Of a stretch of DNA of 64,000 bases, positions 1 through 64,000 are shown in pieces (position 1 is the first letter of the stretch; the number at the start of each line of letters is the position of its first letter). Origin of the DNA: Solobacterium sp. Its GTDB lineage: Bacteria > Bacillota_I > Bacilli_A > Erysipelotrichales > Erysipelotrichaceae. The position numbers were made by a program, and so were the translations under genes. The stretch is from positions 1 through 64,000 of the forward strand of contig JAFWNG010000005.1 in assembly GCA_017510405.1 (NCBI GenBank), in the 5' to 3' direction. The notes below the pieces were generated by a model that saw only the letters and a program-made list of their open reading frames with translations, was not told where the DNA came from and made no database searches.

Positions 1-81
1 CCACAATGCTTATCTTTTGGTCTTTGGTTCGGAATAGTGTAGTGCTGGCGGTCTATCTCTTGTTTTCGGTTGCTTGCTTCC

Positions 82-222
82 TTACCGTACATGAGCATTC
101 GCGCCGGGGTTATCGTTGCCGTAACCCTCCAGCAGGTTGATGGCACCCCAGATGCCAAGACCGGCACCAAGCGCCACAACGAGAGTCTGCAGTACGCCGA
201 CTGCACTGTTGAAAAATGCCAT
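82..222 (-). pseudogene. Truncated Maff2-family conjugative element membrane protein
   Basis: A 46-codon frame starts with MAFFNSAVGVLQTL, continues through VVALGAGLGIWGAINLLEGY and reaches GNDNPGAN, then ends after AHVR. This is the hallmark start of the small Maff2 proteins of Clostridia-type integrative conjugative elements (membrane proteins in the transfer region). Family members, as I recall them, run on for a second hydrophobic helix; here it is replaced by four unrelated residues and a stop. AAGGAGG lies just before the ATG. No other conjugation gene is visible, so I read it as a relic of an element that continues or has decayed to the left. The identification rests on motif memory. 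Confidence 0.7.
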
Positions 223-416
223 ACAGGCCTCCTTAGATGTTCCCCCGCAGGGGTGGAATCGGTTTTGCCTGACTTGTCCGGTCCATTGCCATACCCCTCG
301 TACTCATTCGCCTCTACAGGCAGTGGGTGCGTCTGGCCTTCATTCAGACAACAAGCGGCCCGGAAACGGATCCGGACCGCTATGTATCGGCAGCCCGTAG
401 GCTGCCTTAGGCCTGT

Positions 417-872
417 TTACAGATCTTTGCATTCTTCCATGAAGAATTTGGCTCTTTCTCTCCAATCCATATCCAAAGAAGAGAGCCACTGATAATCCAT
501 GAATCCGTGCCAGTAGTAATTCAGGTAGGAATCAATTACCAGATCCAAATCTTCTTTCAACTGCCTTAACGCTGCATCAGGATCCGTCGGAACGTCTTCA
601 TAATGAACAACACGGATGTCTACGTTGTCATGAAATGCTTCATTGAACCGAATGTCGATATCCCCGGTCCGATAAACAGCAATTCTCATGTTTTCTCCGT
701 ATCGGCCAAAATTGAAATAACGGTTCTTACCATTCATGTTCATACGGATTGAACACTTCTCAGTTCTGTCTGTAAGGTGCTTCCCGATACTTTCCAGCAC
801 GAGGTTTGCTGCCGCGTCGATGAAATCGTTCTTGGCTTTGGTTTCAAGTTTCTTTTGCTCTGCTTTTGTCAT
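417..872 (-). CDS. Hypothetical protein, 151 aa
   Basis: The start is fixed by AAAGGAGG six bases before the ATG at 872; an upstream in-frame ATG at 938 has no such site. The protein begins MTKAEQKKLETKAKNDFIDA and is acidic and aromatic, with repeated Tyr and Trp near its C-terminus (YLNYYWHGFMDYQWLSS). There is no signal peptide or membrane segment. I do not recognise the family. It sits between the Maff2 relic and rpsI, so it is probably cargo of the same decayed element rather than a core gene. Confidence 0.65.
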   Translation of the reverse strand: MTKAEQKKLETKAKNDFIDAAANLVLESIGKHLTDRTEKCSIRMNMNGKNRYFNFGRYGENMRIAVYRTGDIDIRFNEAFHDNVDIRVVHYEDVPTDPDAALRQLKEDLDLVIDSYLNYYWHGFMDYQWLSSLDMDWRERAKFFMEECKDL

Positions 873-921
873 AAGTCCTCCTTTAAGCTTCTTAGATTTC
901 CTCTGCAGAGTCTGCAGAAAA

Positions 922-961
922 GAAAAAAGCCCGGTCACCGTCGTAAAACAGTCACCGGGCT
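922..961 (-). terminator. Intrinsic terminator, minus strand
   Basis: An 8-bp GC-rich stem (AGCCCGGT at 928-935 with ACCGGGCT at 954-961) is followed on the minus strand by six T. It lies 50 bases upstream of the hypothetical gene at 417-872, so it would stop read-through coming from the rpsI side. Confidence 0.6.
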
Positions 962-1331
962 ATGTAATGGAGGCTTATTCTTCTGAAAAGACAAAGACGC
1001 CCGGCAGAAAGAACTCTCTGCTGAACGTCTCAGAAAAGGATAAAACCGGATTAGAATGACCAGATTCGGTTAAAAACCTTCAATCGAACCGAATCACAAT
1101 CATGGGCTGTGCGAAGCTTCTCGGAAAGCTTCAGAGCCGTTTTTCGGACGGGAGACATGACGCTTTTCAATCCGCGAAAACCGACTTTTTACTTTCCTTC
1201 AGTTAGCCCATCTGTTAACTAAAAAGGGGCCAAAATGGGTCGAAAATCGCCGGTTAGCCCATCGTTAACTACAAAATTTCCGTCAGAATCCGTGAAAATC
1301 CATGAAATCCAATCAAAGATTTTCGGGCATG
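962..1331. other. Gene-less gap with small repeats
   Basis: No coding frame with a ribosome binding site is visible on either strand. The stretch holds a 7-bp inverted repeat (GAAGCTT 1113-1119 with AAGCTTC 1126-1132) and the direct repeat listed separately. It separates the element debris from the conserved ribosomal operon, so a junction of a former insertion may lie here. Confidence 0.4.
1202..1271. repeat. Two direct repeats, GTTAGCCCATC(T)GTTAACTA
   Basis: Copies at 1202-1221 and 1253-1271 differ only by one extra T. They start 51 bases apart, and each contains the palindrome GTTAAC. Close-spaced repeats like this can be protein-binding sites, for example arm-type sites of a recombinase or operators. 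Which applies is not shown. Confidence 0.5.
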
Positions 1332-1367
1332 AAAAAACCCTGGAAACGTTGAATTTCCAGGGTTTTT
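1332..1367 (-). terminator. Terminator after rpsI
   Basis: A perfect 9-bp stem (CCCTGGAAA 1338-1346, TTTCCAGGG 1354-1362) has a 7-base loop. It is flanked by A6 and T5, so it could act in both directions. It lies 20 bases past the rpsI stop and ends the rplM-rpsI transcript. Confidence 0.85.
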
Positions 1368-1387
1368 CGCATCTCTCTTGGTCTCGA

Positions 1388-1792
1388 TTAACGCTTCGAG
1401 AACTGCGGAGCACGACGTGCCGCTTTGAGGCCGTACTTCTTTCTTTCCTTCATACGTGCATCACGTGTCAGGAATCCAGCCTTCTTCAGGATCGGTCTGT
1501 AATCAGCACTTGCTTCGAGCAGAGCTCTGGCAATACCATGACGCATTGCACCGGCCTGGCCTGTATAGCCGCCGCCTGCAACGTTGATCTTGATATCGAA
1601 CTGATCTTTTGTTTCTGTTAAAACGAGCGGTGAGTTGACGACCATGCGCAGTGTTGCCTGCGGCAGGTAATCCTCAAGTGTACGTCCGTTAACTGTGATC
1701 ACACCTGTACCCGGAGTCATAAAGACACGGGCAACGGACTTCTTACGACGTCCTGTACCTACATAGGTGACTGTTTTCTTCTTAGCTACCAT
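1388..1792 (-). CDS. rpsI: 30S ribosomal protein S9
   Basis: 134 aa. The protein contains [14 protein letters not shown] near the N-terminus, the central [19 protein letters not shown] block, and the C-terminal basic tail ending APQFSKR. This invariant tail reaches the P-site tRNA in S9 proteins. The start follows AAGGAGGATAAAGACAA. It is the last gene of the rplM-rpsI pair, 16 bases after rplM, and is closed by a strong terminator. Confidence 0.97.
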
Positions 1793-1808
1793 TTGTCTTT
1801 ATCCTCCC

Positions 1809-2243
1809 TTACTTGACCTTCAGTTCTACCGGCTTCTGAGCAGCATGCGGGTGATCCGGACCTGTGTAAACAAATACATGCTTACGCTGTACATCACCGA
1901 GCTTGTTGTGCGGTAACATACCTCTGATTGCCTTTTCTACCCATTCAACCGTATACTTCTCACGCATGAGCTTTGTGCTTCTGGTCTTCAGTCCGCCCGG
2001 GAACATGGAGTGTCTGTAATAGAACTTCTTGAAATCCTGGTCTCCGGAGATCTTGACCTTATCGGCATTGACGATGATGACATAGTCACCACAGTCAACA
2101 TGAGGTGTATAGGTTGGCTTATGCTTGCCCTTTAAGATCGTGGCGACCTGAGTGGCAAGACGGCCCAGTGTGCAGTCTGTTGCATCAACGACATACCATT
2201 GACGAACAACTTCTGCGGGCTTTAACATCGTTGTCTGACGCAT
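1809..2243 (-). CDS. rplM: 50S ribosomal protein L13
   Basis: 144 aa, beginning MRQTTMLKPAEVVRQWYVVD, with the typical LGRLATQVATILKGKHKP and VEKAIRGMLPHNKLG segments. The start at 2243 is chosen over an in-frame ATG at 2288 because GGAGG lies seven bases upstream and the family begins MRQT. It is transcribed from its own promoter in the gap after truA, with rpsI downstream, as in many Bacillota. Confidence 0.97.
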   Translation of the reverse strand: MRQTTMLKPAEVVRQWYVVDATDCTLGRLATQVATILKGKHKPTYTPHVDCGDYVIIVNADKVKISGDQDFKKFYYRHSMFPGGLKTRSTKLMREKYTVEWVEKAIRGMLPHNKLGDVQRKHVFVYTGPDHPHAAQKPVELKVK

Positions 2244-2300
2244 TTTTTTATCCTCCATATGTAGTTTAACCGGGACTACATTTGGCATGTGCCAACAAAT
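2244..2300 (-). promoter_or_regulatory. rplM 5' leader with two hairpins (possible L13 leader)
   Basis: Between the promoter and the rplM start the RNA can form TTGGCA-CA-TGCCAA and then TGTAGT-loop-ACTACA, the second ending just before the GGAGG. L13 leaders that let L13 repress its own mRNA are known in Bacillota. The position fits, but I cannot verify the family consensus by eye. Confidence 0.4.
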
Positions 2301-2329
2301 ATTCTACTGATTGCGCATATGTTCGTCAA
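2301..2329 (-). promoter_or_regulatory. rplM-rpsI promoter
   Basis: -35 TTGACG (2324-2329) and -10 TAGAAT (2301-2306) with a 17-base spacer, a near-consensus sigma-A promoter in the truA-rplM gap. Confidence 0.8.
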
Positions 2330-2347
2330 TCATTTTTTTACTTGTTT

Positions 2348-3379
2348 TCAGCATGTTTCTGCAGCTTTTCGGCATTCTTTTTCCACCTGTGCGGAAAGCG
2401 TGTCCATCACAGTGCGGCATCCCTCTTCATCTAACGGCATAACAAGTGCCTGCAGGTCCGGTTTTTCTTCCAGTTTCAGCCATCCGAGCGTCTTCTGGCT
2501 GTGTCTTCCGGTGATGACATACCAGCGCGGAACTGCCTTTGTACGGATCATTTCCTCCAGTTCTTCGAGCGTATATCCTTCCGGCAGAGTATCTCCGGGC
2601 AGGAATTCCCGGATCATGCCGGTCTCGCTCAGCGCGAACATCTCAAAGTATTCCACTTTCTTCAGTGTCAGTCCCTGCGGCACGGCATTGAAGCGGACAG
2701 CGGTCTTGGACTTCTTCTCCAGGATCGTTCGTATATCCGCCGGGGTCAGGCTGCCCTTCCCCGCTTCGATCAGCACCGCGCTCATCATGCGCACCTGATA
2801 GCGCAGGAATCCTTTGCCGGTAAATGACAGCGTGATCATGTCACCGTCTTCCGTGACGCTGATCCGGTCGATCGTACGCACCTGGTCCGCCTTCTCCGCC
2901 AGCGTATTCTTGTTCAGAGACGTGAAATCGTGCGTACCGGTCAGTTCTTTGGCCGCAGTGCGCATGGCCTCTGCATCCAGTTTAAACGGGCACTGGTACG
3001 CAGTGTCTTTTGTAAAGACATCATACTCCCCGGTATGAATGCGGTAGATATATGTCTTTCTCTTAACGTTGTAGCGGGCATGGAAGCGTTCATCTGTCTC
3101 TTCGGCATCCATGATGTGGATGTCCTTCGGCAGACCGCCGTTCAGCGCGCCTTTCCACTGGTAGGCGCTCATACTCCGTTCGGTATCGAACATGAACACC
3201 TGACCGGCCGCATTGACGCCGGCGTCAGTCCTGCCGGAAGCCGTGATCGGAACGCGGTGACCTTCGATCCTTTCCAGAACCGCTTCGATCTGTTCCTGTA
3301 CGGAGGTGCCGCGCAATTGCGACTGCCAGCCCTCATAGGCGCTTCCGACGTATGAGACCGTGCAGCGGATGCGCTTCAT
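2348..3379 (-). CDS. truA: tRNA pseudouridine(38-40) synthase TruA with C-terminal extension
   Basis: 343 aa. The first ~245 residues are a full TruA, with catalytic Asp in ASGRTDAGVNAAGQV, FHARYNVKRKTYIYRI, and the C-terminal GKGFLRYQVRMM block. It isomerises uridines in the anticodon arm of tRNAs. About 95 residues follow that ordinary TruA lacks, containing VPRWYVITGRHSQKTLGW; I do not recognise this tail. The start MKRIRC at 3379 overlaps the ecfT stop as ATGA and is preferred over the ATG three codons earlier. It is translationally coupled to ecfT in the conserved ecf-truA operon. Confidence 0.93.
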   Translation of the reverse strand: MKRIRCTVSYVGSAYEGWQSQLRGTSVQEQIEAVLERIEGHRVPITASGRTDAGVNAAGQVFMFDTERSMSAYQWKGALNGGLPKDIHIMDAEETDERFHARYNVKRKTYIYRIHTGEYDVFTKDTAYQCPFKLDAEAMRTAAKELTGTHDFTSLNKNTLAEKADQVRTIDRISVTEDGDMITLSFTGKGFLRYQVRMMSAVLIEAGKGSLTPADIRTILEKKSKTAVRFNAVPQGLTLKKVEYFEMFALSETGMIREFLPGDTLPEGYTLEELEEMIRTKAVPRWYVITGRHSQKTLGWLKLEEKPDLQALVMPLDEEGCRTVMDTLSAQVEKECRKAAETC

Positions 3380-4176
3380 ATCACCCATGCAAGAACTGCC
3401 ATCGCAGTGCCGGTGATCAGCGCGCCGGCAAGAAGTATGTAGTCTCTTCCTGCCATCTTGAGCACTTTGTAGCGTGTGCGCGGTTCACCGGGCATATAGC
3501 CTCTTGCCTCCATGGCATTGGCCAGGTCTTCCGCCCGCTGGAATGCCGATACGAATAACGGCACGATCAGCGACAGGATCGCCTGGATCTTTTCCTTGAG
3601 CTTGCCTTCCTGCATATCGACGCCGCGTGATTCCTGCGCCTTGATGATGCGCTGCGTCTCGTCGATCAGATCCGGGATGAAACGCAGGGCGATACTGATC
3701 AGCATCGCGATCTCATGGGCAGGCACATGGATCTTTTCAAAAGGCTTGAGCAGATCCTCGATGCCCAGGGTCATATCCAGCGGCTTGGTGGTCGCGGTCA
3801 GACAGGTCGTAAACATGATCATCAGAAGCAGTCGGACGGCTATGTAAAGCGTCTGCGTCACTGCGTCCAGATGTATTTCAAAGCTGCCGATCGCGGCAAG
3901 CACCGGTCCGGTCTTGACGACAAGGATATTGATGATCAGCAGGAACACGAGCATGAACAGCATCGGCCGCATGGCGCGCCAGATAAAGCCGACTTCCAGC
4001 TTTGCGAGCAGGATCATCATTGCCGCAACAGCGAACATGATGCCGTAGCCGATCCATCCGGACGGGAAGAAGATCGCGATCAGCATGATCAGCATGGCCA
4101 TGATCTTGGCGCGGGGATCCATCTTATGGATCGGTGAATCCAGCGGCAGATACCGTCCGAGTGCGATATTACCCAT
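3376..4176 (-). CDS. ecfT: ECF transporter transmembrane component EcfT
   Basis: 266 aa integral membrane protein, beginning GRYLPLDSPIHKMDPRAKI as the family does, with several hydrophobic helices. It carries the cytoplasmic Ala-Arg-Gly type coupling motifs (AQESRGVD near residue 190 and AMEARGY near 222) that dock on the two ATPases. It links EcfA1/EcfA2 to exchangeable vitamin-binding S-components such as the BioY encoded at 17,515. Its start overlaps the ecfA2 end. Confidence 0.95.
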   Translation of the reverse strand: MGNIALGRYLPLDSPIHKMDPRAKIMAMLIMLIAIFFPSGWIGYGIMFAVAAMMILLAKLEVGFIWRAMRPMLFMLVFLLIINILVVKTGPVLAAIGSFEIHLDAVTQTLYIAVRLLLMIMFTTCLTATTKPLDMTLGIEDLLKPFEKIHVPAHEIAMLISIALRFIPDLIDETQRIIKAQESRGVDMQEGKLKEKIQAILSLIVPLFVSAFQRAEDLANAMEARGYMPGEPRTRYKVLKMAGRDYILLAGALITGTAMAVLAWVI

Positions 4177-5026
4177 GTTTCACCTCCCGGCCGATCCACT
4201 CAGCCAGCTGTTCTTCGGACGTAATGCCGTCCGGCACATTGAAGCCGAATTCACGCATCATCTCAATAAAGCGGATCAGTGACGGCGGCAGCATGCCCAT
4301 TTCGTTGCACCGGCGGGCATCCCGGAAGAATTCCGCGGTCGTTTCCTTTTCCCGGATCCTGCCGTTTTCAACAACGACCACTTCGTCGCAGTACCGGTAT
4401 ACCTGTTCCATATCGTGCGTGACGATCAGGATGGTCTTGTTCATCTTCTTGTTCAGATCGCTGAACAGTTTCATCATGGATGCCGTACCGGCCGGATCAA
4501 GTCCCGCCGTCGGTTCATCCAGTACCAGGATCTTCGGATCCATCGCCAGTATGCCGGCAATGGCAACACGCCGCTTCTGTCCGCCGGACAGTTCCAGCGG
4601 GCTTCTTTCGTAGAACTCCGGGCCGATGCCGGTCAGAGTCAGCGCCTGTCTTGCCCGGTTCGCGGCTTCTTCCGCCGTGCAGCCGAAGTTCTTCGGGCCG
4701 AATGCCGTATCCCTCAGAACGGTCTCTTCGAAGAGCTGATATTCCGGAAACTGGAACACCAGGCCGACGGCGCCGCGCAGTGATTTCAGCTTCTTCGGCT
4801 TCTCTTTGGCGCTGATCGTACGGTCCATGATATACACAGTCCCCTCCGTCGGCAGTAAAAGCGCGTTGAGATGCTGAACGAGCGTGCTTTTGCCGGAGCC
4901 GGTCTTACCGACGATCGCTGTCATTTTTCCTTCGGATATTTCCAGATCGACATGATCGAGGGCGCGGTACTCATAGGGAGTGCCCGCACTGTATACATGA
5001 CTTACATCTTTGAATGCAATTGGCAT
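4169..5026 (-). CDS. ecfA2: ECF transporter ATPase EcfA2
   Basis: 285 aa ABC ATPase with Walker A VGKTGSGKST near residue 40, signature LSGGQKRRVAIAG, and Walker B ILVLDEPTAGLDP. It pairs with EcfA1 to power uptake of vitamins and trace metabolites. It is the second gene of the ecfA1-ecfA2-ecfT-truA operon; its start lies 25 bases inside the end of ecfA1 and its end overlaps ecfT, so translation is probably coupled. Confidence 0.95.
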   Translation of the reverse strand: MPIAFKDVSHVYSAGTPYEYRALDHVDLEISEGKMTAIVGKTGSGKSTLVQHLNALLLPTEGTVYIMDRTISAKEKPKKLKSLRGAVGLVFQFPEYQLFEETVLRDTAFGPKNFGCTAEEAANRARQALTLTGIGPEFYERSPLELSGGQKRRVAIAGILAMDPKILVLDEPTAGLDPAGTASMMKLFSDLNKKMNKTILIVTHDMEQVYRYCDEVVVVENGRIREKETTAEFFRDARRCNEMGMLPPSLIRFIEMMREFGFNVPDGITSEEQLAEWIGREVKHG

Positions 5027-5829
5027 AATTCCCCTACCAGTCCTTTCATCGTCATATGATTCTTTACCGTGACGCCGTGCTTTGCCAGCAGTTTTCCAAG
5101 TCTGGTGCTGTACGGCAGTTCCAGACGGATGTCCGTAATGGTCTTCTCATCGGCGAATACTTCATGCGGCGTCCCCATCAGGGCGATCTTTCCGCCGTTC
5201 AGCGCCAGCACAAAGTCGCTTTCCGCCACTTCGTCGATATCATGCGTAATGGATATGATGGTCAGGTCGCGTTCTTCGTGCAGTTCACGGATCACTTTCT
5301 TGATCTCCGCCTTGCCCTGCGGATCCAGCATGGCTGTCGCTTCGTCAAAGATGAGGATCTCCGGCTTCATCGCCAGTACGCCGGCAATGGCAACACGCTG
5401 TTTCTGACCGCCGGAAAGATGTGTCGGCTCCGAATTCAGATATTTCGTCATACCGACTTTTTCCGCAAATTTCTCGATGATCGGATCCATTTCCGGCTGC
5501 GGGATCCGGTGGTTTTCCAGTCCGAAGGCAATATCATCCCGCACGGTGGAGCCGATGAACTGGTTGTCCGGGTTCTGGAATACGATGCCGATCGTATTCC
5601 GCAGTACCGGCAGATTCTCTTCGTTCAGCTCTTTGCCGTTGATCAGGATCTTTCCGCTTTCCGCTTCCAGCAGTCCTGCCAGCAGCTTCGCCAGCGTGGA
5701 CTTCCCGCTTCCGTTATGTCCGATGATCGTTACATACATTCCCTTTTCTATCGTAAAAGAAACGTTGTCGATCGTCTTGATTCCTTCCTCATAGGAGAAG
5801 TTCAGGTTTTCTGTACGTATCTGTTCCAT
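5002..5829 (-). CDS. ecfA1: ECF transporter ATPase EcfA1
   Basis: 275 aa from MEQIRTENLNFSYEEG, with AGGAG ten bases upstream. An upstream ATG at 5907 would add 26 non-homologous residues and overlap the promoter. Walker A GHNGSGKST, signature LSGGQKQRVAIAG and Walker B ILIFDEATAMLDP are present. The Glu after the Walker B Asp is retained, so the site should hydrolyse ATP. It is the first gene of the ecf operon. Confidence 0.94.
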   Translation of the reverse strand: MEQIRTENLNFSYEEGIKTIDNVSFTIEKGMYVTIIGHNGSGKSTLAKLLAGLLEAESGKILINGKELNEENLPVLRNTIGIVFQNPDNQFIGSTVRDDIAFGLENHRIPQPEMDPIIEKFAEKVGMTKYLNSEPTHLSGGQKQRVAIAGVLAMKPEILIFDEATAMLDPQGKAEIKKVIRELHEERDLTIISITHDIDEVAESDFVLALNGGKIALMGTPHEVFADEKTITDIRLELPYSTRLGKLLAKHGVTVKNHMTMKGLVGELCQLHSKM

Positions 5830-5854
5830 AGTCAAATACTCCTGCAGTTTCCTT

Positions 5855-5863
5855 ACTATATCA
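5855..5863 (-). promoter_or_regulatory. Extended -10 promoter of the ecf operon
   Basis: TGATATAGT (TGnTATAnT) lies 25 bases before the ecfA1 start, downstream of the preceding gene's terminator. No convincing -35 is visible. Confidence 0.5.
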
Positions 5864-5904
5864 CACTTTTCCGCACGCATGACGCTGATGAACCGTTCCG
5901 CACG

Positions 5905-5929
5905 CAAAAAAGAGGCTGGATGCCTCTTT
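5905..5929 (-). terminator. Terminator after the MFS gene
   Basis: AAAGAGGC (5909-5916) and GCCTCTTT (5922-5929) form an 8-bp stem with a 5-base loop. On the minus strand it runs into T6. It separates the MFS unit from the ecf operon. Confidence 0.8.
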
Positions 5930-5947
5930 GTCCGCTGTCACAGCGCT

Positions 5948-7252
5948 TTACAGTTCCCGGATGTCCCGGCTGAACAGCATGAGTACGGCTGTGACGGTGA
6001 ATCCCAGCGTGCAGGAAGCCAGCAGTGCAGTACTGCCGAAGCTGCCGAGGATCACGCCGGCCAGTACCGACGCGACGGGCGTCATGCCCTGGGAACCGAA
6101 ACTGATCAGGCTGCTGACCTTGCTGAGCATATCACGGTCGGTCATGCGCATGACGGCAGTATTGACGGGAATGTTGAAGCTGGCGATCAGAAAGCCGATC
6201 ACCAGACTGCCGAGGCTGAATGCAACAAGGAAACGGTTCACATTTTCACCGTGATCCACATCCCAGGCATAGCAGACCGTAATGACGATCATCACCGCCG
6301 CGACCATGCACAGAAGACGGGAGATCTTCTTACCGCATTTATCCTCCTGCGGACGGGCGCTCAGGATCGCTGCGCCGAGCAGTGAACTGATGCCGAAGCA
6401 CACATTGAACACGGAAGACCACAGTTCCGGCGTCAGGATATTGTCCAGCAGATAGGACGGCGCCTGCGCCAGATCCGTTCTCACAAAGTACGGAACGAAG
6501 TTTCCAATGACCGGGCTGAAGAAAAAGTTGATGAACACGACTGCCGCAAGCAGTGCCAGGATGGCCTTCTTCGTCTTCAGATACCGGATTCCCTCCCGCA
6601 TATCACTGACTGCCGAGCGCAGGGTAAGCGGTTCATCCGAAGCGTGATGTTCACAGCGGATCAGCATTTCCGATATTCCGGAAGCGATATAGCAGCTGCC
6701 GACCAGAAAGAACAGCGTACTCACCGGCAGAGACGCATACAGGACGCCGGCCAGAACGATTCCCAGAATGCTTTCCAGAGAGCTCTTCATGGTAAAGTAC
6801 GCGTTTGCCTGCTGCAGCTGGTCTTCTTTTACGATATGCGGAAACAGCGCGCTCGCCGCCGGATTGAATATGCCGCTGACCGCGTTTCCCAGGATGCCGA
6901 GGAGAAACAGGATCGTGATATGCGCGTCCGGCGTACGCAGCACCAGCATGAGCACAGTCGCGAGAAGGATCAGACCGCCCTTCACATAATCGCAGAGAAA
7001 CATGATCACAGCTTTGTTGAACCGGTCGCCGATCACGCCGCCGACCGGTGTGAATACAAGCATGGCCGCGCTGCTCAGCGCCAGATACAGTCCCTGCAGA
7101 AAGGCATTGTTTCCGCTGATCTGCAGAATGTAGAAACTGACGGCGAAGCTGTACAGGATCGCGCCGAGTTCCGAGACCAGCGCGCCGAAGAAGACAAGCC
7201 GGAAATTCCGGTTCCGGAATACATTGTCTGTTTTCATAACCGCATCATTCAT
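5948..7252 (-). CDS. MFS transporter, probable drug/metabolite exporter
   Basis: 434 aa with about 12 hydrophobic segments. It begins NVFRNRNFRLVFFGALVSELG, with the GGVIGDRFNKAVIMFLCD loop between helices 2 and 3 that marks the major facilitator superfamily. The layout resembles the macrolide/enterobactin-type exporters (MefA-like); the substrate cannot be inferred. The gene starts inside the end of an XRE regulator gene, implying co-expression and control by that regulator. Confidence 0.85.
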   Translation of the reverse strand: MNDAVMKTDNVFRNRNFRLVFFGALVSELGAILYSFAVSFYILQISGNNAFLQGLYLALSSAAMLVFTPVGGVIGDRFNKAVIMFLCDYVKGGLILLATVLMLVLRTPDAHITILFLLGILGNAVSGIFNPAASALFPHIVKEDQLQQANAYFTMKSSLESILGIVLAGVLYASLPVSTLFFLVGSCYIASGISEMLIRCEHHASDEPLTLRSAVSDMREGIRYLKTKKAILALLAAVVFINFFFSPVIGNFVPYFVRTDLAQAPSYLLDNILTPELWSSVFNVCFGISSLLGAAILSARPQEDKCGKKISRLLCMVAAVMIVITVCYAWDVDHGENVNRFLVAFSLGSLVIGFLIASFNIPVNTAVMRMTDRDMLSKVSSLISFGSQGMTPVASVLAGVILGSFGSTALLASCTLGFTVTAVLMLFSRDIREL

Positions 7253-8318
7253 TTTCTGTCAGTTCCTTCCATTCCTGCGCCAGTTCCGCATCCCCGAGAA
7301 GACGCAGCAGCTCCGCAATACTGTCGGAAGCGGAAGCACCGAGGATATCGAAAGCGACGGACTGTTCCGTATGATCCGCAAAACGCATGTTTGTCAGACT
7401 GTAGTCCGGTCTGGAATCAAACCGCCGGGAAAGATCACGGGCTTTTTTCAGTGCGTCACGGGATTCTGCGGACATTCCTGCTTCTTTCTGTACATATGCC
7501 AGCATTACCAGCATTTCCGCATGCGTCTTCGCAAGAACGTCCGGCGTATCTCCTCTTTTCAGGCCGGTGAGAATGTCCAGTCCCAGATTCAGTATGTCGA
7601 CCGCCGATCTCCATTCTTTTCGGGACCGGTATACGAATACATAGCCGAGTATGGCAGTGAGCAGGTTCGACATTCCCGCCGTCAGAGCTTCTGACAGAAA
7701 CGTTTCCGCTTCCGCAGGATCGTTATCACTGACGGCCAGCAGTGAACCGATCTCGCCGCTGAAAATGCCTCCTGCATTGTTCTGCTTCAGCAGTTCCAGA
7801 CTCTTTTCCTTTTCATCCAGCAGGAAAAGCGCGGTTGCCATATCTCCGCTGATGGTCACTGCACTGATGCGGGGATCCTCATTCTGGGGAAGCAGCACCC
7901 TTGCCCGTTCCAGAAGCTCCAGGGCGCGTCTCAGCAGATGCGGATCACGGCCGGCAGCGCCGTATACCATGAAGATGACGGAACAGTAATACACAGCCTT
8001 GAAAGAATGCGGATATCTGCCCAGTATCTTTTCCGCTTCCGTGATGGCTTCCGGATCCAGTGTCCTGCAGCAGGCATTCAGACGGTTCAGGGAAGAATCC
8101 AGGCGGTTGTCCTGCATCCTGTATCCAAGCAGCACATCCACGGATGTATCAAAGAAATCCGCCAGCTCCACGACCAGATTCAGTTCCGGCTGTGACTGTC
8201 CGCTTTCCCACTTATACACGGCGCCGACCGTCACACCCAGTGCCTCCGCCAGCTTTTCCTGCGTCATCCTGCGCTCTTTCCGCAGTCTTCGTATGTTTTC
8301 AGGAAGTGATAATTTCAT
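7245..8318 (-). CDS. XRE-family helix-turn-helix regulator with helical-repeat C-terminus
   Basis: 357 aa from MKLSLPENIRRLRKERRMTQ, preceded by AAGGAGG. Residues ~5-60 are an XRE HTH (QEKLAEALGVTVGAVYKWES). The remaining 300 residues are Leu/Ala-rich helices of TPR-like character (for example RRALELLERARVLLP). Such regulators often sense a small molecule or peptide through the repeat domain. It overlaps the MFS gene by 8 bases, so it probably controls that exporter and itself. Confidence 0.85.
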   Translation of the reverse strand: MKLSLPENIRRLRKERRMTQEKLAEALGVTVGAVYKWESGQSQPELNLVVELADFFDTSVDVLLGYRMQDNRLDSSLNRLNACCRTLDPEAITEAEKILGRYPHSFKAVYYCSVIFMVYGAAGRDPHLLRRALELLERARVLLPQNEDPRISAVTISGDMATALFLLDEKEKSLELLKQNNAGGIFSGEIGSLLAVSDNDPAEAETFLSEALTAGMSNLLTAILGYVFVYRSRKEWRSAVDILNLGLDILTGLKRGDTPDVLAKTHAEMLVMLAYVQKEAGMSAESRDALKKARDLSRRFDSRPDYSLTNMRFADHTEQSVAFDILGASASDSIAELLRLLGDAELAQEWKELTENE

Positions 8319-8411
8319 CGTTTTATCCTCCTTGTTTCTTTCCACTGTCAATATACCCGATATTCCCCGCTGCAGGAAGACACTGCTAATACTGAAACAT
8401 TATTATTTTTT

Positions 8412-8424
8412 ATACTGTCAGTAT
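8412..8424. promoter_or_regulatory. Palindrome ATACTG-T-CAGTAT, candidate operator
   Basis: A perfect 6-bp dyad around a single T lies about 95 bases upstream of the XRE regulator start. It is a plausible operator for that regulator; no independent copy was found to support it. Confidence 0.35.
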
Positions 8425-8437
8425 GGGTTTTGCACCA

Positions 8438-8472
8438 TAAAAAATGAGATCCGGACATCACCGGATCTCATT
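8438..8472 (-). terminator. Terminator after the 193-aa membrane protein gene
   Basis: A perfect 12-bp stem (AATGAGATCCGG 8443-8454, CCGGATCTCATT 8461-8472) has a 6-base loop. On the minus strand it is followed by a T-run. Confidence 0.88.
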
Positions 8473-8482
8473 CGTATTCTGT

Positions 8483-9064
8483 TCAGTACAGTTCTTTTAC
8501 CAGGGCTTCCATCTCTTCCGTGCTGACCGGATGATTCTGTACGCCGAGATAGTAGCTGTATTCCCCGTCATACCAGGTTGCCAGAGAGATCGTGTCATTA
8601 TTGCCTTTCGTTGTTACTTCCAGGTCGCCGACATCGATGATCTCGGTCTTCCGGTATGCTGTCTTGTCCCCGCACAGTTCCTGTTCGCCTTTTCCCTTTG
8701 CCGCAACGGCTTTCAGTTTGCCGCTGCTGTCTTTGAACTGGATCTCGATGATCTGCTTGCCGAAGACATTGAATTCCATCGTATTGCACTTTTCTTCCAG
8801 AACCACCGGATAGTGGATGGGATACTCCGCAACGATCTCTGCCTGCTGCTGGTTGGCAAGCGTCACCCATGTCGGGATCGGCTCCTGGCCGAACGGAGAA
8901 ACGATCGTATCATCTCTTCCGGACCCGGAGCGCTTCGGCAGGACGACCGCAAAGATGACCAGCGCGATGACGGCGACGACCAGGGCAATACGGTTCTGCA
9001 TGATCAGTTCGATCAGATCCGTTTTCTTTTTTCCCGTTTCCGGCGTTCTGTTTTCTTCACTCAT
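8483..9064 (-). CDS. Hypothetical single-pass membrane protein, 193 aa
   Basis: The N-terminal ~22 residues are polar (EENRTPETGKKK). They precede one hydrophobic helix (IALVVAVIALVIFAVVL, ~26-42), after which ~150 residues lie presumably outside the membrane. The outer part has the look of a small beta-rich domain (VFGKQIIEIQFKDSSGK; SYYLGVQNHPVS). I do not recognise a family. GGAGG precedes the start. It is likely co-transcribed with the gene at 9114-9626, another N-terminally anchored small protein. Confidence 0.75.
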   Translation of the reverse strand: MSEENRTPETGKKKTDLIELIMQNRIALVVAVIALVIFAVVLPKRSGSGRDDTIVSPFGQEPIPTWVTLANQQQAEIVAEYPIHYPVVLEEKCNTMEFNVFGKQIIEIQFKDSSGKLKAVAAKGKGEQELCGDKTAYRKTEIIDVGDLEVTTKGNNDTISLATWYDGEYSYYLGVQNHPVSTEEMEALVKELY

Positions 9065-9092
9065 CGGTCAATACCTCCATGAAGGACAAAAG

Positions 9093-9112
9093 CAGGAGAA
9101 TTGCTTCTCCTG
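9093..9112 (-). terminator. Weak intercistronic hairpin
   Basis: CAGGAGAA-TTGC-TTCTCCTG lies directly after the stop of the 9114-9626 gene. The minus-strand downstream run is only CTTTTG, so it may be a partial terminator or a processing hairpin between two genes. Confidence 0.5.
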
Positions 9113-9113
9113 T

Positions 9114-9626
9114 TTACTGATATACGTCGTAGTCTTTGTACGTTCCGCTCAGGACCGCTGCCTGGTTGGCAACGTTCAGAATATCGGAGACGATCGCGCC
9201 GTCTTCGGTAAAGAGTTTCTTCTTAGCGGTGACAGTGCCGTCTTTCTCACTGCAGCTGTAACCGGAAGATTCGAGAATATCCGTAAATTTTTCTTTTCCC
9301 GCCGTGTCTTTGAAGGAAACGGTATGTTCCAGATTGACTAACGTGTCTTCTTCATAGAGGGCATTCAGATCGTCGTTCTTTCCCAGTACTGTCTCGACAA
9401 AGTCCGGATCCAGGTAAGGATACACTGCACAGACTTTGCGGACTTCCTCACTGCGGTCGGAAGCGTCGAACATCTGCGGTTCTTCGTCATCGTCTTTGAT
9501 CGTAATGAAGCGGACTTCCTCGTCGTCTTCTTCTTTTTCTTCCTTGTTGAGAAGGGTTCTTAAAATAAATGCCGTGCCTACGCTTGCTGCGACAGCAAGG
9601 GCACCGAATATCGTTCTGCGGATCAT
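9114..9626 (-). CDS. Hypothetical membrane-anchored acidic protein, 170 aa
   Basis: MIRRTIFGALAVAASVGTAF forms an N-terminal signal-anchor. A strongly acidic linker follows (KEEKEEDDEE, DDDEE), then a globular domain of about 110 residues that I cannot assign. It lies between asd and another small membrane protein and has its own extended -10 promoter, so it is not obviously part of the amino-acid operon. Confidence 0.75.
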   Translation of the reverse strand: MIRRTIFGALAVAASVGTAFILRTLLNKEEKEEDDEEVRFITIKDDDEEPQMFDASDRSEEVRKVCAVYPYLDPDFVETVLGKNDDLNALYEEDTLVNLEHTVSFKDTAGKEKFTDILESSGYSCSEKDGTVTAKKKLFTEDGAIVSDILNVANQAAVLSGTYKDYDVYQ

Positions 9627-9654
9627 AATACTGCACTGCTCCTTTATCAGAAGT

Positions 9655-9663
9655 ATTCTAACA
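9655..9663 (-). promoter_or_regulatory. Extended -10 promoter, TGTTAGAAT
   Basis: TGTTAGAAT lies at the end of the asd gene, 28 bases before the 9626 start and followed by AAAGGAG. A -35 is not obvious. Confidence 0.5.
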
Positions 9664-9665
9664 CA

Positions 9666-10649
9666 TTATCTCTCATCGATGTACTGCATAATGGAGACGG
9701 CGTTGGCAGCTGCGCCTTTGCGGATCTGGTCGCCGCAGCACCACAGTGTCAGACCGTTTTCACATGTCAGATCTTCACGCACGCGGCCGACATATACGAT
9801 ATCCTGGTTGGATGTCTCGATCGGCGTCGGCGTATGGTCTTCGACCAGACGAACGCCCGGATATTTAGCGATCGCGCGCTTTGCCTCTTCGACAGTAAGA
9901 TGGTCGGCTGTCTCGACGGAAACAGCGATGGAATGGGAACGGAAGACCGGTACGCGCACGCAGGTGCAGGTGACCTTCAGACCCGGTTCATGCATGATCT
10001 TGCGGCCTTCGTTCTGCATTTTCATTTCTTCTGTGGTATAGCCGTTGTCCAGGAAGGAACCGATCTCAGCGATGCAGTTGTATGCGATCTGCGTCGGGAA
10101 TACCTTTGCTTCGACCGGCTCATTGTTTTCCAGTGCCTTCACCTGTCCGCTCAGTTCACGGAAGCCGTTGATGCCGGCGCCGCTGACTGCCTGGTAAGTG
10201 ACGGCAGTGATCTTCTTGAGCGGGCTCAGGGAAGCGATGCCTGCCAGTGCCATATAGGTGATGATGGTGGAGCAGTTCGGGTTGGCGATCGTGCCGTGGT
10301 GGCGGAATGCGTCTTCACCGTTGATCTCCGGAACGACGAGCGGTACGCCGTCTTCCAGACGGAACGCGCTGGAGTTGTCGATATAGACCGCTCCGGCCTT
10401 CTCGATCATCGGACGGAATACTTTCGACATGGCGTTGGATACAGCGCCAAGCACATAATCCAGGCCGTCAAAGGAACCTTCTTCTGCGACCTGCAGGGCA
10501 ATTTCCTGTCCCTTGAACGGCAGGGTCGTGCCGCGGGAACGCTCACTGGCGAACAGACGCAGTTCCTCTACATCGATATTCCGTTCTTCTATACATTCGA
10601 TCATCTGTCTTCCAACGGCGCCGGTTGCGCCTACGATTCCGATTTTCAT
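9666..10649 (-). CDS. asd: Aspartate-semialdehyde dehydrogenase
   Basis: 327 aa. It has N-terminal GIVGATGAVGRQM for NADP binding, the active-site Cys in IANPNCSTI (~130), and VTYQAVSGAG further on. It reduces aspartyl phosphate to aspartate semialdehyde, the branch point to threonine/methionine and lysine. Its start overlaps the aspartokinase stop as ATGA, and it is last in the hom-aspartokinase-asd operon. Confidence 0.96.
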   Translation of the reverse strand: MKIGIVGATGAVGRQMIECIEERNIDVEELRLFASERSRGTTLPFKGQEIALQVAEEGSFDGLDYVLGAVSNAMSKVFRPMIEKAGAVYIDNSSAFRLEDGVPLVVPEINGEDAFRHHGTIANPNCSTIITYMALAGIASLSPLKKITAVTYQAVSGAGINGFRELSGQVKALENNEPVEAKVFPTQIAYNCIAEIGSFLDNGYTTEEMKMQNEGRKIMHEPGLKVTCTCVRVPVFRSHSIAVSVETADHLTVEEAKRAIAKYPGVRLVEDHTPTPIETSNQDIVYVGRVREDLTCENGLTLWCCGDQIRKGAAANAVSIMQYIDER

Positions 10650-11989
10650 ATCATTTTCCTTTCTTCAGCTATGAATTTGTCGTAAATGCAGCGGATTGCT
10701 TTTTCAAAGTCGCGGTTGTCAACGCCGACAACGATGGAAAGTTCATCCGCACTCTGGTTGATTACTTTGATATTGATCTGGTTGCGTCCGAATTCGGACA
10801 GCAGGCGACCGGATATGCCGGGCACTGCCTTCATGCCGCGGCCTACGACAGCGACAAGCGCCAGGTGGTCTTCGATCCGGAGGTCATCCGGATTGATCTC
10901 CTTGCGCAGACGGGCGACGATCTCGTACAGATACTGGTCGATGAGTGATGTCTGTACGATGACGGAGAATGTATCAACGGTCGTCGGCACACTCTCGATC
11001 GATACATGGAATTCCTCAAATACCGACAGGATGCGGCGCAGGAACCCCGCTTCCGCCGAAGCGTGGCTGCGGGTCAGCGTGATCACCGTATAATCCTTGC
11101 GGCCGGTAATGCCGGTCACCGCGTGCGGCGGTTCCACGGCGTCCATCTCGCTGCAGTCGTTCAGGATCAGGGTACCGGGATTGTCCGGATCATTCGTATT
11201 TCGGATATTGATCGGGATATTCTTCGTCTTGACCGGGAAGACCGCGTCATCGTGCAGGACGTTGGCGCCCATGTAGCTCATGTTGCGCAGTTCGCTGTAG
11301 TTGATGCGCGGGATCCGCATCGGCTTCTTGATAATGCGCGGATCGGCGACCAGGAAGCCGCTGACATCCGTCCAGTTCTCATATACATCCGCATCCACGA
11401 GATTGGCAATGACCGATCCGGTGATGTCGGAGCCGCCTCTGCTCATGACGCGGATCACGCCGTTGGGCAGAGCGCCGTAGAAGCCCGGGATCAGGATGCG
11501 GCGTTCGGTGTTGCCGGAGTACTGTTCCAGCAGCTGACCGGTGCGCTCCATGTCGATCTCTCCGTCATAGCGGTAGATGATCACTTTCGCAGCGTCCACG
11601 AACTCGGCATCGAGATATTCCGCCAGGCAGAGACCGGTAAGATACTCACCGCGGCTGACCAGGTAGTCCACGGAGGGATCACGGGAGATCACCCGTTCGA
11701 TCATATCAAATTCTTTCTCCAGGTCAACTGTCAGACCAAGATCTGCCTTGATGCGCATGTATTTGTCCTTGATCATTTTGAAGATCGACTCGTACGATAC
11801 GCCGTACCGGATATGCGCATGGCACAGATACAGCAGGTCTGTTACTTTATGATCTTCGTGGGATTCCTTGCCGCAGGCGCTGGTCACGACAAACTTGCGG
11901 GAAGGATCGGATACCACGATATTTTTTACTTTGCGGAACTGTTCCGCGTTGGCGACGGAAGAGCCGCCGAATTTCACTACTTTGATCAT
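10646..11989 (-). CDS. Aspartokinase
   Basis: 447 aa. The kinase domain starts VVKFGGSSVANAEQFRKV and contains SRGGSDITGSVIANLVDAD. Two ACT modules occupy the last ~150 residues (IESVPTTVDTFSVIV; INIKVINQSADELSIVVG). It phosphorylates aspartate to open the pathway, and the ACT part is the usual site of amino-acid feedback. Both ends overlap neighbours by four bases, indicating tight coupling with hom and asd. The isoenzyme type (lysine- or threonine-sensitive) cannot be read from sequence. Confidence 0.95.
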   Translation of the reverse strand: MIKVVKFGGSSVANAEQFRKVKNIVVSDPSRKFVVTSACGKESHEDHKVTDLLYLCHAHIRYGVSYESIFKMIKDKYMRIKADLGLTVDLEKEFDMIERVISRDPSVDYLVSRGEYLTGLCLAEYLDAEFVDAAKVIIYRYDGEIDMERTGQLLEQYSGNTERRILIPGFYGALPNGVIRVMSRGGSDITGSVIANLVDADVYENWTDVSGFLVADPRIIKKPMRIPRINYSELRNMSYMGANVLHDDAVFPVKTKNIPINIRNTNDPDNPGTLILNDCSEMDAVEPPHAVTGITGRKDYTVITLTRSHASAEAGFLRRILSVFEEFHVSIESVPTTVDTFSVIVQTSLIDQYLYEIVARLRKEINPDDLRIEDHLALVAVVGRGMKAVPGISGRLLSEFGRNQINIKVINQSADELSIVVGVDNRDFEKAIRCIYDKFIAEERKMI

Positions 11990-13134
11990 TCCGCTACCTC
12001 CGCGATAAACAGCGTTTCATCCACAGCGCTCTTGATTGCCATATCCGCCTGTACCAGCGAGATGCGGCGGGTCAGGAACGCGTCTTCCGAGATCCGCTTA
12101 TCCATGATATCGGCAAACAGCGCCGGCTTCTTTGTCCGGATATAGAAGACGCCGGTATGCAGGGTGTTGTCGATCGGACGGATGAACTTGTCGTTGATCT
12201 CCGGATCCTGGTTTTTCCAGATATCGATCAGATTCTGAACGACGGCATGCGCGGTCGGCAGAGAACCTGCGCCCTGGCCGACGAACGTTGCCGGTCCGAG
12301 TGTTTTCGAGCTGCTTTCGATCGCATTGAAGTTCAGCGGGATATTGGAGAAGACGTCGTCCTTCTTCAGGAACATCGGCATGACGCAGGCGCTGATGAAG
12401 TCGCCGTGGTAGGTACCGGTGCCGATGAGCTTGCACGCGTAGTTGTTCTCTTTGGCCCAGTCGAGGTCTTCGCAGCGGATGTTCCGGATGCCGTATGTCA
12501 CGATATCCTGGATATCCTGAAGCGTATCGAAAGCCTTCACGCAGGACAGCGATACCTTGTATTTCACGTCGTGTCCGTCGATATCATCGGAAGGATCTCT
12601 TTCCGCATAGCCGAGATCCTGCGCCTCTTTCAGCATTTCCGCAAAGTCGGTTCCTTCGGCGTACATGCGGCTCAGGATATAGTTCGTCGTACCGTTGAAG
12701 ATTCCCCGGAAGGAATCGATATCGTCGACACGGCGCGTGCGGTCCAGCGATGCCATCCACGGGATGCCGCCGCCGCAGGAAGCTTCGTAATGCACTGTCA
12801 CGCCGTTTTCACGCGCTGTCTCGAACAGGTCCTCGCAGTATGTCGCAAGCATCTTCTTGTTGGATGTCACAACATGCTTGCCTTTCTGAAGAGCTTTCTT
12901 CAGGAATGTATGCGCCGGCTCCAGGCCGCCCATGCACTCCGCAATCACTTCGATGGAAGGATCATTCAGTATATCATCCGCATTCAGTGTGGTACGGGGG
13001 TCTGTCAGTTCCGATTCGTCCTTCACCAGGATCTTTGCGACCTCCAGTTCGCGGACTTCCCATGTCGCTCCGTCATCGATGATTTTGCGGACACCGCCGC
13101 CGACAACACCGTGTCCCAATAGTCCAATCTTCAT
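11986..13134 (-). CDS. hom: Homoserine dehydrogenase without ACT domain
   Basis: 382 aa, with NAD(P) motif LLGHGVVGGGV, catalytic-domain signatures FRGIFNGTTNYILSRM and GYAERDPSDDIDGHD. It converts aspartate semialdehyde to homoserine. The C-terminal ACT domain found in ~430-aa homologues is missing, so threonine feedback, if present, must act elsewhere; a free ACT protein is encoded beside thrB. It is the first gene of the leftward operon, divergent from thrC. Confidence 0.94.
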   Translation of the reverse strand: MKIGLLGHGVVGGGVRKIIDDGATWEVRELEVAKILVKDESELTDPRTTLNADDILNDPSIEVIAECMGGLEPAHTFLKKALQKGKHVVTSNKKMLATYCEDLFETARENGVTVHYEASCGGGIPWMASLDRTRRVDDIDSFRGIFNGTTNYILSRMYAEGTDFAEMLKEAQDLGYAERDPSDDIDGHDVKYKVSLSCVKAFDTLQDIQDIVTYGIRNIRCEDLDWAKENNYACKLIGTGTYHGDFISACVMPMFLKKDDVFSNIPLNFNAIESSSKTLGPATFVGQGAGSLPTAHAVVQNLIDIWKNQDPEINDKFIRPIDNTLHTGVFYIRTKKPALFADIMDKRISEDAFLTRRISLVQADMAIKSAVDETLFIAEVAE

Positions 13135-13188
13135 GCCAAATCCTTTCTATGTTTCTCATTTGAATACACTTGTTTTTAAAACACGAAC

Positions 13189-13217
13189 ATAGTATCATTT
13201 TTGGGTAATCTTTACAA
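13189..13217 (-). promoter_or_regulatory. Candidate hom-asd operon promoter
   Basis: TTGTAA (13212-13217) and TACTAT (13189-13194) are spaced by 17 bases in the 97-base divergent gap. The thrC promoter must overlap the same gap, allowing joint control. Confidence 0.5.
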
Positions 13218-13231
13218 GGAGGAATTCACCC

Positions 13232-14722
13232 ATGAAATATATCAGTTCCAGAAACCGTTCCTGCCGGATGGACTCGCACGAAGCGATCATTCGCGGTCTG
13301 TCGGAGGACGGCGGCCTGTTCACGCCGGAGTCTTTTCCGGATGAAATTCAGCCGGAAGATATACTGAATAAGGATTACCGGGGCATTGCAGAAGTGATTC
13401 TGAAAGCCATGCTGGATGACTACAGCAGCGAAGAGATCCGCCATTGCGTGGACAGTGCATATGATGAAAAATTTGATACGCCCGAGATCGTTCCGCTGAC
13501 GCCGGTCCATGACGGATGGCTGATGGAACTGTGGCACGGACCTACCAGCGCGTTCAAGGATCTGGCCCTTACCATCCTTCCTCATCTGCTTACGACAGCG
13601 TATGCGAAAGATGACCGGAGCGATGTCGTTTCGATCCTGACCGCAACTTCCGGCGATACCGGCAAAGCTGCTCTGTCCGGATTTGCGGACGTACCGAATA
13701 CTGCCATCACCGTATTCTATCCGGAGATCGGCGTGTCTGCCGTACAGAAGCGGCAGATGAATACAAGCAAAGGCAATAACGTGGAAGTCATCGCCGTCAA
13801 GGGAAACTTCGACGACTGCCAGCGCATGGTCAAGGAAGCCTGCGCCAGTGAAGAAGTGCTCGCCGCATGCAGAGGCGTCACGATCTCCAGCGCGAATTCC
13901 ATCAATGCCGGCCGTCTGATCCCGCAGATCGTCTACTATTTCCATTCCTACGCACAGCTGGTGCAGCAGGGAACGATCGCATGGGGCGACCCGGTGAACT
14001 TCTCGGTACCGACCGGCAACTTCGGCGACATTCTCGCCGGCTGGCTGGCAAAGCAGATCGGACTGCCGGTGAACCGTCTCATCTGTGCTTCAAATACCAA
14101 CAATGTTCTCACGGACTTCCTTGCGACCGGAACCTATTCTCTGGACCGCAAGTTCCATACAACGATGTCCCCTTCCATGGATATCCTGATCTCCAGCAAT
14201 CTGGAGCGCCTTCTGTTCCTGCTGAGCGGCCAGGATGACCGGCAGATCGCCGCCTGGATGAAGCAGCTGAAAGAAGAAGGCAGCTACACCGTCGGTCCGG
14301 AGATCCACGAGAAACTGAAAGCCGACTTTGCCGGCGCCTGGACAAGCGAAGAGGAATGCGCCGCCGTCATCCACGATCTGTGGCACGACGAACATGTACT
14401 GATCGATCCGCATACCGCCGTGGCGCTCTCCGCCATGCGCAGATACCGCGAAAAGACCGGTGACATGACACCGTGCATCGTCCTGTCCACCGCTTCTCCG
14501 TACAAGTTCTGCCACGATGTGCTGGAATGCATCAGCGGAAAGAACATCCCGGATGATTTCGAAGCGATGGAAGTACTGCATGAAGTGACCGGCATGCCGA
14601 TCCCGGTCAATCTGAGAAACCTGAAAGAACTGCCTGTCCGCTTCACCCGTTCTATTGCCATCGAAGACGGCATGCACGTGATCGCGGACCGGATGCGTTC
14701 GCTCGGCCATGTACAGGATTAA
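13232..14722 (+). CDS. thrC: Threonine synthase
   Basis: 496 aa, the long bacterial form. The PLP lysine lies in WHGPTSAFKDLALT (~residue 110); SGDTGKAALSGFA binds the phosphate. It converts O-phosphohomoserine to threonine. AAGGAGG precedes the ATG. It overlaps thrB by 14 bases and faces away from hom, so the two operons cover aspartate to threonine. Confidence 0.96.
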   Translation: MKYISSRNRSCRMDSHEAIIRGLSEDGGLFTPESFPDEIQPEDILNKDYRGIAEVILKAMLDDYSSEEIRHCVDSAYDEKFDTPEIVPLTPVHDGWLMELWHGPTSAFKDLALTILPHLLTTAYAKDDRSDVVSILTATSGDTGKAALSGFADVPNTAITVFYPEIGVSAVQKRQMNTSKGNNVEVIAVKGNFDDCQRMVKEACASEEVLAACRGVTISSANSINAGRLIPQIVYYFHSYAQLVQQGTIAWGDPVNFSVPTGNFGDILAGWLAKQIGLPVNRLICASNTNNVLTDFLATGTYSLDRKFHTTMSPSMDILISSNLERLLFLLSGQDDRQIAAWMKQLKEEGSYTVGPEIHEKLKADFAGAWTSEEECAAVIHDLWHDEHVLIDPHTAVALSAMRRYREKTGDMTPCIVLSTASPYKFCHDVLECISGKNIPDDFEAMEVLHEVTGMPIPVNLRNLKELPVRFTRSIAIEDGMHVIADRMRSLGHVQD

Positions 14723-15587
14723 AATACCGGCCACCAGCGCCAACCTCGGCCCCGGATTCGACTGCCTCGGCATTGCCCTGGATCTGTACGATACGTTCGA
14801 CGTTGAACGGTGCGGCCGTGATGTTCTCGAGAATACGGAAGAACGTTTCCGTACGCCCGACAATCTGTTTCTGAAAGCATACCGCCACGGCTGCGAAAAG
14901 ATCGGCTGTGAGGATCACATCCGCGTCATATTCCATGCGGATATCCCGGCTGGAAGAGGTCTTGGCACCAGTGCCGCGATCATTGCCGGCGGTCTCTCGG
15001 CCGCCTCCGTGCTGCATGACGATGCGCTGTCACCGGAAGAGATCTTTCATCTCGCGGCGGAAATGGAAGGCCACCCGGACAATGCCGCGCCGGCAGTATA
15101 CGGCGGTCTGTGCCTGTGTCTGGAAGCGGAAGGCCGCACCGAAGTCGTCCGCATGAATGTTCCGGACACCTGGATCTTTACCGCCCTTGTCCCGGATTAT
15201 GAAGTACATACCGAAGCCGCCCGCTCTGCCCTGCCGCAGACCTATGACCGACCTGTCATCGCGTGGACTTCATCGCACCTGTTCGCAATGATCGAAGCAC
15301 TGCGGAACGGCGACATGGCGCTGCTCAGGAAAGCCGCGCACGACCGTGTCCACGAACCGTACCGGAAAGACCTGATCGCGGACTATTCCCTTCTGCGGAA
15401 GACCGCGTGTGAAGATACCGGCGGCGTGCTTCTGATCAGCGGCTCAGGTTCAACATGTCTTCTGATCTCACAGCGTCCATTATCGCCGGAAGCGAAACAA
15501 AAGATACAAACAGAAGCCTCCGCATCCTGGAAGTTTCATCAGCTGGCAGTGTCCGAAGGACCTGTCACAGAAAGGATCCAGTTATGA
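14709..15587 (+). CDS. thrB: Homoserine kinase
   Basis: 292 aa GHMP kinase that begins MYRIKIPATSANLGPGFDCL. The ATP-binding loop is PAGRGLGTSAAIIAGG (~80-95), with GHPDNAAPAVYGG following. It phosphorylates homoserine for ThrC. The start lies inside the end of thrC and the stop overlaps the next gene as ATGA. Confidence 0.95.
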   Translation: MYRIKIPATSANLGPGFDCLGIALDLYDTFDVERCGRDVLENTEERFRTPDNLFLKAYRHGCEKIGCEDHIRVIFHADIPAGRGLGTSAAIIAGGLSAASVLHDDALSPEEIFHLAAEMEGHPDNAAPAVYGGLCLCLEAEGRTEVVRMNVPDTWIFTALVPDYEVHTEAARSALPQTYDRPVIAWTSSHLFAMIEALRNGDMALLRKAAHDRVHEPYRKDLIADYSLLRKTACEDTGGVLLISGSGSTCLLISQRPLSPEAKQKIQTEASASWKFHQLAVSEGPVTERIQL

Positions 15588-16021
15588 GTTCTGATTTTCT
15601 GATCGTCAAAAAAGATATCCTGCCGGATTATCTGGAAAAAGTGATCTATGCCCGCAACCTGCTCAATTCCCATGAAGCAGCGACGATCACCGAAGCAGTG
15701 CGTCTTGCCGGCATATCCCGCAATACCTACTACAAATACAAGGACTGCGTCTTCTCCGTGACCGAGACCGCTTCGCCGCGCCACGCTGTCATATCGCTGA
15801 TCCTGAAGGACGAGAACGGTTCCCTGTCCGCGGTGCTGCAGAAGCTCTCGGAATGCGGCACGGGCATCCTGACGATCTCGCAGGCAATTCCAATTGCCGG
15901 CAAGGCGAATGTCCTGATCTCACTGGATACCACGTCCATGAATGTGCCCATGGAATCCCTTCTGAAGGAGCTTAAATCCCTTCCGCCGGTACGAAGTGCG
16001 CATCTGGATGCCATGGAATAG
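15584..16021 (+). CDS. ACT-domain protein, PheB/UPF0735 type
   Basis: 145 aa from MSSDFLIVKKDILPDYLEKV. An upstream in-frame ATG within thrB is rejected because the ATGA overlap and family length fit this start. An N-terminal helical, HTH-like part (TITEAVRLAGISRNTYYKYK) is followed by an ACT domain from ~70 (VISLILKDENGSLSAVLQKL). Relatives are commonly annotated as PheB and sit beside threonine or prephenate genes. It is coupled to thrB, so it may sense an amino acid for this pathway; that role is inference. Confidence 0.88.
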   Translation: MSSDFLIVKKDILPDYLEKVIYARNLLNSHEAATITEAVRLAGISRNTYYKYKDCVFSVTETASPRHAVISLILKDENGSLSAVLQKLSECGTGILTISQAIPIAGKANVLISLDTTSMNVPMESLLKELKSLPPVRSAHLDAME

Positions 16022-16056
16022 GATTTGTGGTACCATTGAGTATGCGAGGCTGAAGA

Positions 16057-16461
16057 ATGAAAAACACTCTGAAAAGTATATTATCCGGTGTCATGATCTT
16101 CGGTGATCTCCTTCTGATGGCATTCTTCCTGGGAGATCTGCTGTACGGCTATGATGTTGGCATCGATCTGTTCATGGTTCTGTTCCTGGGCGTGGATATG
16201 CTGCTGTCGATGGACTACATCGGCAAGCTGCACAAACAGTCCAAGGAAACAGCGATCATTGAGGAAGAAGAACGCGTGAAGCGTCTGCGCCGCGCCCGGC
16301 GTCCGGCAAGGCCGCAGATGACTGCGGAAGATGAAGACGCACGGATGGCCGCAGAGATCCGCCGCCGTGACGAAGCAAACGCCGAGGAGATCGATCCGGA
16401 GGAGCTGGCGGAAATGCTTTCCGACAAAAACAGCCCCTCTTCCCAGAGCCAGCCAAAGTGA
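16057..16461 (+). CDS. Hypothetical two-helix membrane protein with charged tail
   Basis: 134 aa. Two hydrophobic helices (~8-27 and ~33-52) are followed by a highly charged tail (EEEERVKRLRRARRPARP; DPEELAEMLSDKN) that should be cytoplasmic. I do not recognise it. It lies between the threonine operon and birA and is closed by its own terminator. Confidence 0.72.
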   Translation: MKNTLKSILSGVMIFGDLLLMAFFLGDLLYGYDVGIDLFMVLFLGVDMLLSMDYIGKLHKQSKETAIIEEEERVKRLRRARRPARPQMTAEDEDARMAAEIRRRDEANAEEIDPEELAEMLSDKNSPSSQSQPK

Positions 16462-16469
16462 ACACCCGG

Positions 16470-16495
16470 AAAACTGCTGAACGGCAGTTTTCTTT
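16470..16495 (+). terminator. Terminator before birA
   Basis: AAAACTGC (16470-16477) and GCAGTTTT (16484-16491) form a stem followed by a T-rich run. Confidence 0.75.
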
Positions 16496-16523
16496 TGCTT
16501 TTTCAGGGAATCGTGCGTACCAT
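16495..16523 (+). promoter_or_regulatory. Candidate birA promoter
   Basis: TTGCTT (16495-16500) and TACCAT (16518-16523) are separated by 17 bases. The -35 overlaps the T-run of the preceding terminator. The birA ATG is 27 bases downstream. Confidence 0.5.
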
Positions 16524-16549
16524 TGATACGATGACAAGGAGGTGCCGCC

Positions 16550-17503
16550 ATGGCTGTCCGTGATGAATTACTGAAGATGCTCGCTTCCGTTCCGGGACAA
16601 TGGGTATCCGGGGAAATGTTCGCACAGCAGAATCATGTATCCCGCGCAGCGGTGTGGAAGGCAGTCCGAAGCCTGCAGAGCAGCGGCTATCATATCGATT
16701 CTTCCCCTTCCCAGGGATACCGCCTCTGCGATGACACGAACATCCTCAGCGCCGAGCTGATCCGCGCCTATGAGCCGCAGATCACCGCGCCTGTCTATGT
16801 CTTCGAAGAGATCGATTCCACCAACAACAAAGCCAAGATGCTGGCAGCTTCTCCGTGCGAGAACGGCACGCTGGTCACCGCTGATTCCCAGACGGCCGGA
16901 CGCGGACGCCAGGGACATACGTTCTATTCGCCGAAGAAGACCGGCCTGTATTTCTCCCTGATCGTTCATCCGAAGGATATGCAGTATATCTCCCGCATCA
17001 CGCCCGCCGCGGCAGTATCCGCAGCCGAAGCGATTGCCGAAGTCACCGGCATCCGTCCCGGCATCAAGTGGGTCAATGACCTGTTCTATGAAGACCGCAA
17101 GATCGCCGGCATCCTGACGGAAGCCATTACCGACTTCGAGACCGGACGGATCCACACGGTGGTGATCGGCATCGGCATCAACTGCAGCACAGAGGTCTTC
17201 CCGGAAGAACTGCACGGCATCGCCTCTTCCCTGCATGCCGAAGGTATTTCCAGAAGCCGGCTTGCGGCAGTGCTCCGCCGCCAGCTGCTGTATCATATGG
17301 AACATCTGGATGATCCGGCAATGATGCAGAAATACCGGGATGATTCCATCGTCCTCGGCTATGAAATCACCTATGTAAAAAACGGCACTGCGTATACCGC
17401 ATATGCCGCTGATATCAACGAAGAAGGAAACCTCATCGCCGAGCTTCCCGATCACACCAGGGAAGTACTCCAGTCCGGAGAGATCTCCGTCCGCAGGACA
17501 TAG
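16550..17503 (+). CDS. birA: Bifunctional biotin-protein ligase and biotin operon repressor
   Basis: 317 aa. The N-terminal winged HTH (~1-65, including QQNHVSRAAVWKAVRSLQSS) makes this the DNA-binding class. The ligase domain has the biotinyl-AMP loop AGRGRQGHTFYSPKKTGLYF and IKWVNDLFYEDRKIAGI. It attaches biotin to carboxylases and, loaded with biotinyl-AMP, represses biotin genes. bioY converges on it, and an operator matching BirA consensus lies upstream of bioY. Confidence 0.95.
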   Translation: MAVRDELLKMLASVPGQWVSGEMFAQQNHVSRAAVWKAVRSLQSSGYHIDSSPSQGYRLCDDTNILSAELIRAYEPQITAPVYVFEEIDSTNNKAKMLAASPCENGTLVTADSQTAGRGRQGHTFYSPKKTGLYFSLIVHPKDMQYISRITPAAAVSAAEAIAEVTGIRPGIKWVNDLFYEDRKIAGILTEAITDFETGRIHTVVIGIGINCSTEVFPEELHGIASSLHAEGISRSRLAAVLRRQLLYHMEHLDDPAMMQKYRDDSIVLGYEITYVKNGTAYTAYAADINEEGNLIAELPDHTREVLQSGEISVRRT

Positions 17504-17519
17504 TTCCTGCGTTTTTATT
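17492..17519 (+). terminator. Terminator at the end of birA
   Basis: CGCAGGA (17492-17498) and TCCTGCG (17505-17511) bracket the birA stop and are followed by TTTTTATTT. It lies against the end of the convergent bioY gene. Confidence 0.75.
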
Positions 17520-18045
17520 TCCGGATCTTTTCCAGCCGCGGTGCGAGCAGTGCGGCGGCAGCGATCTTCAGAGCGTCTCCGGGGAGAAACGGAAGAACGC
17601 AGGCCGAAAGAGAGGCTGCCGGCCCCATGCCCGTATATGCCATGAACCATACGGTTCCAAGGACATATAAAACAAGTGTTCCAAGCAGTGCACCTGTGAT
17701 CAGCTTCGTATAGGAATACGGCGTACATTTCGCCGCTGCTGCAGCTGCTCTGCCAGTGATCCACGCCAGCGGCAGATAGCCGATAATATAGCCGCCGGTC
17801 ATACCGAAGACAACGGATGCGCCGGAAGACCACCCGGCAAATACCGGCATCCCGATCATTCCCAGCACGATATAGATTACGACTGCCAGTGTTCCGTATT
17901 TTTCTTTGAGCACGATACCGGCAAGCATTACTGCCAGGGTCGCAAGCGAGATCGGCACCTGGCCGGCCAGCGGCACCGCCAGCGGAGAAAGCACCGCGAT
18001 CACCGCTGCCATCAGGGCAGTCTCTGTCATATTTCTAACATTCAT
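17515..18045 (-). CDS. bioY: Biotin transporter substrate-binding subunit BioY
   Basis: 176 aa, about six membrane helices. It has the family pattern PISLATLAVMLAGIVLKEKY, GMPVFAGWSSGASVVFGMTGGY and the C-terminal FLPGDALKIAAAALLA. BioY captures biotin and uses the shared EcfT/EcfA1/EcfA2 module encoded at 3,376-5,829. A BirA operator 12 bases upstream implies repression when biotin is sufficient. Confidence 0.95.
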   Translation of the reverse strand: MNVRNMTETALMAAVIAVLSPLAVPLAGQVPISLATLAVMLAGIVLKEKYGTLAVVIYIVLGMIGMPVFAGWSSGASVVFGMTGGYIIGYLPLAWITGRAAAAAAKCTPYSYTKLITGALLGTLVLYVLGTVWFMAYTGMGPAASLSACVLPFLPGDALKIAAAALLAPRLEKIRK

Positions 18046-18056
18046 ACTATCGCCTT

Positions 18057-18088
18057 TTGTAAACCTGTTTAATATATTTGGTTAACGA
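18057..18088 (-). promoter_or_regulatory. BirA operator in front of bioY
   Basis: TTGTAAACC (18057-18065), 14 bases, then GGTTAACGA (18080-18088): a dyad matching the BirA half-site pattern TTGTnAACC/GGTTnACAA, with 2 mismatches between arms. The spacer carries TATATT (minus strand, 18071-18076), a likely -10, so a bound repressor would cover the bioY promoter. Confidence 0.8.
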
Positions 18089-18132
18089 TGTATACGATAC
18101 TACGTTATGCTTTGTCCGTAAAGAACCAATTC

Positions 18133-18546
18133 TCAGTCTTTCCGGTTCTTAAAAGGATTTCGGGAATCCGGAAGCAGTTCTTCTGCGATCTTCCGGTCTT
18201 TTTCTGTAATATAACGAAGATACTCCAGCCGCTCCTGTGCCTGTTTCACTTCCTCTTCCGCCTTTTCGCAATAACGCTTAAGCAGCCGGTACCGTTCTTT
18301 CACCGCTTCGTCCCCTTCCGCAAAGCACAGATCGTGATAGTAACGGATATCCTTCAGAGAAAGACCAAGCTGACGGAAATAGACTGTCCCTTTGAGCCAT
18401 TCTACAGCTTCCTCATCAAATTCACGGTAATTATTCTCTGCCCGGCGAATATTCGGTATCATGCCCATATCGGTATAATAGCGGACTGTATGTTCCGGAA
18501 TTCCAAGCAGAAGGGATACTTCTTTCACTGACATTGTCTGATCCAT
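18133..18546 (-). CDS. MerR-family transcriptional regulator
   Basis: 137 aa. The MerR HTH occupies ~1-70 (MSVKEVSLLLGIPEHTVRYY, NNYREFDEEAVEWL), followed by a dimerising coiled coil (KRYCEKAEEEVKQAQERL). There is no obvious metal-binding Cys set, so it more likely senses an organic compound. The start at 18546 is preferred over ATGs at 18552 and 18579 by spacing to AAAGGA. It is divergent from the MFS gene, whose promoter has the distorted MerR architecture. Confidence 0.88.
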   Translation of the reverse strand: MDQTMSVKEVSLLLGIPEHTVRYYTDMGMIPNIRRAENNYREFDEEAVEWLKGTVYFRQLGLSLKDIRYYHDLCFAEGDEAVKERYRLLKRYCEKAEEEVKQAQERLEYLRYITEKDRKIAEELLPDSRNPFKNRKD

Positions 18547-18588
18547 ACACATGTATTCCTTTTTTCTTATTTTATTCAATTTTGCCTC

Positions 18589-18619
18589 TTGCCTTCAAGT
18601 TACTTGAGCCTTTTAAGAT
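18589..18619 (+). promoter_or_regulatory. MerR-type promoter of the MFS/nitroreductase operon
   Basis: -35 TTGCCT (18589-18594) and -10 TAAGAT (18614-18619) are separated by 19 bases. The spacer holds the perfect dyad TCAAGT-T-ACTTGA. An over-long spacer with a central operator is the signature of promoters that MerR proteins activate by untwisting DNA. Confidence 0.75.
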
Positions 18620-18641
18620 AAATGCGTCGGAGGAAAACAGG

Positions 18642-19790
18642 ATGAATAAAGAAATCTGGACACGTGATTATATCTATGCGATTCTCGTCCTTCTGTGCGT
18701 ACATACAGGACCATATCTGCTTCTGGCGGTAATTACAGTATTTGGAAAAATGCTGAGCGGATCCGATACACTTGCCGGAATGATGGCTTCGGTATTTGCA
18801 CTGAGCGGACTTGCGGCACGATTTCTGTCCGCATGGCTGCTGGACCGCTATCCGCTGAAGAAAGTACTGCTGGTTTTTACTGCCCTGATGGCACTGGCTT
18901 CTTTCCTGTATATCTTTACAGGCAGTTATGTGCAGGCATTTATCCTGCGCGGGATACAGGGCATCGCATATGGTGTGACATGCACTGCCATGAGCACCTA
19001 TATCGTGAGGCTTCTGGATCCAGCTCACCGACTGGAAGGAATCGGTTATTCTTCCCTCACCGGAAATATTGCCAATGCATTCGGACCGGCTGCGGCATAT
19101 GCACTCCTGGGACCGGATACTGACCGTTTTCAACTGCTTTTCCTTGCTGTGTTCCTGTCTGTTGCGCTGTCCTTTGTCATGATCCTGTTTATCAAGGCAC
19201 CGCAGGAAAGCAGCCTGCCAAAGAAAGCCGAACAGGAAAGCAGCGGACTCAGGACAGTCCTGACACCGTTTCTGATCTGGATGATCCTGGCGTTTGCCAT
19301 GAGTGCTGCCTCAGCATTTCTGTCACTGTCCGCACTGGAAAAGGGATTCGGCAATATTGGGCTGTACTTTACGATAAACGTCATCGGGCTAGTACTGTCC
19401 CGTTTCACTATGAAAAAGATCATTGATCTGCTGTCCGAGAGGACAACAGTACTTCTGATGATCGTGATCATTGCCCTTTCACTGGCAGGAATCGGCATTG
19501 TAAGAGAAGTATGGCAGCTGTTCTGCATTGCCCTTCCATTTGGTTTCGCAAACGGATGTCTTGCGCCGGTGATCAATACGCAGATGATCAACACACTTCC
19601 GGAAACGAAGAGCGGATTTGCCAACGCAGCTTTTTTCGCAGCCGGTGACGCAGGGTTTATCCTCGGTCCCACACTGTGGGGAATCGCAGCCGGCCTGACC
19701 GGTTATACCGGAGTCTTCCTGATCGCCGCACTCATTTCCCTGCTCGCGGCAGTTCCGGAATTGTTTATGAGAAAGAAGGTGACAGTATGA
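18642..19790 (+). CDS. MFS transporter under MerR control
   Basis: 382 aa from MNKEIWTRDYIYAILVLL, with GGAGG seven bases upstream; the in-frame ATG at 18534 lies before the promoter and is rejected. It has about twelve helices and an MFS loop (AARFLSAWLLDRYPLKKVLL). Probably an efflux pump for the compound sensed by the divergent MerR protein, which is inference. Its stop overlaps the nitroreductase start. Confidence 0.85.
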   Translation: MNKEIWTRDYIYAILVLLCVHTGPYLLLAVITVFGKMLSGSDTLAGMMASVFALSGLAARFLSAWLLDRYPLKKVLLVFTALMALASFLYIFTGSYVQAFILRGIQGIAYGVTCTAMSTYIVRLLDPAHRLEGIGYSSLTGNIANAFGPAAAYALLGPDTDRFQLLFLAVFLSVALSFVMILFIKAPQESSLPKKAEQESSGLRTVLTPFLIWMILAFAMSAASAFLSLSALEKGFGNIGLYFTINVIGLVLSRFTMKKIIDLLSERTTVLLMIVIIALSLAGIGIVREVWQLFCIALPFGFANGCLAPVINTQMINTLPETKSGFANAAFFAAGDAGFILGPTLWGIAAGLTGYTGVFLIAALISLLAAVPELFMRKKVTV

Positions 19791-20305
19791 CTTATCCCGC
19801 ATTCGAAGAACTGGTGCGCACACGTCGCTCTGTCCGCTCCTTTTCCTCAGAGCATATACCTGATGAACTCATCTCAAAGATTCTTGAAGCTGCCGCCTAT
19901 GCGCCGTCCTCCTGGGGCGGGCATCCGATGGAATACATTGTCATCCGTGACCGCGATACCATGAAAAAACTAGCCGCATGCAAACAAATGGGAGCCGGTC
20001 CGCTTGGGTACGGGGACGCCGCCATTGTACCTGTCATTGACCGCAGAAATCTGGAACTGTGGGTGGAAGACGCAGCCGTCGCATCCGCATATATTCTGCT
20101 GGCAGCGGAATACTACGGCGTCGGTGCCTGCTGGATCCATATGAAAGACCGAGTCGGACATACCGGCAGTGCGGAGGAAGATATCCGTGCCCTTCTCGGC
20201 ATTCCGGAATACTACGGCATTCTCAATGCTGTATCCCTCGGCATGCCCAAGGACAAAGGAAAAAAGCGGTCCCTGACGCCTGTCATACATTACGGAAAGT
20301 TCTGA
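19787..20305 (+). CDS. Nitroreductase-family flavoprotein
   Basis: 172 aa. It starts MTYPAFEELVRTRRSVRSFS; the RRSVRSF and APSSWGGHPMEYIVI motifs bind FMN. GVGACWIHM and the C-terminal GMPKDKGKKR complete the fold. The substrate is unknown. Translation is coupled to the MFS gene (ATGA), so the pair may reduce and export the same compound. Confidence 0.88.
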   Translation: MTYPAFEELVRTRRSVRSFSSEHIPDELISKILEAAAYAPSSWGGHPMEYIVIRDRDTMKKLAACKQMGAGPLGYGDAAIVPVIDRRNLELWVEDAAVASAYILLAAEYYGVGACWIHMKDRVGHTGSAEEDIRALLGIPEYYGILNAVSLGMPKDKGKKRSLTPVIHYGKF

Positions 20306-20310
20306 AAAAA

Positions 20311-20336
20311 CGCAGGGTGAATTATTTCACTCTGCG
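20311..20336 (-). terminator. Terminator at the end of the YgiQ gene
   Basis: CGCAGGGTGAA and TTCACTCTGCG form an 11-bp stem with one G·U pair. On the minus strand T6 follows, and the stem includes the YgiQ stop codon. Confidence 0.7.
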
Positions 20337-22232
20337 TCTGCTGTTATTCTGAGCAGTTTTTTTCCGTTCATTTCCCGGGATTTTTTTCCTGTCCGGACGG
20401 CTGTTCTGCGGCCTGCCCGGTCTCTGTGCCCGAATGAGGCATCCCGGACCGCTGCCGATCAGGTCTTCCCGGTGTTCTTTTACCAGCGCTTCATGGACCA
20501 GATCGTAGTTCTTCGGATCCCGGAACTGGATCAGAGCTCTCTGCATCGCTTTCTCGTGCGGATTACGCGCCACATAGACCGGCTTCATCGTTTCCGGATC
20601 CAATCCGGTATAGTACATGCAGGTCGAGATCGTTCCCGGCGTCGGATAGAAATCCGATACCTGCTGCGGTGACAGATGATGTTTGTTGAGGTACTCAGCC
20701 AGCGCAATGGCATCTTTCAGCGTGCTTCCCGGATGTGAAGACATCAGGTACGGCACATTGTACTGTTCGAGACCAAGCTCATGATTCATCTTATCGAATT
20801 CCGAAACAAAGCGGTTATATACCGAGACCTCCGGCTTTCCCATCTTTGACAGCACACTGTCGCGGATATGTTCCGGAGCGACGCGCAGCTGTCCGCTGAT
20901 ATGATACTGGCAAAGTTCTTTGAGGAATGTTTTATCCGGGTCCGCCAGCAGATAGTCGAAGCGGATGCCGGAGCGTACAAAGACTTTTTTCACGCCCGGC
21001 AGATTCCGCAGCTTCCGCAGCAGTTCCAGATAATCACTGTGATCGACTTCCAGATTGGGACACGGTTTGGGATACAGGCATTTCCTGTGCATGCACGTAC
21101 CGTATTTCAGCTGTTTCTGACAGGACGGCTTCCGGAACTGTGCCGTCGGCCCGCCGACATCATGGATGTAGCCTTTGAAATCAGGATCCTTGATGCAGAT
21201 CTCTGCTTCACGCAGAATGGACTCATGACTGCGCACCTGCACGATACGTCCCTGGTGGAACGTCAGCGCGCAGAAGTTGCATTCACCGAAACATCCCCGG
21301 TTGGATGTCAGGGAGAATTTGATCTCCTGCAGGGCGGGGATGCCGCCTTCTTTTTCATAGGAAGGATGATAGCGGCGGGTATAGGGCAGTGCGTACACCG
21401 CGTCCATTTCATCCACCGTCAGCGGCTTTGAAGGCGGATTCTGCACGATAAACAGTTTGCCGTCATATGTCTCATACAGTCGTTTTGCCGTAAACGGATC
21501 GGTATTGCGGTACTGTATCGCAAAGCTTTTCGCATATGTTTCTTTGTTGTCGCGCACTTCCTCATAATCCGGCAGACGCACGCCTTCAAAGATCGAGGAT
21601 TCATCCCGCGTTTTGTACACCGTGCCGTCGATAAATGTGATATCCCGTACATCCAGGCCGCTGTCCAGCGCTTCGGCGATCTCGATGATGCTGTGTTCTC
21701 CCATGCCGTATGAGATCAGATCCGCACCGGAATCCAGCAGGATCGAACGGCGCACTTTATCCGCCCAGTAGTCATAATGGGAAAGACGGCGCAGACTTGC
21801 TTCGATCCCGCCGATGATGATCGGCGTATGCTTGTAGGTGCGCCGGATCAGGTTGCAGTAGACGACCACCGCATGGTCGGGGCGCTTTCCAATCACGCCG
21901 CCGGGGGAATAGGCATCCATCTGACGGCGCTTCTTTGCGACCGTATAATGATTGACCATGGAATCCATATTGCCGGAAGACACCATGAAACCAAGACGCG
22001 GTTCGCCGAATTCAGCTATACTTGCGTCATTGTTCCAGTCGGGCTGGCAGACCATTGCGACCTTGAAATTATGGGCTTCCAGCAGACGGCAGATGATCGC
22101 TGCGCCGAAGCTGGAATGATCCACGAACGCGTCGCCGCATACATAGACAAAATCAGGACGTTCCCAGCCTTTTTCCAGCATCTCCTTCCGGGTCATCGGA
22201 AAGAACGGATTTTCCCTGTTATTTCTCTTCAT
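20322..22232 (-). CDS. YgiQ-family radical SAM protein
   Basis: 636 aa from MKRNNRENPFFPMTRKEM. The N-terminal domain (~1-300) includes VCGDAFVDHSSFG. The radical SAM cluster is CFGECNFC (Cys 314, 318, 321). A further Cys group (CQKQ, CMHRKCLYPKPC) may bind a second cluster. The C-terminus is basic and disordered. The reaction of YgiQ is unknown. Only a weak AGGA precedes the start, and a TACTAT -10 sits 6 bases from the ATG, suggesting a leaderless mRNA. Confidence 0.9.
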   Translation of the reverse strand: MKRNNRENPFFPMTRKEMLEKGWERPDFVYVCGDAFVDHSSFGAAIICRLLEAHNFKVAMVCQPDWNNDASIAEFGEPRLGFMVSSGNMDSMVNHYTVAKKRRQMDAYSPGGVIGKRPDHAVVVYCNLIRRTYKHTPIIIGGIEASLRRLSHYDYWADKVRRSILLDSGADLISYGMGEHSIIEIAEALDSGLDVRDITFIDGTVYKTRDESSIFEGVRLPDYEEVRDNKETYAKSFAIQYRNTDPFTAKRLYETYDGKLFIVQNPPSKPLTVDEMDAVYALPYTRRYHPSYEKEGGIPALQEIKFSLTSNRGCFGECNFCALTFHQGRIVQVRSHESILREAEICIKDPDFKGYIHDVGGPTAQFRKPSCQKQLKYGTCMHRKCLYPKPCPNLEVDHSDYLELLRKLRNLPGVKKVFVRSGIRFDYLLADPDKTFLKELCQYHISGQLRVAPEHIRDSVLSKMGKPEVSVYNRFVSEFDKMNHELGLEQYNVPYLMSSHPGSTLKDAIALAEYLNKHHLSPQQVSDFYPTPGTISTCMYYTGLDPETMKPVYVARNPHEKAMQRALIQFRDPKNYDLVHEALVKEHREDLIGSGPGCLIRAQRPGRPQNSRPDRKKIPGNERKKTAQNNSRRRVK

Positions 22233-22289
22233 ATTCCTATAGTAACATGAAAACCTGCGGTATATTGGAAGTACACAGGAGGATATTCC

Positions 22290-23060
22290 ATGAAAACAAT
22301 TGCTGTCATTACCGGTGCATCCAGCGGTCTGGGAAAGGAGTTTGTCCGCCAGATCGTACTGCGCGGTGCGCCGAATGAGATATGGATCATTGCCCGCCGC
22401 AAAGAGCGTCTGGAAGAGATCGCGTCTTCTTTCCCCTGCGCCATCGTACCGATCGCCCTGGATCTTACCGACCCGGCAAGCTACGACGTCCTCGCGGAGA
22501 AACTGGCGGCGGAAAACCCGCATATTTCGTATCTTGTCTGCGCAGCCGGCATGGGACGCATCGGTCTCACCGAAGATATGACCGCAGACGATATCGACCG
22601 GATAATCGAACTCAACTGCCGTGCGCTTGCCCGTGTCACCCAGGCATGTCTGCCGTATATGTCCGCCGGCAGCCGCATCCTTGAGATTGCTTCAGTGGCA
22701 GGCTTCCAGCCGCTTCCCGCCTTCAACCTGTATGCGGCATCCAAGGCATTTGTAGTCAGCTATACAAAGACGCTGCACTATGAACTGCGTAAAAAAGGCA
22801 TACATGTCACCGCTGTATGCCCGTACTGGGTCAAAGATACCGAATTCATTCCGACCGCCAGCAATGAGACCGATGGCGGGTACCGTCATTTCCCGTTTGC
22901 TCAGAAATGCGCGGACGTAGTACGGCGTGCGCTTGATGCGGCCGATCAGAACAGATGCATCTGTACGCCGGGATTCGTTCCGTCCCTGGACCGCGTGATG
23001 GCCAAAACCATTCCTCACGGTCTGCTGATCCGCGGACTGGACGTTTTCCGCAGATTGTAG
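22290..23060 (+). CDS. Short-chain dehydrogenase/reductase
   Basis: 256 aa Rossmann enzyme with GASSGLG (9-15) for the nucleotide. The usual NNAG is CAAG, and the catalytic triad is Ser135, Tyr148 and Lys152 (YAASK). Arg residues after beta-2 (ARRKER) suggest NADP. The substrate is unknown. AGGAGG precedes the ATG. Its last 46 bases overlap the convergent DUF4186 gene. Confidence 0.9.
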   Translation: MKTIAVITGASSGLGKEFVRQIVLRGAPNEIWIIARRKERLEEIASSFPCAIVPIALDLTDPASYDVLAEKLAAENPHISYLVCAAGMGRIGLTEDMTADDIDRIIELNCRALARVTQACLPYMSAGSRILEIASVAGFQPLPAFNLYAASKAFVVSYTKTLHYELRKKGIHVTAVCPYWVKDTEFIPTASNETDGGYRHFPFAQKCADVVRRALDAADQNRCICTPGFVPSLDRVMAKTIPHGLLIRGLDVFRRL

Positions 23061-23404
23061 TCTTTCCGGATCCACGCCATCAGCAGGCGCACGATCTTTT
23101 CCTGCTGTATATCGGTGAGCGGTTTTCCCTGCTCCACGCGATACCATTTATACAGACAGCCCCGGCAGCAGCACCCGGTCGCATGCTGGGCAATGAATAC
23201 CGGATGTCCCTTCATGGGAGTCTGTTTCACGTCGTTTGCCGGATAAGCCGGCGCAAGACGCTCACGCACGAAATCCCGTGCGTGTTTTTCAATTGTCTCC
23301 CATCCCTGCTTATCAATGTAGTCGATCTGTTCCGCTTTCAGATGGAAGGAGGAACGGAAGCGGGATTTCTCCAGTTTCCCAAGTGCCTGTTCAACTGTCT
23401 GCAT
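23015..23404 (-). CDS. DUF4186 family protein
   Basis: 129 aa. It has the family blocks KSRFRSSFHLKAEQIDYI, DVKQTPMKGHPVFIAQHAT and CCCRGCLYKWY, with a Cys-rich turn that may hold metal. The start MQTVEQ follows AAGGAG and is inside the end of the upstream membrane protein gene. The function is unknown. Both ends overlap neighbours: the SDR gene on the opposite strand and the TIGR02206-like gene on the same strand. Confidence 0.85.
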   Translation of the reverse strand: MQTVEQALGKLEKSRFRSSFHLKAEQIDYIDKQGWETIEKHARDFVRERLAPAYPANDVKQTPMKGHPVFIAQHATGCCCRGCLYKWYRVEQGKPLTDIQQEKIVRLLMAWIRKDYNLRKTSSPRISRP

Positions 23405-24194
23405 GTCCTCTCCTTTCCATCCACAGGCTGATGGATCTTCCCGTGCCGTACGAGAATACGGCAACGGCGGTCAGGTATACCATGATCTCCACCGTATTGC
23501 CGAAACGGACGGCGATATCATGGAAGACCGGCTGCTGTGTCACGATATACGGAGATATATAGAACATATCCGGGAGGGCACCGGATCCTGCCGCAGCAGT
23601 CCCGACCGAATTGATGATCTCTGCCGCACATGCCAGCACCAGCAGAAGAAGCACAGTATGGCTATGGTCCTGCCATTTGCGCACAGGACACAGGGACAAT
23701 GCAATGAGTCCGGTATAGATCATGATGCCGTGCCACAGGAACCCGTGCAGGGTCAGCAGCGGCCATATCCGCAGCATATCCACCGGAAAGGCCAGCGCGC
23801 ATACTGCCGCGAAGATCCCGCAGCTGCCCAGAAACCGCAGGACCGCTGTTTCCATCTCTCTCCGGCAGAGCGGAAGGAGCAGGCACAGATACATCGGCAT
23901 ACTGCAGAGCTGGAACGGGAAATACCACCAGCTGTACACTTCTTTGGACACATTGAACCAGAGAAACAGCTGTTTCCATACTTCGCTTACCGCCAGCACT
24001 GCGCCGGCTGTGAACAGCCGTTTCTTCTTTTTTTCCGCTGTAAGGGAAAGGTCATGCCGGTACAGCACGATCGCCGCAAGAATCATCGCTGCACTCATGG
24101 TACAATGAAACCAGCCGAACAGTTTCGGTGCTTCCCACGTATAGGCCATCCCGCGGAACAGATTCCGCAGGATCTCAGTCAGTACTTCCATCAT
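23391..24194 (-). CDS. YwaF/TIGR02206-like integral membrane protein
   Basis: 267 aa with seven or so helices. It has the family features WFHCTMSAAMILAA, WWYFPFQLCSMPMYLCLLLP and HGFLWHGIMIYTGL. The function is unknown. The start is placed at 24194 (ATGATGGAA): a TATACT -10 at 24201-24206 lies only 6 bases away and no ribosome site is visible, so the transcript may be leaderless. The ATG at 24212 lies upstream of that box. Confidence 0.8.
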   Translation of the reverse strand: MMEVLTEILRNLFRGMAYTWEAPKLFGWFHCTMSAAMILAAIVLYRHDLSLTAEKKKKRLFTAGAVLAVSEVWKQLFLWFNVSKEVYSWWYFPFQLCSMPMYLCLLLPLCRREMETAVLRFLGSCGIFAAVCALAFPVDMLRIWPLLTLHGFLWHGIMIYTGLIALSLCPVRKWQDHSHTVLLLLVLACAAEIINSVGTAAAGSGALPDMFYISPYIVTQQPVFHDIAVRFGNTVEIMVYLTAVAVFSYGTGRSISLWMERRGHADS

Positions 24195-24226
24195 ATTCTC
24201 AGTATACCGCACGAAGAGGGATCCCT

Positions 24227-24916
24227 ATGATCAAAGCTGTATTTTTCGACCTCGGACGCACCCTTGTGCTGCCTGCGTCCAACGACTGGTATTTTACCCC
24301 GCTGTTTTACCGTCTCGTCCCGCAGATCACCCCGGATGCGATCCGCCGGGAACCGGTGCAGAGTGCCTTCCGGAAGGCATATCAGCCGCTTCTTGAATAT
24401 CCCCGCACACGGGACGTTCCCCATCAGATCACACGTTTCACAGCCTTCTACGACGCCCTGCTGGATAACTGCGGCATTCCGCACGATGAGTCCCTGCCGC
24501 GCATTCTGGCAGAAGACCATGCGGGCAATATGAACAACATGGTGCTGGTGCCGACTGCCCGGGAGACCCTTCATGCCCTGCATGAGGCCGGGATCTGGCT
24601 CGGTGTCATCTCCGATACCTGGCCGATGATCATGGACCAGCTCAGGGCACTGCAGATCCATCAGTACTTCGATGCGTTCACGCTGAGCTATGAGCTCGGC
24701 ACGAACAAACCAAGCCCCGCCATGTTCCACGACGCTTTATCCAAAGCCTCCCTGCCGCCGCACCAGTGCCTGTTTGTCGATGATGTCGCGGAATACCTGC
24801 GTATTGCCGAAGAATTCCGCATCCCGGCGATCCAGTCGGTACCGGATGATACGGTCATCCGTGATGACCGGTATCCCTGTATCCGGTGTCCGGCAGAGAT
24901 CCTGCCGTATCTATGA
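24227..24916 (+). CDS. HAD-superfamily hydrolase
   Basis: 229 aa. The nucleophile Asp is in AVFFDLGRTLVL; the position of the second Asp of DxDxT is Gly, as in some HAD members. Later motifs are GVISDTW, the conserved Lys in LGTNKPSPAMFHDAL, and CLFVDDVAEY for Mg2+. The substrate is unknown. AGAGGGA precedes the ATG; an in-frame ATG at 24128 has no site. Confidence 0.87.
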   Translation: MIKAVFFDLGRTLVLPASNDWYFTPLFYRLVPQITPDAIRREPVQSAFRKAYQPLLEYPRTRDVPHQITRFTAFYDALLDNCGIPHDESLPRILAEDHAGNMNNMVLVPTARETLHALHEAGIWLGVISDTWPMIMDQLRALQIHQYFDAFTLSYELGTNKPSPAMFHDALSKASLPPHQCLFVDDVAEYLRIAEEFRIPAIQSVPDDTVIRDDRYPCIRCPAEILPYL

Positions 24917-24924
24917 GCATAAGA

Positions 24925-24949
24925 AAAACGGAGCACAGCGCTCCGTTTT
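24925..24949. terminator. Bidirectional terminator between HAD gene and gpmI
   Basis: A perfect 10-bp stem (AAAACGGAGC 24925-24934, GCTCCGTTTT 24940-24949) has a 5-base loop and lies between convergent genes. Confidence 0.85.
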
Positions 24950-24970
24950 ACTTTGTATTTCTTTTCTGAA

Positions 24971-26551
24971 TTACTTCGTGATGGATTCGAGCCATGCCGG
25001 ATCCGGTTCATAGCCGAGGATCTTGACGACTGTGGACGCAACGTTTGCGAGTCCGAAGCTGTCGCCTTCCTTCATCTCGGTGCCTTCCGGTCCGTTGTAG
25101 ATCGCGAACGGAACCGGTGCCAGAGTATGGCTGGTCTTTGCTTTCGGTGTACCGTCATCATTGCGGCCCTTGTCATACATCTGGTCGGAGTTGCCGTGGT
25201 CAGCAGTAACGACCAGTGTGTAGTCCATCTTTCTGCACGCATCCATGACTCTCTTCAGCATCAGGTCAACAGACTCAACGCCGATCAGGGTAGCTTCATA
25301 GTTTCCGGTATGACCGACCATGTCGCCGTTCGGATAGTTGCAGCGGAGGAACTGGTACTTGCCGGATTCGATCGCAGCGACCATCTTGTCCGTGATCTCG
25401 GTTGCCTTCATCCACGGCTTCAGTTCGAACGGAATGATATCGGACGGGATCTCTTCCCATGTCTCATTTGCGAACTTCTCGGATCTGTTGCCGTTCCAGA
25501 AATATGTAACATGTCCGAACTTCTGTGTTTCAGAGCATGCATAGCAGTTCACGCCCTTGTCGAGCAGGAATTCGCTCAGTGTGTGCTCAATGTGCGGCGG
25601 TTCAACCAGGAAGTTTGCCGGAAGCTTGAGGTCTCCGTCATACTGCAGCATGCCCGCGTAGAATACGTTCGGCTTGCGGACCTGATCAAATGCATCGAAG
25701 CCCTTGTTCATGTAGTCGAATGCCTTGGAGATTTCAACTGCGCGGTCGCCTCTGAAGTTGAACAGGATCACGGAGTCACCGTCGTCGATCGTGCCGACCG
25801 GTGTATCACCGTCTGCGACAACGAAGCCCGGCAGGAACTGGTCTGTTCCTTCGCTTTCCGGATACAGCGCCTGGATCGCTTCCTGAGCAGACGGGAACTT
25901 TCTGCCGTCGCCCAGTACGTGGATATGCCAGCCTCTTTCAACCATGGACCAGTCAGCTTCGTAACGGTCCATCGTGATGACCATACGGCCGCCGCCGGAA
26001 GCGATGCGGCTGTCAAATGTATCGTCATTGAGTTCCGCCATTACATTTTCGAGCTGTTCGATATATTTCGGAGCGGACATTTCCGGAACGTCACGGCCGT
26101 CGAGAAGAACGTGCGCTCTGACTTTAGCGATGCCTTCCTTCTTGCACTGTCTGATCATCGCGATCAGATGGGAAATGTTGGAGTGAACGTTGCCGTCGGA
26201 AAGCAGGCCGAGGAAATGCATCTTGCCGCCGTGCTCCTTAGCGAAATCCACAGCGCCCTTCCATGCGGCGGATTCAAAGATGAGGCCGCTTTCAATGGAC
26301 TCATTGACAAGCTTTGCGCCCTGCGAGTAGACCTGGCCGCAGCCGAGAGCGTTATGTCCGACTTCGGAGTTACCCATATCTGTATCATCCGGAAGACCAA
26401 CTGCCGTACCATGAGCCTTGATCGTTGTATGAGGCCACTTTGTCATCAGTTCTTCGATCTGAGGTTTGTACGCATGCAGAACAGCGTTGCCCATGTCTTT
26501 CTCAGTCCAGCCGACACCGTCCATTACTACCAATACTACTGGTTTTGCCAT
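24971..26551 (-). CDS. gpmI: 2,3-bisphosphoglycerate-independent phosphoglycerate mutase
   Basis: 526 aa. It begins KPVVLVVMDGVGW; the catalytic Ser62 is in DTDMGNSEVGHNALG. FNFRGDRAVEI and the C-terminal TADHGNSDQMYD supply metal ligands. It interconverts 3- and 2-phosphoglycerate in glycolysis with Mn2+. It is monocistronic. Codon use is strongly biased, as expected of a highly expressed gene. Confidence 0.97.
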   Translation of the reverse strand: MAKPVVLVVMDGVGWTEKDMGNAVLHAYKPQIEELMTKWPHTTIKAHGTAVGLPDDTDMGNSEVGHNALGCGQVYSQGAKLVNESIESGLIFESAAWKGAVDFAKEHGGKMHFLGLLSDGNVHSNISHLIAMIRQCKKEGIAKVRAHVLLDGRDVPEMSAPKYIEQLENVMAELNDDTFDSRIASGGGRMVITMDRYEADWSMVERGWHIHVLGDGRKFPSAQEAIQALYPESEGTDQFLPGFVVADGDTPVGTIDDGDSVILFNFRGDRAVEISKAFDYMNKGFDAFDQVRKPNVFYAGMLQYDGDLKLPANFLVEPPHIEHTLSEFLLDKGVNCYACSETQKFGHVTYFWNGNRSEKFANETWEEIPSDIIPFELKPWMKATEITDKMVAAIESGKYQFLRCNYPNGDMVGHTGNYEATLIGVESVDLMLKRVMDACRKMDYTLVVTADHGNSDQMYDKGRNDDGTPKAKTSHTLAPVPFAIYNGPEGTEMKEGDSFGLANVASTVVKILGYEPDPAWLESITK

Positions 26552-26589
26552 ATATTATTTCTCCTTTTTCTTCTTTCTTTTACTATACC

Positions 26590-26633
26590 AAAAAACAGCC
26601 CCGCCTGATGAACAAACATCTCGGAGGAGCTGT
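26590..26633 (-). terminator. Terminator after the ABC exporter permease
   Basis: A long imperfect stem (ACAGCCCCGCC with GGAGGAGCTGT) closes around GATG/CATC and is followed on the minus strand by T6. Confidence 0.7.
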
Positions 26634-26645
26634 AAAAAATGACAA

Positions 26646-28283
26646 TCAGCTGATATGATCCGCCAGCTGGATATCTTTTCTGCGGATGTACAGGTACAGC
26701 AGTACGGTCAGGGCTGTATAGCCAAGTCCGAACACCGCCGTCATGACCGGTATGCTCATATGAAGCAGGAAGCCTGCCAGACCGATGAGGATGAGATTGC
26801 CCATACTGAAGCCGATCGGGATCAGTGTGCGCATATTGTTTTTGACCACTTCCATCTCATTGTTCCATTCCAGTTTCGGACTCTTCAGATCAAACAGCAG
26901 GATGCCGCCGTGCAGGAACGCGAACGGAATGCATACCGCTGCCATCGGCAGAAGCAGAGAAAGCGGGAAGCCGAACAGCAGTCCCATCAGCAGGGCGACA
27001 ACGAGATAGATGATGAGCGTCATAAGGATGTCCGGCACCGCCTTGTAGATCAGCTGCTTGTAGAACGGTACGGGGATCGTCTTCATGAACGCTGCGTCAT
27101 GTCCGTCCTTGGAGATTGCCACGGAGGACAGGAAGCTGTACATGGCCGAGAAGAACATCGCGATCAGTCCGCCGTAGAAGAAGTACTGCCGCATTTCCGG
27201 ATCCATCAGGATCGTCCGCAGTGCCTCCGCCATATTCATTCCTTCCTCTGCCATTGCCTTGTTGAAGGAGAAATAGAATGTGAATGCCAGGAATACCGGC
27301 ACGATCAGACACGGGAGAACCAGCTGTACCAGATAGATGGGCTTGCGGATATATGTCCGGATCTCCTTGCCGATATACGCAGCGGCAATGCCTCTGGAAC
27401 GGTATGCCGTCTGTTCGTTGATCTTCTTCTTACTGACGCCGGAAGAAGAGAACAGAGAGCCTACCATGCCCTTATAATACAGTTTCTGTGAGAACAGGAT
27501 CATGAGCACGTACGACAGGATACTGACCAGACCCAGCAGGATCAGCGACAGCATGTCGAACCGGTTCAGGGCATCGGCTGCCAGCGAAGCGGTCGGGAAA
27601 TATCTTCCCAGGACCGTTGCCAGGCCGTTGGGACGGATCAGATCGATGATCATGGTATCCTGGTTCCCGCTGTTGATCCAGAAGGAGAAGCCCATGACGA
27701 ACACGAGCGAGATCACTGTCGTAACTGCCTGCACTGCCTTCTTGTTGCGGACTTTGCCGGTGAAGCTCATTAGTGCCATGATCAGCAGGGATGAGATCAT
27801 AGCCGGCAGGATCGGCAGGAAGAACAGTACGAGCAGAGCGATCAGATAGAAATACCACGGCTGTCCCGTCATCACGGCATATACACCGAGCGGGATCACA
27901 CCGAGGAGCACCGCTTCGAGATACTCATAGATCAGCAGGGAATTGAGCCTGGCCGAAACAAGTTCCATCGGCCGGATCGGCATGGGCAGCAGCGCCGCGT
28001 TGTCTTCCGAAAAATAGAGCATGTTCAGGCTGGCGATGAGCGTCGTGAACAGCGTCAGCATGATATTCGCCAGAACGACCAGGGTGACAAATGCCTTTGC
28101 CTGACGTGCGGACGAAAGCAGATCCACCAGGTAGTAGGATCCGAAGCCGATCACGCCCATCACATACACATACAGAAGCCCGTACAGAAGGATGCGGGTC
28201 CATTTCTTCTTTGACTTCCCGGTTCCGGTATGGAAGGAAGACTTCAGAAAGACGACGGTCAGACTATAGATTCGTTTCAGCAT
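26646..28283 (-). CDS. ABC transporter permease, ABC-2 type exporter
   Basis: 545 aa from MLKRIYSLTVVFLKSSFHTG, with GGAGATC upstream inside the ATPase gene; the upstream in-frame extension is an artefact of that overlap. It has about 12 hydrophobic segments, arranged as two blocks separated by a polar region (~285-310), so one chain may supply both halves of the channel. The substrate is unknown. It overlaps its ATPase partner by 20 bases. Confidence 0.85.
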   Translation of the reverse strand: MLKRIYSLTVVFLKSSFHTGTGKSKKKWTRILLYGLLYVYVMGVIGFGSYYLVDLLSSARQAKAFVTLVVLANIMLTLFTTLIASLNMLYFSEDNAALLPMPIRPMELVSARLNSLLIYEYLEAVLLGVIPLGVYAVMTGQPWYFYLIALLVLFFLPILPAMISSLLIMALMSFTGKVRNKKAVQAVTTVISLVFVMGFSFWINSGNQDTMIIDLIRPNGLATVLGRYFPTASLAADALNRFDMLSLILLGLVSILSYVLMILFSQKLYYKGMVGSLFSSSGVSKKKINEQTAYRSRGIAAAYIGKEIRTYIRKPIYLVQLVLPCLIVPVFLAFTFYFSFNKAMAEEGMNMAEALRTILMDPEMRQYFFYGGLIAMFFSAMYSFLSSVAISKDGHDAAFMKTIPVPFYKQLIYKAVPDILMTLIIYLVVALLMGLLFGFPLSLLLPMAAVCIPFAFLHGGILLFDLKSPKLEWNNEMEVVKNNMRTLIPIGFSMGNLILIGLAGFLLHMSIPVMTAVFGLGYTALTVLLYLYIRRKDIQLADHIS

Positions 28284-28995
28284 GATCTGTGATCTCCAGG
28301 AACAGCTGTTCGAGCGATGTGTTCTCTTTGAACTGTTCGCGCATTTCCGCCAGCGTGCCGACGAAGAGCAGCTTGCCGTTGTTGATGATGCCGACGCGGT
28401 CGCAGATCTTTTCCGCAACATCCAGCACATGAGTGGAGAAGAAGACGCACTTGCCGCTGTCTGCGTGCGCACGCATCATTTCCTTCAGGTCAAATGCCGA
28501 GCGCGGATCCAGACCGGTCATCGGTTCATCCAGGATCCAGTTGACCGGATCGTGCAGCAGTGCGCCGCACAGCACGAGTTTCTGCCGCATACCGTGGGAA
28601 TAGCTCTCGATCTGGTTGTTCAGCGCATTGTAGATCTCAAACTTTTCCGTCAGGGACCGGATCTTCTCGGCACGGTCGCTCACGTCGTAGATATCTGCTA
28701 TGAAGTTCAGGTATTCGATCCCCTTCATGCTCAGGAACTGATCCGGACTGTCCGGTACATAGCCGAAGGAACGCTTCGCGGCGATCGGCTCAGTCGTGAT
28801 GTCATGGCCTTCGCTCAGGATCTTTCCCTCATCGATATTCAGGATGCCTGTCAGCATTCTTATAGTCGTACTTTTCCCGGCGCCGTTCGGTCCGAGGAAG
28901 CCGAAGATCTCTCCGTTATTTACGGTCATGTTCAGACCGTCTACAGCTTTACTGCCTTTTTTGTAAGATTTACTTACATTCTGAAATTCGATCAT
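28264..28995 (-). CDS. ABC transporter ATP-binding protein, exporter type
   Basis: 243 aa from MIEFQNVSKSYKKGSKAV, five bases after GGAGG. Walker A is GPNGAGKST, the signature is the degenerate SYSHGMRQKLVL, and Walker B is WILDEPMTGLD. This is the CcmA/NatA-like class that pairs with ABC-2 permeases. It is the first gene of a two-gene exporter operon. Confidence 0.92.
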   Translation of the reverse strand: MIEFQNVSKSYKKGSKAVDGLNMTVNNGEIFGFLGPNGAGKSTTIRMLTGILNIDEGKILSEGHDITTEPIAAKRSFGYVPDSPDQFLSMKGIEYLNFIADIYDVSDRAEKIRSLTEKFEIYNALNNQIESYSHGMRQKLVLCGALLHDPVNWILDEPMTGLDPRSAFDLKEMMRAHADSGKCVFFSTHVLDVAEKICDRVGIINNGKLLFVGTLAEMREQFKENTSLEQLFLEITDHAETNL

Positions 28996-29067
28996 AATAA
29001 CCTCCGATCTTTCCAATTATAAAACGGACCGCTCATCTACTTCAATGACCTGTAATTTCCCGGGAAT

Positions 29068-29095
29068 TTAAAAGAGCCCGGACAGGATCCGGGCT
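29068..29095 (-). terminator. Terminator after the GH1 gene
   Basis: AGCCCGGA (29075-29082) and TCCGGGCT (29088-29095) form a stem with a 5-base loop; CTTTT follows on the minus strand. Confidence 0.8.
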
Positions 29096-29103
29096 GCGCA
29101 GTT

Positions 29104-30516
29104 TTATTCGGACAGGTCTTCGCCGTTTGTCGCGATGACCTTCTTATACCAGAAGAAGGAATCCTTGCGGTAACGGTTCAGAGTCTTCAGATCGAATTCA
29201 TCACGGTCAACATAGATGAAGCCGTAGCGCTTCTTCATGCCTTCATGCGTGGAGATGAGGTCGACTGCGCTCCATGGGCAGTAGCCCATCATCTCGACAT
29301 CGTCGGTGATGGCAAGACGCATCTGCTTGATGTGTTCCTGATAGTAACGGATCCGGTACGGGTCATGGACTTTGCCGTCTTCGGTCAGCGTATCGTATGC
29401 GCCGAGACCGTTCTCTGTGATAATGATCGGCAGTCTGTAGCGACTGTATACTTCACGCAGTGTATTGCGGAAACCGACCGGGTCGATCTCCCAGCCGAAT
29501 TCGGTCTTCATGAGGTTCGGGTTCTTGACATTCTTTGCGACACCCGGAAGACCTCTGGAACTCTGCTGGTCGCCGCCTCCCTGCTCTGTGCCGTCGCTCT
29601 CTTCGACGGTGCCGGTGGAATAGTAGTTGAAGCCGATGAAGTCCGGATGGCCGTTTGCCAGCGCTTCAGCGTCGCCCTCATGGAATTCCGGCGTTGCGTC
29701 ATTCTCTTCCAGATAGCTCCATACAAGGTTGTTGTATTTGCCGTATACTGCCATATCCAGATAGAGCCAGTTGCGGATCGCGTTCATGTTCTGGGCAGCG
29801 ATCGTATCTTCCGGCTTGTTGGAATTCGGATAGATCAGGGAAATATTCGGTGCCGGTCCGATCTTCGCATCCGGCAGCATCTCATGGCACAGCGCCATTG
29901 CCTTTGCCTGGGCAACAAGCATATGGTGGTTCTGCTGGTAGATCTCTTTCAGCACATTGGTGCAGCCTTCCGGCAGATGCAGCGTACCGATCATCGGTCC
30001 GACCAGCGTCAGCATATTCTGTTCGTTGATCGTCAGCCAGTATTTGACGCGGTCGCCGAAGTTCTCGAACATCGTGCGGGCGAATTCCAGGAACCAGTCG
30101 ACCGAATCCGGGTTGCCCCAGCTTCCTCTTTCGTCGAGAGCTGCCGGCATATCGAAGTGGAACATTGTTACTAACGGAATGATATTGTACTTCAGGCATT
30201 CATTGATCACATTGTTGTAATACTCAATACCCTTCGGATTGACTTCGCCGGTTCCCTTTGGAAGAATACGTGTCCAGGCGATGGAGAAACGGTATACTTT
30301 GAATCCCATCTCCGCCATCAGGGCGATGTCTTCTTTGTAGCGGTGGTACTGGTCTGCGCAGACATCCAGTTCAGATGTTCCTTCCGGCACTTTCTTGACA
30401 TCCTGGCAGGAAGGTCCCTTGCCGTCGGTAAGATTCGCACCTTCGACCTGGTATGCGGATGTGGAAGCACCCCATAAGAAGTCCTGCGGGAACGGTTTTA
30501 ATGATTTGTGAAACAT
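29104..30516 (-). CDS. Glycoside hydrolase family 1 enzyme (beta-glucosidase or 6-phospho-beta-glucosidase)
   Basis: 470 aa TIM-barrel hydrolase. The N-terminal signature is FLWGASTSAYQVEGA. The acid/base Glu165 is in WLTINEQN and the nucleophile Glu368 in IITENGLG. The common NEP triplet is NEQ here, closer to the NEIN-type variants of phospho-glycosidases, but no PTS gene is nearby to settle the substrate. It has its own promoter and terminator. Confidence 0.92.
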   Translation of the reverse strand: MFHKSLKPFPQDFLWGASTSAYQVEGANLTDGKGPSCQDVKKVPEGTSELDVCADQYHRYKEDIALMAEMGFKVYRFSIAWTRILPKGTGEVNPKGIEYYNNVINECLKYNIIPLVTMFHFDMPAALDERGSWGNPDSVDWFLEFARTMFENFGDRVKYWLTINEQNMLTLVGPMIGTLHLPEGCTNVLKEIYQQNHHMLVAQAKAMALCHEMLPDAKIGPAPNISLIYPNSNKPEDTIAAQNMNAIRNWLYLDMAVYGKYNNLVWSYLEENDATPEFHEGDAEALANGHPDFIGFNYYSTGTVEESDGTEQGGGDQQSSRGLPGVAKNVKNPNLMKTEFGWEIDPVGFRNTLREVYSRYRLPIIITENGLGAYDTLTEDGKVHDPYRIRYYQEHIKQMRLAITDDVEMMGYCPWSAVDLISTHEGMKKRYGFIYVDRDEFDLKTLNRYRKDSFFWYKKVIATNGEDLSE

Positions 30517-30549
30517 ATTATCCTCCTTGCTTGTATCTTTTCTGTCTAT

Positions 30550-30579
30550 ATTATCTCCGTTTCTGCAGTCCATCGTCAA
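30550..30579 (-). promoter_or_regulatory. GH1 gene promoter
   Basis: TTGACG (30574-30579) and GATAAT (30550-30555) with an 18-base spacer; the start codon is 33 bases downstream. Confidence 0.7.
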
Positions 30580-30603
30580 GACGCGGTCAGTATGCCTGCA
30601 TAG

Positions 30604-30631
30604 AAAAAGCACCTGACGGTCTCAGATGCTT
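30604..30631 (-). terminator. Terminator after the ACT-MBL gene
   Basis: AAGCACCTGA (30607-30616) and TCAGATGCTT (30622-30631) pair over 10 bp with one wobble, immediately after the stop; TTTTTC follows on the minus strand. Confidence 0.75.
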
Positions 30632-32077
30632 TCAGTCATTTTGAAGCTGAAGATTATACTCTTTTTTCATGCCGTGAGAACCGAAGATCTGCCAGTCTCC
30701 CATGCCGAGCCGGTTCATGATCGCCTGCCGTTCCGCCGCGCACAGTTTCGGATCGGTATCGACGGAAGACAGCAGGACCGGGGCATAGCGGTTGTATTCT
30801 GCCTGTTCCTTCGTGACGGCATGGACGTTGAAATAAACATCGCCGGTAAAAGCGATCCGGTGTTCGTAATCGATCAGGACGGTCTCGCCCGGAACATGTC
30901 CGCCTTTGCCTTCATACACTTCGAAGTGCATTTCACCGACATCGAAGAAACCCACCTGCGTCAGAAGTCCTTCCAGGGTATCGAAGTGTTTCCACGGAGT
31001 AGTGATCTTGTCCGGATCGCACGGCTGATAGTGTGTCAGCGCCTTGCATATGCGGATATACGGCTTGTGCTCCGGCAGCTGTTCCCGGTAACCGTCTTTT
31101 CCTTCGTGTTCCAGTTCGATGCAGTGCTTTGTCCGCTTTGTCGCAATCACTTCGTCAAACAGATCCAGAAGACCGCAGTGGTCAAGGTCCGCATGCGTCA
31201 GGAAGATCCTTTTTTTCATATGATCGAAGTCCGGCAGCAGCTTCCGCAGGATCCGCAGCATCTCTTCCCGGTACAGCGCATAGCCGCAGTCGATGAGCAG
31301 TACTTCGTCCAGGCTGCGCAGGATCATCGTATTGGATCCGCACGGCGGCTCGATCAGCGTCAGTACGGTATGTTCCGCCAGACGGTGCTCGGTAATGCGC
31401 GGCTGGAAAGCAGCGCCTCTGGCTTCGGCAAGCAGCTCGGCAAACCGGCTGATGCTTTCGAAGGTGCGGTACGGGGACTGTCCGGTCTCGTCTTTCATCT
31501 GCATGATGCGGTTGCTCATAACGAGCAGTTCATCCCGTCTGTCCTCCGGCAGTTCACCGGTCTCCATCAGTCCCGATACAAAGGAACGGTAGAAGATACT
31601 GTTGTCATAGATCTTCTCGGAATGGTTGTATTCCAGCACATGCACAGGACAGAGCAGTTCCGCTTTGTGCAGGAAATCATCAAGCTGCTGTTCCGTCCGG
31701 ATCATCAGGCCGATCCGGATATTCCGCAGACTGCCGCTGTGGTGCTGCGTGCTGATATACGAAATATTCAGTTCGCAGTCATTGATCAGCCGGAGCAGTT
31801 CCGTGACCATCCCGGGCTTGTCTTTCAGCGTGAACTCCAGCAGGACAACGCTCTTCTCATGCCCTTCGTAATCCAGATAGCCAAGTTCTTTCAGCTTTTC
31901 ATCCGCCTGCTCCAGCTGCTCTGCGGTACCGTTCACATCCATGAAGAGCGTATGCGAATCGACGGCTTTGTTGTAGCTGATGCGGGTGATATTGATGCCG
32001 AGTCCGGACAGGCATTCACTGGCTTTCAGAAACGCCCCGATCTTATTCGGCATCATCGCTATGTACGTCTTTTTCAT
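30632..32077 (-). CDS. Fusion protein: two ACT domains and a metallo-beta-lactamase-fold hydrolase
   Basis: 481 aa. Residues ~1-70 (KKTYIAMMPNKIGAFLKASE) and ~74-150 (VVLLEFTLKDKPGMVTELLR) are ACT domains that probably bind an amino acid. After a helical linker, a metallo-beta-lactamase fold runs from ~225, with HADLDH (295-300), a later GGHVPGETVLID and FTGDVYF, and a final GSHG. The Zn ligands look intact, so hydrolase activity is likely. The start is 4 bases after the alaX-type stop. An amino-acid-gated hydrolase is an inference; the substrate is unknown. Confidence 0.85.
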   Translation of the reverse strand: MKKTYIAMMPNKIGAFLKASECLSGLGINITRISYNKAVDSHTLFMDVNGTAEQLEQADEKLKELGYLDYEGHEKSVVLLEFTLKDKPGMVTELLRLINDCELNISYISTQHHSGSLRNIRIGLMIRTEQQLDDFLHKAELLCPVHVLEYNHSEKIYDNSIFYRSFVSGLMETGELPEDRRDELLVMSNRIMQMKDETGQSPYRTFESISRFAELLAEARGAAFQPRITEHRLAEHTVLTLIEPPCGSNTMILRSLDEVLLIDCGYALYREEMLRILRKLLPDFDHMKKRIFLTHADLDHCGLLDLFDEVIATKRTKHCIELEHEGKDGYREQLPEHKPYIRICKALTHYQPCDPDKITTPWKHFDTLEGLLTQVGFFDVGEMHFEVYEGKGGHVPGETVLIDYEHRIAFTGDVYFNVHAVTKEQAEYNRYAPVLLSSVDTDPKLCAAERQAIMNRLGMGDWQIFGSHGMKKEYNLQLQND

Positions 32078-32081
32078 AGGT

Positions 32082-33245
32082 TTATCCGAATACTTTCTCC
32101 AGTTCGGCGCGAATGGCGTCCAGCGGTGCCGCAAACGATCCCTGGATATATTCCGGCTTACCGCCGCCGCGTCCGTTCAGCGCACTGTTCAGCGTCTTCG
32201 CATACGGCCGCAGATCCACGCTCCGGCTGCAGATCAGATACGTAAAGCGGTCTTCACCGGTACGATTCAGCACCGCCGCCACACGGGCATGCTTTTCTTC
32301 CAGAAGCCGCTCTGCCAGTTTGCCCAGCAGCGTGCGTTCAATATCTTCTTCCGCGCAGATGACCAGCGGAGCACCGTCTTCCACGGCATCCACGACCGTG
32401 TCCAGGTACCGCACGGTCATGGCGTAGAGCGCTCTCTTCCGGTCTTCGTTTTCCTGCTTCAGCCGGACGACCGCAGCGTGTGTCTTCTGCATTTCGGCGG
32501 ACAGTTCCGCCGAGATCTTATGATTCTCATCATATACTGCAATGACTTCCTCCAATGCGTCCAGACCGGCTTTCATGAAAATGCGTACACCGTCTTTGTG
32601 CTTCTCGAATCCCAGGATTTTGACCAGGCCGACCTCTCCGGCCGTCTTCACATGTGTTCCGCAGCATGCGCACAGGTCTGCGCCGGGAATACTGATCAGG
32701 CGGACCTTTCCGCTCAGTTCCTTTTTCGAGCGGTAGTCGGTCACCGCCAGTTCCTCCGCCGACGGGAATGTCTCCTGCACCGGCGTATTGTTCATGATAA
32801 TACGGTTGGCTTCCAGTTCCACTTCCCGGATCTGCTCTGCGCTCATCGGCCCGTTGAAATCGATCTGGATCTCTTTTCCCATATGGAAGCCGACGTTGTC
32901 ATAACCGGTCTTCTGATGGATCAGACCGGAAACGATATGCTCTCCGGTATGATTCTGCATATGCCGGAATCGCCGTTCCCAGTCGATCTTTCCGCTCACG
33001 GTCTTTCCTTCTTCCAGCGGTCCGTCCGTCTCGTGCCAGATCACGCCGTCTCTGCGGTGAACGTCCAGCACGTTCACGTCATCCAGTACGCCGTGGTCCG
33101 CCGGCTGTCCGCCGCCTTCCGGATAGAACGCCGTATCGTCCAGGGCAACTGCCCAGCCGTTCTTTCGCTTCTCACAAGCTGTGACGACAGCCTGGAATTC
33201 CCGGCAGTACGGTTCCCGGTAGAACCGCTCGGTCATTTCTTCCAT
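32082..33245 (-). CDS. Alanyl-tRNA editing protein, AlaX long form with DHHA1 domain
   Basis: 387 aa. Zn ligands are His99 and His103 in NHTGEHIVSG, with a Cys and His in CACCGTHV. The N-terminal DDTAFYPEGGGQPADHG is the usual opening. A coiled linker and a DHHA1-like C-terminus (GRGGGKPEYIQGS) follow. It removes Ser or Gly mischarged on tRNA-Ala. Its start shares one base with the mtnN stop. Confidence 0.92.
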   Translation of the reverse strand: MEEMTERFYREPYCREFQAVVTACEKRKNGWAVALDDTAFYPEGGGQPADHGVLDDVNVLDVHRRDGVIWHETDGPLEEGKTVSGKIDWERRFRHMQNHTGEHIVSGLIHQKTGYDNVGFHMGKEIQIDFNGPMSAEQIREVELEANRIIMNNTPVQETFPSAEELAVTDYRSKKELSGKVRLISIPGADLCACCGTHVKTAGEVGLVKILGFEKHKDGVRIFMKAGLDALEEVIAVYDENHKISAELSAEMQKTHAAVVRLKQENEDRKRALYAMTVRYLDTVVDAVEDGAPLVICAEEDIERTLLGKLAERLLEEKHARVAAVLNRTGEDRFTYLICSRSVDLRPYAKTLNSALNGRGGGKPEYIQGSFAAPLDAIRAELEKVFG

Positions 33246-33952
33246 TATGCGTCCTGCCCCATGGAGCGAACCATTTCAAAGACAAGTCCGGCGCAGATGT
33301 TGGCGGAATGATTTTCAAATTCTTCGTAGGTCACGCCGGCGTCGTCATCCGCCTGATCGGAGATCGCACGGATGATCACAAACGGGATCTGATTCAGCGT
33401 GCAGGCATGCGCAATAGCACAGCCTTCCATCTCTGTGCAGTCGCCATGGAATGTATCACGGATCCACTCTTTGCGCTTCTTTTCCGCAATGAACTGGTCG
33501 CCGGTCGCAATACGTCCCCGGATGACCCGGATGGACGGGTCTTCCTTCTGCAGAATGTTCATGGCACACGCGGCCATCTGCTCATCCGCTTTGAACGTCA
33601 GTGTACCCGCCCCCGGCATGACGCCGATCGGATAGCCGAAGTACACGGCATCCACATCGTGATACAGCGCTTCACTGGAAACAACGATATCCCCGATCCG
33701 CAGACTGTCATTGAGTGAGCCGGCGATCCCGGTATTGATGATATGCGTGACATTGTAGCGGTCTGCCAGGATCTGTACGCACAGCGCCGCCGCCACCTTG
33801 CCGATGCCGCTGCGGCAGATCACTGCTTCTGTATCGCCGATCCTGCCGGTATTGAATTCCATACCGGCAAAGACCTCTGTCTTCTCAACATGTGCTTTTT
33901 CTTTCAGCAGAGCGATCTCAATGTCCATCGCTCCGATAATTCCGATCCGCAT
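33245..33952 (-). CDS. mtnN: 5'-methylthioadenosine/S-adenosylhomocysteine nucleosidase
   Basis: 235 aa. It begins RIGIIGAMDIEIALLKEK; INTGIAGSLND and the catalytic region ATGDQFIA, TEMEGCAIAHAC and RAISDQAD are all present. It removes adenine from MTA and SAH; the S-ribosylhomocysteine formed is the substrate of LuxS, encoded just upstream. GAGGAG precedes the ATG. Confidence 0.95.
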   Translation of the reverse strand: MRIGIIGAMDIEIALLKEKAHVEKTEVFAGMEFNTGRIGDTEAVICRSGIGKVAAALCVQILADRYNVTHIINTGIAGSLNDSLRIGDIVVSSEALYHDVDAVYFGYPIGVMPGAGTLTFKADEQMAACAMNILQKEDPSIRVIRGRIATGDQFIAEKKRKEWIRDTFHGDCTEMEGCAIAHACTLNQIPFVIIRAISDQADDDAGVTYEEFENHSANICAGLVFEMVRSMGQDA

Positions 33953-33969
33953 ACTGTATTTCTCCTCTT

Positions 33970-34455
33970 CTATTCCGGGTATACCATATGTGCTTCATCG
34001 ATCCCGTACAGCGTCCGTTCCAGATATCTTTTTGCCTGCCAGCGCGCCATATCCAGATTCATATCCAGGTAATTGCCGCAGTCCCGCGGAGAAGCACCCG
34101 GAATGTCGCCTTCGTAATCGCGGATAAACTCAAATGTACGCTGTACCAGGCCGACCACGTCTTTTGACGACAGATCCCCTTCCAGCACCAGATAGAAGCC
34201 TGTGCGGCATCCCATCGGTCCGAAATATACCGTCCGGTCCGCATACTGCGGATCATTGCGCAGATACGTCGCACCGAGATGTTCAATGGCATGTATTTCC
34301 GCTGTGTTGATGACCGGCTCTCTGTTGGGAGCGGTCATGCGCAGGTCAAACGTCGTGATCACGACGTCTTTAAATGTATCTTTCCGGGATACATAGATCC
34401 CCGGTTCCAGAACCAGGTGGTTCACTGTAAAACTTGCTATTTTCTTTAAAGCCAT
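33970..34455 (-). CDS. luxS: S-ribosylhomocysteine lyase
   Basis: 161 aa from MALKKIASFTVNHLVLEPGI, with GGAGG six bases upstream; the ATG at 34539 lies upstream of the promoter. Metal ligands are His55 and His59 in HAIEH and Cys126 in RDCGNY; the catalytic Cys83 is in GPMGCRTGFY. It yields homocysteine and the AI-2 precursor DPD. First gene of a luxS-mtnN-alaX-(ACT-MBL) operon. Confidence 0.97.
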   Translation of the reverse strand: MALKKIASFTVNHLVLEPGIYVSRKDTFKDVVITTFDLRMTAPNREPVINTAEIHAIEHLGATYLRNDPQYADRTVYFGPMGCRTGFYLVLEGDLSSKDVVGLVQRTFEFIRDYEGDIPGASPRDCGNYLDMNLDMARWQAKRYLERTLYGIDEAHMVYPE

Positions 34456-34489
34456 GGCATACCTCCGTATCATTTCCTGTTCACCGAGA

Positions 34490-34519
34490 ATTATACCGTA
34501 CGTTTCTTTCCCCGTTGAA
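34490..34519 (-). promoter_or_regulatory. luxS operon promoter
   Basis: TTCAAC (34514-34519) and TATAAT (34490-34495) with an 18-base spacer, 34 bases before the luxS start. Confidence 0.6.
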
Positions 34520-34537
34520 GGCAAATACACCAAATTC

Positions 34538-34586
34538 AAAAAAGCCGCATGACTGCATCATGGAGGATACAGTGCATACGGCTTTT
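34538..34586 (-). terminator. Terminator after the purine permease gene
   Basis: AAAAGCCG-ATG-CTG and its complement pair across an interrupted 15-bp stem just past the stop; T-runs on both strands allow bidirectional use. Confidence 0.75.
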
Positions 34587-34597
34587 ATAATACCGAT

Positions 34598-35965
34598 TTA
34601 GATCAGGAAGTACTTCAGAACGAAGAGTACTGCCAGGATGTACATCAGCGGGCTCAGATCCTTTGTCTTGCCAGTCAGAAGGTGCTGGATGACATAAGTG
34701 ATGATACCGAAGGAGATACCATCGGAAATGGAGTAAGCGAAGCCCATCATTGTGATCGCTACGAAGCACGGAATTGCATCTGTGAGGTCTTCCCAGTCGA
34801 TCTTTGTGACCTGCTGCATCATCAGGAATCCGACAACGATCAGAGCCGGTGCTGTTGCGAAGCTCGGGATCGTGAGGAATAACGGTGTCAGGAACAGTGC
34901 AACCAGGAACAGAACGCCTGTTGTTGCGGCAACCAGACCTGTACGTCCGCCTTCGGAGATACCGGAGGAAGATTCAACGAATGTTGTGATCGTAGATGTA
35001 CCGAGGCAGGAACCTACGGTTGTACCGATCGCGTCAGCGAGCAGGACTTCCTTGATGCCGTCCAGAGAACCGTCTTCATTCAGCATATCTGCTTTTGCAG
35101 CACAGCCGATGACTGTTCCCAGTGTATCGAACATATCGACAAACAGGAAGGAGAAGCACATTACGATGAAGTCTGCTGTATGTGCTGTGATGAATCCGAA
35201 GTCGAACTTCAGGAATGTCGAAGACATCGAAGCCGGCATGGAGAAGAACGCTGTCGGAATAACAGAATAGAAGCCTGCTTCCGGATTCGGCTGATAGAGA
35301 CCTACCAGCTGGCATACGATGCCGAGGCCCCATGTCAGCAGCATGCCGAACAGCATGTAGCCCTTGACGCCGCGGATCAGCAGATAAGCGGTGATGATAA
35401 CACCGATCAGAGCGAGGATCGCTGTGATGCCTGCTGTGGAGAATGTACCGTCTGCGATCATTGCCTTCGGCGAGAACAGGCCTACCAGTGTAGCACCGTC
35501 AACGATGACACCTGCGTTCTGCAGACCGATGAAAGTAATGAAGAAACCGATGCCGACGGATACCGCAATCTTGATCGGCTTCGGAATGGCATTGAAGATC
35601 GCCTCGCGTGCATTGGTCAGTGACAGGACGATGAAGAGAAGACCTTCAAATAATACTGCTGTCAGAGCGACCGGCCAGTCATATCCCATCTGTCCGCAAA
35701 TCGTATATGCGAAGTACGCATTCAGACCCAGACCGGCAGACAGTGCAAACGGTTTGTTTGCCATCAGTGCCATGGCGAAGCATGCGATTGCAGAAGCGAC
35801 TGCTGTAGCTGTCAGGACTGCGCCTGCATCCATACCGGAAGCACTCAGGATACTCGGGTTTACAGCCAGAATGTAAACCATGGTCATGAAAGTGGTAACG
35901 CCGGCCATCAGTTCTGTCTTGACCGTTGTACCGTTCTCATGAAGTTTAAATACTTTTTCGAACAT
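34598..35965 (-). CDS. NCS2/AzgA-family guanine-hypoxanthine permease
   Basis: 455 aa, about 13 membrane helices. It begins MFEKVFKLHENGTTVKTELM; AGVTTFMTMVYILAVNPSIL and SAGLGLNAYFAYTI are diagnostic, as are FSFLFVDMFDTLGT and the EGGRTGL region. The PbuG-like proton symporters of this family take up hypoxanthine and guanine. It is preceded by a guanine-type riboswitch with terminator, so it should be off when guanine is plentiful. The ATG at 36085 lies within the riboswitch and is rejected. Confidence 0.94.
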   Translation of the reverse strand: MFEKVFKLHENGTTVKTELMAGVTTFMTMVYILAVNPSILSASGMDAGAVLTATAVASAIACFAMALMANKPFALSAGLGLNAYFAYTICGQMGYDWPVALTAVLFEGLLFIVLSLTNAREAIFNAIPKPIKIAVSVGIGFFITFIGLQNAGVIVDGATLVGLFSPKAMIADGTFSTAGITAILALIGVIITAYLLIRGVKGYMLFGMLLTWGLGIVCQLVGLYQPNPEAGFYSVIPTAFFSMPASMSSTFLKFDFGFITAHTADFIVMCFSFLFVDMFDTLGTVIGCAAKADMLNEDGSLDGIKEVLLADAIGTTVGSCLGTSTITTFVESSSGISEGGRTGLVAATTGVLFLVALFLTPLFLTIPSFATAPALIVVGFLMMQQVTKIDWEDLTDAIPCFVAITMMGFAYSISDGISFGIITYVIQHLLTGKTKDLSPLMYILAVLFVLKYFLI

Positions 35966-36001
35966 TATGTTCCCCCTTTTCCGGAATCTCCATAACCCCT
36001 T

Positions 36002-36046
36002 AAAAACAAAACCTTCTGCAGCGGCATACCGGCCGCACACAGAAGT
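36002..36046 (-). terminator. Riboswitch expression-platform terminator
   Basis: On the minus strand CTTCTGTGTGCGGC and GCCGCTGCAGAAGG pair with a 6-base loop and are followed by TTTTGTTTTT. It lies 16 bases after the purine aptamer and ends 37 bases before the permease start: attenuation when ligand is bound. Confidence 0.85.
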
Positions 36047-36061
36047 GCTTTTGAAAAACCG

Positions 36062-36126
36062 ATCGTAGTCCCGTTGTTGCGGCAACAGGGTAGAAACACT
36101 CCCGCCAATTCGAAAGCCTATACGAT
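36062..36126 (-). promoter_or_regulatory. Purine riboswitch aptamer, guanine type
   Basis: P1 pairs ATCGTA with TACGAT. P2 is capped by a GAAUUGGC loop and P3 by CCGCAA; the joining segment reads GTTTCTACCC, all matching the purine aptamer. The discriminator in GACTACG is C, which selects guanine/hypoxanthine over adenine. Confidence 0.92.
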
Positions 36127-36142
36127 TATGAAGAACAGTGCT

Positions 36143-36171
36143 ATTATATGCACACTTTCCCCTTTTGTTAA
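36143..36171 (-). promoter_or_regulatory. Promoter of the riboswitch-permease transcript
   Basis: TTAACA (36166-36171) and consensus TATAAT (36143-36148) with 17 bases between. The aptamer begins 17 bases after the -10. Confidence 0.8.
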
Positions 36172-36184
36172 GCGGTTTTTAGAT

Positions 36185-36198
36185 TGTATGCGCTTACA
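36185..36198. promoter_or_regulatory. cre-like palindrome
   Basis: TGTATGCGCTTACA differs by one base from the CcpA site consensus TGWAANCGNTNWCA and lies 14 bases upstream of the -35 of the permease promoter. A role in carbon regulation is only suggested. Confidence 0.3.
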
Positions 36199-36240
36199 AT
36201 TCTGTTATTTTAGCGTTTTATAAAATTCATGCCGGGCAAA

Positions 36241-36263
36241 GAAAAAGTACCGTTTCCGGTACT
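36241..36263 (-). terminator. Terminator after rpsR
   Basis: AGTACCG (36246-36252) and CGGTACT (36257-36263) with a TTTC loop; TTTTTC follows on the minus strand. Confidence 0.8.
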
Positions 36264-36271
36264 CTTTTACG

Positions 36272-36502
36272 TTAGTCTTCTACGTACGGCAGCAGTGCCA
36301 TTACACGTGCGCGCTTGATTGCTGTAGCAAGTGCACGCTGGTACTTGGCGCGGGTTCCTGTAACGCGGCGCGGAGTGATCTTTCCGTTTGCACTGATGAA
36401 TCTCTTCAGCAGTTCAACATCCTTGTAGTCGATATACTGGATGTTATTCTTTGTGAAGTAGCAAACCTTTCTGCGGCCCATTCTCTGTTTTCTGAATGCC
36501 AT
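36272..36502 (-). CDS. rpsR: 30S ribosomal protein S18
   Basis: 76 aa. [20 protein letters not shown] and [19 protein letters not shown] are typical, ending in the basic [20 protein letters not shown]. It binds S6 on the small subunit. AAAGGAG precedes the start. Last gene of rpsF-ssb-rpsR. Confidence 0.97.
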
Positions 36503-36517
36503 GGTTTTTCTCCTTTT

Positions 36518-37123
36518 TTAGAATGGCAGATCGTCGCTGGAAATATCCAGTCCGCCGTCTGCACTGTAGTCGTCATTCCCGTTTCCTGCAGAATTGCTGT
36601 TGTAGCCGCCGTTGTTATTGTAGCTGTTGTAGCTGTTATTGCTGTATCCGCCGTTATTTCCGTATCCGGAGTTATTGCTGTTGTATCCGGAATTGGCATA
36701 ACTGTTGTAGTCATTCTGCGGCGCATACTGCTGCTGGTTCTGGAACGGCTGCTGGAAGCTGTTCTGCTGTGACTGCTGAGCGCGGTTCTGCGACTGGCTT
36801 CTCGATTCGAGAAGCTGCACAGAGTCTGCCACGACCTCTGTCACATACACACGGCGTCCGTCCTGCCCGTCATAGCTTCTTGTCTGGATCCTTCCGTCAA
36901 CGCCTACCATGGCGCCTTTCTTTGCATACATACCGAGGAAATCCGCGGTCTGTCTCCAGGCAGTGCAGTTGATGAAATCAGCTGTCTGCTGGCCGTTCTC
37001 ATCATTGCGGGAACGGTTTCTGTCGCATGCAACGGTGAATCCTGCTACGGACAGACCGGTATTTGTCTTACGGACTTCAACGTCCTTGGTCAGTCTGCCT
37101 ACGAGCACGACACGGTTGATCAT
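36518..37123 (-). CDS. ssb: Single-stranded DNA-binding protein
   Basis: 201 aa. The OB fold occupies ~1-110 ([40 protein letters not shown]). A Gln/Asn/Gly/Tyr-rich flexible linker of ~80 residues follows, and the acidic tip SSDDLPF recruits repair proteins. Its start overlaps the rpsF stop (TAATG). Confidence 0.96.
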
Positions 37124-37428
37124 TACTTAGCCTCCTTGGCTGGAGCTTCATCACGTGTGATCATGAAACGAACGACATTCGGATTGATCCGCATCAGACG
37201 GTCGAATTCGTTAACGACCTTGTTGTCTGCTTCGAACTTCACAACAACGTAGTAGCCCTTTGTCATATCATCAATCTCGTATGCGAAATCGCGCATACCC
37301 CATTCATCTGTCTTTGTGACATTTCCGCCTTCTCTTGTGATGATCTCAGCAAGAGCTTCGATCAGTTCAGCGCGCTTGTCTGCTTCGACAGAGTCCTTGA
37401 TGATGTACATGACTTCATACTTTCTCAT
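37123..37428 (-). CDS. rpsF: 30S ribosomal protein S6
   Basis: 101 aa from [20 protein letters not shown], with GGAGG eight bases upstream; the in-frame codon at 37437 is GTG and too close to the ribosome site. [20 protein letters not shown] is typical. First gene of the rpsF-ssb-rpsR operon. Confidence 0.96.
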
Positions 37429-37497
37429 TCTGTACACCTCCTTCTGGTCTAACGGCCGTTTCCGGCAAGGAGCGGAGTTTCATCCACTCGCCATGAA

Positions 37498-37526
37498 AGT
37501 CTATCATTTTTGCGGGCGGAAGTAAA
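37498..37526 (-). promoter_or_regulatory. rpsF operon promoter
   Basis: TTTACT (37521-37526) and TAGACT (37498-37503) with a 17-base spacer. The ~60-base leader that follows contains a GCCG-GAAA-CGGC hairpin and further CCG triplets near the ribosome site; S6:S18 leaders are known here in other bacteria, but a match is not proven. Confidence 0.55.
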
Positions 37527-37575
37527 CACAAATTTGCCTGTGTCATACGCTTTTTTCCGCTTTTCCGCACCGCTG

Positions 37576-37599
37576 AAAAAGGCCTCCGAAAAGGCCTTT
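37576..37599 (-). terminator. Terminator after the Lrp gene
   Basis: AAAGGCCT (37578-37585) and AGGCCTTT (37592-37599) with a 6-base loop; TTTTTC follows on the minus strand. Confidence 0.8.
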
Positions 37600-37605
37600 C
37601 TAAGA

Positions 37606-38094
37606 TCACGGTGTTACCAGCTGACGGTCGTCTTCTTCCTGTTCAAATTCCAGGATCACGCCGTTGCTCTTGTACTTTTTCAGGACAAAGCACGTAACAG
37701 TCGCCTGTACGCCTTCCAGCGGTGCGAGCTTCTGACCGACGAAGTCCGAAACTTCCCGCATCGTTCTGCCGCTGACACTGACGAAGAACTCGGATTTTCC
37801 GCTCATCAGATACATATCGGAAACTTCCGGAAAACGTGCAATACGCTCGGCGATCTTATCATATCCGCTGGAACGCTCCGGCTTGGCAGATACTTCGATG
37901 ATCGCGTCAACGTGGTCGTTGTTGGCGCGGTCCCAGTTGATCACGGTGTGATAGCCGACAATGATCTTGTTGTCTTCGAGATACCGGATGGTATTCTGTA
38001 CTTCTTTTTCCGTCTCGCCCAGGATGTCCGCCAGATCGGTCACGGAGCGTCTGGCGTCGTTTTCCAGACAGTGCAGTAACATGATTCCGTTCAT
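37606..38094 (-). CDS. Lrp/AsnC-family regulator
   Basis: 162 aa. The N-terminal HTH (ENDARRSVTDLADILGETEK, QNTIRYLEDNKIIVGY) leads into the effector-binding RAM domain (VDAIIEVSAKPERSSGYDKI, GKSEFFVSVSG). It usually responds to an amino acid and forms octamers. It starts within the end of the aminotransferase gene and probably regulates that operon. Confidence 0.9.
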   Translation of the reverse strand: MNGIMLLHCLENDARRSVTDLADILGETEKEVQNTIRYLEDNKIIVGYHTVINWDRANNDHVDAIIEVSAKPERSSGYDKIAERIARFPEVSDMYLMSGKSEFFVSVSGRTMREVSDFVGQKLAPLEGVQATVTCFVLKKYKSNGVILEFEQEEDDRQLVTP

Positions 38095-39269
38095 GAGTTC
38101 TTCTCCTCCTTCAATTCTTTCAGGAATTCTTCAATGCGCTTCATTGCTTCGCGCAGATGGTCGATGCTGTAGGCATAACTGATGCGGGCAAATCCTTCGC
38201 CGCAGTCGCCGAATGCCGTTCCCGGCACGATGGCAACGTGCTTGCGCTCCAGCAGTTTCGCGCAGAAATCATCACTGCTCATACCGCTGGACGAGATGTC
38301 AGGGAAGACGTAGAACGCGCCGAACGGTTCAAACGTATGCAGTCCCATTTCATTCAGTTTGCGCACGCAGTATTTGCGGCGGATATCGTATTCCCTGCGC
38401 ATATGTTCCACATCGTCGTCGCAGTCGCGCAGCGCCACGATGCCGGCATACTGGCTGGTTGTCGGGGCGGCCATGATGCAGCTCTGGTGGATCTTGATCA
38501 TGACGTCCATGATCGGCTTCGGGCCGACCGCATAGCCGAGACGCCATCCGGTCATGGAGAACGCCTTGGAGAATCCGTTGATCGTGATCGTCCGCTCATA
38601 CATGCCCGGCAGGGATGCAATCGACTCATGTCTGCCGTTGTAAACCAGCTCAGCGTAGATCTCATCGGATAATACGATAATATCGTGCTTCTTTACCACT
38701 TCGGCAATCGCTTCAAGATCCTCATGGCGCAGCACGGCACCGGTCGGATTGTTCGGATATGCCAGCACGAGCATCTTCGTGCGTTCCGTGATCGCCGCCT
38801 CGATCTCTTCCGCCTGCACACGGAAATCGTTTTCTTCCCGGGTAGTAATATGCACCGGTACGCCGCCGGTCAGCGTCGTGATCGGTTCATACGAAACGTA
38901 GCACGGTTCGCAGATGATCACTTCATCCCCCGGACCGACAAGCGCGCGGATCGCCAGGTCGATGGCTTCGCTGCCGCCGACAGTCACAAATACTTCATCC
39001 ATCTGTGCCGGAATATTGTATTTGCGGTGCACATACCGGCAGATCTCTTCCCGGAGACCTTTCAGGCCGGCATTGGCAGTATATTTCGTACGACCGCGTT
39101 CCAGCGAATTGATCGCCGCGTCACGGATATCCCACGGTGTCTGAAAATCCGGTTCACCGACACCGAGCGAGATGCACTCCGGCATCTCCGCCACAAGATC
39201 AAAGAACTTGCGGATCCCGGACGGCCGCATTTCCTTTGCCTGTTTTGTCAGAAGTCTCTCATAATCCAT
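38091..39269 (-). CDS. PLP-dependent aminotransferase, class I/II (aromatic/PatA-like)
   Basis: 392 aa. AYPNNPTGAVL and VLSDEIYAELVYNG mark the fold; the PLP Lys is in INGFSKAFSMTGWRLGYAVG; the substrate Arg is in GFARISYAYS. The pairing with a downstream Lrp-like gene is common for PatA-type enzymes acting on aromatic amino acids or N-acetyl-diaminopimelate. The exact substrate is not determined. An extended -10 (TGCTATAGT) precedes it. Confidence 0.93.
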   Translation of the reverse strand: MDYERLLTKQAKEMRPSGIRKFFDLVAEMPECISLGVGEPDFQTPWDIRDAAINSLERGRTKYTANAGLKGLREEICRYVHRKYNIPAQMDEVFVTVGGSEAIDLAIRALVGPGDEVIICEPCYVSYEPITTLTGGVPVHITTREENDFRVQAEEIEAAITERTKMLVLAYPNNPTGAVLRHEDLEAIAEVVKKHDIIVLSDEIYAELVYNGRHESIASLPGMYERTITINGFSKAFSMTGWRLGYAVGPKPIMDVMIKIHQSCIMAAPTTSQYAGIVALRDCDDDVEHMRREYDIRRKYCVRKLNEMGLHTFEPFGAFYVFPDISSSGMSSDDFCAKLLERKHVAIVPGTAFGDCGEGFARISYAYSIDHLREAMKRIEEFLKELKEEKNS

Positions 39270-39297
39270 AGATCACCTCTTAAGATATTTAATCAAT

Positions 39298-39306
39298 ACT
39301 ATAGCA
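39298..39306 (-). promoter_or_regulatory. Extended -10 promoter of the aminotransferase-Lrp operon
   Basis: TGCTATAGT lies 28 bases upstream of the start; no clear -35. Confidence 0.55.
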
Positions 39307-39362
39307 TAAGCACCCTGTTCCCCGCTTCTTTTTTTTGTCGTACACCCGTTCCATTTCGCCGA

Positions 39363-39390
39363 TTGCATTCCCTCTGATACGTAGTATGAT
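39363..39390 (+). promoter_or_regulatory. Promoter of the 64-aa membrane protein gene
   Basis: TTGCAT (39363-39368) and TATGAT (39385-39390), 16-base spacer, 33 bases before the ATG. Confidence 0.6.
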
Positions 39391-39423
39391 GAATTACGGG
39401 ATGAGAAAGGAGCCCTGATCACT

Positions 39424-39618
39424 ATGAATCTGGAAACGATTAAAAAAGCTGCGCTCGTTCTGGCGGCTGTCTGGGTCGTTCTGCGGGTGCTCGGATGGAT
39501 CATACCGGCTGTACTGAGCGTGCTCGGTCTGGTCATTAAGATCATCTTCTGGGCTGCCATCGCACTGTTTGTGTGGGCAGTTGCCGCAACGATCATGGAA
39601 AACAAGAAGAGCAGTTAA
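39424..39618 (+). CDS. Small hydrophobic membrane protein, 64 aa
   Basis: Two closely spaced hydrophobic helices (~8-26 and ~31-57) with a charged C-terminal tail ENKKSS. A promoter, AAAGGAG and a perfect terminator frame it as a genuine monocistronic gene. The family and role are unknown. Confidence 0.75.
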   Translation: MNLETIKKAALVLAAVWVVLRVLGWIIPAVLSVLGLVIKIIFWAAIALFVWAVAATIMENKKSS

Positions 39619-39635
39619 AACTGTGTCAGCTTCAG

Positions 39636-39672
39636 AAAAGGTCTTATTCACGGCTTGTGAATAAGACCTTTT
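39636..39672. terminator. Bidirectional terminator between the small gene and uvrB
   Basis: A perfect 16-bp stem, AAAAGGTCTTATTCAC with its complement, around a 5-base loop; it is A- and T-flanked and serves both convergent genes. Confidence 0.92.
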
Positions 39673-39686
39673 ATCATGCATGGAAC

Positions 39687-41660
39687 TCACTCCGATTTGA
39701 GTTCGAAGATCATATCGCGCAGCTCGGCTGCCCGTTCGAAGTCCAGAGCGCGGGCTGCTTCCCGCATTTCCGCTTCCATATCGCGGATCAGCTGTTCGCG
39801 GTCCTGCGCGCTCATGCGGTTCTTCTTGCGTACATACTCCCTCGCCATCTCCCTGGTCTCTTTGCCGTGGATTGCTTCGGCGACTGCCTTGACGACAGTG
39901 TGCGGAGTAATGCCGTTTACTTCGTTGTATTTTTCCTGAATACTGCGGCGGCGGTTCGTTTCCCGGATCGCCTTGTCCATGGAATCGGTGATCTCATCCG
40001 CGTACATGATGACTTCGCCGTGTTCATTTCGCGCGGCGCGGCCGATCGTCTGGATCAGCGACCGTTCGGAACGCAGGAAGCCCTCCTTGTCGGCGTCAAG
40101 AATGCAGATGAGCGATACTTCCGGAATATCCAGACCTTCCCGCAGGAGGTTGATGCCGATGACAGCGTCGACTTTACCGAGACGCAGATCACGGATGATC
40201 TCCGTACGTTCCAGTGTTTTCAGTTCATGATGGAGATACGCAACATTATAATTTCTCTGCTTCAGATACTCGGTGAGATCTTCCGCCATCCTTACCGTCA
40301 GGGTCGTGATCAGAACTCTTTCGTTCCGTTCGATCCGCTTTGTCAGCTGCTCGCAGATATCATCGATCTGTCCCAGAGTCGGCTTGACGGTGACCAGCGG
40401 ATCCAGAAGTCCGGTCGGACGGATGATCTGTTCGACGACTTCATGATTCGTATGTTCCAGTTCATAATCGCCCGGCGTGGCGCTGCAGTAGATGACCTGC
40501 GGCACCATTTTTTCAAACTCGTCGAAACGCATCGGCCGGTTGTCCAGCGCGGAAGGAAGACGGAAGCCGTACTGAACGAGCACTTCCTTTCTCTGCCGGT
40601 CGCCGTTGTACATGCCGCGGATCTGCGGCAGGGATACGTGCGATTCGTCCACGATCAGCAGGAAGTCTTTCGGGAAGTAGTCAAACAGGTTCCAGGGTCT
40701 CTGTCCCGGCACTCTGCCGTCGATATGCATCGAATAGTTTTCAATGCCGGCGCAGTAGCCGTTTTCCCGCAGGGATTCCAGATCGAACAGCGTGCGCTGT
40801 TCCAGACGTTCCTTTTCGAGCGGTTTTCCTTCTTTGTCGAAATACTCCAGCCTTTCTTTCAGCTCCGCTTCGATGGCATCGCATGCCTTCATCATCTGCG
40901 ATTTCGAACGGGCATAGCCGCTTGCCGGAAAGATGTTGTAGAACGAATAGCTTTCCAGCGTCCGGCCGGTGAGCGGATCGATCTCGCTGATGCGGTCGAT
41001 CTCATCTCCGAACATTTCGATTCGGATATTGAACTGGTCCGTATAGGACGGCGTAATGTCGATCACATCGCCGCGCACACGGATCGTACCGCGCGACTGC
41101 TCGATGTCATTGCGGGAATACTGAAGGCTGATGAATTTCCGCATCAGTTCCGTACGGTCATATTCCTCCCCGACGCGCAGTGTAAAGAACATGTCTTTGT
41201 ACTGGCGCGGATCACTGGCGGCGTAAATGCACGCGACCGAAGCAACGACGATCGTGTCCCGGCGCTCCAGCAGTGAATTCAGCGCGGATTCCCGGAACAT
41301 ATCCAGTTCTTCGTTGATGGCTGCCGTCTTTTCGATATACATGTCGTTTTTCGGCATATAGGCTTCCGGCTGATAATAATCAAAGTTGGAAACAAAGAAC
41401 TCCACGCGGTTGTTCGGGAAAAGCGCCTTGAACTCGGCATACAGCTGACCCGCCAGCGTCTTGTTGTGCGAGAACACCAGCGTCGGCTTATTGATCTCTT
41501 TGATCACATTGGCCATGGTGAAGGTCTTGCCGGTTCCGGTAGCGCCTTCCAGCACCTGTTCTTTTTTTCCCTGGCGGAGGCCTTCCACCAGCGCGGCAAT
41601 TGCCTGCGGCTGATCACCGGTCGGAACAAAGTCCGAAACAAGTTCAAAATGATCACTCAT
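39687..41660 (-). CDS. uvrB: Excinuclease ABC subunit B
   Basis: 657 aa from [20 protein letters not shown]. Walker A is [17 protein letters not shown]; the beta-hairpin region (YYQPEAYMP) and helicase motifs ([20 protein letters not shown]) follow; the C-terminal UVR motif ends MIFELKSE. It verifies lesions in nucleotide excision repair. The start overlaps the end of the ctpA-type gene. No uvrA is in the window. Confidence 0.97.
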
Positions 41661-43209
41661 GCAGTATCTCCTGCGCACGCTGAAGCTGGAGATCATGCGT
41701 ATCCGTAAGACTCCAGTCACGTGTGACTGCGGACGCTATTGCGCTGTAAAGCGTCTTGTCCAGTCCGTCCGACGCAGCGATGTCATAATCACTGCGGAAG
41801 GCTGCGAACGCTGCGTCCGTCTGTGCGGAATAGTAGCCGTCTGTCCGTCCCGGCGCATAGCCGAGATAATCCAGGCACAGCTGCATATCCTGAACTGCCG
41901 TGGACACTTCGTCCGGATGAATGACCTGGTCATCTTCCAGTCCGGCATACGGCCGGTAAAGCGCTTCATGAAGACGGACGGTCTCATCCGGTTCGATGCC
42001 GACCTGATTGACCCATACTTCATTCGGCGAGATCCATTTTGAAGTGGTGAACTTAAGTGCCGATCCGTCGTTGAACGACTGCGTGATCTGCACGGTTCCC
42101 TTGCCGTATGTTGTCGTTCCGACGATCACAACATCATCTCTCTGTTCTTTGAGCGCCAGTGTGAGTACTTCAGAGGCACTTGCCGTGTTTTCGTTGACAA
42201 GTATGACGATGCCTTTGAAATTCTCATACATTCCGTCTTTCGCCCGGATCTCAGACTTCTGACCGTTGGAGTATTCCTGCTTCATGACGACGGTCCCCTT
42301 CGGAAGCAGATAGCTTGCGACATCCGTCAGTGCGGTCAGATAGCCGCCGCCGTTATCTCTCAGATCAATGATCAGCTTTGTCGCACCCTGTGCTTTCATA
42401 TCATCGAAATAGCCTTTGACTTCTTTGCCGGTACCCTCTCCGAACTGGTAGAGTTCCAGGTAGCCGGTGCCGTCATCCAGCACTTTTCCGAATGCCGTCG
42501 CACTGATCTTGCCGCGGGTGATCGTCAGAACGACCGGTTCTCCCTGGCGCAGGAACTCAATGGTAACATCGGTTCCTTCATCTCCCATGACCCGTTCCTT
42601 GATCTCTGCAGAGTTCATGCCGTCAGCGATCTCACCGTTGATCTTATGGATGATGTCACCGGAAAGAACGCCTGCTTTCTCTGCCGGAGAATCCCGGAAT
42701 ACTTTTTCGATCATATTCAGTCCGTTATCGGACAGGAACTGTACGCCGATCCCGACAAAATTCCGGTTGATGGACTGGGTAAAGTCCTGGACTTCTTCCG
42801 CTGACATATATTCTGTGTGCAGATCTTCTTCGTTACTCGTGATCCCGCGCAGCGCCTGGTCGGTCAGCCGGCTGTCAAGATCTTCGATCCCGGCACCGAA
42901 ATACCAGTCGTTTTCCATGATCGTCAGGATCGTCTCGATCTTTTTGGTGGAATCCATCGGGATGAGAGTGGAGATCCCGTTCTGTACAGGCCGCAGAGCC
43001 GCCAGCGGCAGAATGGAGCCCAGCAGCCAGCCCATGATCAGCGCGGCGACGACACCGCAAATACCGATAATGCGCGAGGCTTTCAGTTTCTTTTTTGTAT
43101 CGCGAAGTTCAACTTCTTCCGGCCACAGATGCCGGCGCACACGGATCGTTTTCGTATCCGCAAACTGCTCCGTCTCTTTTGTTTCCGGGCTGTCATTGTA
43201 ATTGCTCAT
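41653..43209 (-). CDS. S41-family C-terminal processing peptidase
   Basis: 518 aa from [16 protein letters not shown], after GGAGG. A membrane anchor lies at ~47-68; a PDZ domain at ~150-235 ([14 protein letters not shown]); the protease domain has the Ser in [11 protein letters not shown] (~344-346) and Lys370 in [11 protein letters not shown]-terminal peptidoglycan-binding domain (~430-518, [20 protein letters not shown]) is present. It is likely to process cell-envelope proteins, perhaps the hydrolase encoded just upstream. Confidence 0.93.
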
Positions 43210-43240
43210 AGGATCCTCCGAGCGTTTTTCGCTCTTCCTG

Positions 43241-43272
43241 AAAAGAGTTTCGGTTCCAATCACCGAAACTCT
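43241..43272 (-). terminator. Terminator after the ftsEX-linked M23 gene
   Basis: An 11-bp stem, AGAGTTTCGGT and ACCGAAACTCT, 6 bases past the stop, then TTTT on the minus strand. Confidence 0.8.
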
Positions 43273-43278
43273 TCCCGA

Positions 43279-44784
43279 TCAGTTAAATACCGATTCCGGA
43301 CGGATACGGCACGGTGCACCGACACCGCTTTCGCAGCGTCTGGACAGGGCGTTATATCCCCATCCGCATCCGAAGGCAAGATCGCCGTTCCATGTCTGTG
43401 CGTAATTGGAGAAATTCGATGCACTTCCAAGATAGAAAATTTCAATGTGACAGTGCGGTCCGCTGCTGTTGCCGGAAGAGCCGACTCTGCCGACGATATC
43501 ACCGCCGGATACGATCGTACCGTTCCGAATCGGCGTGCCGGCCAGCATATGCAGATATTTGACCGCGTAGAGACTGCCGTTAACGGTCGTCAGCAGGTAT
43601 ACCTGGTTTCCGCCGCCGGATGAACCGCCGTACTGCGAACCGCACGAACTGCCCAGATACCCGTACGGACAGCCGTCCGCGCGGTTGATCACGATGCCGT
43701 TGCCCACCGCATAGATATTCGTTCCTACCGGTGCGGCAAAGTCATATCCCAGGTGAACGCCGCCGCCCGGATAATACCAGGTCCCGGCACTGCGTCTTGA
43801 ACCCGGCACCGGGAATACCCAGCCGCCGGAAGACGTAATGGCATCCATTCCACCCGCCTTGGCGATCTCTTTCATAAGATTGTTCAGACCGCTGATATTG
43901 GACGCATAGCGGTTGCCCTGTGCCTCCAGCTCAGCCTTCTGTTTCCGGTATTCTTCTTCGATGACCTGCGCCTGGTATTTGAGATTCAGCAGTTCGCCCT
44001 TTTCGGCGACCAGTTCGCCTTTCTGCACTTCCAGTTCATCCTGCTGCGCTTCCAGCTGGCTGCGGACTTCTTCCAGTTCCGCCTTGACCTTTTCCAGTTC
44101 TTTCTTGGCGGCTTCCAGCTCTGCTTTCGCCTTATTCAGAAGCTCGATCAGGGCCCGCAGTTCATCCATGATGTGTTTGTCGTATTCACTGATGGCAAGC
44201 ATTCCTTCCGTCATTCGCAGAAGCTGCGAGAAGGACTCTGCGCCCATCAGGATATCCAGATAACGGTTGACGCGCATGAACGGCTGGGTCGAGACCATGC
44301 GTTCACGCAGTTTCTCGCGGATCGCATCGACTTCCGCCTGCCGGTCTTCGATCTCCTTGACCTTGGCATCGATCTCTTCCTGTTTTGCCTGGATCTCCAG
44401 TTCTTTGCCGTCGATCTTCTGCTGGGTCGCATTGATCTCTGCCTGTTTTTCGGCGATACGGCCTTCAATGACATTGATCTCAGCCTGTTTGGAATCGGCC
44501 TGAGCCTGGTACTCGGAGACCTCTGCCGCATATTTCTGTATATTCGCGGAAATCTCCGAACGTCTTCCTTCGATCTCCTTCAGCTTGGTATTGTTCTGAC
44601 TGATCTGATACTGCACATATGCCTTGCAGGCGGTAACATCGGCTTCACTCAGACTCTGGTAATCCGCGCATTTTCCGGCCCAGTAGCCGGTATCGGTATA
44701 ATCCGGCTCGGCATGAGAATGCATCGTGAAGCAGCCGACTGTCAATAACGCCGCAAGCATTGCCCGGGTCAACCGTTTTTTCAT
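43279..44784 (-). CDS. EnvC-like coiled-coil M23 peptidase of the ftsEX operon
   Basis: 501 aa with a signal peptide (cleavage near HSHA-EP). A long coiled coil spans ~60-320 (KQAEINVIEGRIAEKQAEIN; AKKELEKVKAELEEVRSQLE). The C-terminal LytM/M23 domain has HLGYDF and GPHCHIEIF as Zn ligands, so it should be catalytic. FtsEX activates such hydrolases during division, and the gene overlaps ftsX by four bases. It has a paralogue at 47,396. Confidence 0.92.
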   Translation of the reverse strand: MKKRLTRAMLAALLTVGCFTMHSHAEPDYTDTGYWAGKCADYQSLSEADVTACKAYVQYQISQNNTKLKEIEGRRSEISANIQKYAAEVSEYQAQADSKQAEINVIEGRIAEKQAEINATQQKIDGKELEIQAKQEEIDAKVKEIEDRQAEVDAIREKLRERMVSTQPFMRVNRYLDILMGAESFSQLLRMTEGMLAISEYDKHIMDELRALIELLNKAKAELEAAKKELEKVKAELEEVRSQLEAQQDELEVQKGELVAEKGELLNLKYQAQVIEEEYRKQKAELEAQGNRYASNISGLNNLMKEIAKAGGMDAITSSGGWVFPVPGSRRSAGTWYYPGGGVHLGYDFAAPVGTNIYAVGNGIVINRADGCPYGYLGSSCGSQYGGSSGGGNQVYLLTTVNGSLYAVKYLHMLAGTPIRNGTIVSGGDIVGRVGSSGNSSGPHCHIEIFYLGSASNFSNYAQTWNGDLAFGCGWGYNALSRRCESGVGAPCRIRPESVFN

Positions 44785-45677
44785 CTCCTTACCCTCAGTC
44801 TCTTGGTGACGGAAAGGAAGCTTCCCACAAGTCCGACCAGCATTCCGGTCACCAGCAGGATGCCCGATACATACAGTACGAACGGCATCGGCTGGACCAT
44901 CCGGAACATGCTCGACAGGAGAATTCCTCCGGTCAGGCTGTACAGATACATATAACTCCAGATCGTTACGATGATCGGCAGGATCGCGCCCATTACACCG
45001 ATGATAATGCCTTCCATCAGGAACGGCATGCGGATAAAGCGGTTGTTCGCACCGACATACTGCATGATCTTGATCTCGTCTTCACGCGCCATGATCGTCA
45101 GCTGGATCGTATTCTGGATCAGGAAAATCGCCAGCAGACTCAGCGCAATGACGATGAACAGACCGCCTCTGCGGACCGAAGCCATGGCATGTACAAGACT
45201 CAGCGTGCTTTCGCCGCCGTAGTTGACCTTATCGATTCCTTCGATCTTTCCGACCGCTTCGGCCACCGGCTGAATGCGCGCGCCTTCTTCTGTCTCAATA
45301 TAGAACGCTGCGTGCATCGGGTTATACTCATCATCCGGCGCATAGATCTCTTTGATCGCCTCGTCATCGAAGCTGTCCAGCCAGTATTCCAGTTCCTCTT
45401 CCTTGCTGTAATAGGTCACTTTACTGACGCCGCTGATCGCGAGTATCTCTTTCTTGATATCCGCCATTTTCTCCGGCGACTCATAATCGTAATCAATGCC
45501 GGCATAGATCTGTACGCTCTGTTCCACATTCTGCGTGAAGCGGCGGACATTGGCGGAGAACATCAGGAACAGACTGATGATCAGCAGGGTGATCGTAACG
45601 GCGATCGCACTGTACAGCGACATCGCCCAGTGACGTCCGACACCGCGGAAGCCTTCTTTTATGATTCTACTGATCAT
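44781..45677 (-). CDS. ftsX: Cell-division ABC transporter-like protein FtsX
   Basis: 298 aa. It begins MISRIIKEGFRGVGRHWAMS; one helix near the N-terminus, an extracellular domain (~50-170, where it binds the hydrolase), and three C-terminal helices. The start at 45677 gives a 10-base gap to GGAGG; the ATG at 45686 is too close. It overlaps ftsE and the M23 gene. Confidence 0.93.
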   Translation of the reverse strand: MISRIIKEGFRGVGRHWAMSLYSAIAVTITLLIISLFLMFSANVRRFTQNVEQSVQIYAGIDYDYESPEKMADIKKEILAISGVSKVTYYSKEEELEYWLDSFDDEAIKEIYAPDDEYNPMHAAFYIETEEGARIQPVAEAVGKIEGIDKVNYGGESTLSLVHAMASVRRGGLFIVIALSLLAIFLIQNTIQLTIMAREDEIKIMQYVGANNRFIRMPFLMEGIIIGVMGAILPIIVTIWSYMYLYSLTGGILLSSMFRMVQPMPFVLYVSGILLVTGMLVGLVGSFLSVTKRLRVRR

Positions 45678-46359
45678 GCTGTACATAGCCTCCTTCCGCA
45701 AGATCGGCATTGATATGTCCGTGATCCAGCAGGACAGTCCGCTTGCGGTGCTTGTTGACCAGCGTCAGGTCGTGGGTGACCATCAGGATCGTTGTTCCGT
45801 ATTCACGGTTGATCTTTTCCAGCAGATACATGATATCGTCGGATTTTGCCGGGTCGAGGTTTCCGGTCGGCTCATCCGCGATCAGCACTTTCGGACGGTT
45901 GGCGATGGCACGGGCGATTGCCACACGCTGCTGCTGGCCGCCGGACAGTTCATTCGGGAACGCATTTCCTTTTTCCTTCAGGCCGACGACTTCCATGACT
46001 TCCTCGGTACGCTTCTGGACCTGCGATTTGCGCATATTGATCACTTCCAGCGCATAGGAAATATTCTCAAAGACGGTCTTAGTCGGCAGAAGACGGTAAT
46101 CCTGGAATACGACGCCGATATTTCTGCGGTAGATCGGGATCTGTCTTCTCTTCAGTTTTCCGACATCGATGCCGACCACCTTGATCGTTCCCTTCGTCGG
46201 CACTTCCTCGCCGTCAAGCAGCTTGATCAGTGTCGATTTGCCGGATCCGGTCGGTCCGATAATATAAACAAATTCGCCCTGTTCGACTTTGATGTTGATA
46301 TCGTACAGAGCATTTGTTCCCTTCTTATATCGTTTGTATACATGAGTACATTCGATCAT
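45667..46359 (-). CDS. ftsE: Cell-division ATP-binding protein FtsE
   Basis: 230 aa from MIECTHVYKRYKKGTNALYD, seven bases after AGGAGG. Walker A is GPTGSGKST; the signature is LSGGQQQRVAIARA; Walker B is VLIADEPTGNLDP. With FtsX it gates peptidoglycan hydrolysis at the septum. First gene of ftsE-ftsX-M23. Confidence 0.95.
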   Translation of the reverse strand: MIECTHVYKRYKKGTNALYDINIKVEQGEFVYIIGPTGSGKSTLIKLLDGEEVPTKGTIKVVGIDVGKLKRRQIPIYRRNIGVVFQDYRLLPTKTVFENISYALEVINMRKSQVQKRTEEVMEVVGLKEKGNAFPNELSGGQQQRVAIARAIANRPKVLIADEPTGNLDPAKSDDIMYLLEKINREYGTTILMVTHDLTLVNKHRKRTVLLDHGHINADLAEGGYVQHDQ

Positions 46360-46404
46360 AGTGTACCCTCCTGTTTCCATATACCGGCCTTTCAGCCGGT
46401 ACTC

Positions 46405-46413
46405 ACTATATCA
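46405..46413 (-). promoter_or_regulatory. Extended -10 promoter of ftsE
   Basis: TGATATAGT lies 45 bases before the start. A hairpin ACCGGC-CTTTCA-GCCGGT in the leader (46383-46400) separates it from the ribosome site. Confidence 0.5.
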
Positions 46414-46426
46414 TAAACTTGAAATA

Positions 46427-47281
46427 TCAGAGATTTGGTGAAGCATACGTGAAACCTTCACCATGCATGTCAGTCGCATCGGTCGTGATGACGAACGATC
46501 CGGCATCGACTTTCCGGATGATCTCCAGAAGACGGGTGTACTGGTGGCCGGAAACAACACAGAGTATGACATTCTTTTCATCTCCGTGATAGCCGCCTTT
46601 CCCCTGCAGGATCGTACAGCCGCGCCGCAGCTGCTTATCGATCTCATTGCGGATCTCCATCCAGTGATCGGAGATGATCGTTACCGACTTGGCGTTCATA
46701 CCGACGCCCGCGCTCAGGACCTTATCGATCGCATATCCGCACGCGAATACCGAGACAAGACCTACCAGCGCCGAAGATATATCGTAGGCAATAACGCCCA
46801 GGGAGACCGTCAGCGCGTCAGTGATCATGACCAGGGTCGCGACCTTAACACCGGTCAGACGGCTCAGAACAAGCGGAGGAATGTCCATTCCGCCGGTACT
46901 TGCACCGGTCCTCATGACCAGACCGATGCCGATGCCGCCGAGCAGTCCGGAATAGAAGGATGCCAGGACCGGATCGATCGACAGCTGCGCCTGCCACGTC
47001 GACATCCACGATGTAAATACCGGATACAGCGCCGAAGACAGCACCGTATTCAGCGCGAACTCTTTGCCGAGGAACATCCAGCCCACAAAGAACAGCGAAA
47101 CTGTCAGGCAGTTTGCCAGCAGAGTCTTATTAATGTGAAACAGCGGCTCCATCGCAACCGCAATACCGGCAACTCCTCCGGACAGGATATTGAACGGAAT
47201 AATAAACAGTTCTACAGAGAGGGACAGGATAAAAGTCCCTAATACAATGTGTGCAATATTACCCAATATTTTTTTCGTCAT
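46427..47281 (-). CDS. YitT-family membrane protein (DUF161/DUF2179)
   Basis: 284 aa. Five or six helices (HIVLGTFILSLSVELFIIPF, NILSGGVAGIAVA, RTGASTGGMDIPPLVLSR) precede a C-terminal DUF2179 domain (~210-284, GCTILQGKGGYHGDEKNVIL). The function is unresolved. No ribosome site precedes the ATG; a TATAAT box lies 8 bases upstream, so the message is probably leaderless. Confidence 0.9.
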   Translation of the reverse strand: MTKKILGNIAHIVLGTFILSLSVELFIIPFNILSGGVAGIAVAMEPLFHINKTLLANCLTVSLFFVGWMFLGKEFALNTVLSSALYPVFTSWMSTWQAQLSIDPVLASFYSGLLGGIGIGLVMRTGASTGGMDIPPLVLSRLTGVKVATLVMITDALTVSLGVIAYDISSALVGLVSVFACGYAIDKVLSAGVGMNAKSVTIISDHWMEIRNEIDKQLRRGCTILQGKGGYHGDEKNVILCVVSGHQYTRLLEIIRKVDAGSFVITTDATDMHGEGFTYASPNL

Positions 47282-47289
47282 ACCGGTTT

Positions 47290-47298
47290 ATTATAACA
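47290..47298 (-). promoter_or_regulatory. Promoter of the yitT-like gene, leaderless
   Basis: TGTTATAAT with only eight bases to the ATG at 47281; transcription would start at or next to the start codon. Confidence 0.6.
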
Positions 47299-47360
47299 CG
47301 CATGGCAGGAAGTTAGTAGACGACAGTCCGGAAATACGTACAACTCCGAAGGGTTTTTCT

Positions 47361-47389
47361 GAAAAGCGGGAAGATACGAAATCTTCCCG
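47361..47389 (-). terminator. Terminator after the second M23 gene
   Basis: CGGGAAGAT (47367-47375) and ATCTTCCCG (47381-47389), then CTTTTC on the minus strand. Confidence 0.75.
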
Positions 47390-47395
47390 AAATTC

Positions 47396-49033
47396 TCAGT
47401 AAAAGATGGTCTCCGGGCGTACCCGGCACGGTGCTCCCACACCGTTTTCACACAGTCTGCTCAGAGCGTTGTAATACCACCCGCAGCCGAATGCCAGATC
47501 GCCGTTCCAGTTCAGGGCAAAGTTTGAGAAACCGCCGGAATCCCCCAGGTAGAAGACTTCCACATGCGTATGCGGACCGGTGACATTGCCGGTCGCACCG
47601 ACTCTGCCGATGTATTCCCCGGCGCTCACGATCGTTCCTGTCGCGATCGGCGTACCGGCCTGCATATGCAGGTATTTGATCACATACATACTGCCGTTCA
47701 TCTTCGTCAGCAGATATACCTGGTTTCCGCCGCCGCTCGAACCGCCGTATCCCGCGCATGTGCTGCCGAGATAACCGACGGTGCATCCGTCCGCGCTCTT
47801 CAGGACCACGCCGTTTCCGGCTGCCCGGATCGTTGAGCCGACTGCCGCTGCGTAATCCGCACCGAGATGAACGCCGCCGCTGCTGTAATACCACGTGCCG
47901 GCGCTTCTTCTTGCGCCTGCGACCGGTGCGACCCAGCCGCCGCCGGATCCGCTCGGCTTCGGCGTCGGTGTCGGAGTCGGCGCAGGTGTCGGGGTGGGCG
48001 TCGGCACCGGTGTCGGTACGGGCGTCGGGGCCGGTTCATCCGAAGGACTTCCCGGATCCGGGGTCGGCTCCGGTGTAGGAACCGGTGTAGGCACCGGCGT
48101 CGGTACAGGTGTCGGAACAGGTGTGGGCTCCGGTTCCGGAACCGTACCGGTATCCGGAATATCATCCAGTTTGCCGAGTTCCGCCAGCCGCTTCATGATG
48201 CGGCGTACCTGATCGATATCCTGGGCGATCCGGTTTCCTTTGGATTCCAGTTCCGCTGCCTGTTTTTCATATTCGTCCTGAATGACCTGTGCCTGCGCTT
48301 TCAGCAGAACGAGTTTTTTCCGCTGTTCTTCCTGCTGCGCTTTCTCGGCAACCAGTTCTTTCTGCGTTTCTTCCAGATACTTCTGCCGTTCTTCCAGTTC
48401 TTTGCGGTCTTCGTTCAGCTTCCGCATCTGCTCAGCCAGCGCCTGCATATTGAAGCGGTCATACTGCGCCGTGGCATTGTATCCCATCAGAAGCCGCAGA
48501 AGATCGGGGAACGTCTTGATCCCCATCAGCACATCGATCATGGAATTGATCCGCATGGCCGGCTGTGCTGCCGACAGACGCCGGCTCACTTTTTCCCGCA
48601 GCCTGCCGGTCTCTTCTTCCTGGGTCTCGATCTCCGTCTGCTTGGCTTCGATCTCAGCTTCCACATCTTCGATTGCCTGTGCCATGGCGCGGATCTTGGT
48701 ATCCGTCTCTTTCATCGATTCACTGACTTCGCCGATCGACTGCTGGTATTCCTTGATCTTATCCGCATATGCCGTAATGTTCTGCGCGATCTTATCCCGC
48801 TCCGCCTCGATCTCTGCCAGTTCTTTTGACAGGTCGGCGGACTGTTCCGTCATGTAGTTCAGATATGCCTGACACGCATTAAAATCCTCTTCCGAAACAG
48901 AGGAGGCACTCAGACATTTCTCATACCAGTAATCATCATCGCTGAAGTCCGGTTCCGCATAGACGGAAAGCGGCGCCAATATTCCCGCCGCCAGAGATAA
49001 AACACAGATGTATTTGACTGCTTTCTGTAACAT
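47396..49033 (-). CDS. Second coiled-coil M23 peptidase with Pro/Thr-repeat linker
   Basis: 545 aa with a signal peptide ([19 protein letters not shown]). A coiled coil follows (~65-295), then a ~63-residue linker of PTPV/PTPT units, then an LytM/M23 domain with HLGADY and GPHTHVEVF. It is clearly paralogous to the protein encoded at 43,279, including [10 protein letters not shown]-like N-termini and the [11 protein letters not shown] ending. The start is set at 49033: the ATG at 49042 lies inside the TATAAT box and could not be in the mRNA. Confidence 0.92.
47955..48145. repeat. Low-complexity repeat encoding the Pro/Thr linker
   Basis: Tandem GGNGTCGGNAC-type units (plus strand) encode PTPV/PTPT. 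The arrangement is prone to slippage, so linker length may vary between strains. The long Gly/Val open frame on the other strand is its shadow. Confidence 0.8.
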
Positions 49034-49040
49034 AGTACGC

Positions 49041-49068
49041 ATTATAAAACACTTTGCCGGAAATTCAA
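49041..49068 (-). promoter_or_regulatory. Promoter of the second M23 gene, leaderless
   Basis: TTGAAT (49063-49068), 16 bases, TATAAT (49041-49046). The chosen ATG is 7 bases after the -10, too close for a 5' leader. The -35 lies in the last codons of the ybaK-type gene. Confidence 0.65.
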
Positions 49069-49550
49069 ATACGTGTCAGAGGCGCCGTCGCGCCGTCCGT
49101 GACACGCAGAAGATCTTCCACTGCGATCTCCATCTGCAGACCGATCCTTCCGGCCGATACCATGATCTGCTCAAACAGCACGACCGTCTCGTCAAACACC
49201 GTCACAAACGGTTTCTTCATGCCTACCGGACTGCATCCGCCGTGCACATATCCTGTGGTCTTCAGCAGATCCTTCTGCGGGATCATTTCCACATTCTTGA
49301 CGCCGACCGCTTTTGCGCACGCTTTCAGATCCAGCATTTCGCCGACCGGGATGACGAATACATAGTGTTCCCCGTCATTTCCGACGGTCACAAGTGTCTT
49401 ATAGACCTGTTCCGGATCTTCGCCGCACTTTTCCGCAACGGAAATACCGTCCAGTCTGCCGTCTTCCGTATCATAGGTGTGCTCGGTATATGCAATGCCC
49501 TGCGCATCCAGAATACGAAGGGCATTGGTCTTGGTCTCTTTCTTTGCCAT
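49065..49550 (-). CDS. YbaK/EbsC-family Cys-tRNA(Pro) deacylase
   Basis: 161 aa from [20 protein letters not shown]. The signature stretches are [40 protein letters not shown] and [13 protein letters not shown]. It hydrolyses Cys mischarged on tRNA-Pro. The start follows GAGG, which overlaps the stop of a small membrane-protein gene, so the two are co-translated. Confidence 0.92.
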
Positions 49551-49557
49551 GGATGCC

Positions 49558-49710
49558 TCAGAGGATCCCGAAGAATACCAGCACATACCAGATGATGCCG
49601 GCTACGACCGCAAGCTTCAGAAGCTTCCACATGCTTTTGATCACTGCAAGAATGATCAGCACTGCAAGGATGGCGGTAAATATCATTGTGTATCCCGATA
49701 ATGGTGTCAT
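49558..49710 (-). CDS. Small membrane protein, 50 aa
   Basis: A short frame MTPLSGYTMIFTAIL...WYVLVFFGIL with two hydrophobic segments split by a basic KSMWKLLK turn. GGAGAG lies nine bases upstream, and the stop is seven bases before the YbaK start with the next ribosome site across it. The arrangement strongly suggests translation; the function is unknown. Confidence 0.6.
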   Translation of the reverse strand: MTPLSGYTMIFTAILAVLIILAVIKSMWKLLKLAVVAGIIWYVLVFFGIL

Positions 49711-49771
49711 ATTCTTTCTCTCCTATATATACATTTATACATATTTCTCAGAAGTTCCCTTCTGCGGGGGT

Positions 49772-50053
49772 TCATTTGTCTGCACTGCGGCGGATATCTT
49801 CCTGATACCGGCGGGAGATCTCCAGCATCTTCCGGTACCAGTCTTCAAAATACGGACGCAGTTCCTCCTGTTCCAGGCGTTCGCTGTTCTTCCGGAGGAT
49901 CTCCTCTTCACGGCTTCTGTCCTGTACAGCCATGCCGTTTTCCATCTTCCAGCCGATCACATCCCTGACCGCAAGAAAACGTTTTACAAACAGCTTCACA
50001 AGTTCTGCATCGGCCTCATCGATCTCTTTTCTTGCCTTTTCCAGTGTGTTCAT
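49772..50053 (-). CDS. Chorismate mutase, AroQ type
   Basis: 93 aa, all helical. RKEIDEADAELVKLFVKRFL supplies the first active-site Arg; VRDVIGWKMENGMAVQDRSR supplies Lys, Asp and Arg. It converts chorismate to prephenate for Phe/Tyr. GGAGG precedes the ATG and TATAAT lies at 50083-50088. No other aromatic genes are adjacent. Confidence 0.9.
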   Translation of the reverse strand: MNTLEKARKEIDEADAELVKLFVKRFLAVRDVIGWKMENGMAVQDRSREEEILRKNSERLEQEELRPYFEDWYRKMLEISRRYQEDIRRSADK

Positions 50054-50149
50054 GCATGCCTCCGTTTTCTCTGTGCAGCTATATTATATGTTTTTTTCAT
50101 AATTATTTTCTGAAAATATAATCAAAACGCTTATTTTCGCTGTTCTTTG

Positions 50150-50158
50150 TGCTAAAAT
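50150..50158 (+). promoter_or_regulatory. Extended -10 promoter of the ATP-grasp/esterase pair
   Basis: TGCTAAAAT, 22 bases before the ATG and followed by AAGGAAGG. Confidence 0.5.
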
Positions 50159-50180
50159 CGTACCAAGGAAGGTAGCTTAT

Positions 50181-51386
50181 ATGGGAAAAAACTTTGTATT
50201 TATTTCACCGACATTCCCCAAAAACTATTATCAGTTCCCGAAGGCCTGGAAACAGCTGGGCGGAACATCTCTGTGTGTCGGCGAAGACAGCTATGATTCT
50301 CTCCCGCAGGAAATGAAAGATGCCTGTGACGAATATTATCAGGTCGGTTCTCTGATGGACTATGACCAGGTCTACCGTGCCGTTGCGTGGTTTGCTCACA
50401 AGCACGGAAAGATCGACTGGCTCGAATCCAACAACGAATTCTGGCTGGAACAGGATGCCCGTCTGCGTACGGATTTCAACATCACGACCGGCGACAAATC
50501 CGAGGATGTACTTCGCTATAAGTACAAATCCAACATGAAGGCATTCTATGAAAAGGCAGGCGTTCCGACCGCCCGTTATCACCTGACAACAACACTGGAA
50601 GAAGGCAGAAAGTTCATCGAAAAGGTCGGTTATCCGGTCATCGTCAAGCCGGACAACGGCGTCGGCGCCAACGCGACCTGGAAGATCAGCGACGATGCCG
50701 GTCTGGAGGACTTCTACAGTCAGGATCTCGGCACCCAGTATATTATGGAAGAATTCCTGCCGGGCTATATCGTCTCGTTTGACGGCATCGCCGATCAGAA
50801 CAACGAGATCATCTTCAAGACAAGCCACACATTCCCGGAACCGATCATGGACATCGTCAACTCCAAGGACGAAGTCGTTTACTGGTCCGAGCGCGAGATC
50901 CCGGAAGACCTCGAAAAGATGGGAACGGCTGTCATCCATTCGTTCAATATCCGCGGCCGTTTCTTCCACACTGAGTATTTCCGCCTCACCGAAGACAAAC
51001 CGGGTCTGGCAAAGAAAGGCGACCTGGTAGGACTTGAAGTCAACATGCGTCCGCCGGGAGGCTATACGCCGGATATGATGAATTACGCCAACGATATCAA
51101 CGTGTACCTGATCTACGCATCCATGTGCATGAACAACGACGGCAACTACAGCACGGAAAGACCGTACCACGCGGTCTATACCGGAAAACGCGACAAGTTC
51201 ACCTATGTGAACGATCCTGCAGCCGTCTACACCTATTACGGACAGAACATCGTCATGCACGACAGAATGCCCGACCTGCTCGGTGAAGCAATGGGCAATG
51301 AGTTTTATATCGCCCGGTTCAGGACCGTTGAGGAATGCAAGCAGTTCGCTAAAATGGTCTTTGAGAAACCGGAGGATAAAGAGTGA
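50181..51386 (+). CDS. ATP-grasp carboxylate-amine/thiol ligase-like protein
   Basis: 401 aa. An N-terminal pre-ATP domain (~1-100, KNFVFISPTFPKNYYQFPKA) precedes the ATP-grasp fold: KSNMKAFYEKAGVPTARYHL, YPVIVKPDNGVGANATWKI, QYIMEEFLPGYIVSFDGIAD, and the Mg ligands in LVGLEVNMRPPGGYTPDMMN. Such enzymes join a carboxylate to an amine, thiol or hydroxyl. The substrate is unknown. Its stop overlaps the start of an esterase gene, suggesting one pathway. Confidence 0.88.
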   Translation: MGKNFVFISPTFPKNYYQFPKAWKQLGGTSLCVGEDSYDSLPQEMKDACDEYYQVGSLMDYDQVYRAVAWFAHKHGKIDWLESNNEFWLEQDARLRTDFNITTGDKSEDVLRYKYKSNMKAFYEKAGVPTARYHLTTTLEEGRKFIEKVGYPVIVKPDNGVGANATWKISDDAGLEDFYSQDLGTQYIMEEFLPGYIVSFDGIADQNNEIIFKTSHTFPEPIMDIVNSKDEVVYWSEREIPEDLEKMGTAVIHSFNIRGRFFHTEYFRLTEDKPGLAKKGDLVGLEVNMRPPGGYTPDMMNYANDINVYLIYASMCMNNDGNYSTERPYHAVYTGKRDKFTYVNDPAAVYTYYGQNIVMHDRMPDLLGEAMGNEFYIARFRTVEECKQFAKMVFEKPEDKE

Positions 51387-52141
51387 AAACAGAATACTAC
51401 AAAGAATACAGCAGCAACCTTGGCAGAGACATGGAATTCAAAGTCTACGGACACGCAGGAAAACCGATGCTGGTCTTCCCGTGCCAGGACGGCATGTTCT
51501 TTGACTTTGAAGACCGCGGCATGGTTGCGGCGGCATCGCAATACATCGACAGCGGCAGACTTCAGCTGTTCTGCTGCGGATCCAACGACCAGAATTCCTG
51601 GTCACGTCTCAACGACTGGGACAACCGTGACCGCATCCTGCAGCAGGAAGCCTACTATCACTACATCGTGGACGAACTCGTTCCGCGCATCTTCAGCATC
51701 AATGCCGAAAGCAACGGCGGCTACTACGCAGAAGGCATCCTGACGACAGGCTGTTCCATGGGCGGCACACATGCCCTGAACTTCCTGCTCCGCCGTCCGG
51801 ACATCTTTGCCGGCTGTATCGCCATGTCCGGCGCCTACAATGCCCGCCTGTTCTTCCCGAACTACAGCGATGATCTCGTCTACGCCAACTCACCGGTCGA
51901 TTATATCGACGGCATGCCGTACGACCACCCATATGTGGAAATGTACCGTCACCGCGATATCATCATCGTCTGCGGAAGAGGCGCATGGGAACATCCGATG
52001 CAGGAAGACGCAGCCCGCATGAAGGAACTGTTCGCCTACAAGAACATCCCTGCATGGGTGGATTTCTGGGGCAACGACGTCGCTCACGACTGGCCGTGGT
52101 GGCTGAAGGAGTTCCCCTACTATCTGAACTTTGTGTGCTAG
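51383..52141 (+). CDS. Alpha/beta-hydrolase esterase-family protein
   Basis: 252 aa. The nucleophile Ser125 is in TTGCSMGGTHAL (G-x-S-x-G). The opening KPMLVFPCQDGMFFDFEDRG gives an oxyanion loop; a late His in NDVAHDWPWWLKEF completes the likely triad. There is no signal peptide, so it acts in the cytoplasm. It is coupled to the ATP-grasp gene by ATGA overlap; it may trim, transfer or regenerate the ligase product (inference). Confidence 0.88.
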   Translation: MKTEYYKEYSSNLGRDMEFKVYGHAGKPMLVFPCQDGMFFDFEDRGMVAAASQYIDSGRLQLFCCGSNDQNSWSRLNDWDNRDRILQQEAYYHYIVDELVPRIFSINAESNGGYYAEGILTTGCSMGGTHALNFLLRRPDIFAGCIAMSGAYNARLFFPNYSDDLVYANSPVDYIDGMPYDHPYVEMYRHRDIIIVCGRGAWEHPMQEDAARMKELFAYKNIPAWVDFWGNDVAHDWPWWLKEFPYYLNFVC

Positions 52142-52170
52142 GAACGGATCTTCTCCGTTCCTTTACTTTT
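52140..52170 (+). terminator. Terminator of the ATP-grasp/esterase operon
   Basis: AGGAACGGA (52140-52148) and TCCGTTCCT (52154-52162) with a 5-base loop, then TTACTTTT. The stem includes the last bases of the stop codon. Confidence 0.8.
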
Positions 52171-52197
52171 CCGTTTTGTCTGTTAAACTATCAGTAC

Positions 52198-52309
52198 GCG
52201 GATATGGCGGAATTGGCAGACGCGACAGATTTAGGAATATACGCGCTTCAAATGGGGATATGGCGGAATTGGCAGACGCATCGGATTTAGGATTATACGC
52301 GCTTCAAAT
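52198..52309 (+). repeat. Two tandem 56-bp copies of the tRNA-Leu 5' half
   Basis: Units 52198-52253 and 52254-52309 each hold the acceptor 5' strand, D arm and anticodon loop (GATTTAGGA) of the following tRNA-Leu, then a shared tail TACGCGCTTCAAAT in place of the 3' half. They differ from each other at a few bases, so they are not a fresh duplication. A TTTACT/TAAACT promoter just upstream would transcribe both with the intact tRNA. Confidence 0.85.
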
Positions 52310-52391
52310 GGGGATATGGCGGAATTGGTAGACGCCTCGGATTTAGGATCCGATGGGGTGACCCGTGCAGGTTCGAGTCCTGTTATCCTCA
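52310..52391 (+). tRNA. tRNA-Leu (anticodon UAG)
   Basis: 82 nt. The acceptor stem is GGGGATA with TATCCTC (one G·U), followed by discriminator A; the D arm contains AATTGGTAGACGC; the anticodon loop is TTTAGGA between TCGGA and TCCGA; a long variable arm TGGGGTGACCCGT fits the class II type; the T arm is GCAGGTTCGAGTCCTGT. CCA is not encoded. Confidence 0.92.
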
Positions 52392-52408
52392 CTGTTTAAG
52401 GGCAAATT

Positions 52409-52452
52409 TGAGATTCTGAACTTCTTAAGCGGAAGATTGGGATCTCATTTTT
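52409..52452 (+). terminator. Terminator after tRNA-Leu
   Basis: TGAGAT (52409-52414) and ATCTCA (52442-52447) close a stem-loop that also holds an inner CTTC/GAAG pair, followed by T5. Confidence 0.65.
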
Positions 52453-52469
52453 GTTTGCACTAGATCCTA

Positions 52470-52506
52470 ACGCGTCTGATCCACATTTCCTGAGGATCTT
52501 ACGCGT
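52470..52506. repeat. Imperfect inverted repeat ahead of the recombinase
   Basis: ACGCGTctGATCC (52470-52482) faces GGATCttACGCGT (52494-52506) across 11 bases. It lies about 40 bases before the recombinase ATG and could be an operator or a recombinase arm site. Confidence 0.45.
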
Positions 52507-52544
52507 CGAAACCGTTTCAAAAATGACGATTTCAGGAGGACAAA

Positions 52545-53531
52545 ATGAAGAAAAGAATCGGCAAAATCAACAAAAACATTGAAGAACTGAACAGCTTGGA
52601 AAAAATGCCATCTGAGCTTCTTGATCTGTTTCTGCAGGAGAAGGAAGCCTTCAATGCTTCAACAGAAACAATCAAACAGTATCGCTATCATTGCGTGCAA
52701 TTCATCCATTCCATCGAAAATGCGGACAGACTTCCCGGATACAAAGTTCTTACTTTAGAAAGCTATAAGAACTACATTATCGAATTGAAAAAACGGGATA
52801 TCAAAGATGTTTCCATTGCTTGTATCGCACGCTCCCTTCGAGCCTGGTTATATTGGTTAATGGAAAACAATTATATTAATCCTTTCCACGTCAAGATTCC
52901 AAAGTATCAGAAAGTAGTTGCGGAAACATATACGGATGAAGAACTGGCCATTCTGCTGGAAAAACCAGGTCGTAATTGCAGTGAAGTCGAATATGAAACA
53001 TGGGTATTCATCAATGTCGCAATAGCTACCGGATTAAGGCTGTCATCTATCCTCAATATAAAGGTCCAGGATATTCACTTCAGTGAAAACACTATCGTGG
53101 TAAACAAAACAAAAAACAGAGCAGCTTTAAGCCTTGTCGCAAATGATGAGCTGCTTGCAATCCTGAAAAGATACGTCAAACTGTTTGATCTGTATCCGGA
53201 GGATTATCTTTTCTGTACCGGAGAAAAAGGCAAATTAGCCAACCGAACAATGGAAGACTTTGTAAAACGCTACAACGCAAAACGCGGTGTGCAGAAAAAG
53301 AAAATCGTCCACGCATTTCGCCATACGTTTGCCAGGAATCATTATCTTCAGAATCACGACATGTACAGGCTGAAAAATCTGATGGGGCATACACTTATTT
53401 CTACGACTGAGCATTATCTTGGCACCCTCGGATTGAATACGTCAGATAAAATCGAATACAACCCACAGGCTCAATTTATCAAAAAACCGAAACAAACACG
53501 GAACAGAAGACAATCCATCCACAAGAAATGA
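52545..53531 (+). CDS. Tyrosine recombinase/integrase
   Basis: 328 aa. The N-terminal SAM-like core-binding domain (~20-115) precedes a catalytic domain with Arg in ATGLRLSSI, HAFRHTFARN (His and Arg), and GHTLISTTEHYLG supplying His and the nucleophile Tyr, so it looks active. AGGAGG precedes the start. It sits directly downstream of tRNA-Leu, a classical target. No excisionase or relaxase accompanies it. It is homologous to the recombinase at 57,378. Confidence 0.93.
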   Translation: MKKRIGKINKNIEELNSLEKMPSELLDLFLQEKEAFNASTETIKQYRYHCVQFIHSIENADRLPGYKVLTLESYKNYIIELKKRDIKDVSIACIARSLRAWLYWLMENNYINPFHVKIPKYQKVVAETYTDEELAILLEKPGRNCSEVEYETWVFINVAIATGLRLSSILNIKVQDIHFSENTIVVNKTKNRAALSLVANDELLAILKRYVKLFDLYPEDYLFCTGEKGKLANRTMEDFVKRYNAKRGVQKKKIVHAFRHTFARNHYLQNHDMYRLKNLMGHTLISTTEHYLGTLGLNTSDKIEYNPQAQFIKKPKQTRNRRQSIHKK

Positions 53532-53684
53532 CAACTATCTCTAAAACTTTATCGGGTACAATTTAATGGATCGGTTGATAATCAGAGAGATGTATTTCAT
53601 CATGTAGATTCCAAGCCTCAGCGTTTGGCGGTGATGTCACTATTTTCTTTCATATGATTTTATGTTTCGAAGTATTGTCCAAAG
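53532..53684. other. Non-coding stretch after the recombinase
   Basis: AT-rich; no supported frame, RNA or repeat seen. Confidence 0.35.
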
Positions 53685-53720
53685 AGAAAAAGCGTCTTCC
53701 AATTTATGGCAGGACGCTTT
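53685..53720 (-). terminator. Terminator after the flavin reductase gene
   Basis: AAAGCGTC (53689-53696) and GACGCTTT (53713-53720), then TTTTTC on the minus strand. Confidence 0.7.
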
Positions 53721-53755
53721 GCAATTATAGGGTGACTTTCTGTATTTCCCTGCTC

Positions 53756-54535
53756 TTATTCAACAATGCCATTCACATCTTCGATGTAGCCGATATATTC
53801 CACATGTGGTGTCAGGCTTTCATAGATCTTTGCCATATGTTCCGGTGTCTTTTCCAGTTCAAACTGATGTGAATAGATCTTTTTACATACAAATGTCAGT
53901 TCGGCTTCCTCAAAGCCCACACCATGAGTGAGTGCCTTCGGTGTTAAGGTTGTCTGCTCAATCTTGTTTCCGTCACGTCCGGATGTTCTGCCAAGCACGA
54001 TGACATCTTTTTTATGGCTTTCCGGGAAGAAGGAAACTGTGAAGTAATCATTCTCTTCGAGGAATTTGTAAGTATGTCTGTCAGGGCTGACATAGATTGT
54101 TAATGCAGAACCCGGGTGTCCCCAGATATTGCCCATCATACCCCATCCGATGGTCATGGAATTGAAATTGTCCATGTCACCGGCAGTAACTACTGCAAGC
54201 TGTTTGTTGAATTTTGCGAATACATCGATCTTTGCTTCCACAAGGTTTTCCATATTGATTTCTGCCATTTCTTTTTCCTCCTTATCTTTCATGTTGGATA
54301 TGGCTATTGTGATATCCTTTTTCATAAACTGCTCAGGGATATGCCTGAACGGAGCACTATCATTACTGATTCCGGAAAGAATATCCAGAAGCGCCGGCAT
54401 CTGAGAAGAAATGATATCCATTTCAATTTCCTGATCATTGATCCGTCTGATCAGCCCTTCATCAAATTCCCAGTCAGCGAGTGTTTCCGTCAGTTCTTTC
54501 TGCTTTTCTGCAGACATTGTAATTCTGACAATCAT
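53756..54535 (-). CDS. Flavin reductase-family protein with N-terminal extension
   Basis: 259 aa from an AGGAG-preceded ATG. Residues ~95-259 form an FMN-binding split barrel (KQLAVVTAGDMDNFNSMTIG, MGNIWGHPGSALTIYVSPDR). The first ~89 residues are an acidic extension I do not recognise. An internal ATG at 54268 has a perfect AAGGAGG before it and matches the ordinary family start, so a 170-aa short form may be made too, or the gene is a recent fusion. Nine bases downstream of the aldo/keto reductase. Confidence 0.8.
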   Translation of the reverse strand: MIVRITMSAEKQKELTETLADWEFDEGLIRRINDQEIEMDIISSQMPALLDILSGISNDSAPFRHIPEQFMKKDITIAISNMKDKEEKEMAEINMENLVEAKIDVFAKFNKQLAVVTAGDMDNFNSMTIGWGMMGNIWGHPGSALTIYVSPDRHTYKFLEENDYFTVSFFPESHKKDVIVLGRTSGRDGNKIEQTTLTPKALTHGVGFEEAELTFVCKKIYSHQFELEKTPEHMAKIYESLTPHVEYIGYIEDVNGIVE

Positions 54536-54544
54536 CGATTTCTC

Positions 54545-55531
54545 CTAATTTCTTGTTCCTTTGAATACAGGACCGGTTGCCACCTGATCAAGCATTTTGT
54601 CGATTTCCTGCACTTCTTCTCTGCTTAATGCAATTTTACACGAATCGAAGTTTTCCTGCAGGTATTTCGGGTTGGTGCTGCCAGGAATTGGAACGATATC
54701 AATATCCTTGTTTTCCATCCATGCCAGGGAAATCTGACTCATCGTTGCGTTTTTCTTTTCAGCAAGATCGGATACATAGGCAAGCAGTTTTTCATTTGCT
54801 TTATAGCCTTCCTCTGTAAACTGCGGCATCATGGCGCGGAAGTCACCTTTTTCTGTGTAATTTCCTGACGCATTATATTTGCCTGTCAGGAATCCATTCG
54901 CCATCGGGGAGAAGGCGACGAATGTGACACCAAGTTCTCTGCATGTGTCAAAGATGTACTCCTCTTCTCTTGCCAGCATCGAATATCTCAGCTGGACAGC
55001 GGAAACTGGGAATACCGCATGGGCTCTTCTTAATGTATCCGCATCACACTGGGAAATGCCCCATGCCCTGATCTTGCCTGCCTCAAACAGTTCCTTCATT
55101 GTTTCAGCTACTGTTTCGATCGGCGTATTCGGATCAACACTGTGCAGGTAGTACAGATCAACATAGTCTGTCTGCAGTCTTTCCAGGCTTTCCTCCAGGG
55201 AAGATTTGATCGTTTCCGGACTCGCGTCCAGTGTGCGGACGCCATCGATCATGGAAATGCCGCATTTTGTCGCGATGACCACCTTGTCACGGATATCTTT
55301 CAGCGCCATGCCGACAACAGTTTCATTATAAAGTGTGTTCCCGTTTTCGTCTTCGCCTGTATAGCGCTGGGCTGTATCGAAGAATGTATAGCCCATATCA
55401 TATGCCGAGCGGATCAGTTTTGCAGCTTCTGTTTCATCCATTGGTGCACCATAAGCGTGTGTGAATCCCATGCAGCCAAGACCTACCGGGCTGATTTCAA
55501 TATCCGTGTTTCCAAGATATACTTTTTTCAT
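54545..55531 (-). CDS. Aldo/keto reductase
   Basis: 328 aa from MKKVYLGNTDIEISPVGLGC after GAGGAAAG. The tetrad is visible as Asp in FFDTAQRY with Tyr, Lys in VVIATKCG and His in YYLHSVDP. C-terminal PIPGSTNPKYLQEN binds NADP. The substrate is unknown. It is divergent from a LysR gene and upstream of the flavin reductase, a common redox-stress arrangement. Confidence 0.93.
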   Translation of the reverse strand: MKKVYLGNTDIEISPVGLGCMGFTHAYGAPMDETEAAKLIRSAYDMGYTFFDTAQRYTGEDENGNTLYNETVVGMALKDIRDKVVIATKCGISMIDGVRTLDASPETIKSSLEESLERLQTDYVDLYYLHSVDPNTPIETVAETMKELFEAGKIRAWGISQCDADTLRRAHAVFPVSAVQLRYSMLAREEEYIFDTCRELGVTFVAFSPMANGFLTGKYNASGNYTEKGDFRAMMPQFTEEGYKANEKLLAYVSDLAEKKNATMSQISLAWMENKDIDIVPIPGSTNPKYLQENFDSCKIALSREEVQEIDKMLDQVATGPVFKGTRN

Positions 55532-55602
55532 TTTTACTTTCCTCTTTTCTCTGATTACAGAATACTTGTTAAGAAAAGAAAAATGAAATATCATTCAGAT
55601 AT

Positions 55603-55615
55603 AAGTTTATAACTT
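55603..55615. promoter_or_regulatory. Candidate LysR-box dyad AAGTT-TAT-AACTT
   Basis: A perfect 5-bp dyad in the 107-base gap between the divergent aldo/keto reductase and LysR genes, 24 bases before the LysR start. The position suits an autoregulated LysR site. Confidence 0.45.
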
Positions 55616-55638
55616 TTATGCATAAAGTCGGAGAAAGT

Positions 55639-56520
55639 ATGGATTATAATCAATTGCTTTATTTTGTGACAGTTGCCGAAGAAAAAACGATATTGAGAGC
55701 TTCAGAAAAACTGCTGATTTCCCAGCCAGCCATCACCAGATCAATTCAGAATCTGGAAAATGAACTTGGATATCCTCTTTTTCGAAGGGAAAAGAAAAGA
55801 CTGATTCTCAATGAAGAAGGGGAAATCGCTCTTCAGGAAGCAAAGAAAGTCCTGCGCTCATTTGAGCATATGCAGAAAGTGCTGGATGCCCATAAGAGGT
55901 CAAAGGAAAAGATATCTTTTGCCGGGCTGACACCGGCACCTTTGTGGGGTATCAGTTCAATTGCGAAAAAGCGCATGCCTGAAAACACTTTTTCTTCAGA
56001 AGTCATTAATGATACCGGGAAACTGATCGAAGGTCTGCGTGACTATGCATATCAGTTTGTGATTCTTGATTTTCCATATAACAAAGAAGGTTTTGTCTCA
56101 CAGCCATTGTTTAAAGAACAGCTGTATATTGCCCTGGAAAAGAACCATCCGCTGGCTGAAAAAGAAAGTGTTTCAGTGAAAGATCTTGAAAATACTGTCT
56201 TTCTTTTGCTGAAGAATACCGGATACTGGGAGGAACTTTGTCTCGAAGCAATGCCAAAAGCAGAATTTCTCTTTCAGGAAGAGGCATCTGCCTATGCCAC
56301 GATCCTGAAGGCTTCCAATCTTGTCACATTCCGGTCCAACCTGACAATACCAAGGTTTGAAAAAACAGAGGACCGGGAATACATACCGATTTCCGATCCA
56401 GAATTCACATTAACATATTATGCCGTTTACGCTGATCCCCCATCCCGAAGCGTCACAGATCTCCTTGATCATGTCAGTGACATTGCGTGGGATCAGTACC
56501 GTGACAGAGCTTCTGACTGA
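55639..56520 (+). CDS. LysR-family transcriptional regulator
   Basis: 293 aa from MDYNQLLYFVTVAEEKTILR, with GGAGAAAGT upstream; an ATG 7 codons earlier lacks a site. The winged HTH (SEKLLISQPAITRSIQNLEN, LGYPLFRREKKRLILNEEG) is followed by a substrate-binding domain of two lobes. It probably controls the divergent aldo/keto reductase and flavin reductase genes. It ends one base before the convergent phosphatase gene. Confidence 0.92.
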   Translation: MDYNQLLYFVTVAEEKTILRASEKLLISQPAITRSIQNLENELGYPLFRREKKRLILNEEGEIALQEAKKVLRSFEHMQKVLDAHKRSKEKISFAGLTPAPLWGISSIAKKRMPENTFSSEVINDTGKLIEGLRDYAYQFVILDFPYNKEGFVSQPLFKEQLYIALEKNHPLAEKESVSVKDLENTVFLLLKNTGYWEELCLEAMPKAEFLFQEEASAYATILKASNLVTFRSNLTIPRFEKTEDREYIPISDPEFTLTYYAVYADPPSRSVTDLLDHVSDIAWDQYRDRASD

Positions 56521-57111
56521 TCAGATGCCCAGATCCTTGAAATTATGGTTGATCACTTCGACGAGGTCAAATGTTCCCTCGAAATAAAGAAACTTCATAA
56601 TCGCACAGTTGCCCAGTCTTCGGCCGTCATGTTTCAGTTCGCTAGTAGCCTGTGTTCCCCTGATAACAAATGCACATGATACGCCATGGCTGACCACAAG
56701 AACATTCTCGTGGTCTTCTTTTTCCATGATTTCATTCAGTGCCTTCAGCATCCTTTTCTGCAGATCAGAATCGCTTTCCCCACCATATCTGACAAATGCA
56801 TCACCGAAAGGAACAGGCGGATTCAGAAAGGAGTCCTTTCCTTCAAAGGAACCGAAGTTTAACTCCTTCAGATCTTTTCTTCTTGTATACGGGATCCTGT
56901 TTTCAGTGATGATTTCCAGAGTGTCACAGGCACGCTCACTGGTAGAACTGTATGCATGATCAAAAATAATTCCCTCTTTTTTGAAATAATCTCTGGCAGC
57001 TTCTGCCTGTTTGATGCCTTTTTCAGTCAGTGGTGCATCCCACGATCCCTGATTCTTGTGCTCCACATTAAGCCATGTTTCACCATGTCTAACAAGATAC
57101 AGTGTTTTCAT
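56521..57111 (-). CDS. Histidine phosphatase-family protein
   Basis: 196 aa. It begins MKTLYLVRHGETWLNVEHKN, with the catalytic His in RHGE; the second His is in VLVVSHGVSCAFV, and Arg and Glu in the core are present. This matches phosphoglycerate mutase-like phosphatases; the substrate is unknown. It is convergent with LysR with no gap. Confidence 0.9.
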   Translation of the reverse strand: MKTLYLVRHGETWLNVEHKNQGSWDAPLTEKGIKQAEAARDYFKKEGIIFDHAYSSTSERACDTLEIITENRIPYTRRKDLKELNFGSFEGKDSFLNPPVPFGDAFVRYGGESDSDLQKRMLKALNEIMEKEDHENVLVVSHGVSCAFVIRGTQATSELKHDGRRLGNCAIMKFLYFEGTFDLVEVINHNFKDLGI

Positions 57112-57377
57112 TCAGCAATTATCCCTCCTTGATTTCATATTATCTTCAGCGAGGATATCTTTCCTCAGAACTGTTACCTATTTGAAACATCTCTTAACAT
57201 TATTATATTCGAATATCGTGACACGAAAAGAGATACCGTCTCTAATACTATCTGGAAACATTCTGATACGATCAAAGTGGATATTGCAGATAAAATGCAT
57301 GAAACAGGACAAAACATAATGGAATTAATCTACGTTGCCAAAATGAATATCAGCAGGAAGAAAAAAACACTGAATAC
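57112..57377. other. AT-rich gap, left border of the mobilizable element
   Basis: No frame with a start site is supported. An open stretch on the plus strand (about 57,130-57,383) lacks a ribosome site and any recognisable motif. The gap is the likely location of the element's left attachment site, but no repeat is identified. Confidence 0.3.
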
Positions 57378-58328
57378 TCATTGATCTAAGTTGTTTAAAT
57401 TCATTCGATTTCTTCTTTTTGACCGATATTCATCCATAGAATCTGATACATGTTTTCGCTGTGGGTTATACTCGATGCTTTCCGTCAGAGCACAGCCAAG
57501 TGATTTAAGATAATGCTCTGTCATGGACAGATTACAGTGCCCCAGAATTTCCTTTAGCTTGTAGACATCATGCGTAGTCAGATAATAGTTTTTTGCGAAT
57601 GTATGCCGGAAAGCATGAACTTTTCGTGCTTTCACTATTTGCCTTTTCGTCAGATATTGTTCGATATAATCCTGAATCGTCCTGGATGCATAGGGTGTTC
57701 CGGCTCCACTGCAGAACATATAATCATTCGGTTTCAGATTGAGCCGAGCAATAAAATCAAGCAAAATTGCACATAATTCAGGATTGATTGGAAGCGGAAT
57801 AGGTAATCTGTTTTTCGTTGTATTGACTCGCAGCAGACATTCATTATATGAAAAATCCCTTACCTTCAAAGCCTTCAGCGATCCTAAACGCATGCCTGTC
57901 GCAATCAAGACATTGACCATTACCCAGGTAATATATTCAACTTCTGTGCAGCCAGATTGCGGATGTTTCAATAAAACTACCAGTTCTTCATCCGAATACG
58001 TCTCTCGAAGCGTTTCCTGATACTTTGGTATATGCATATGATATTGTCCGATCCAGCCCTTTTCCATCATCCAGTTGAACCATGCTTTTATTGATCGCAT
58101 ATAGCTTGCGGCTGTGATATCCTTGATCTGTTTTTCATCTAACAGAAAACGTATAAAATCGTAATAATTGGATTCGGTGCACCCTTCCGATATATCCTTT
58201 TTTCCACATTCAGCACAGAATTGAATAAATTTATAACCATGCCCTCTGTATGTGGAGATGGTTGTTTCTGCTGCATTAATTGCTCTTTTTTCGCGCAGAA
58301 ACAATTCCAGACTTCTATTCAGTTCCAT
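57378..58328 (-). CDS. Tyrosine recombinase/integrase of the mobilizable element
   Basis: 316 aa from MELNRSLELFLREKRAINAA after AAAGGAGG; the upstream extension overlaps the relaxase gene. Catalytic residues are Arg in ATGMRLGSL, HAFRHTFAKN, and GHCNLSMTEHYLK with the Tyr. It should excise and integrate the element. It is similar along its whole length to the recombinase at 52,545 (shared KYQ, YSDEELVVLL-like and ATGMRLGSL-like blocks). Confidence 0.93.
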   Translation of the reverse strand: MELNRSLELFLREKRAINAAETTISTYRGHGYKFIQFCAECGKKDISEGCTESNYYDFIRFLLDEKQIKDITAASYMRSIKAWFNWMMEKGWIGQYHMHIPKYQETLRETYSDEELVVLLKHPQSGCTEVEYITWVMVNVLIATGMRLGSLKALKVRDFSYNECLLRVNTTKNRLPIPLPINPELCAILLDFIARLNLKPNDYMFCSGAGTPYASRTIQDYIEQYLTKRQIVKARKVHAFRHTFAKNYYLTTHDVYKLKEILGHCNLSMTEHYLKSLGCALTESIEYNPQRKHVSDSMDEYRSKRRNRMNLNNLDQ

Positions 58329-58347
58329 GTTCCACCTCCTTTCATTT

Positions 58348-59664
58348 TCAGCGGTCCTGTCCGATTGAAGGACGCTCCCTACGCATTTTATGTGCCATGT
58401 TTGTATAATTTTTCTTCCATCGGTCTGCTTCCTCCCGGTTCTCAAATCCTCTTCGAATCGGCACCTCATCTTTACCATCCAGGAAAACAACCATAAACAG
58501 ATCTTCATCGCGACTGTCGGCAACAACCTTCAGTAACTTGGGATCATATCTGTTTCCCTCTTTGACAAGTCTGACGATTCCTGAAGAAGTTCGTGCATCA
58601 GGAAATTCTGGTATCTGGCCTTTCATATCATCGAAACCTAATAAATCCATGAGCCATGTGCCCGCTTTTTCTGCAAGACTCATGAATTTCCTCTTCCAAA
58701 TATCAGCCTGTTCTTTCCAATGCTCAAGAGCAGCAGTGAGCTGTTCGATCAGACTGTCTTTTGTTTGGATTGCTGTCCGAAGCTCAGTAACTTCTTTTCG
58801 GATGGTTTCATATGTTTCTACATCCGGCGCATCTGTCAGTTGCATCAGTTTCTTCTCATACTCTTTTCTGATCTCATATGCTTTAGAAGAATGCTCTGTG
58901 TACTCTATCCTGGCTGCCTCTGTCAGTTCCTTCATTTTTTCCAGGTTCTGTTTTTCTTCTGCCAGGTCACCAATCTGATTTGTGATCTGCTCAAGTTCGT
59001 TTCTGGCAGTTTGCACTTTTTCTGAAATCTTTTCTGCTTTATATTCCTGTTCTGTCAGATGTTTTTTCTTTGAACCTTCTTTGATCGGTTCCAGACATTC
59101 CAGCTGTTGACCTGTATTCTTTGAATTCCATTGACTGATCCATTTCATCGTATAGTCCTGACTGTCCGTTTGGAGTGATTTCAAGAATGTCCTGTTCAAT
59201 ATATTCTTAGCCTGCAGTCTACCCTCTTTCATAGGCATCCACACATATGTAGCGTGTGGTGTCGTTTCGTCAAGATGAATACAGACGCTCAGCATACTTC
59301 CCTCATCAACCCCAGCATTCTGCTGAAGATATTCTGCATACCATCTTGCCTTTTCCCAAAAATATTTATTGCAGGCATCTGCACTCCAGCTGACAGGAAC
59401 TGACTCCACCGTACTGCAAAGAACAACTGCATCTTTCCGGACACTTTTACCAGTTGAGGCAACTGTTTTCTCTTTTGCCTGTCGGACATAGCGGTACCAG
59501 TCAGAACCTCCTGGAGCCAATTCAATGTAGCTGTTTCTGTCCGACATTTCCGGATGAACATCGTTTCGGTATAGTTCGGCATTTGAATATTCCCTGAACT
59601 GTTCTTTATGGATTCCGCCGATGTCACTCTGCTTATATTTTTCATTGTGAAAGTTATATTGCAT
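58348..59664 (-). CDS. MOBV-family relaxase (Mob/Pre)
   Basis: 438 aa from MQYNFHNEKYKQSDIGGIHK after AAGGAG. Motif III is HLDETTPHATYV (130-141), with His130, Glu133 and His137. The usual third His of PHxH is Thr139, an oddity for metal binding. A long coiled coil (~215-345) and a C-terminal domain follow. It nicks oriT, which lies 140 bases upstream, to start transfer. Confidence 0.9.
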   Translation of the reverse strand: MQYNFHNEKYKQSDIGGIHKEQFREYSNAELYRNDVHPEMSDRNSYIELAPGGSDWYRYVRQAKEKTVASTGKSVRKDAVVLCSTVESVPVSWSADACNKYFWEKARWYAEYLQQNAGVDEGSMLSVCIHLDETTPHATYVWMPMKEGRLQAKNILNRTFLKSLQTDSQDYTMKWISQWNSKNTGQQLECLEPIKEGSKKKHLTEQEYKAEKISEKVQTARNELEQITNQIGDLAEEKQNLEKMKELTEAARIEYTEHSSKAYEIRKEYEKKLMQLTDAPDVETYETIRKEVTELRTAIQTKDSLIEQLTAALEHWKEQADIWKRKFMSLAEKAGTWLMDLLGFDDMKGQIPEFPDARTSSGIVRLVKEGNRYDPKLLKVVADSRDEDLFMVVFLDGKDEVPIRRGFENREEADRWKKNYTNMAHKMRRERPSIGQDR

Positions 59665-59929
59665 GCACACTCCTTTTCGGCAGACGGGCTGTCGCCCTCG
59701 AAGCTGCCGTCTTTCTAAAATCCCCCCTGCCTGGCGGCAAACACAATCCTTTCCCTTTCGCTTTATGAAATATCATCCTGATCATAAGCAAAGCGACGGC
59801 GGGAAAGTATAGCCCACTATACTTTGTAAACAAAGCAGTGGGCTCTCCGAGGGCTCCTGCAGAGAGCTGCTGCCTCCGGCGGCACCTGTGCGGTGAGCAC
59901 TTCTGTCTGGCCACAGAAGCAAGGCCACC
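59665..59929. other. Gap containing the oriT
   Basis: GC-richer than the flanking genes and rich in short inverted repeats. Besides the oriT, AGCCCACT (59811-59818) and AGTGGGCT (59837-59844) form a wider dyad overlapping it. Short open frames across this gap lack ribosome sites. Confidence 0.5.
59804..59825 (-). other. oriT of MOBV (pMV158) type
   Basis: AAAGTATAG and CTATACTTT are perfect 9-bp arms around four bases. On the minus strand, in relaxase orientation, the site reads AAAGTATAGTGGG then CTATACTTT. This differs from the pMV158 nick region (AAAGTATAGTGTG then TTATACTTT) at only two positions, as I recall that sequence. The expected nick falls after the GTGGG. Confidence 0.85.
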
Positions 59930-60235
59930 TCAGGCAGACGAACTATCGTCCACAAAGCCGTCACGCTTTTCTTCATTGTGAATAGGTTGCGGATGTTTCT
60001 GTCTGAAATATCGCACCTGGATATCACTTGTGATCCAGGCAAATAATGTATCGCTGTCTGTTCCTATAAGCTCTGCAGCCTGTTCAAGTCTGTCCGATAT
60101 TTCCCATCTTTTCAGCAATTCATCTTTGCGTGAGTCTGCCTCTTTCAGAAATTCCGCTTCCGCGCGCATCACTCTTTTCTCTTTTGCCTGCAATTCTCTC
60201 AGCAGCTTCTTTTCTGCAGCCGTCATCTTTTCCAT
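59930..60235 (-). CDS. Coiled-coil protein upstream of oriT
   Basis: 101 aa from MEKMTAAEKKLLRELQAKEK, preceded by GGAG. A longer frame to 60337 would read through an inverted repeat and lacks a ribosome site; an ATG at 60247 is possible. The N-terminal half is a charged coiled coil (EKRVMRAEAEFLKEADSRKD) and the rest is acidic. The position suggests a relaxosome accessory protein, but no such family is recognised. Confidence 0.55.
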   Translation of the reverse strand: MEKMTAAEKKLLRELQAKEKRVMRAEAEFLKEADSRKDELLKRWEISDRLEQAAELIGTDSDTLFAWITSDIQVRYFRQKHPQPIHNEEKRDGFVDDSSSA

Positions 60236-60273
60236 ATAGGTCTCCATTATGTCCTGTATCTTGAAATATAAAT

Positions 60274-60321
60274 GCCGGAGTGGCTTCACGATATACTCAC
60301 ATCGTTTCAGTTCACTCCGGC
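60274..60321. repeat. Nested inverted repeat ahead of the coiled-coil gene
   Basis: GCCGGAGTG (60274-60282) and CACTCCGGC (60313-60321) enclose ACGAT/ATCGT. On the minus strand it would form a hairpin in the leader of the gene ending at 59930; operator or attenuator are both possible. Confidence 0.5.
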
Positions 60322-60367
60322 GGTCAGTTCCGTTCATATGTCGGACTATTTGCGGTAGTTAGTGTCT

Positions 60368-60562
60368 CTATTTCTTTGATTCTTTTATAGCCTCAGCAAC
60401 CTGTTTTTTAACATCATCCCAGGAAATACGTACCAGTTCTTTCTTTGAATTTTTTACTTCAAGATCCACACGGCCATTTTCAATGATGACATCGCAAAAG
60501 CGGGATGGGATCTGCTTTTTTTCCTTAAAATTTCGTATTGGATGTCTCATCCTTTCACTCAC
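60368..60562 (-). CDS. Hypothetical 64-aa protein
   Basis: A basic N-terminus (MRHPIRNFKEKKQIPSRFCD) precedes a short beta-rich segment (VIIENGRVDLEVKNSKKELV) and a charged helix. It overlaps the end of the DUF6076-like gene by 8 bases, so the two are co-translated. No family recognised. Confidence 0.65.
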   Translation of the reverse strand: MSERMRHPIRNFKEKKQIPSRFCDVIIENGRVDLEVKNSKKELVRISWDDVKKQVAEAIKESKK

Positions 60563-61616
60563 CTTTCTTGATCTTCATCAGCCATTTCAAATAGTCTTCT
60601 TCTGTTATAGAACCGTATTTAATCATTCCCAGCATGTTCTTGTTTTCCCGCTGCAGATATGTAAGTCGCTTCTGATATTCAGGATCATCCGGATGTCTTC
60701 TGAGTGCCATCTTGAGTGAAAGATACGTATTTCTATACGCACGTGTCAACACATCATTTTTTTCTTTGCGGCTTCTGGTATTCTTCGCTCCGACATCGCG
60801 ACATGTTATTACTGAGCTGCGAGTTAATGGATACTGGCAATACTTTGCATCCGATCTTCCAGCAGGCACAAAATAGTTACCGCAATTCTGACATTTAACC
60901 AGTATAGTGTGATCTTTAATACAATTGGATATATCAAAAATAAACAGTGAAACAAGTGAATTGCAGGAGTATGTGGGCATTAGTTGGCCATCGATTCTGA
61001 CAATCCTGTAATCAATTCTTTGCATTTCGATCAACTCGTCAAAAAAAGCAGAAATAACAGGACTGTCTTCAATATCTCTACCAGAAGCCCTTATTTCACA
61101 AAATTCAACAAACGTTTTTTTCAAGAATTCAAAAGAGTGAACAAAATACAGATATGCGCTCAGCATAAGCTGCAGCATTGTTTCGCCACCAGGTGATGTA
61201 TAACCAGTTCCGTCAAATACACTCTTTCGGAATTCTTCAGTACCGTAACTATTGAACTGATTAACAAAATCCTCTTTAACCTCATAAGTAACTGCATCCA
61301 TCCAAATGGTGATAACATTTGAAAATTCACAAAAAAGGATTTGCTGAATAATCGGAGAAGGATAAAAAATTTTAGAGAATCCCTTAAAATCCTGCATTGC
61401 TGCAAATGCGCTTTTTATAGAAAACTTATCATCCAGAAAATCACACTGCATGACAATTTCTTTAATTAAACTCGGTTCCATTCTGAATAATTCACATAGG
61501 ATTTCTCCGGTTCTGTATTCGCGAAGCTCATCTTTTAAAGGCAAATAATATGTATTTTTGTTATATATCAATGTAACTCCAGAACCCGAACTGATTTCCG
61601 ATATAGTTGACACCAT
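60555..61616 (-). CDS. DUF6076-like protein with C-terminal zinc-ribbon-like domain
   Basis: 353 aa. The N-terminal ~240 residues are helical and unassigned. Near the C-terminus, VKCQNCGNYFVPAGRSDAKY with a later Cys resembles the CGNR/DUF6076 zinc finger, followed by a basic helical tail. Such genes recur in Clostridia mobile elements; their role is unknown. The start at 61616 follows GGGGG; an ATG at 61640 lies 7 bases after a TATAAT and may instead be a leaderless start. Confidence 0.7.
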   Translation of the reverse strand: MVSTISEISSGSGVTLIYNKNTYYLPLKDELREYRTGEILCELFRMEPSLIKEIVMQCDFLDDKFSIKSAFAAMQDFKGFSKIFYPSPIIQQILFCEFSNVITIWMDAVTYEVKEDFVNQFNSYGTEEFRKSVFDGTGYTSPGGETMLQLMLSAYLYFVHSFEFLKKTFVEFCEIRASGRDIEDSPVISAFFDELIEMQRIDYRIVRIDGQLMPTYSCNSLVSLFIFDISNCIKDHTILVKCQNCGNYFVPAGRSDAKYCQYPLTRSSVITCRDVGAKNTRSRKEKNDVLTRAYRNTYLSLKMALRRHPDDPEYQKRLTYLQRENKNMLGMIKYGSITEEDYLKWLMKIKKGE

Positions 61617-61699
61617 CTTAGCCCCCAATTTTGTTATCATTCGTTAGATTATATATCTATTGTTAACACCATAGTAATAGAGATGTAAATCAAAGTCAA

Positions 61700-61729
61700 A
61701 TAAAACGTGAGACTGTATTGCAGCCTCAC
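61700..61729 (-). terminator. Terminator, minus strand
   Basis: GTGAGaCTG and CAGcCTCAC pair with one internal mismatch; GTTTTATTT follows on the minus strand. It ends the transcript of the frameshifted gene at 61,793. Confidence 0.55.
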
Positions 61730-61792
61730 TTCAAGCCTATTCAATCGATGTAGATGATTTAGAAAGATCATTCGGTTTATTCTGGTATGATT

Positions 61793-62246
61793 TTATTCTG
61801 TGTAGCTGATTGGGCTTATTGGATTTTCCATCCTCACTCCATCCGGTGTTTTATAATCCAAGAAAGTTACTTCTCTAGTTACTCTGTTAACACTAACTTT
61901 TGCAAAAGCCGACCATAAATCATCATTTTCAAAGCCGAGAAAATACATCATGTCCACATCATCGCCTTCTGAATATGCTTCACATGATTTCTCGATATGA
62001 TTCTTGAAATAATCCATGCCAAAAAGCTGTGCTATAGCATAACATGCATTATAAACCGGTGGACTTTCCGTACTGAATGTGAAGCCACCCTAAATTATGC
62101 GCATTATAGATACGGTTAATACCGTATTGAGGAGAACAAATCGTGCACGCCTCGGCATCACGAACAATACCATTCGGGTCCCACTCACAGTCTGGGACTT
62201 CTGAAATAACACCCGGTGTTTTTTTACATTTCACCGGTATCATCAA
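61793..62246 (-). pseudogene. Frameshifted gene, unknown family
   Basis: Two minus-strand frames join without gap across a GGG run at 62088-62090: upstream RIYNAHNLG continues as GFTFSTESPPVYNACYAIAQ if one G is removed, then runs MDYFKNHIEKSCEAYSEGDD to the stop at 61793. The ATG of the downstream frame alone lacks a ribosome site. The intact product would be about 145-150 aa. The family is not recognised. A true mutation and a sequencing error cannot be told apart here. Confidence 0.55.
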
Positions 62247-62796
62247 TGATTTCTTTGATCACTCTTGCCGGAACACCTGCGACGACACAGTTGTCTGGCA
62301 CATCTTTTGTGACCACTGCACCGGCAGCAACTACCACATTGTTTCCAATCGTGACACCGGGGAGAACTATGGCACCTGCACCCATCCAGAAATCATTTCC
62401 GATCGTGACTGGCTTTGCAATGCCGATATGTTTTCTTCTTTCTTTCGGAGACAGCGGATGGCCTACTGTAATGATCTTGGATCCCGGTCCCAGCATGGCA
62501 TAATCACCGATATGAACAGGTGCGATGTCAAGAATCGTGACGCCATAGTTGGCAATGAAATCATCGCCTACATGAATATTCAATCCATTGTCACAGTTGA
62601 ATACCGGATCAACACAGGGATCGCTCCCGGCTGAGCCGAACAGTTCCTGGATCACCGGAACCTTGGCTGCTTCGTCATTGGGATCCATCGCATTCAGTTT
62701 TCTTGTAAGAGTGATTGCGCGCTTTCTTCTGGCATTGACTTCACTGTCCCAGAAATCATATGGCAGTCCTGCGTCGAGTTTTTCAATTTCTTTCAT
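62224..62796 (-). CDS. Sugar O-acetyltransferase, maltose/galactoside type
   Basis: 190 aa left-handed beta-helix acyltransferase. It begins [20 protein letters not shown], then runs of hexapeptide repeats ([40 protein letters not shown]). Catalytic His is in [13 protein letters not shown]. It acetylates sugars with acetyl-CoA. It lies 6 bases downstream of an MFS gene. Confidence 0.93.
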
Positions 62797-62802
62797 ATTC
62801 TT

Positions 62803-64000
62803 TTATCCCTCCTGACCGGAAACCATAATTCTGCTTCCTATATATGCTTTGTTTTTACTGTTTTCTTTTTTCAGCAGCATGGCCGTTTCAATTGCTACAG
62901 CCACAAGCATGATGAGAATGCCGGCAAAGGCAATCATTCTGACGCCGAACTGATCGATCAGGATACCGCTGTAGGAAAGTGCAATGATCGCGGAGAAGTT
63001 GTTATATGCAGCATCAGCGACATTATGGGCAATGTTCCTGACGGAAGGATCGATATGCTTTTCAACGATCTCACGTTGTGTCGGCAGCATCACCGAGAAT
63101 GAGATATTCCAGAAGATGGAACCGAGAATGATCATGAACGGAGAGACCGCGAAGTAGATCAGTAACATGTCCGCCAATAATGCGGAAGACATGATCAGCA
63201 GTCTGACTTTGACAGGGATCCTGGTGAATCTGCCTGAGACAAAGATCAGGACCGCCTGCAGCGTGACGCCGATAAAACTGTCTAAGCCAAGCATTGAGAC
63301 ATCGCCGCCGACATTCTGAATGAAGACTGTCTTCATGTTGTTGACAGGTGAAACAGCCAGACCGCCAAGGAACAGAAGAACGATCAGGATCATATACAAA
63401 GGACTTCTGAGAAGAAGCTTTGCATTCCCCTTTTCTGTCTTTTTATCTGTTTCTCCAAACGGGAGTTCTTTCAGGAAGAATGCCATGATGAGAGTCAGAA
63501 CACCGGTGATGATCTGCAGCGGCTGGATCATACTGTAGCCGAATGTATTGATGATCATACCGGCCGCAAGAGCTGTCAATGAATAACCAAGCGACCCGAT
63601 TGCCCTTGCCTTGCCATAGAGCGTTCCGTCTTTGTGAAAGTTTCTCAGCATCCAGGCATCCAGATTGGAGCCGAGTGAGGAAAGCAAGAATCCCATGACA
63701 GGATAGAGCGCAATGGCAAGATTCACATTGAGGGGTGTGATCACCGTGATGATCCCGGCAATCAGGATGACTGCCGCAAAAGAAGCGATGAATACCTTTC
63801 TGTTTGTCTTCAGCTTATCGCAGACACCTCCCCAAAAAAGCGCTCCTGCAAAACAGGTGATCATATATACCGCCAGCATTGTGCTCAGTTTCGAAGCACT
63901 TAAACCGCATGCCAGGAAATAGGATGTAATGAATCCCGTAAAGGATGCGCACCATGCGTAGAACAGTCCGTCCATCATTCCATATCTGAGAAACCCTTCT
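62803..64000 (-). CDS. MFS transporter, 5' end outside the window
   Basis: At least 397 residues; the frame stays open to the window edge and reads EGFLRYGMMDGLFYAWCASF there, so the true start is beyond 64,000. About 12 helices; GVCDKLKTNRKVFIASFAAV is the helix 2-3 loop, and NLDAWMLRNFHKDGTLYGKA resembles the LacY/nucleoside-H+ symporter-like branch. It is coupled to the sugar acetyltransferase, so the substrate may be a sugar. Confidence 0.85.
   Translation of the reverse strand, partial: EGFLRYGMMDGLFYAWCASFTGFITSYFLACGLSASKLSTMLAVYMITCFAGALFWGGVCDKLKTNRKVFIASFAAVILIAGIITVITPLNVNLAIALYPVMGFLLSSLGSNLDAWMLRNFHKDGTLYGKARAIGSLGYSLTALAAGMIINTFGYSMIQPLQIITGVLTLIMAFFLKELPFGETDKKTEKGNAKLLLRSPLYMILIVLLFLGGLAVSPVNNMKTVFIQNVGGDVSMLGLDSFIGVTLQAVLIFVSGRFTRIPVKVRLLIMSSALLADMLLIYFAVSPFMIILGSIFWNISFSVMLPTQREIVEKHIDPSVRNIAHNVADAAYNNFSAIIALSYSGILIDQFGVRMIAFAGILIMLVAVAIETAMLLKKENSKNKAYIGSRIMVSGQEG

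Follow-up and report, generated by a model that had tools for sequence, protein, structure and literature searches.

Among the landing sites of mobile DNA, tRNA genes are some of the commonest, and the arriving element is usually held to repair the break with a matching fragment. In the window analysed here, a stretch of 64,000 nucleotides from a Solobacterium sp. contig, an intact tRNA-Leu gene stands behind two tandem 5′ halves of a tRNA. How did the gene come to be preceded by these halves, and is it the host's own? We think it very likely that the array represents the stacked left junctions of two nested integrative mobilizable elements of one family, here called E1 and E2, both directed to the same tRNA-Leu(UAG) target.

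Layout of the array at the tRNA-Leu locus

An earlier note on this DNA had described two 56-bp repeats leading into an intact tRNA-Leu gene beside a tyrosine recombinase, and this description holds: the units (52200-52255 and 52256-52311) are 93% identical at a spacing of 56 bp, the third copy in register is an intact tRNA-Leu (52310-52392, ARAGORN), and the recombinase gene (52545-53531, PF00589) adjoins the array. The junction pattern TTTAGGANTATACGCGCTTCAAAT occurs twice in the window, against 0.00 expected from shuffles. Both displaced halves start at the mature tRNA 5′ end (52198 and 52254) and have the anticodon loop TTTAGGA as their last seven bases (52230-52236 and 52286-52292), after which comes a 17-nt tail of non-tRNA sequence, WTATACGCGCTTCAAAT (52237-52253 and 52293-52309). 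The 5′ strand of the acceptor stem reads GCGGATA in the unit 1 half and GGGGATA in unit 2 and the complete tRNA; the unit 1 half thus comes from a different tRNA gene. In the reading we prefer, the features of the locus are:

52162-52189, + strand: putative host tRNA-Leu promoter, with a -35-like TTTACT (52162-52167) and an extended -10, TG-T-TAAACT (52181-52189)
52198-52236, + strand: 5′ half, now displaced, of the host's original tRNA-Leu(UAG), a host-type half at the E1 left junction (core 52230-52236)
52237-52253, + strand: E1 left end (tail), 17 nt, kept after 10 host halves and 2 element right ends
52254-52292, + strand: 5′ half of the E1 replacement tRNA-Leu, split by E2 (core 52286-52292)
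52293-52309, + strand: E2 left end (tail), 17 nt
52310-52392, + strand: complete replacement tRNA-Leu(UAG) carried by E2 (ARAGORN)
52410-52452, + strand: predicted terminator of the replacement tRNA (hairpin with T run), kept 3′ of the tRNA in relatives

The complete E2 tRNA is the only UAG tRNA found by whole-genome pattern searches of the assembly, which is 96.6% complete.

The displaced 3′ half and the extent of E2

A search of the genome itself found a second match to the locus 3.3 kb past the window (C9:67300-67411), consisting of a tRNA 3′ half and a terminator. The displaced 3′ half (C9:67302) is preceded by ...GATCTTACGCACTTAAGAGA and then the core TTTAGGA. The distance from core to core is 15,016 bp; E2 runs from 52293 to 67308 of the contig, with its right end and core at C9:67169-67308 (L025 16169-16308), and the core shared at E2 is 10 nt, the general core being the 7-nt TTTAGGA. 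When these 15,016 bp are excised virtually, the joined flanks form a tRNA-Leu(UAG) that matches the complete tRNA of nine other loci without a difference. The half in unit 2 and the one at C9:67302 thus belong to a single tRNA, split by E2, and it follows that the complete tRNA at 52310-52392 is carried by E2. This exact restoration can be read directly from the DNA, as can the order of nesting, by which E1 is the older insertion whose tRNA E2 later used as its target.

The earlier note had suggested that the units could be displaced 5′ halves from successive integrations beside an integrase, with a crossover in the anticodon loop, left behind when the elements were lost. The displacement and the crossover site are correct, but the loss is not: E2 is still present, complete between unit 2 and its 3′ half, E1 persists beyond it as a decayed remnant, and the units are attL junctions. 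Moreover, clean loss would restore the tRNA instead of leaving a half, and we regard a history of lost elements as very unlikely. Beyond that earlier reading, we find that the third copy is an element-borne replacement tRNA and not the host's, and that the displaced 3′ half is located a short way past the end of the window. The int1 gene (the recombinase above) is intact in E2 and broken in E1; the right end of E1 and the original host 3′ half were not found in the genome's own assembly. We note that the broken E1 remnant resembling int1/int2 (L026 3489-3760; C9:67489-67760) directly follows the displaced 3′ half, and that downstream of it come an ion transporter gene and then other chromosomal-looking genes.

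Slippage or unequal crossing over, duplicating the 5′ half of one tRNA-Leu gene in tandem, would produce units that are equal in length and 93% identical, although the lengths are equal because each unit is a half joined to a fixed tail. Such duplication is extremely improbable given that unit 1 is from a different tRNA, that the 3′ half matching unit 2 lies 15 kb away, and that an identical tail follows different host halves in other species as well as element right ends. We therefore return to nested insertion, for which the relatives of this genome provide further evidence.

Junctions in related genomes

We compared 70 congeneric genomes, Solobacterium-like gut MAGs of which most or all of the informative ones are drafts; the named records are MAGs of Solobacterium and Erysipelotrichaceae, several of them from ruminant gut, and one contig (L050) is binned as Lachnospiraceae. 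The tail with a complete tRNA-Leu follows host 5′ halves in the genome under study (G000, twice), in G013, G019, G031, G038, G043, G048 and G055 and on L050, and it follows an element right end in the tandem arrays of G019 and G042. Both junction types, and a common tail on different host halves, are apparent from these loci: ten junctions of a 5′ half with the tail, 15 of the right end with a 3′ half and two of the right end with the tail share the core, every one of them at TTTAGGA (TTTAGAA once). The right end is conserved in 13 of the 70 genomes, and of 17 aligned right ends 15 lead into a tRNA 3′ half and 2 into the tail; these last, tandem junctions have the sequence expected of attP.

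Of 315 genomes of the order, 9 had the pattern of half, tail and tRNA, and all 9 belong to this genus; among 392 genomes sampled from the phylum, the genome under study alone had it. The pattern misses longer tails, for example that of G069, which was found by another route. No viral contig contained the exact tail. A tail motif found in another genus (G123) lacks an adjacent tRNA and was taken as chance. G058 and G067 were considered as empty sites, but element-like sequence follows their intact tRNAs, and we use them as sites without a displaced 5′ half only. We do not claim transfer between families on the basis of L050, as its neighbouring gene is 41-49% identical to this genus, about as distant as the genus's own copies are from one another, and neither taxonomic assignment is thereby supported.

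The earlier note had held that the same repeats in relatives without any trace of elements would point to simple slippage. Instead, element tRNA directly follows every half and tail, and in three relatives with half and tail the element right end is also joined to the matching host 3′ half. In G013, G019 and G048 (in G048 the two element ends are on different contigs) the host halves flanking the element pair at 12 of 12 Watson-Crick positions in the acceptor and anticodon stems, and when joined they are called tRNA-Leu(tag) by ARAGORN, whereas most host 5′ halves make just 6-9 of the 12 pairs with the 3′ half of the element. These pairings show integration into the host tRNA, and pairing at 6-9 positions means that repair by the element's 3′ half alone would have yielded a broken tRNA. 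The host-type half of unit 1 is found intact with its own 3′ half in G058, and the restored G013 tRNA is the same as this intact G058 tRNA except for two bases after the discriminator.

It might be supposed that the locus is an ordinary island, which restores the tRNA by its 3′ half and has nothing to do with the repeats upstream; this strategy is indeed used by relatives with the same right end (G004, the first element of G042, and G051). However, tail-type loci (G013, G019 and G048) keep both host halves, on opposite sides and mutually matching, and because both survive and match, the complete tRNA between them is neither. We give an ordinary island almost no credence, and consider the complete tRNA to be a replacement.

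Repair, replacement and the origin of the replacement tRNA

The tail-less elements of G004, G042 (first element) and G051 have an intact tRNA on the left and a 3′ half on the right, the classical arrangement. G021, G040, G058, G067 and G068, at which there are contig breaks or missing ends, probably have it too. In G004 the displaced host 3′ half reads TATCCCC, as against TATCCTC in the tRNA now in use, and so the classical element brought its own 3′ half.

The tail is similar to a tRNA-Leu leader in G028: 12 of 17 positions are identical, all five differences are transitions, and the likeness falls in alignments of 85-93% identity spanning the same tRNA. Its first bases, WTATACGYGYTT, recur before very different complete tRNAs in G055 and G069 (tRNA identity 66-85%), where divergent replacement tRNAs stand in the same layout; these first bases may thus be the element's own left end. 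It is possible that the replacement tRNA arose when excision across two nearby cores captured a leader and 5′ half ahead of the 3′ half of a classical element.

We note two loci with other replacement tRNAs. In G069 (L134 2786-2960) a host tRNA-Leu 5′ half is followed by a tail of 40 nt, whose first 12 bases are the same, and by a third replacement tRNA-Leu(UAG), whose loop, TTTAGGC, would not re-offer the TTTAGGA core. In G055 (L036 23-8071) a tail-type insertion has a second type of replacement tRNA; after it comes a repeat surface protein of 2682 aa, and this stretch yielded no integrase homologue.

Gene content of E2

The genes of E2 are as follows:

52545-53531, + strand: int1, tyrosine recombinase of 328 aa (PF00589, E 1e-22; Xer-like NCBIfam matches below cut-off)
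53756-57111: cargo of flavin reductase, aldo/keto reductase, LysR regulator (these three by Pfam) and a phosphoglycerate-mutase-like protein (read from the translation)
57378-58526, - strand: int2, second tyrosine recombinase, 45% identical to int1
58348-59670, - strand: MobV-type relaxase (Mob_Pre PF01076, E 6e-17; MobV NCBIfam below cut-off)
60555-61640, - strand: DUF6076 protein (PF19553)
62224-64000, - strand: right-hand cargo of acetyltransferase and MFS transporter, continuing past the window

Past the window the right-hand cargo goes on with a transporter, a ferredoxin-type aldo/keto reductase and an AraC regulator, and ends at C9:67308. With int1, int2 and a Mob_Pre/MobV relaxase, E2 has both the integrase and the relaxase of an integrative and mobilizable element. 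Among the E2 proteins scanned, in which small ORFs are partly covered, there were no conjugation genes and, the relaxase standing instead, no phage genes.

Relatives of int1 that are 77-78% identical adjoin the tail-type tRNA in G031 and L050; outside the genus the best homologue reaches only 31% identity. One of these homologues outside the genus, near a tRNA-Leu(UAG) on L095, was rejected as the same system, being located upstream of the tRNA and without halves. L050 has a compact core of tRNA, int1, convergent int2 and relaxase, and the cargo at 53756-57111 is absent between its two integrase genes. The homologous int1 and int2, convergent in L050 (1517-3568), are possibly a working pair.

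The right 5.2 kb of E2 are 94% identical to an integrase-less element in G019, and E2 therefore resembles an integrase element fused to a passenger element. Integrase-less cargo elements are seen at L028 4516-9900 (G019), L029 13959-18242 (G042) and L078 13027-17102 (G068). They are 90-94% identical to the right part of E2, carry acetyltransferase, MFS, transporter and AraC regulator genes, and sit between a junction of the right end with the tail and one of the right end with a 3′ half, as might passengers needing an integrase in trans; in G068 it is the cargo and right end that are seen.

Elsewhere in the window, 43279-44784 and 47396-49042 encode two similar secreted coiled-coil proteins that look, from their translations only, like ordinary cell-wall hydrolases; the gene of the first directly adjoins FtsX- and FtsE-like genes, also recognized from translations only.

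Promoter, transcription and precursor folding

The host promoter block, with its extended -10 (TGnTARRAT-like), keeps a constant spacing to the tRNA 5′ end at loci with a displaced half (G013, G031, G038, G048 and G055) and without one (G058 and G067). The element provides just 17 nt ahead of the replacement tRNA, and a consensus promoter scan gave a single weak match, no better than chance, within unit 2. The simplest reading would be that the host promoter drives transcription, and it is plausible that the displaced halves are co-transcribed with the tRNA. The right end has a conserved TGTTATAAT, located some 155 bp ahead of the core, that might have promoter activity in the circle or where elements stand in tandem. 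We also note that the right-end block begins with TGTTATAATCTTACGTG in most copies (e.g. C9:67169-67308), a possible outward promoter or integrase arm site, and that ATCTTACG motifs are repeated at both element ends.

Folding was predicted at equilibrium, from which co-transcriptional folding may differ. At single-insertion loci a divergent host half leaves the predicted tRNA fold undisturbed in 6 of 7 cases, with acceptor pairing of 0.93-0.95, the value for G055 being 0.76. For the G000 precursor a drop in acceptor pairing is predicted, from 0.98 to 0.45 with both units and to 0.02 with only unit 2, whose sequence almost matches that of the tRNA's 5′ half. The stability of the whole precursor is unremarkable (z -0.99).

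The displaced halves might be more than insertion scars and have been kept as functional RNAs, as tRNA-half regulators or decoys. They do lie behind a tRNA promoter, and competition in folding is predicted for an identical half. However, the half in G031 is mutated in the D-arm and anticodon stem, and the sequences of the halves track the identity of the host with no common RNA among them, so that kept functional RNAs seem to us highly improbable.

Discussion

We propose that the array formed by two rounds of the same reaction. In each, int1, perhaps with int2, would recombine the 7-nt TTTAGGA of the anticodon loop between a circular element and the tRNA gene, cutting the host tRNA so that its promoter and 5′ half stay on the left and its 3′ half comes to lie far to the right. 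The host tRNA would never be rebuilt, and the cell would need the replacement: a complete tRNA-Leu(UAG) that the element brings along, starting 17 nt in from the left end and equipped with a terminator of its own but no clear promoter. Given this lack of a clear promoter, the old host promoter would drive half, tail and tRNA as one transcript, from which the mature tRNA would be processed. As the replacement tRNA has the same loop, it would present a fresh target, and E2 inserted into the tRNA of E1, adding the second unit of half and tail. For a mobile element of this kind the benefit would be independence from the sequence of the host tRNA.

A broader proposal, which we put forward tentatively and rate at somewhat less than an even chance, is that the family switched, with at least three tRNAs, from repair by a 3′ half to replacement of the whole gene. 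The promoterless tRNA would be made only behind the right host tRNA promoter, rendering integration self-checking and freeing the element from the host tRNA's sequence; the host would depend on the element for its sole UAG leucine tRNA, each copy would be a new target, and nesting would be limited by folding interference between identical 5′ halves.

The host's only tRNA with a UAG anticodon appears to belong to a mobile element. Because island finders expect one intact tRNA and one fragment, they would misplace the left ends of such elements. Since elements with the same right end here resort either to repair or to full replacement, the evolutionary transition from one to the other can be examined directly; this step was left open by the 2024 phage study (PMC10865867).

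Comparison with known systems

Classical tRNA-gene islands of the anticodon-loop subsite (Islander, PMC4383910) have in common with E2 a tyrosine integrase, a crossover in the anticodon loop, a displaced 3′ fragment at the far end and the formation of tandem arrays. In the classical island, however, the fragment regenerates the target, whereas the elements described here displace both halves of the host tRNA and supply another, complete one; regeneration of the split target by a carried fragment is a feature of the tail-less relatives and not of E2. Displaced 5′ fragments are left by 159 of 3919 classical islands, as the displaced end of a rebuilt tRNA (PMC4383910).

The closest precedent is the tRNA-dependent lysogeny of actinobacteriophages, including mycobacteriophages, described by Guerrero-Bustamante and Hatfull in 2024 (PMC10865867). 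There too a tyrosine integrase acts at an attB within a tRNA gene, integration leaves the host tRNA unrepaired, the element carries an entire tRNA of matching isotype and related elements repair instead, and the shared core is about 10 bp as compared with 7-10 bp here. E2 thus has the features of tRNA-dependent integration, namely an integrase beside the tRNA site, a short core, no rebuilding and a carried tRNA of the same isotype, while the temperate phage carrier on which the strict term depends is not seen among the E2 proteins scanned. As cited in PMC10865867, prophage Lj965 of Lactobacillus johnsonii also leaves the tRNA at the junction unrebuilt and encodes the cognate tRNA; its host, too, is a Firmicute, but it is a prophage, and the likeness drawn from that citation extends to these two points.

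No description of a whole tRNA at attL behind a host promoter was found in the open-access literature. Whereas tRNA-dependent lysogeny concerns temperate phages of Actinobacteria, and the tested case has a tRNA with its own promoter away from attL (PMC10865867), the tRNA described here lies 17 nt inside attL with no visible promoter, in a Firmicute, and, unlike in tRNA-dependent lysogeny, has itself been the site of nested re-insertion. What is new, then, is a mobilizable non-phage element as the carrier, a tRNA at attL without a visible promoter, nested re-insertion, and three divergent replacement tRNAs.
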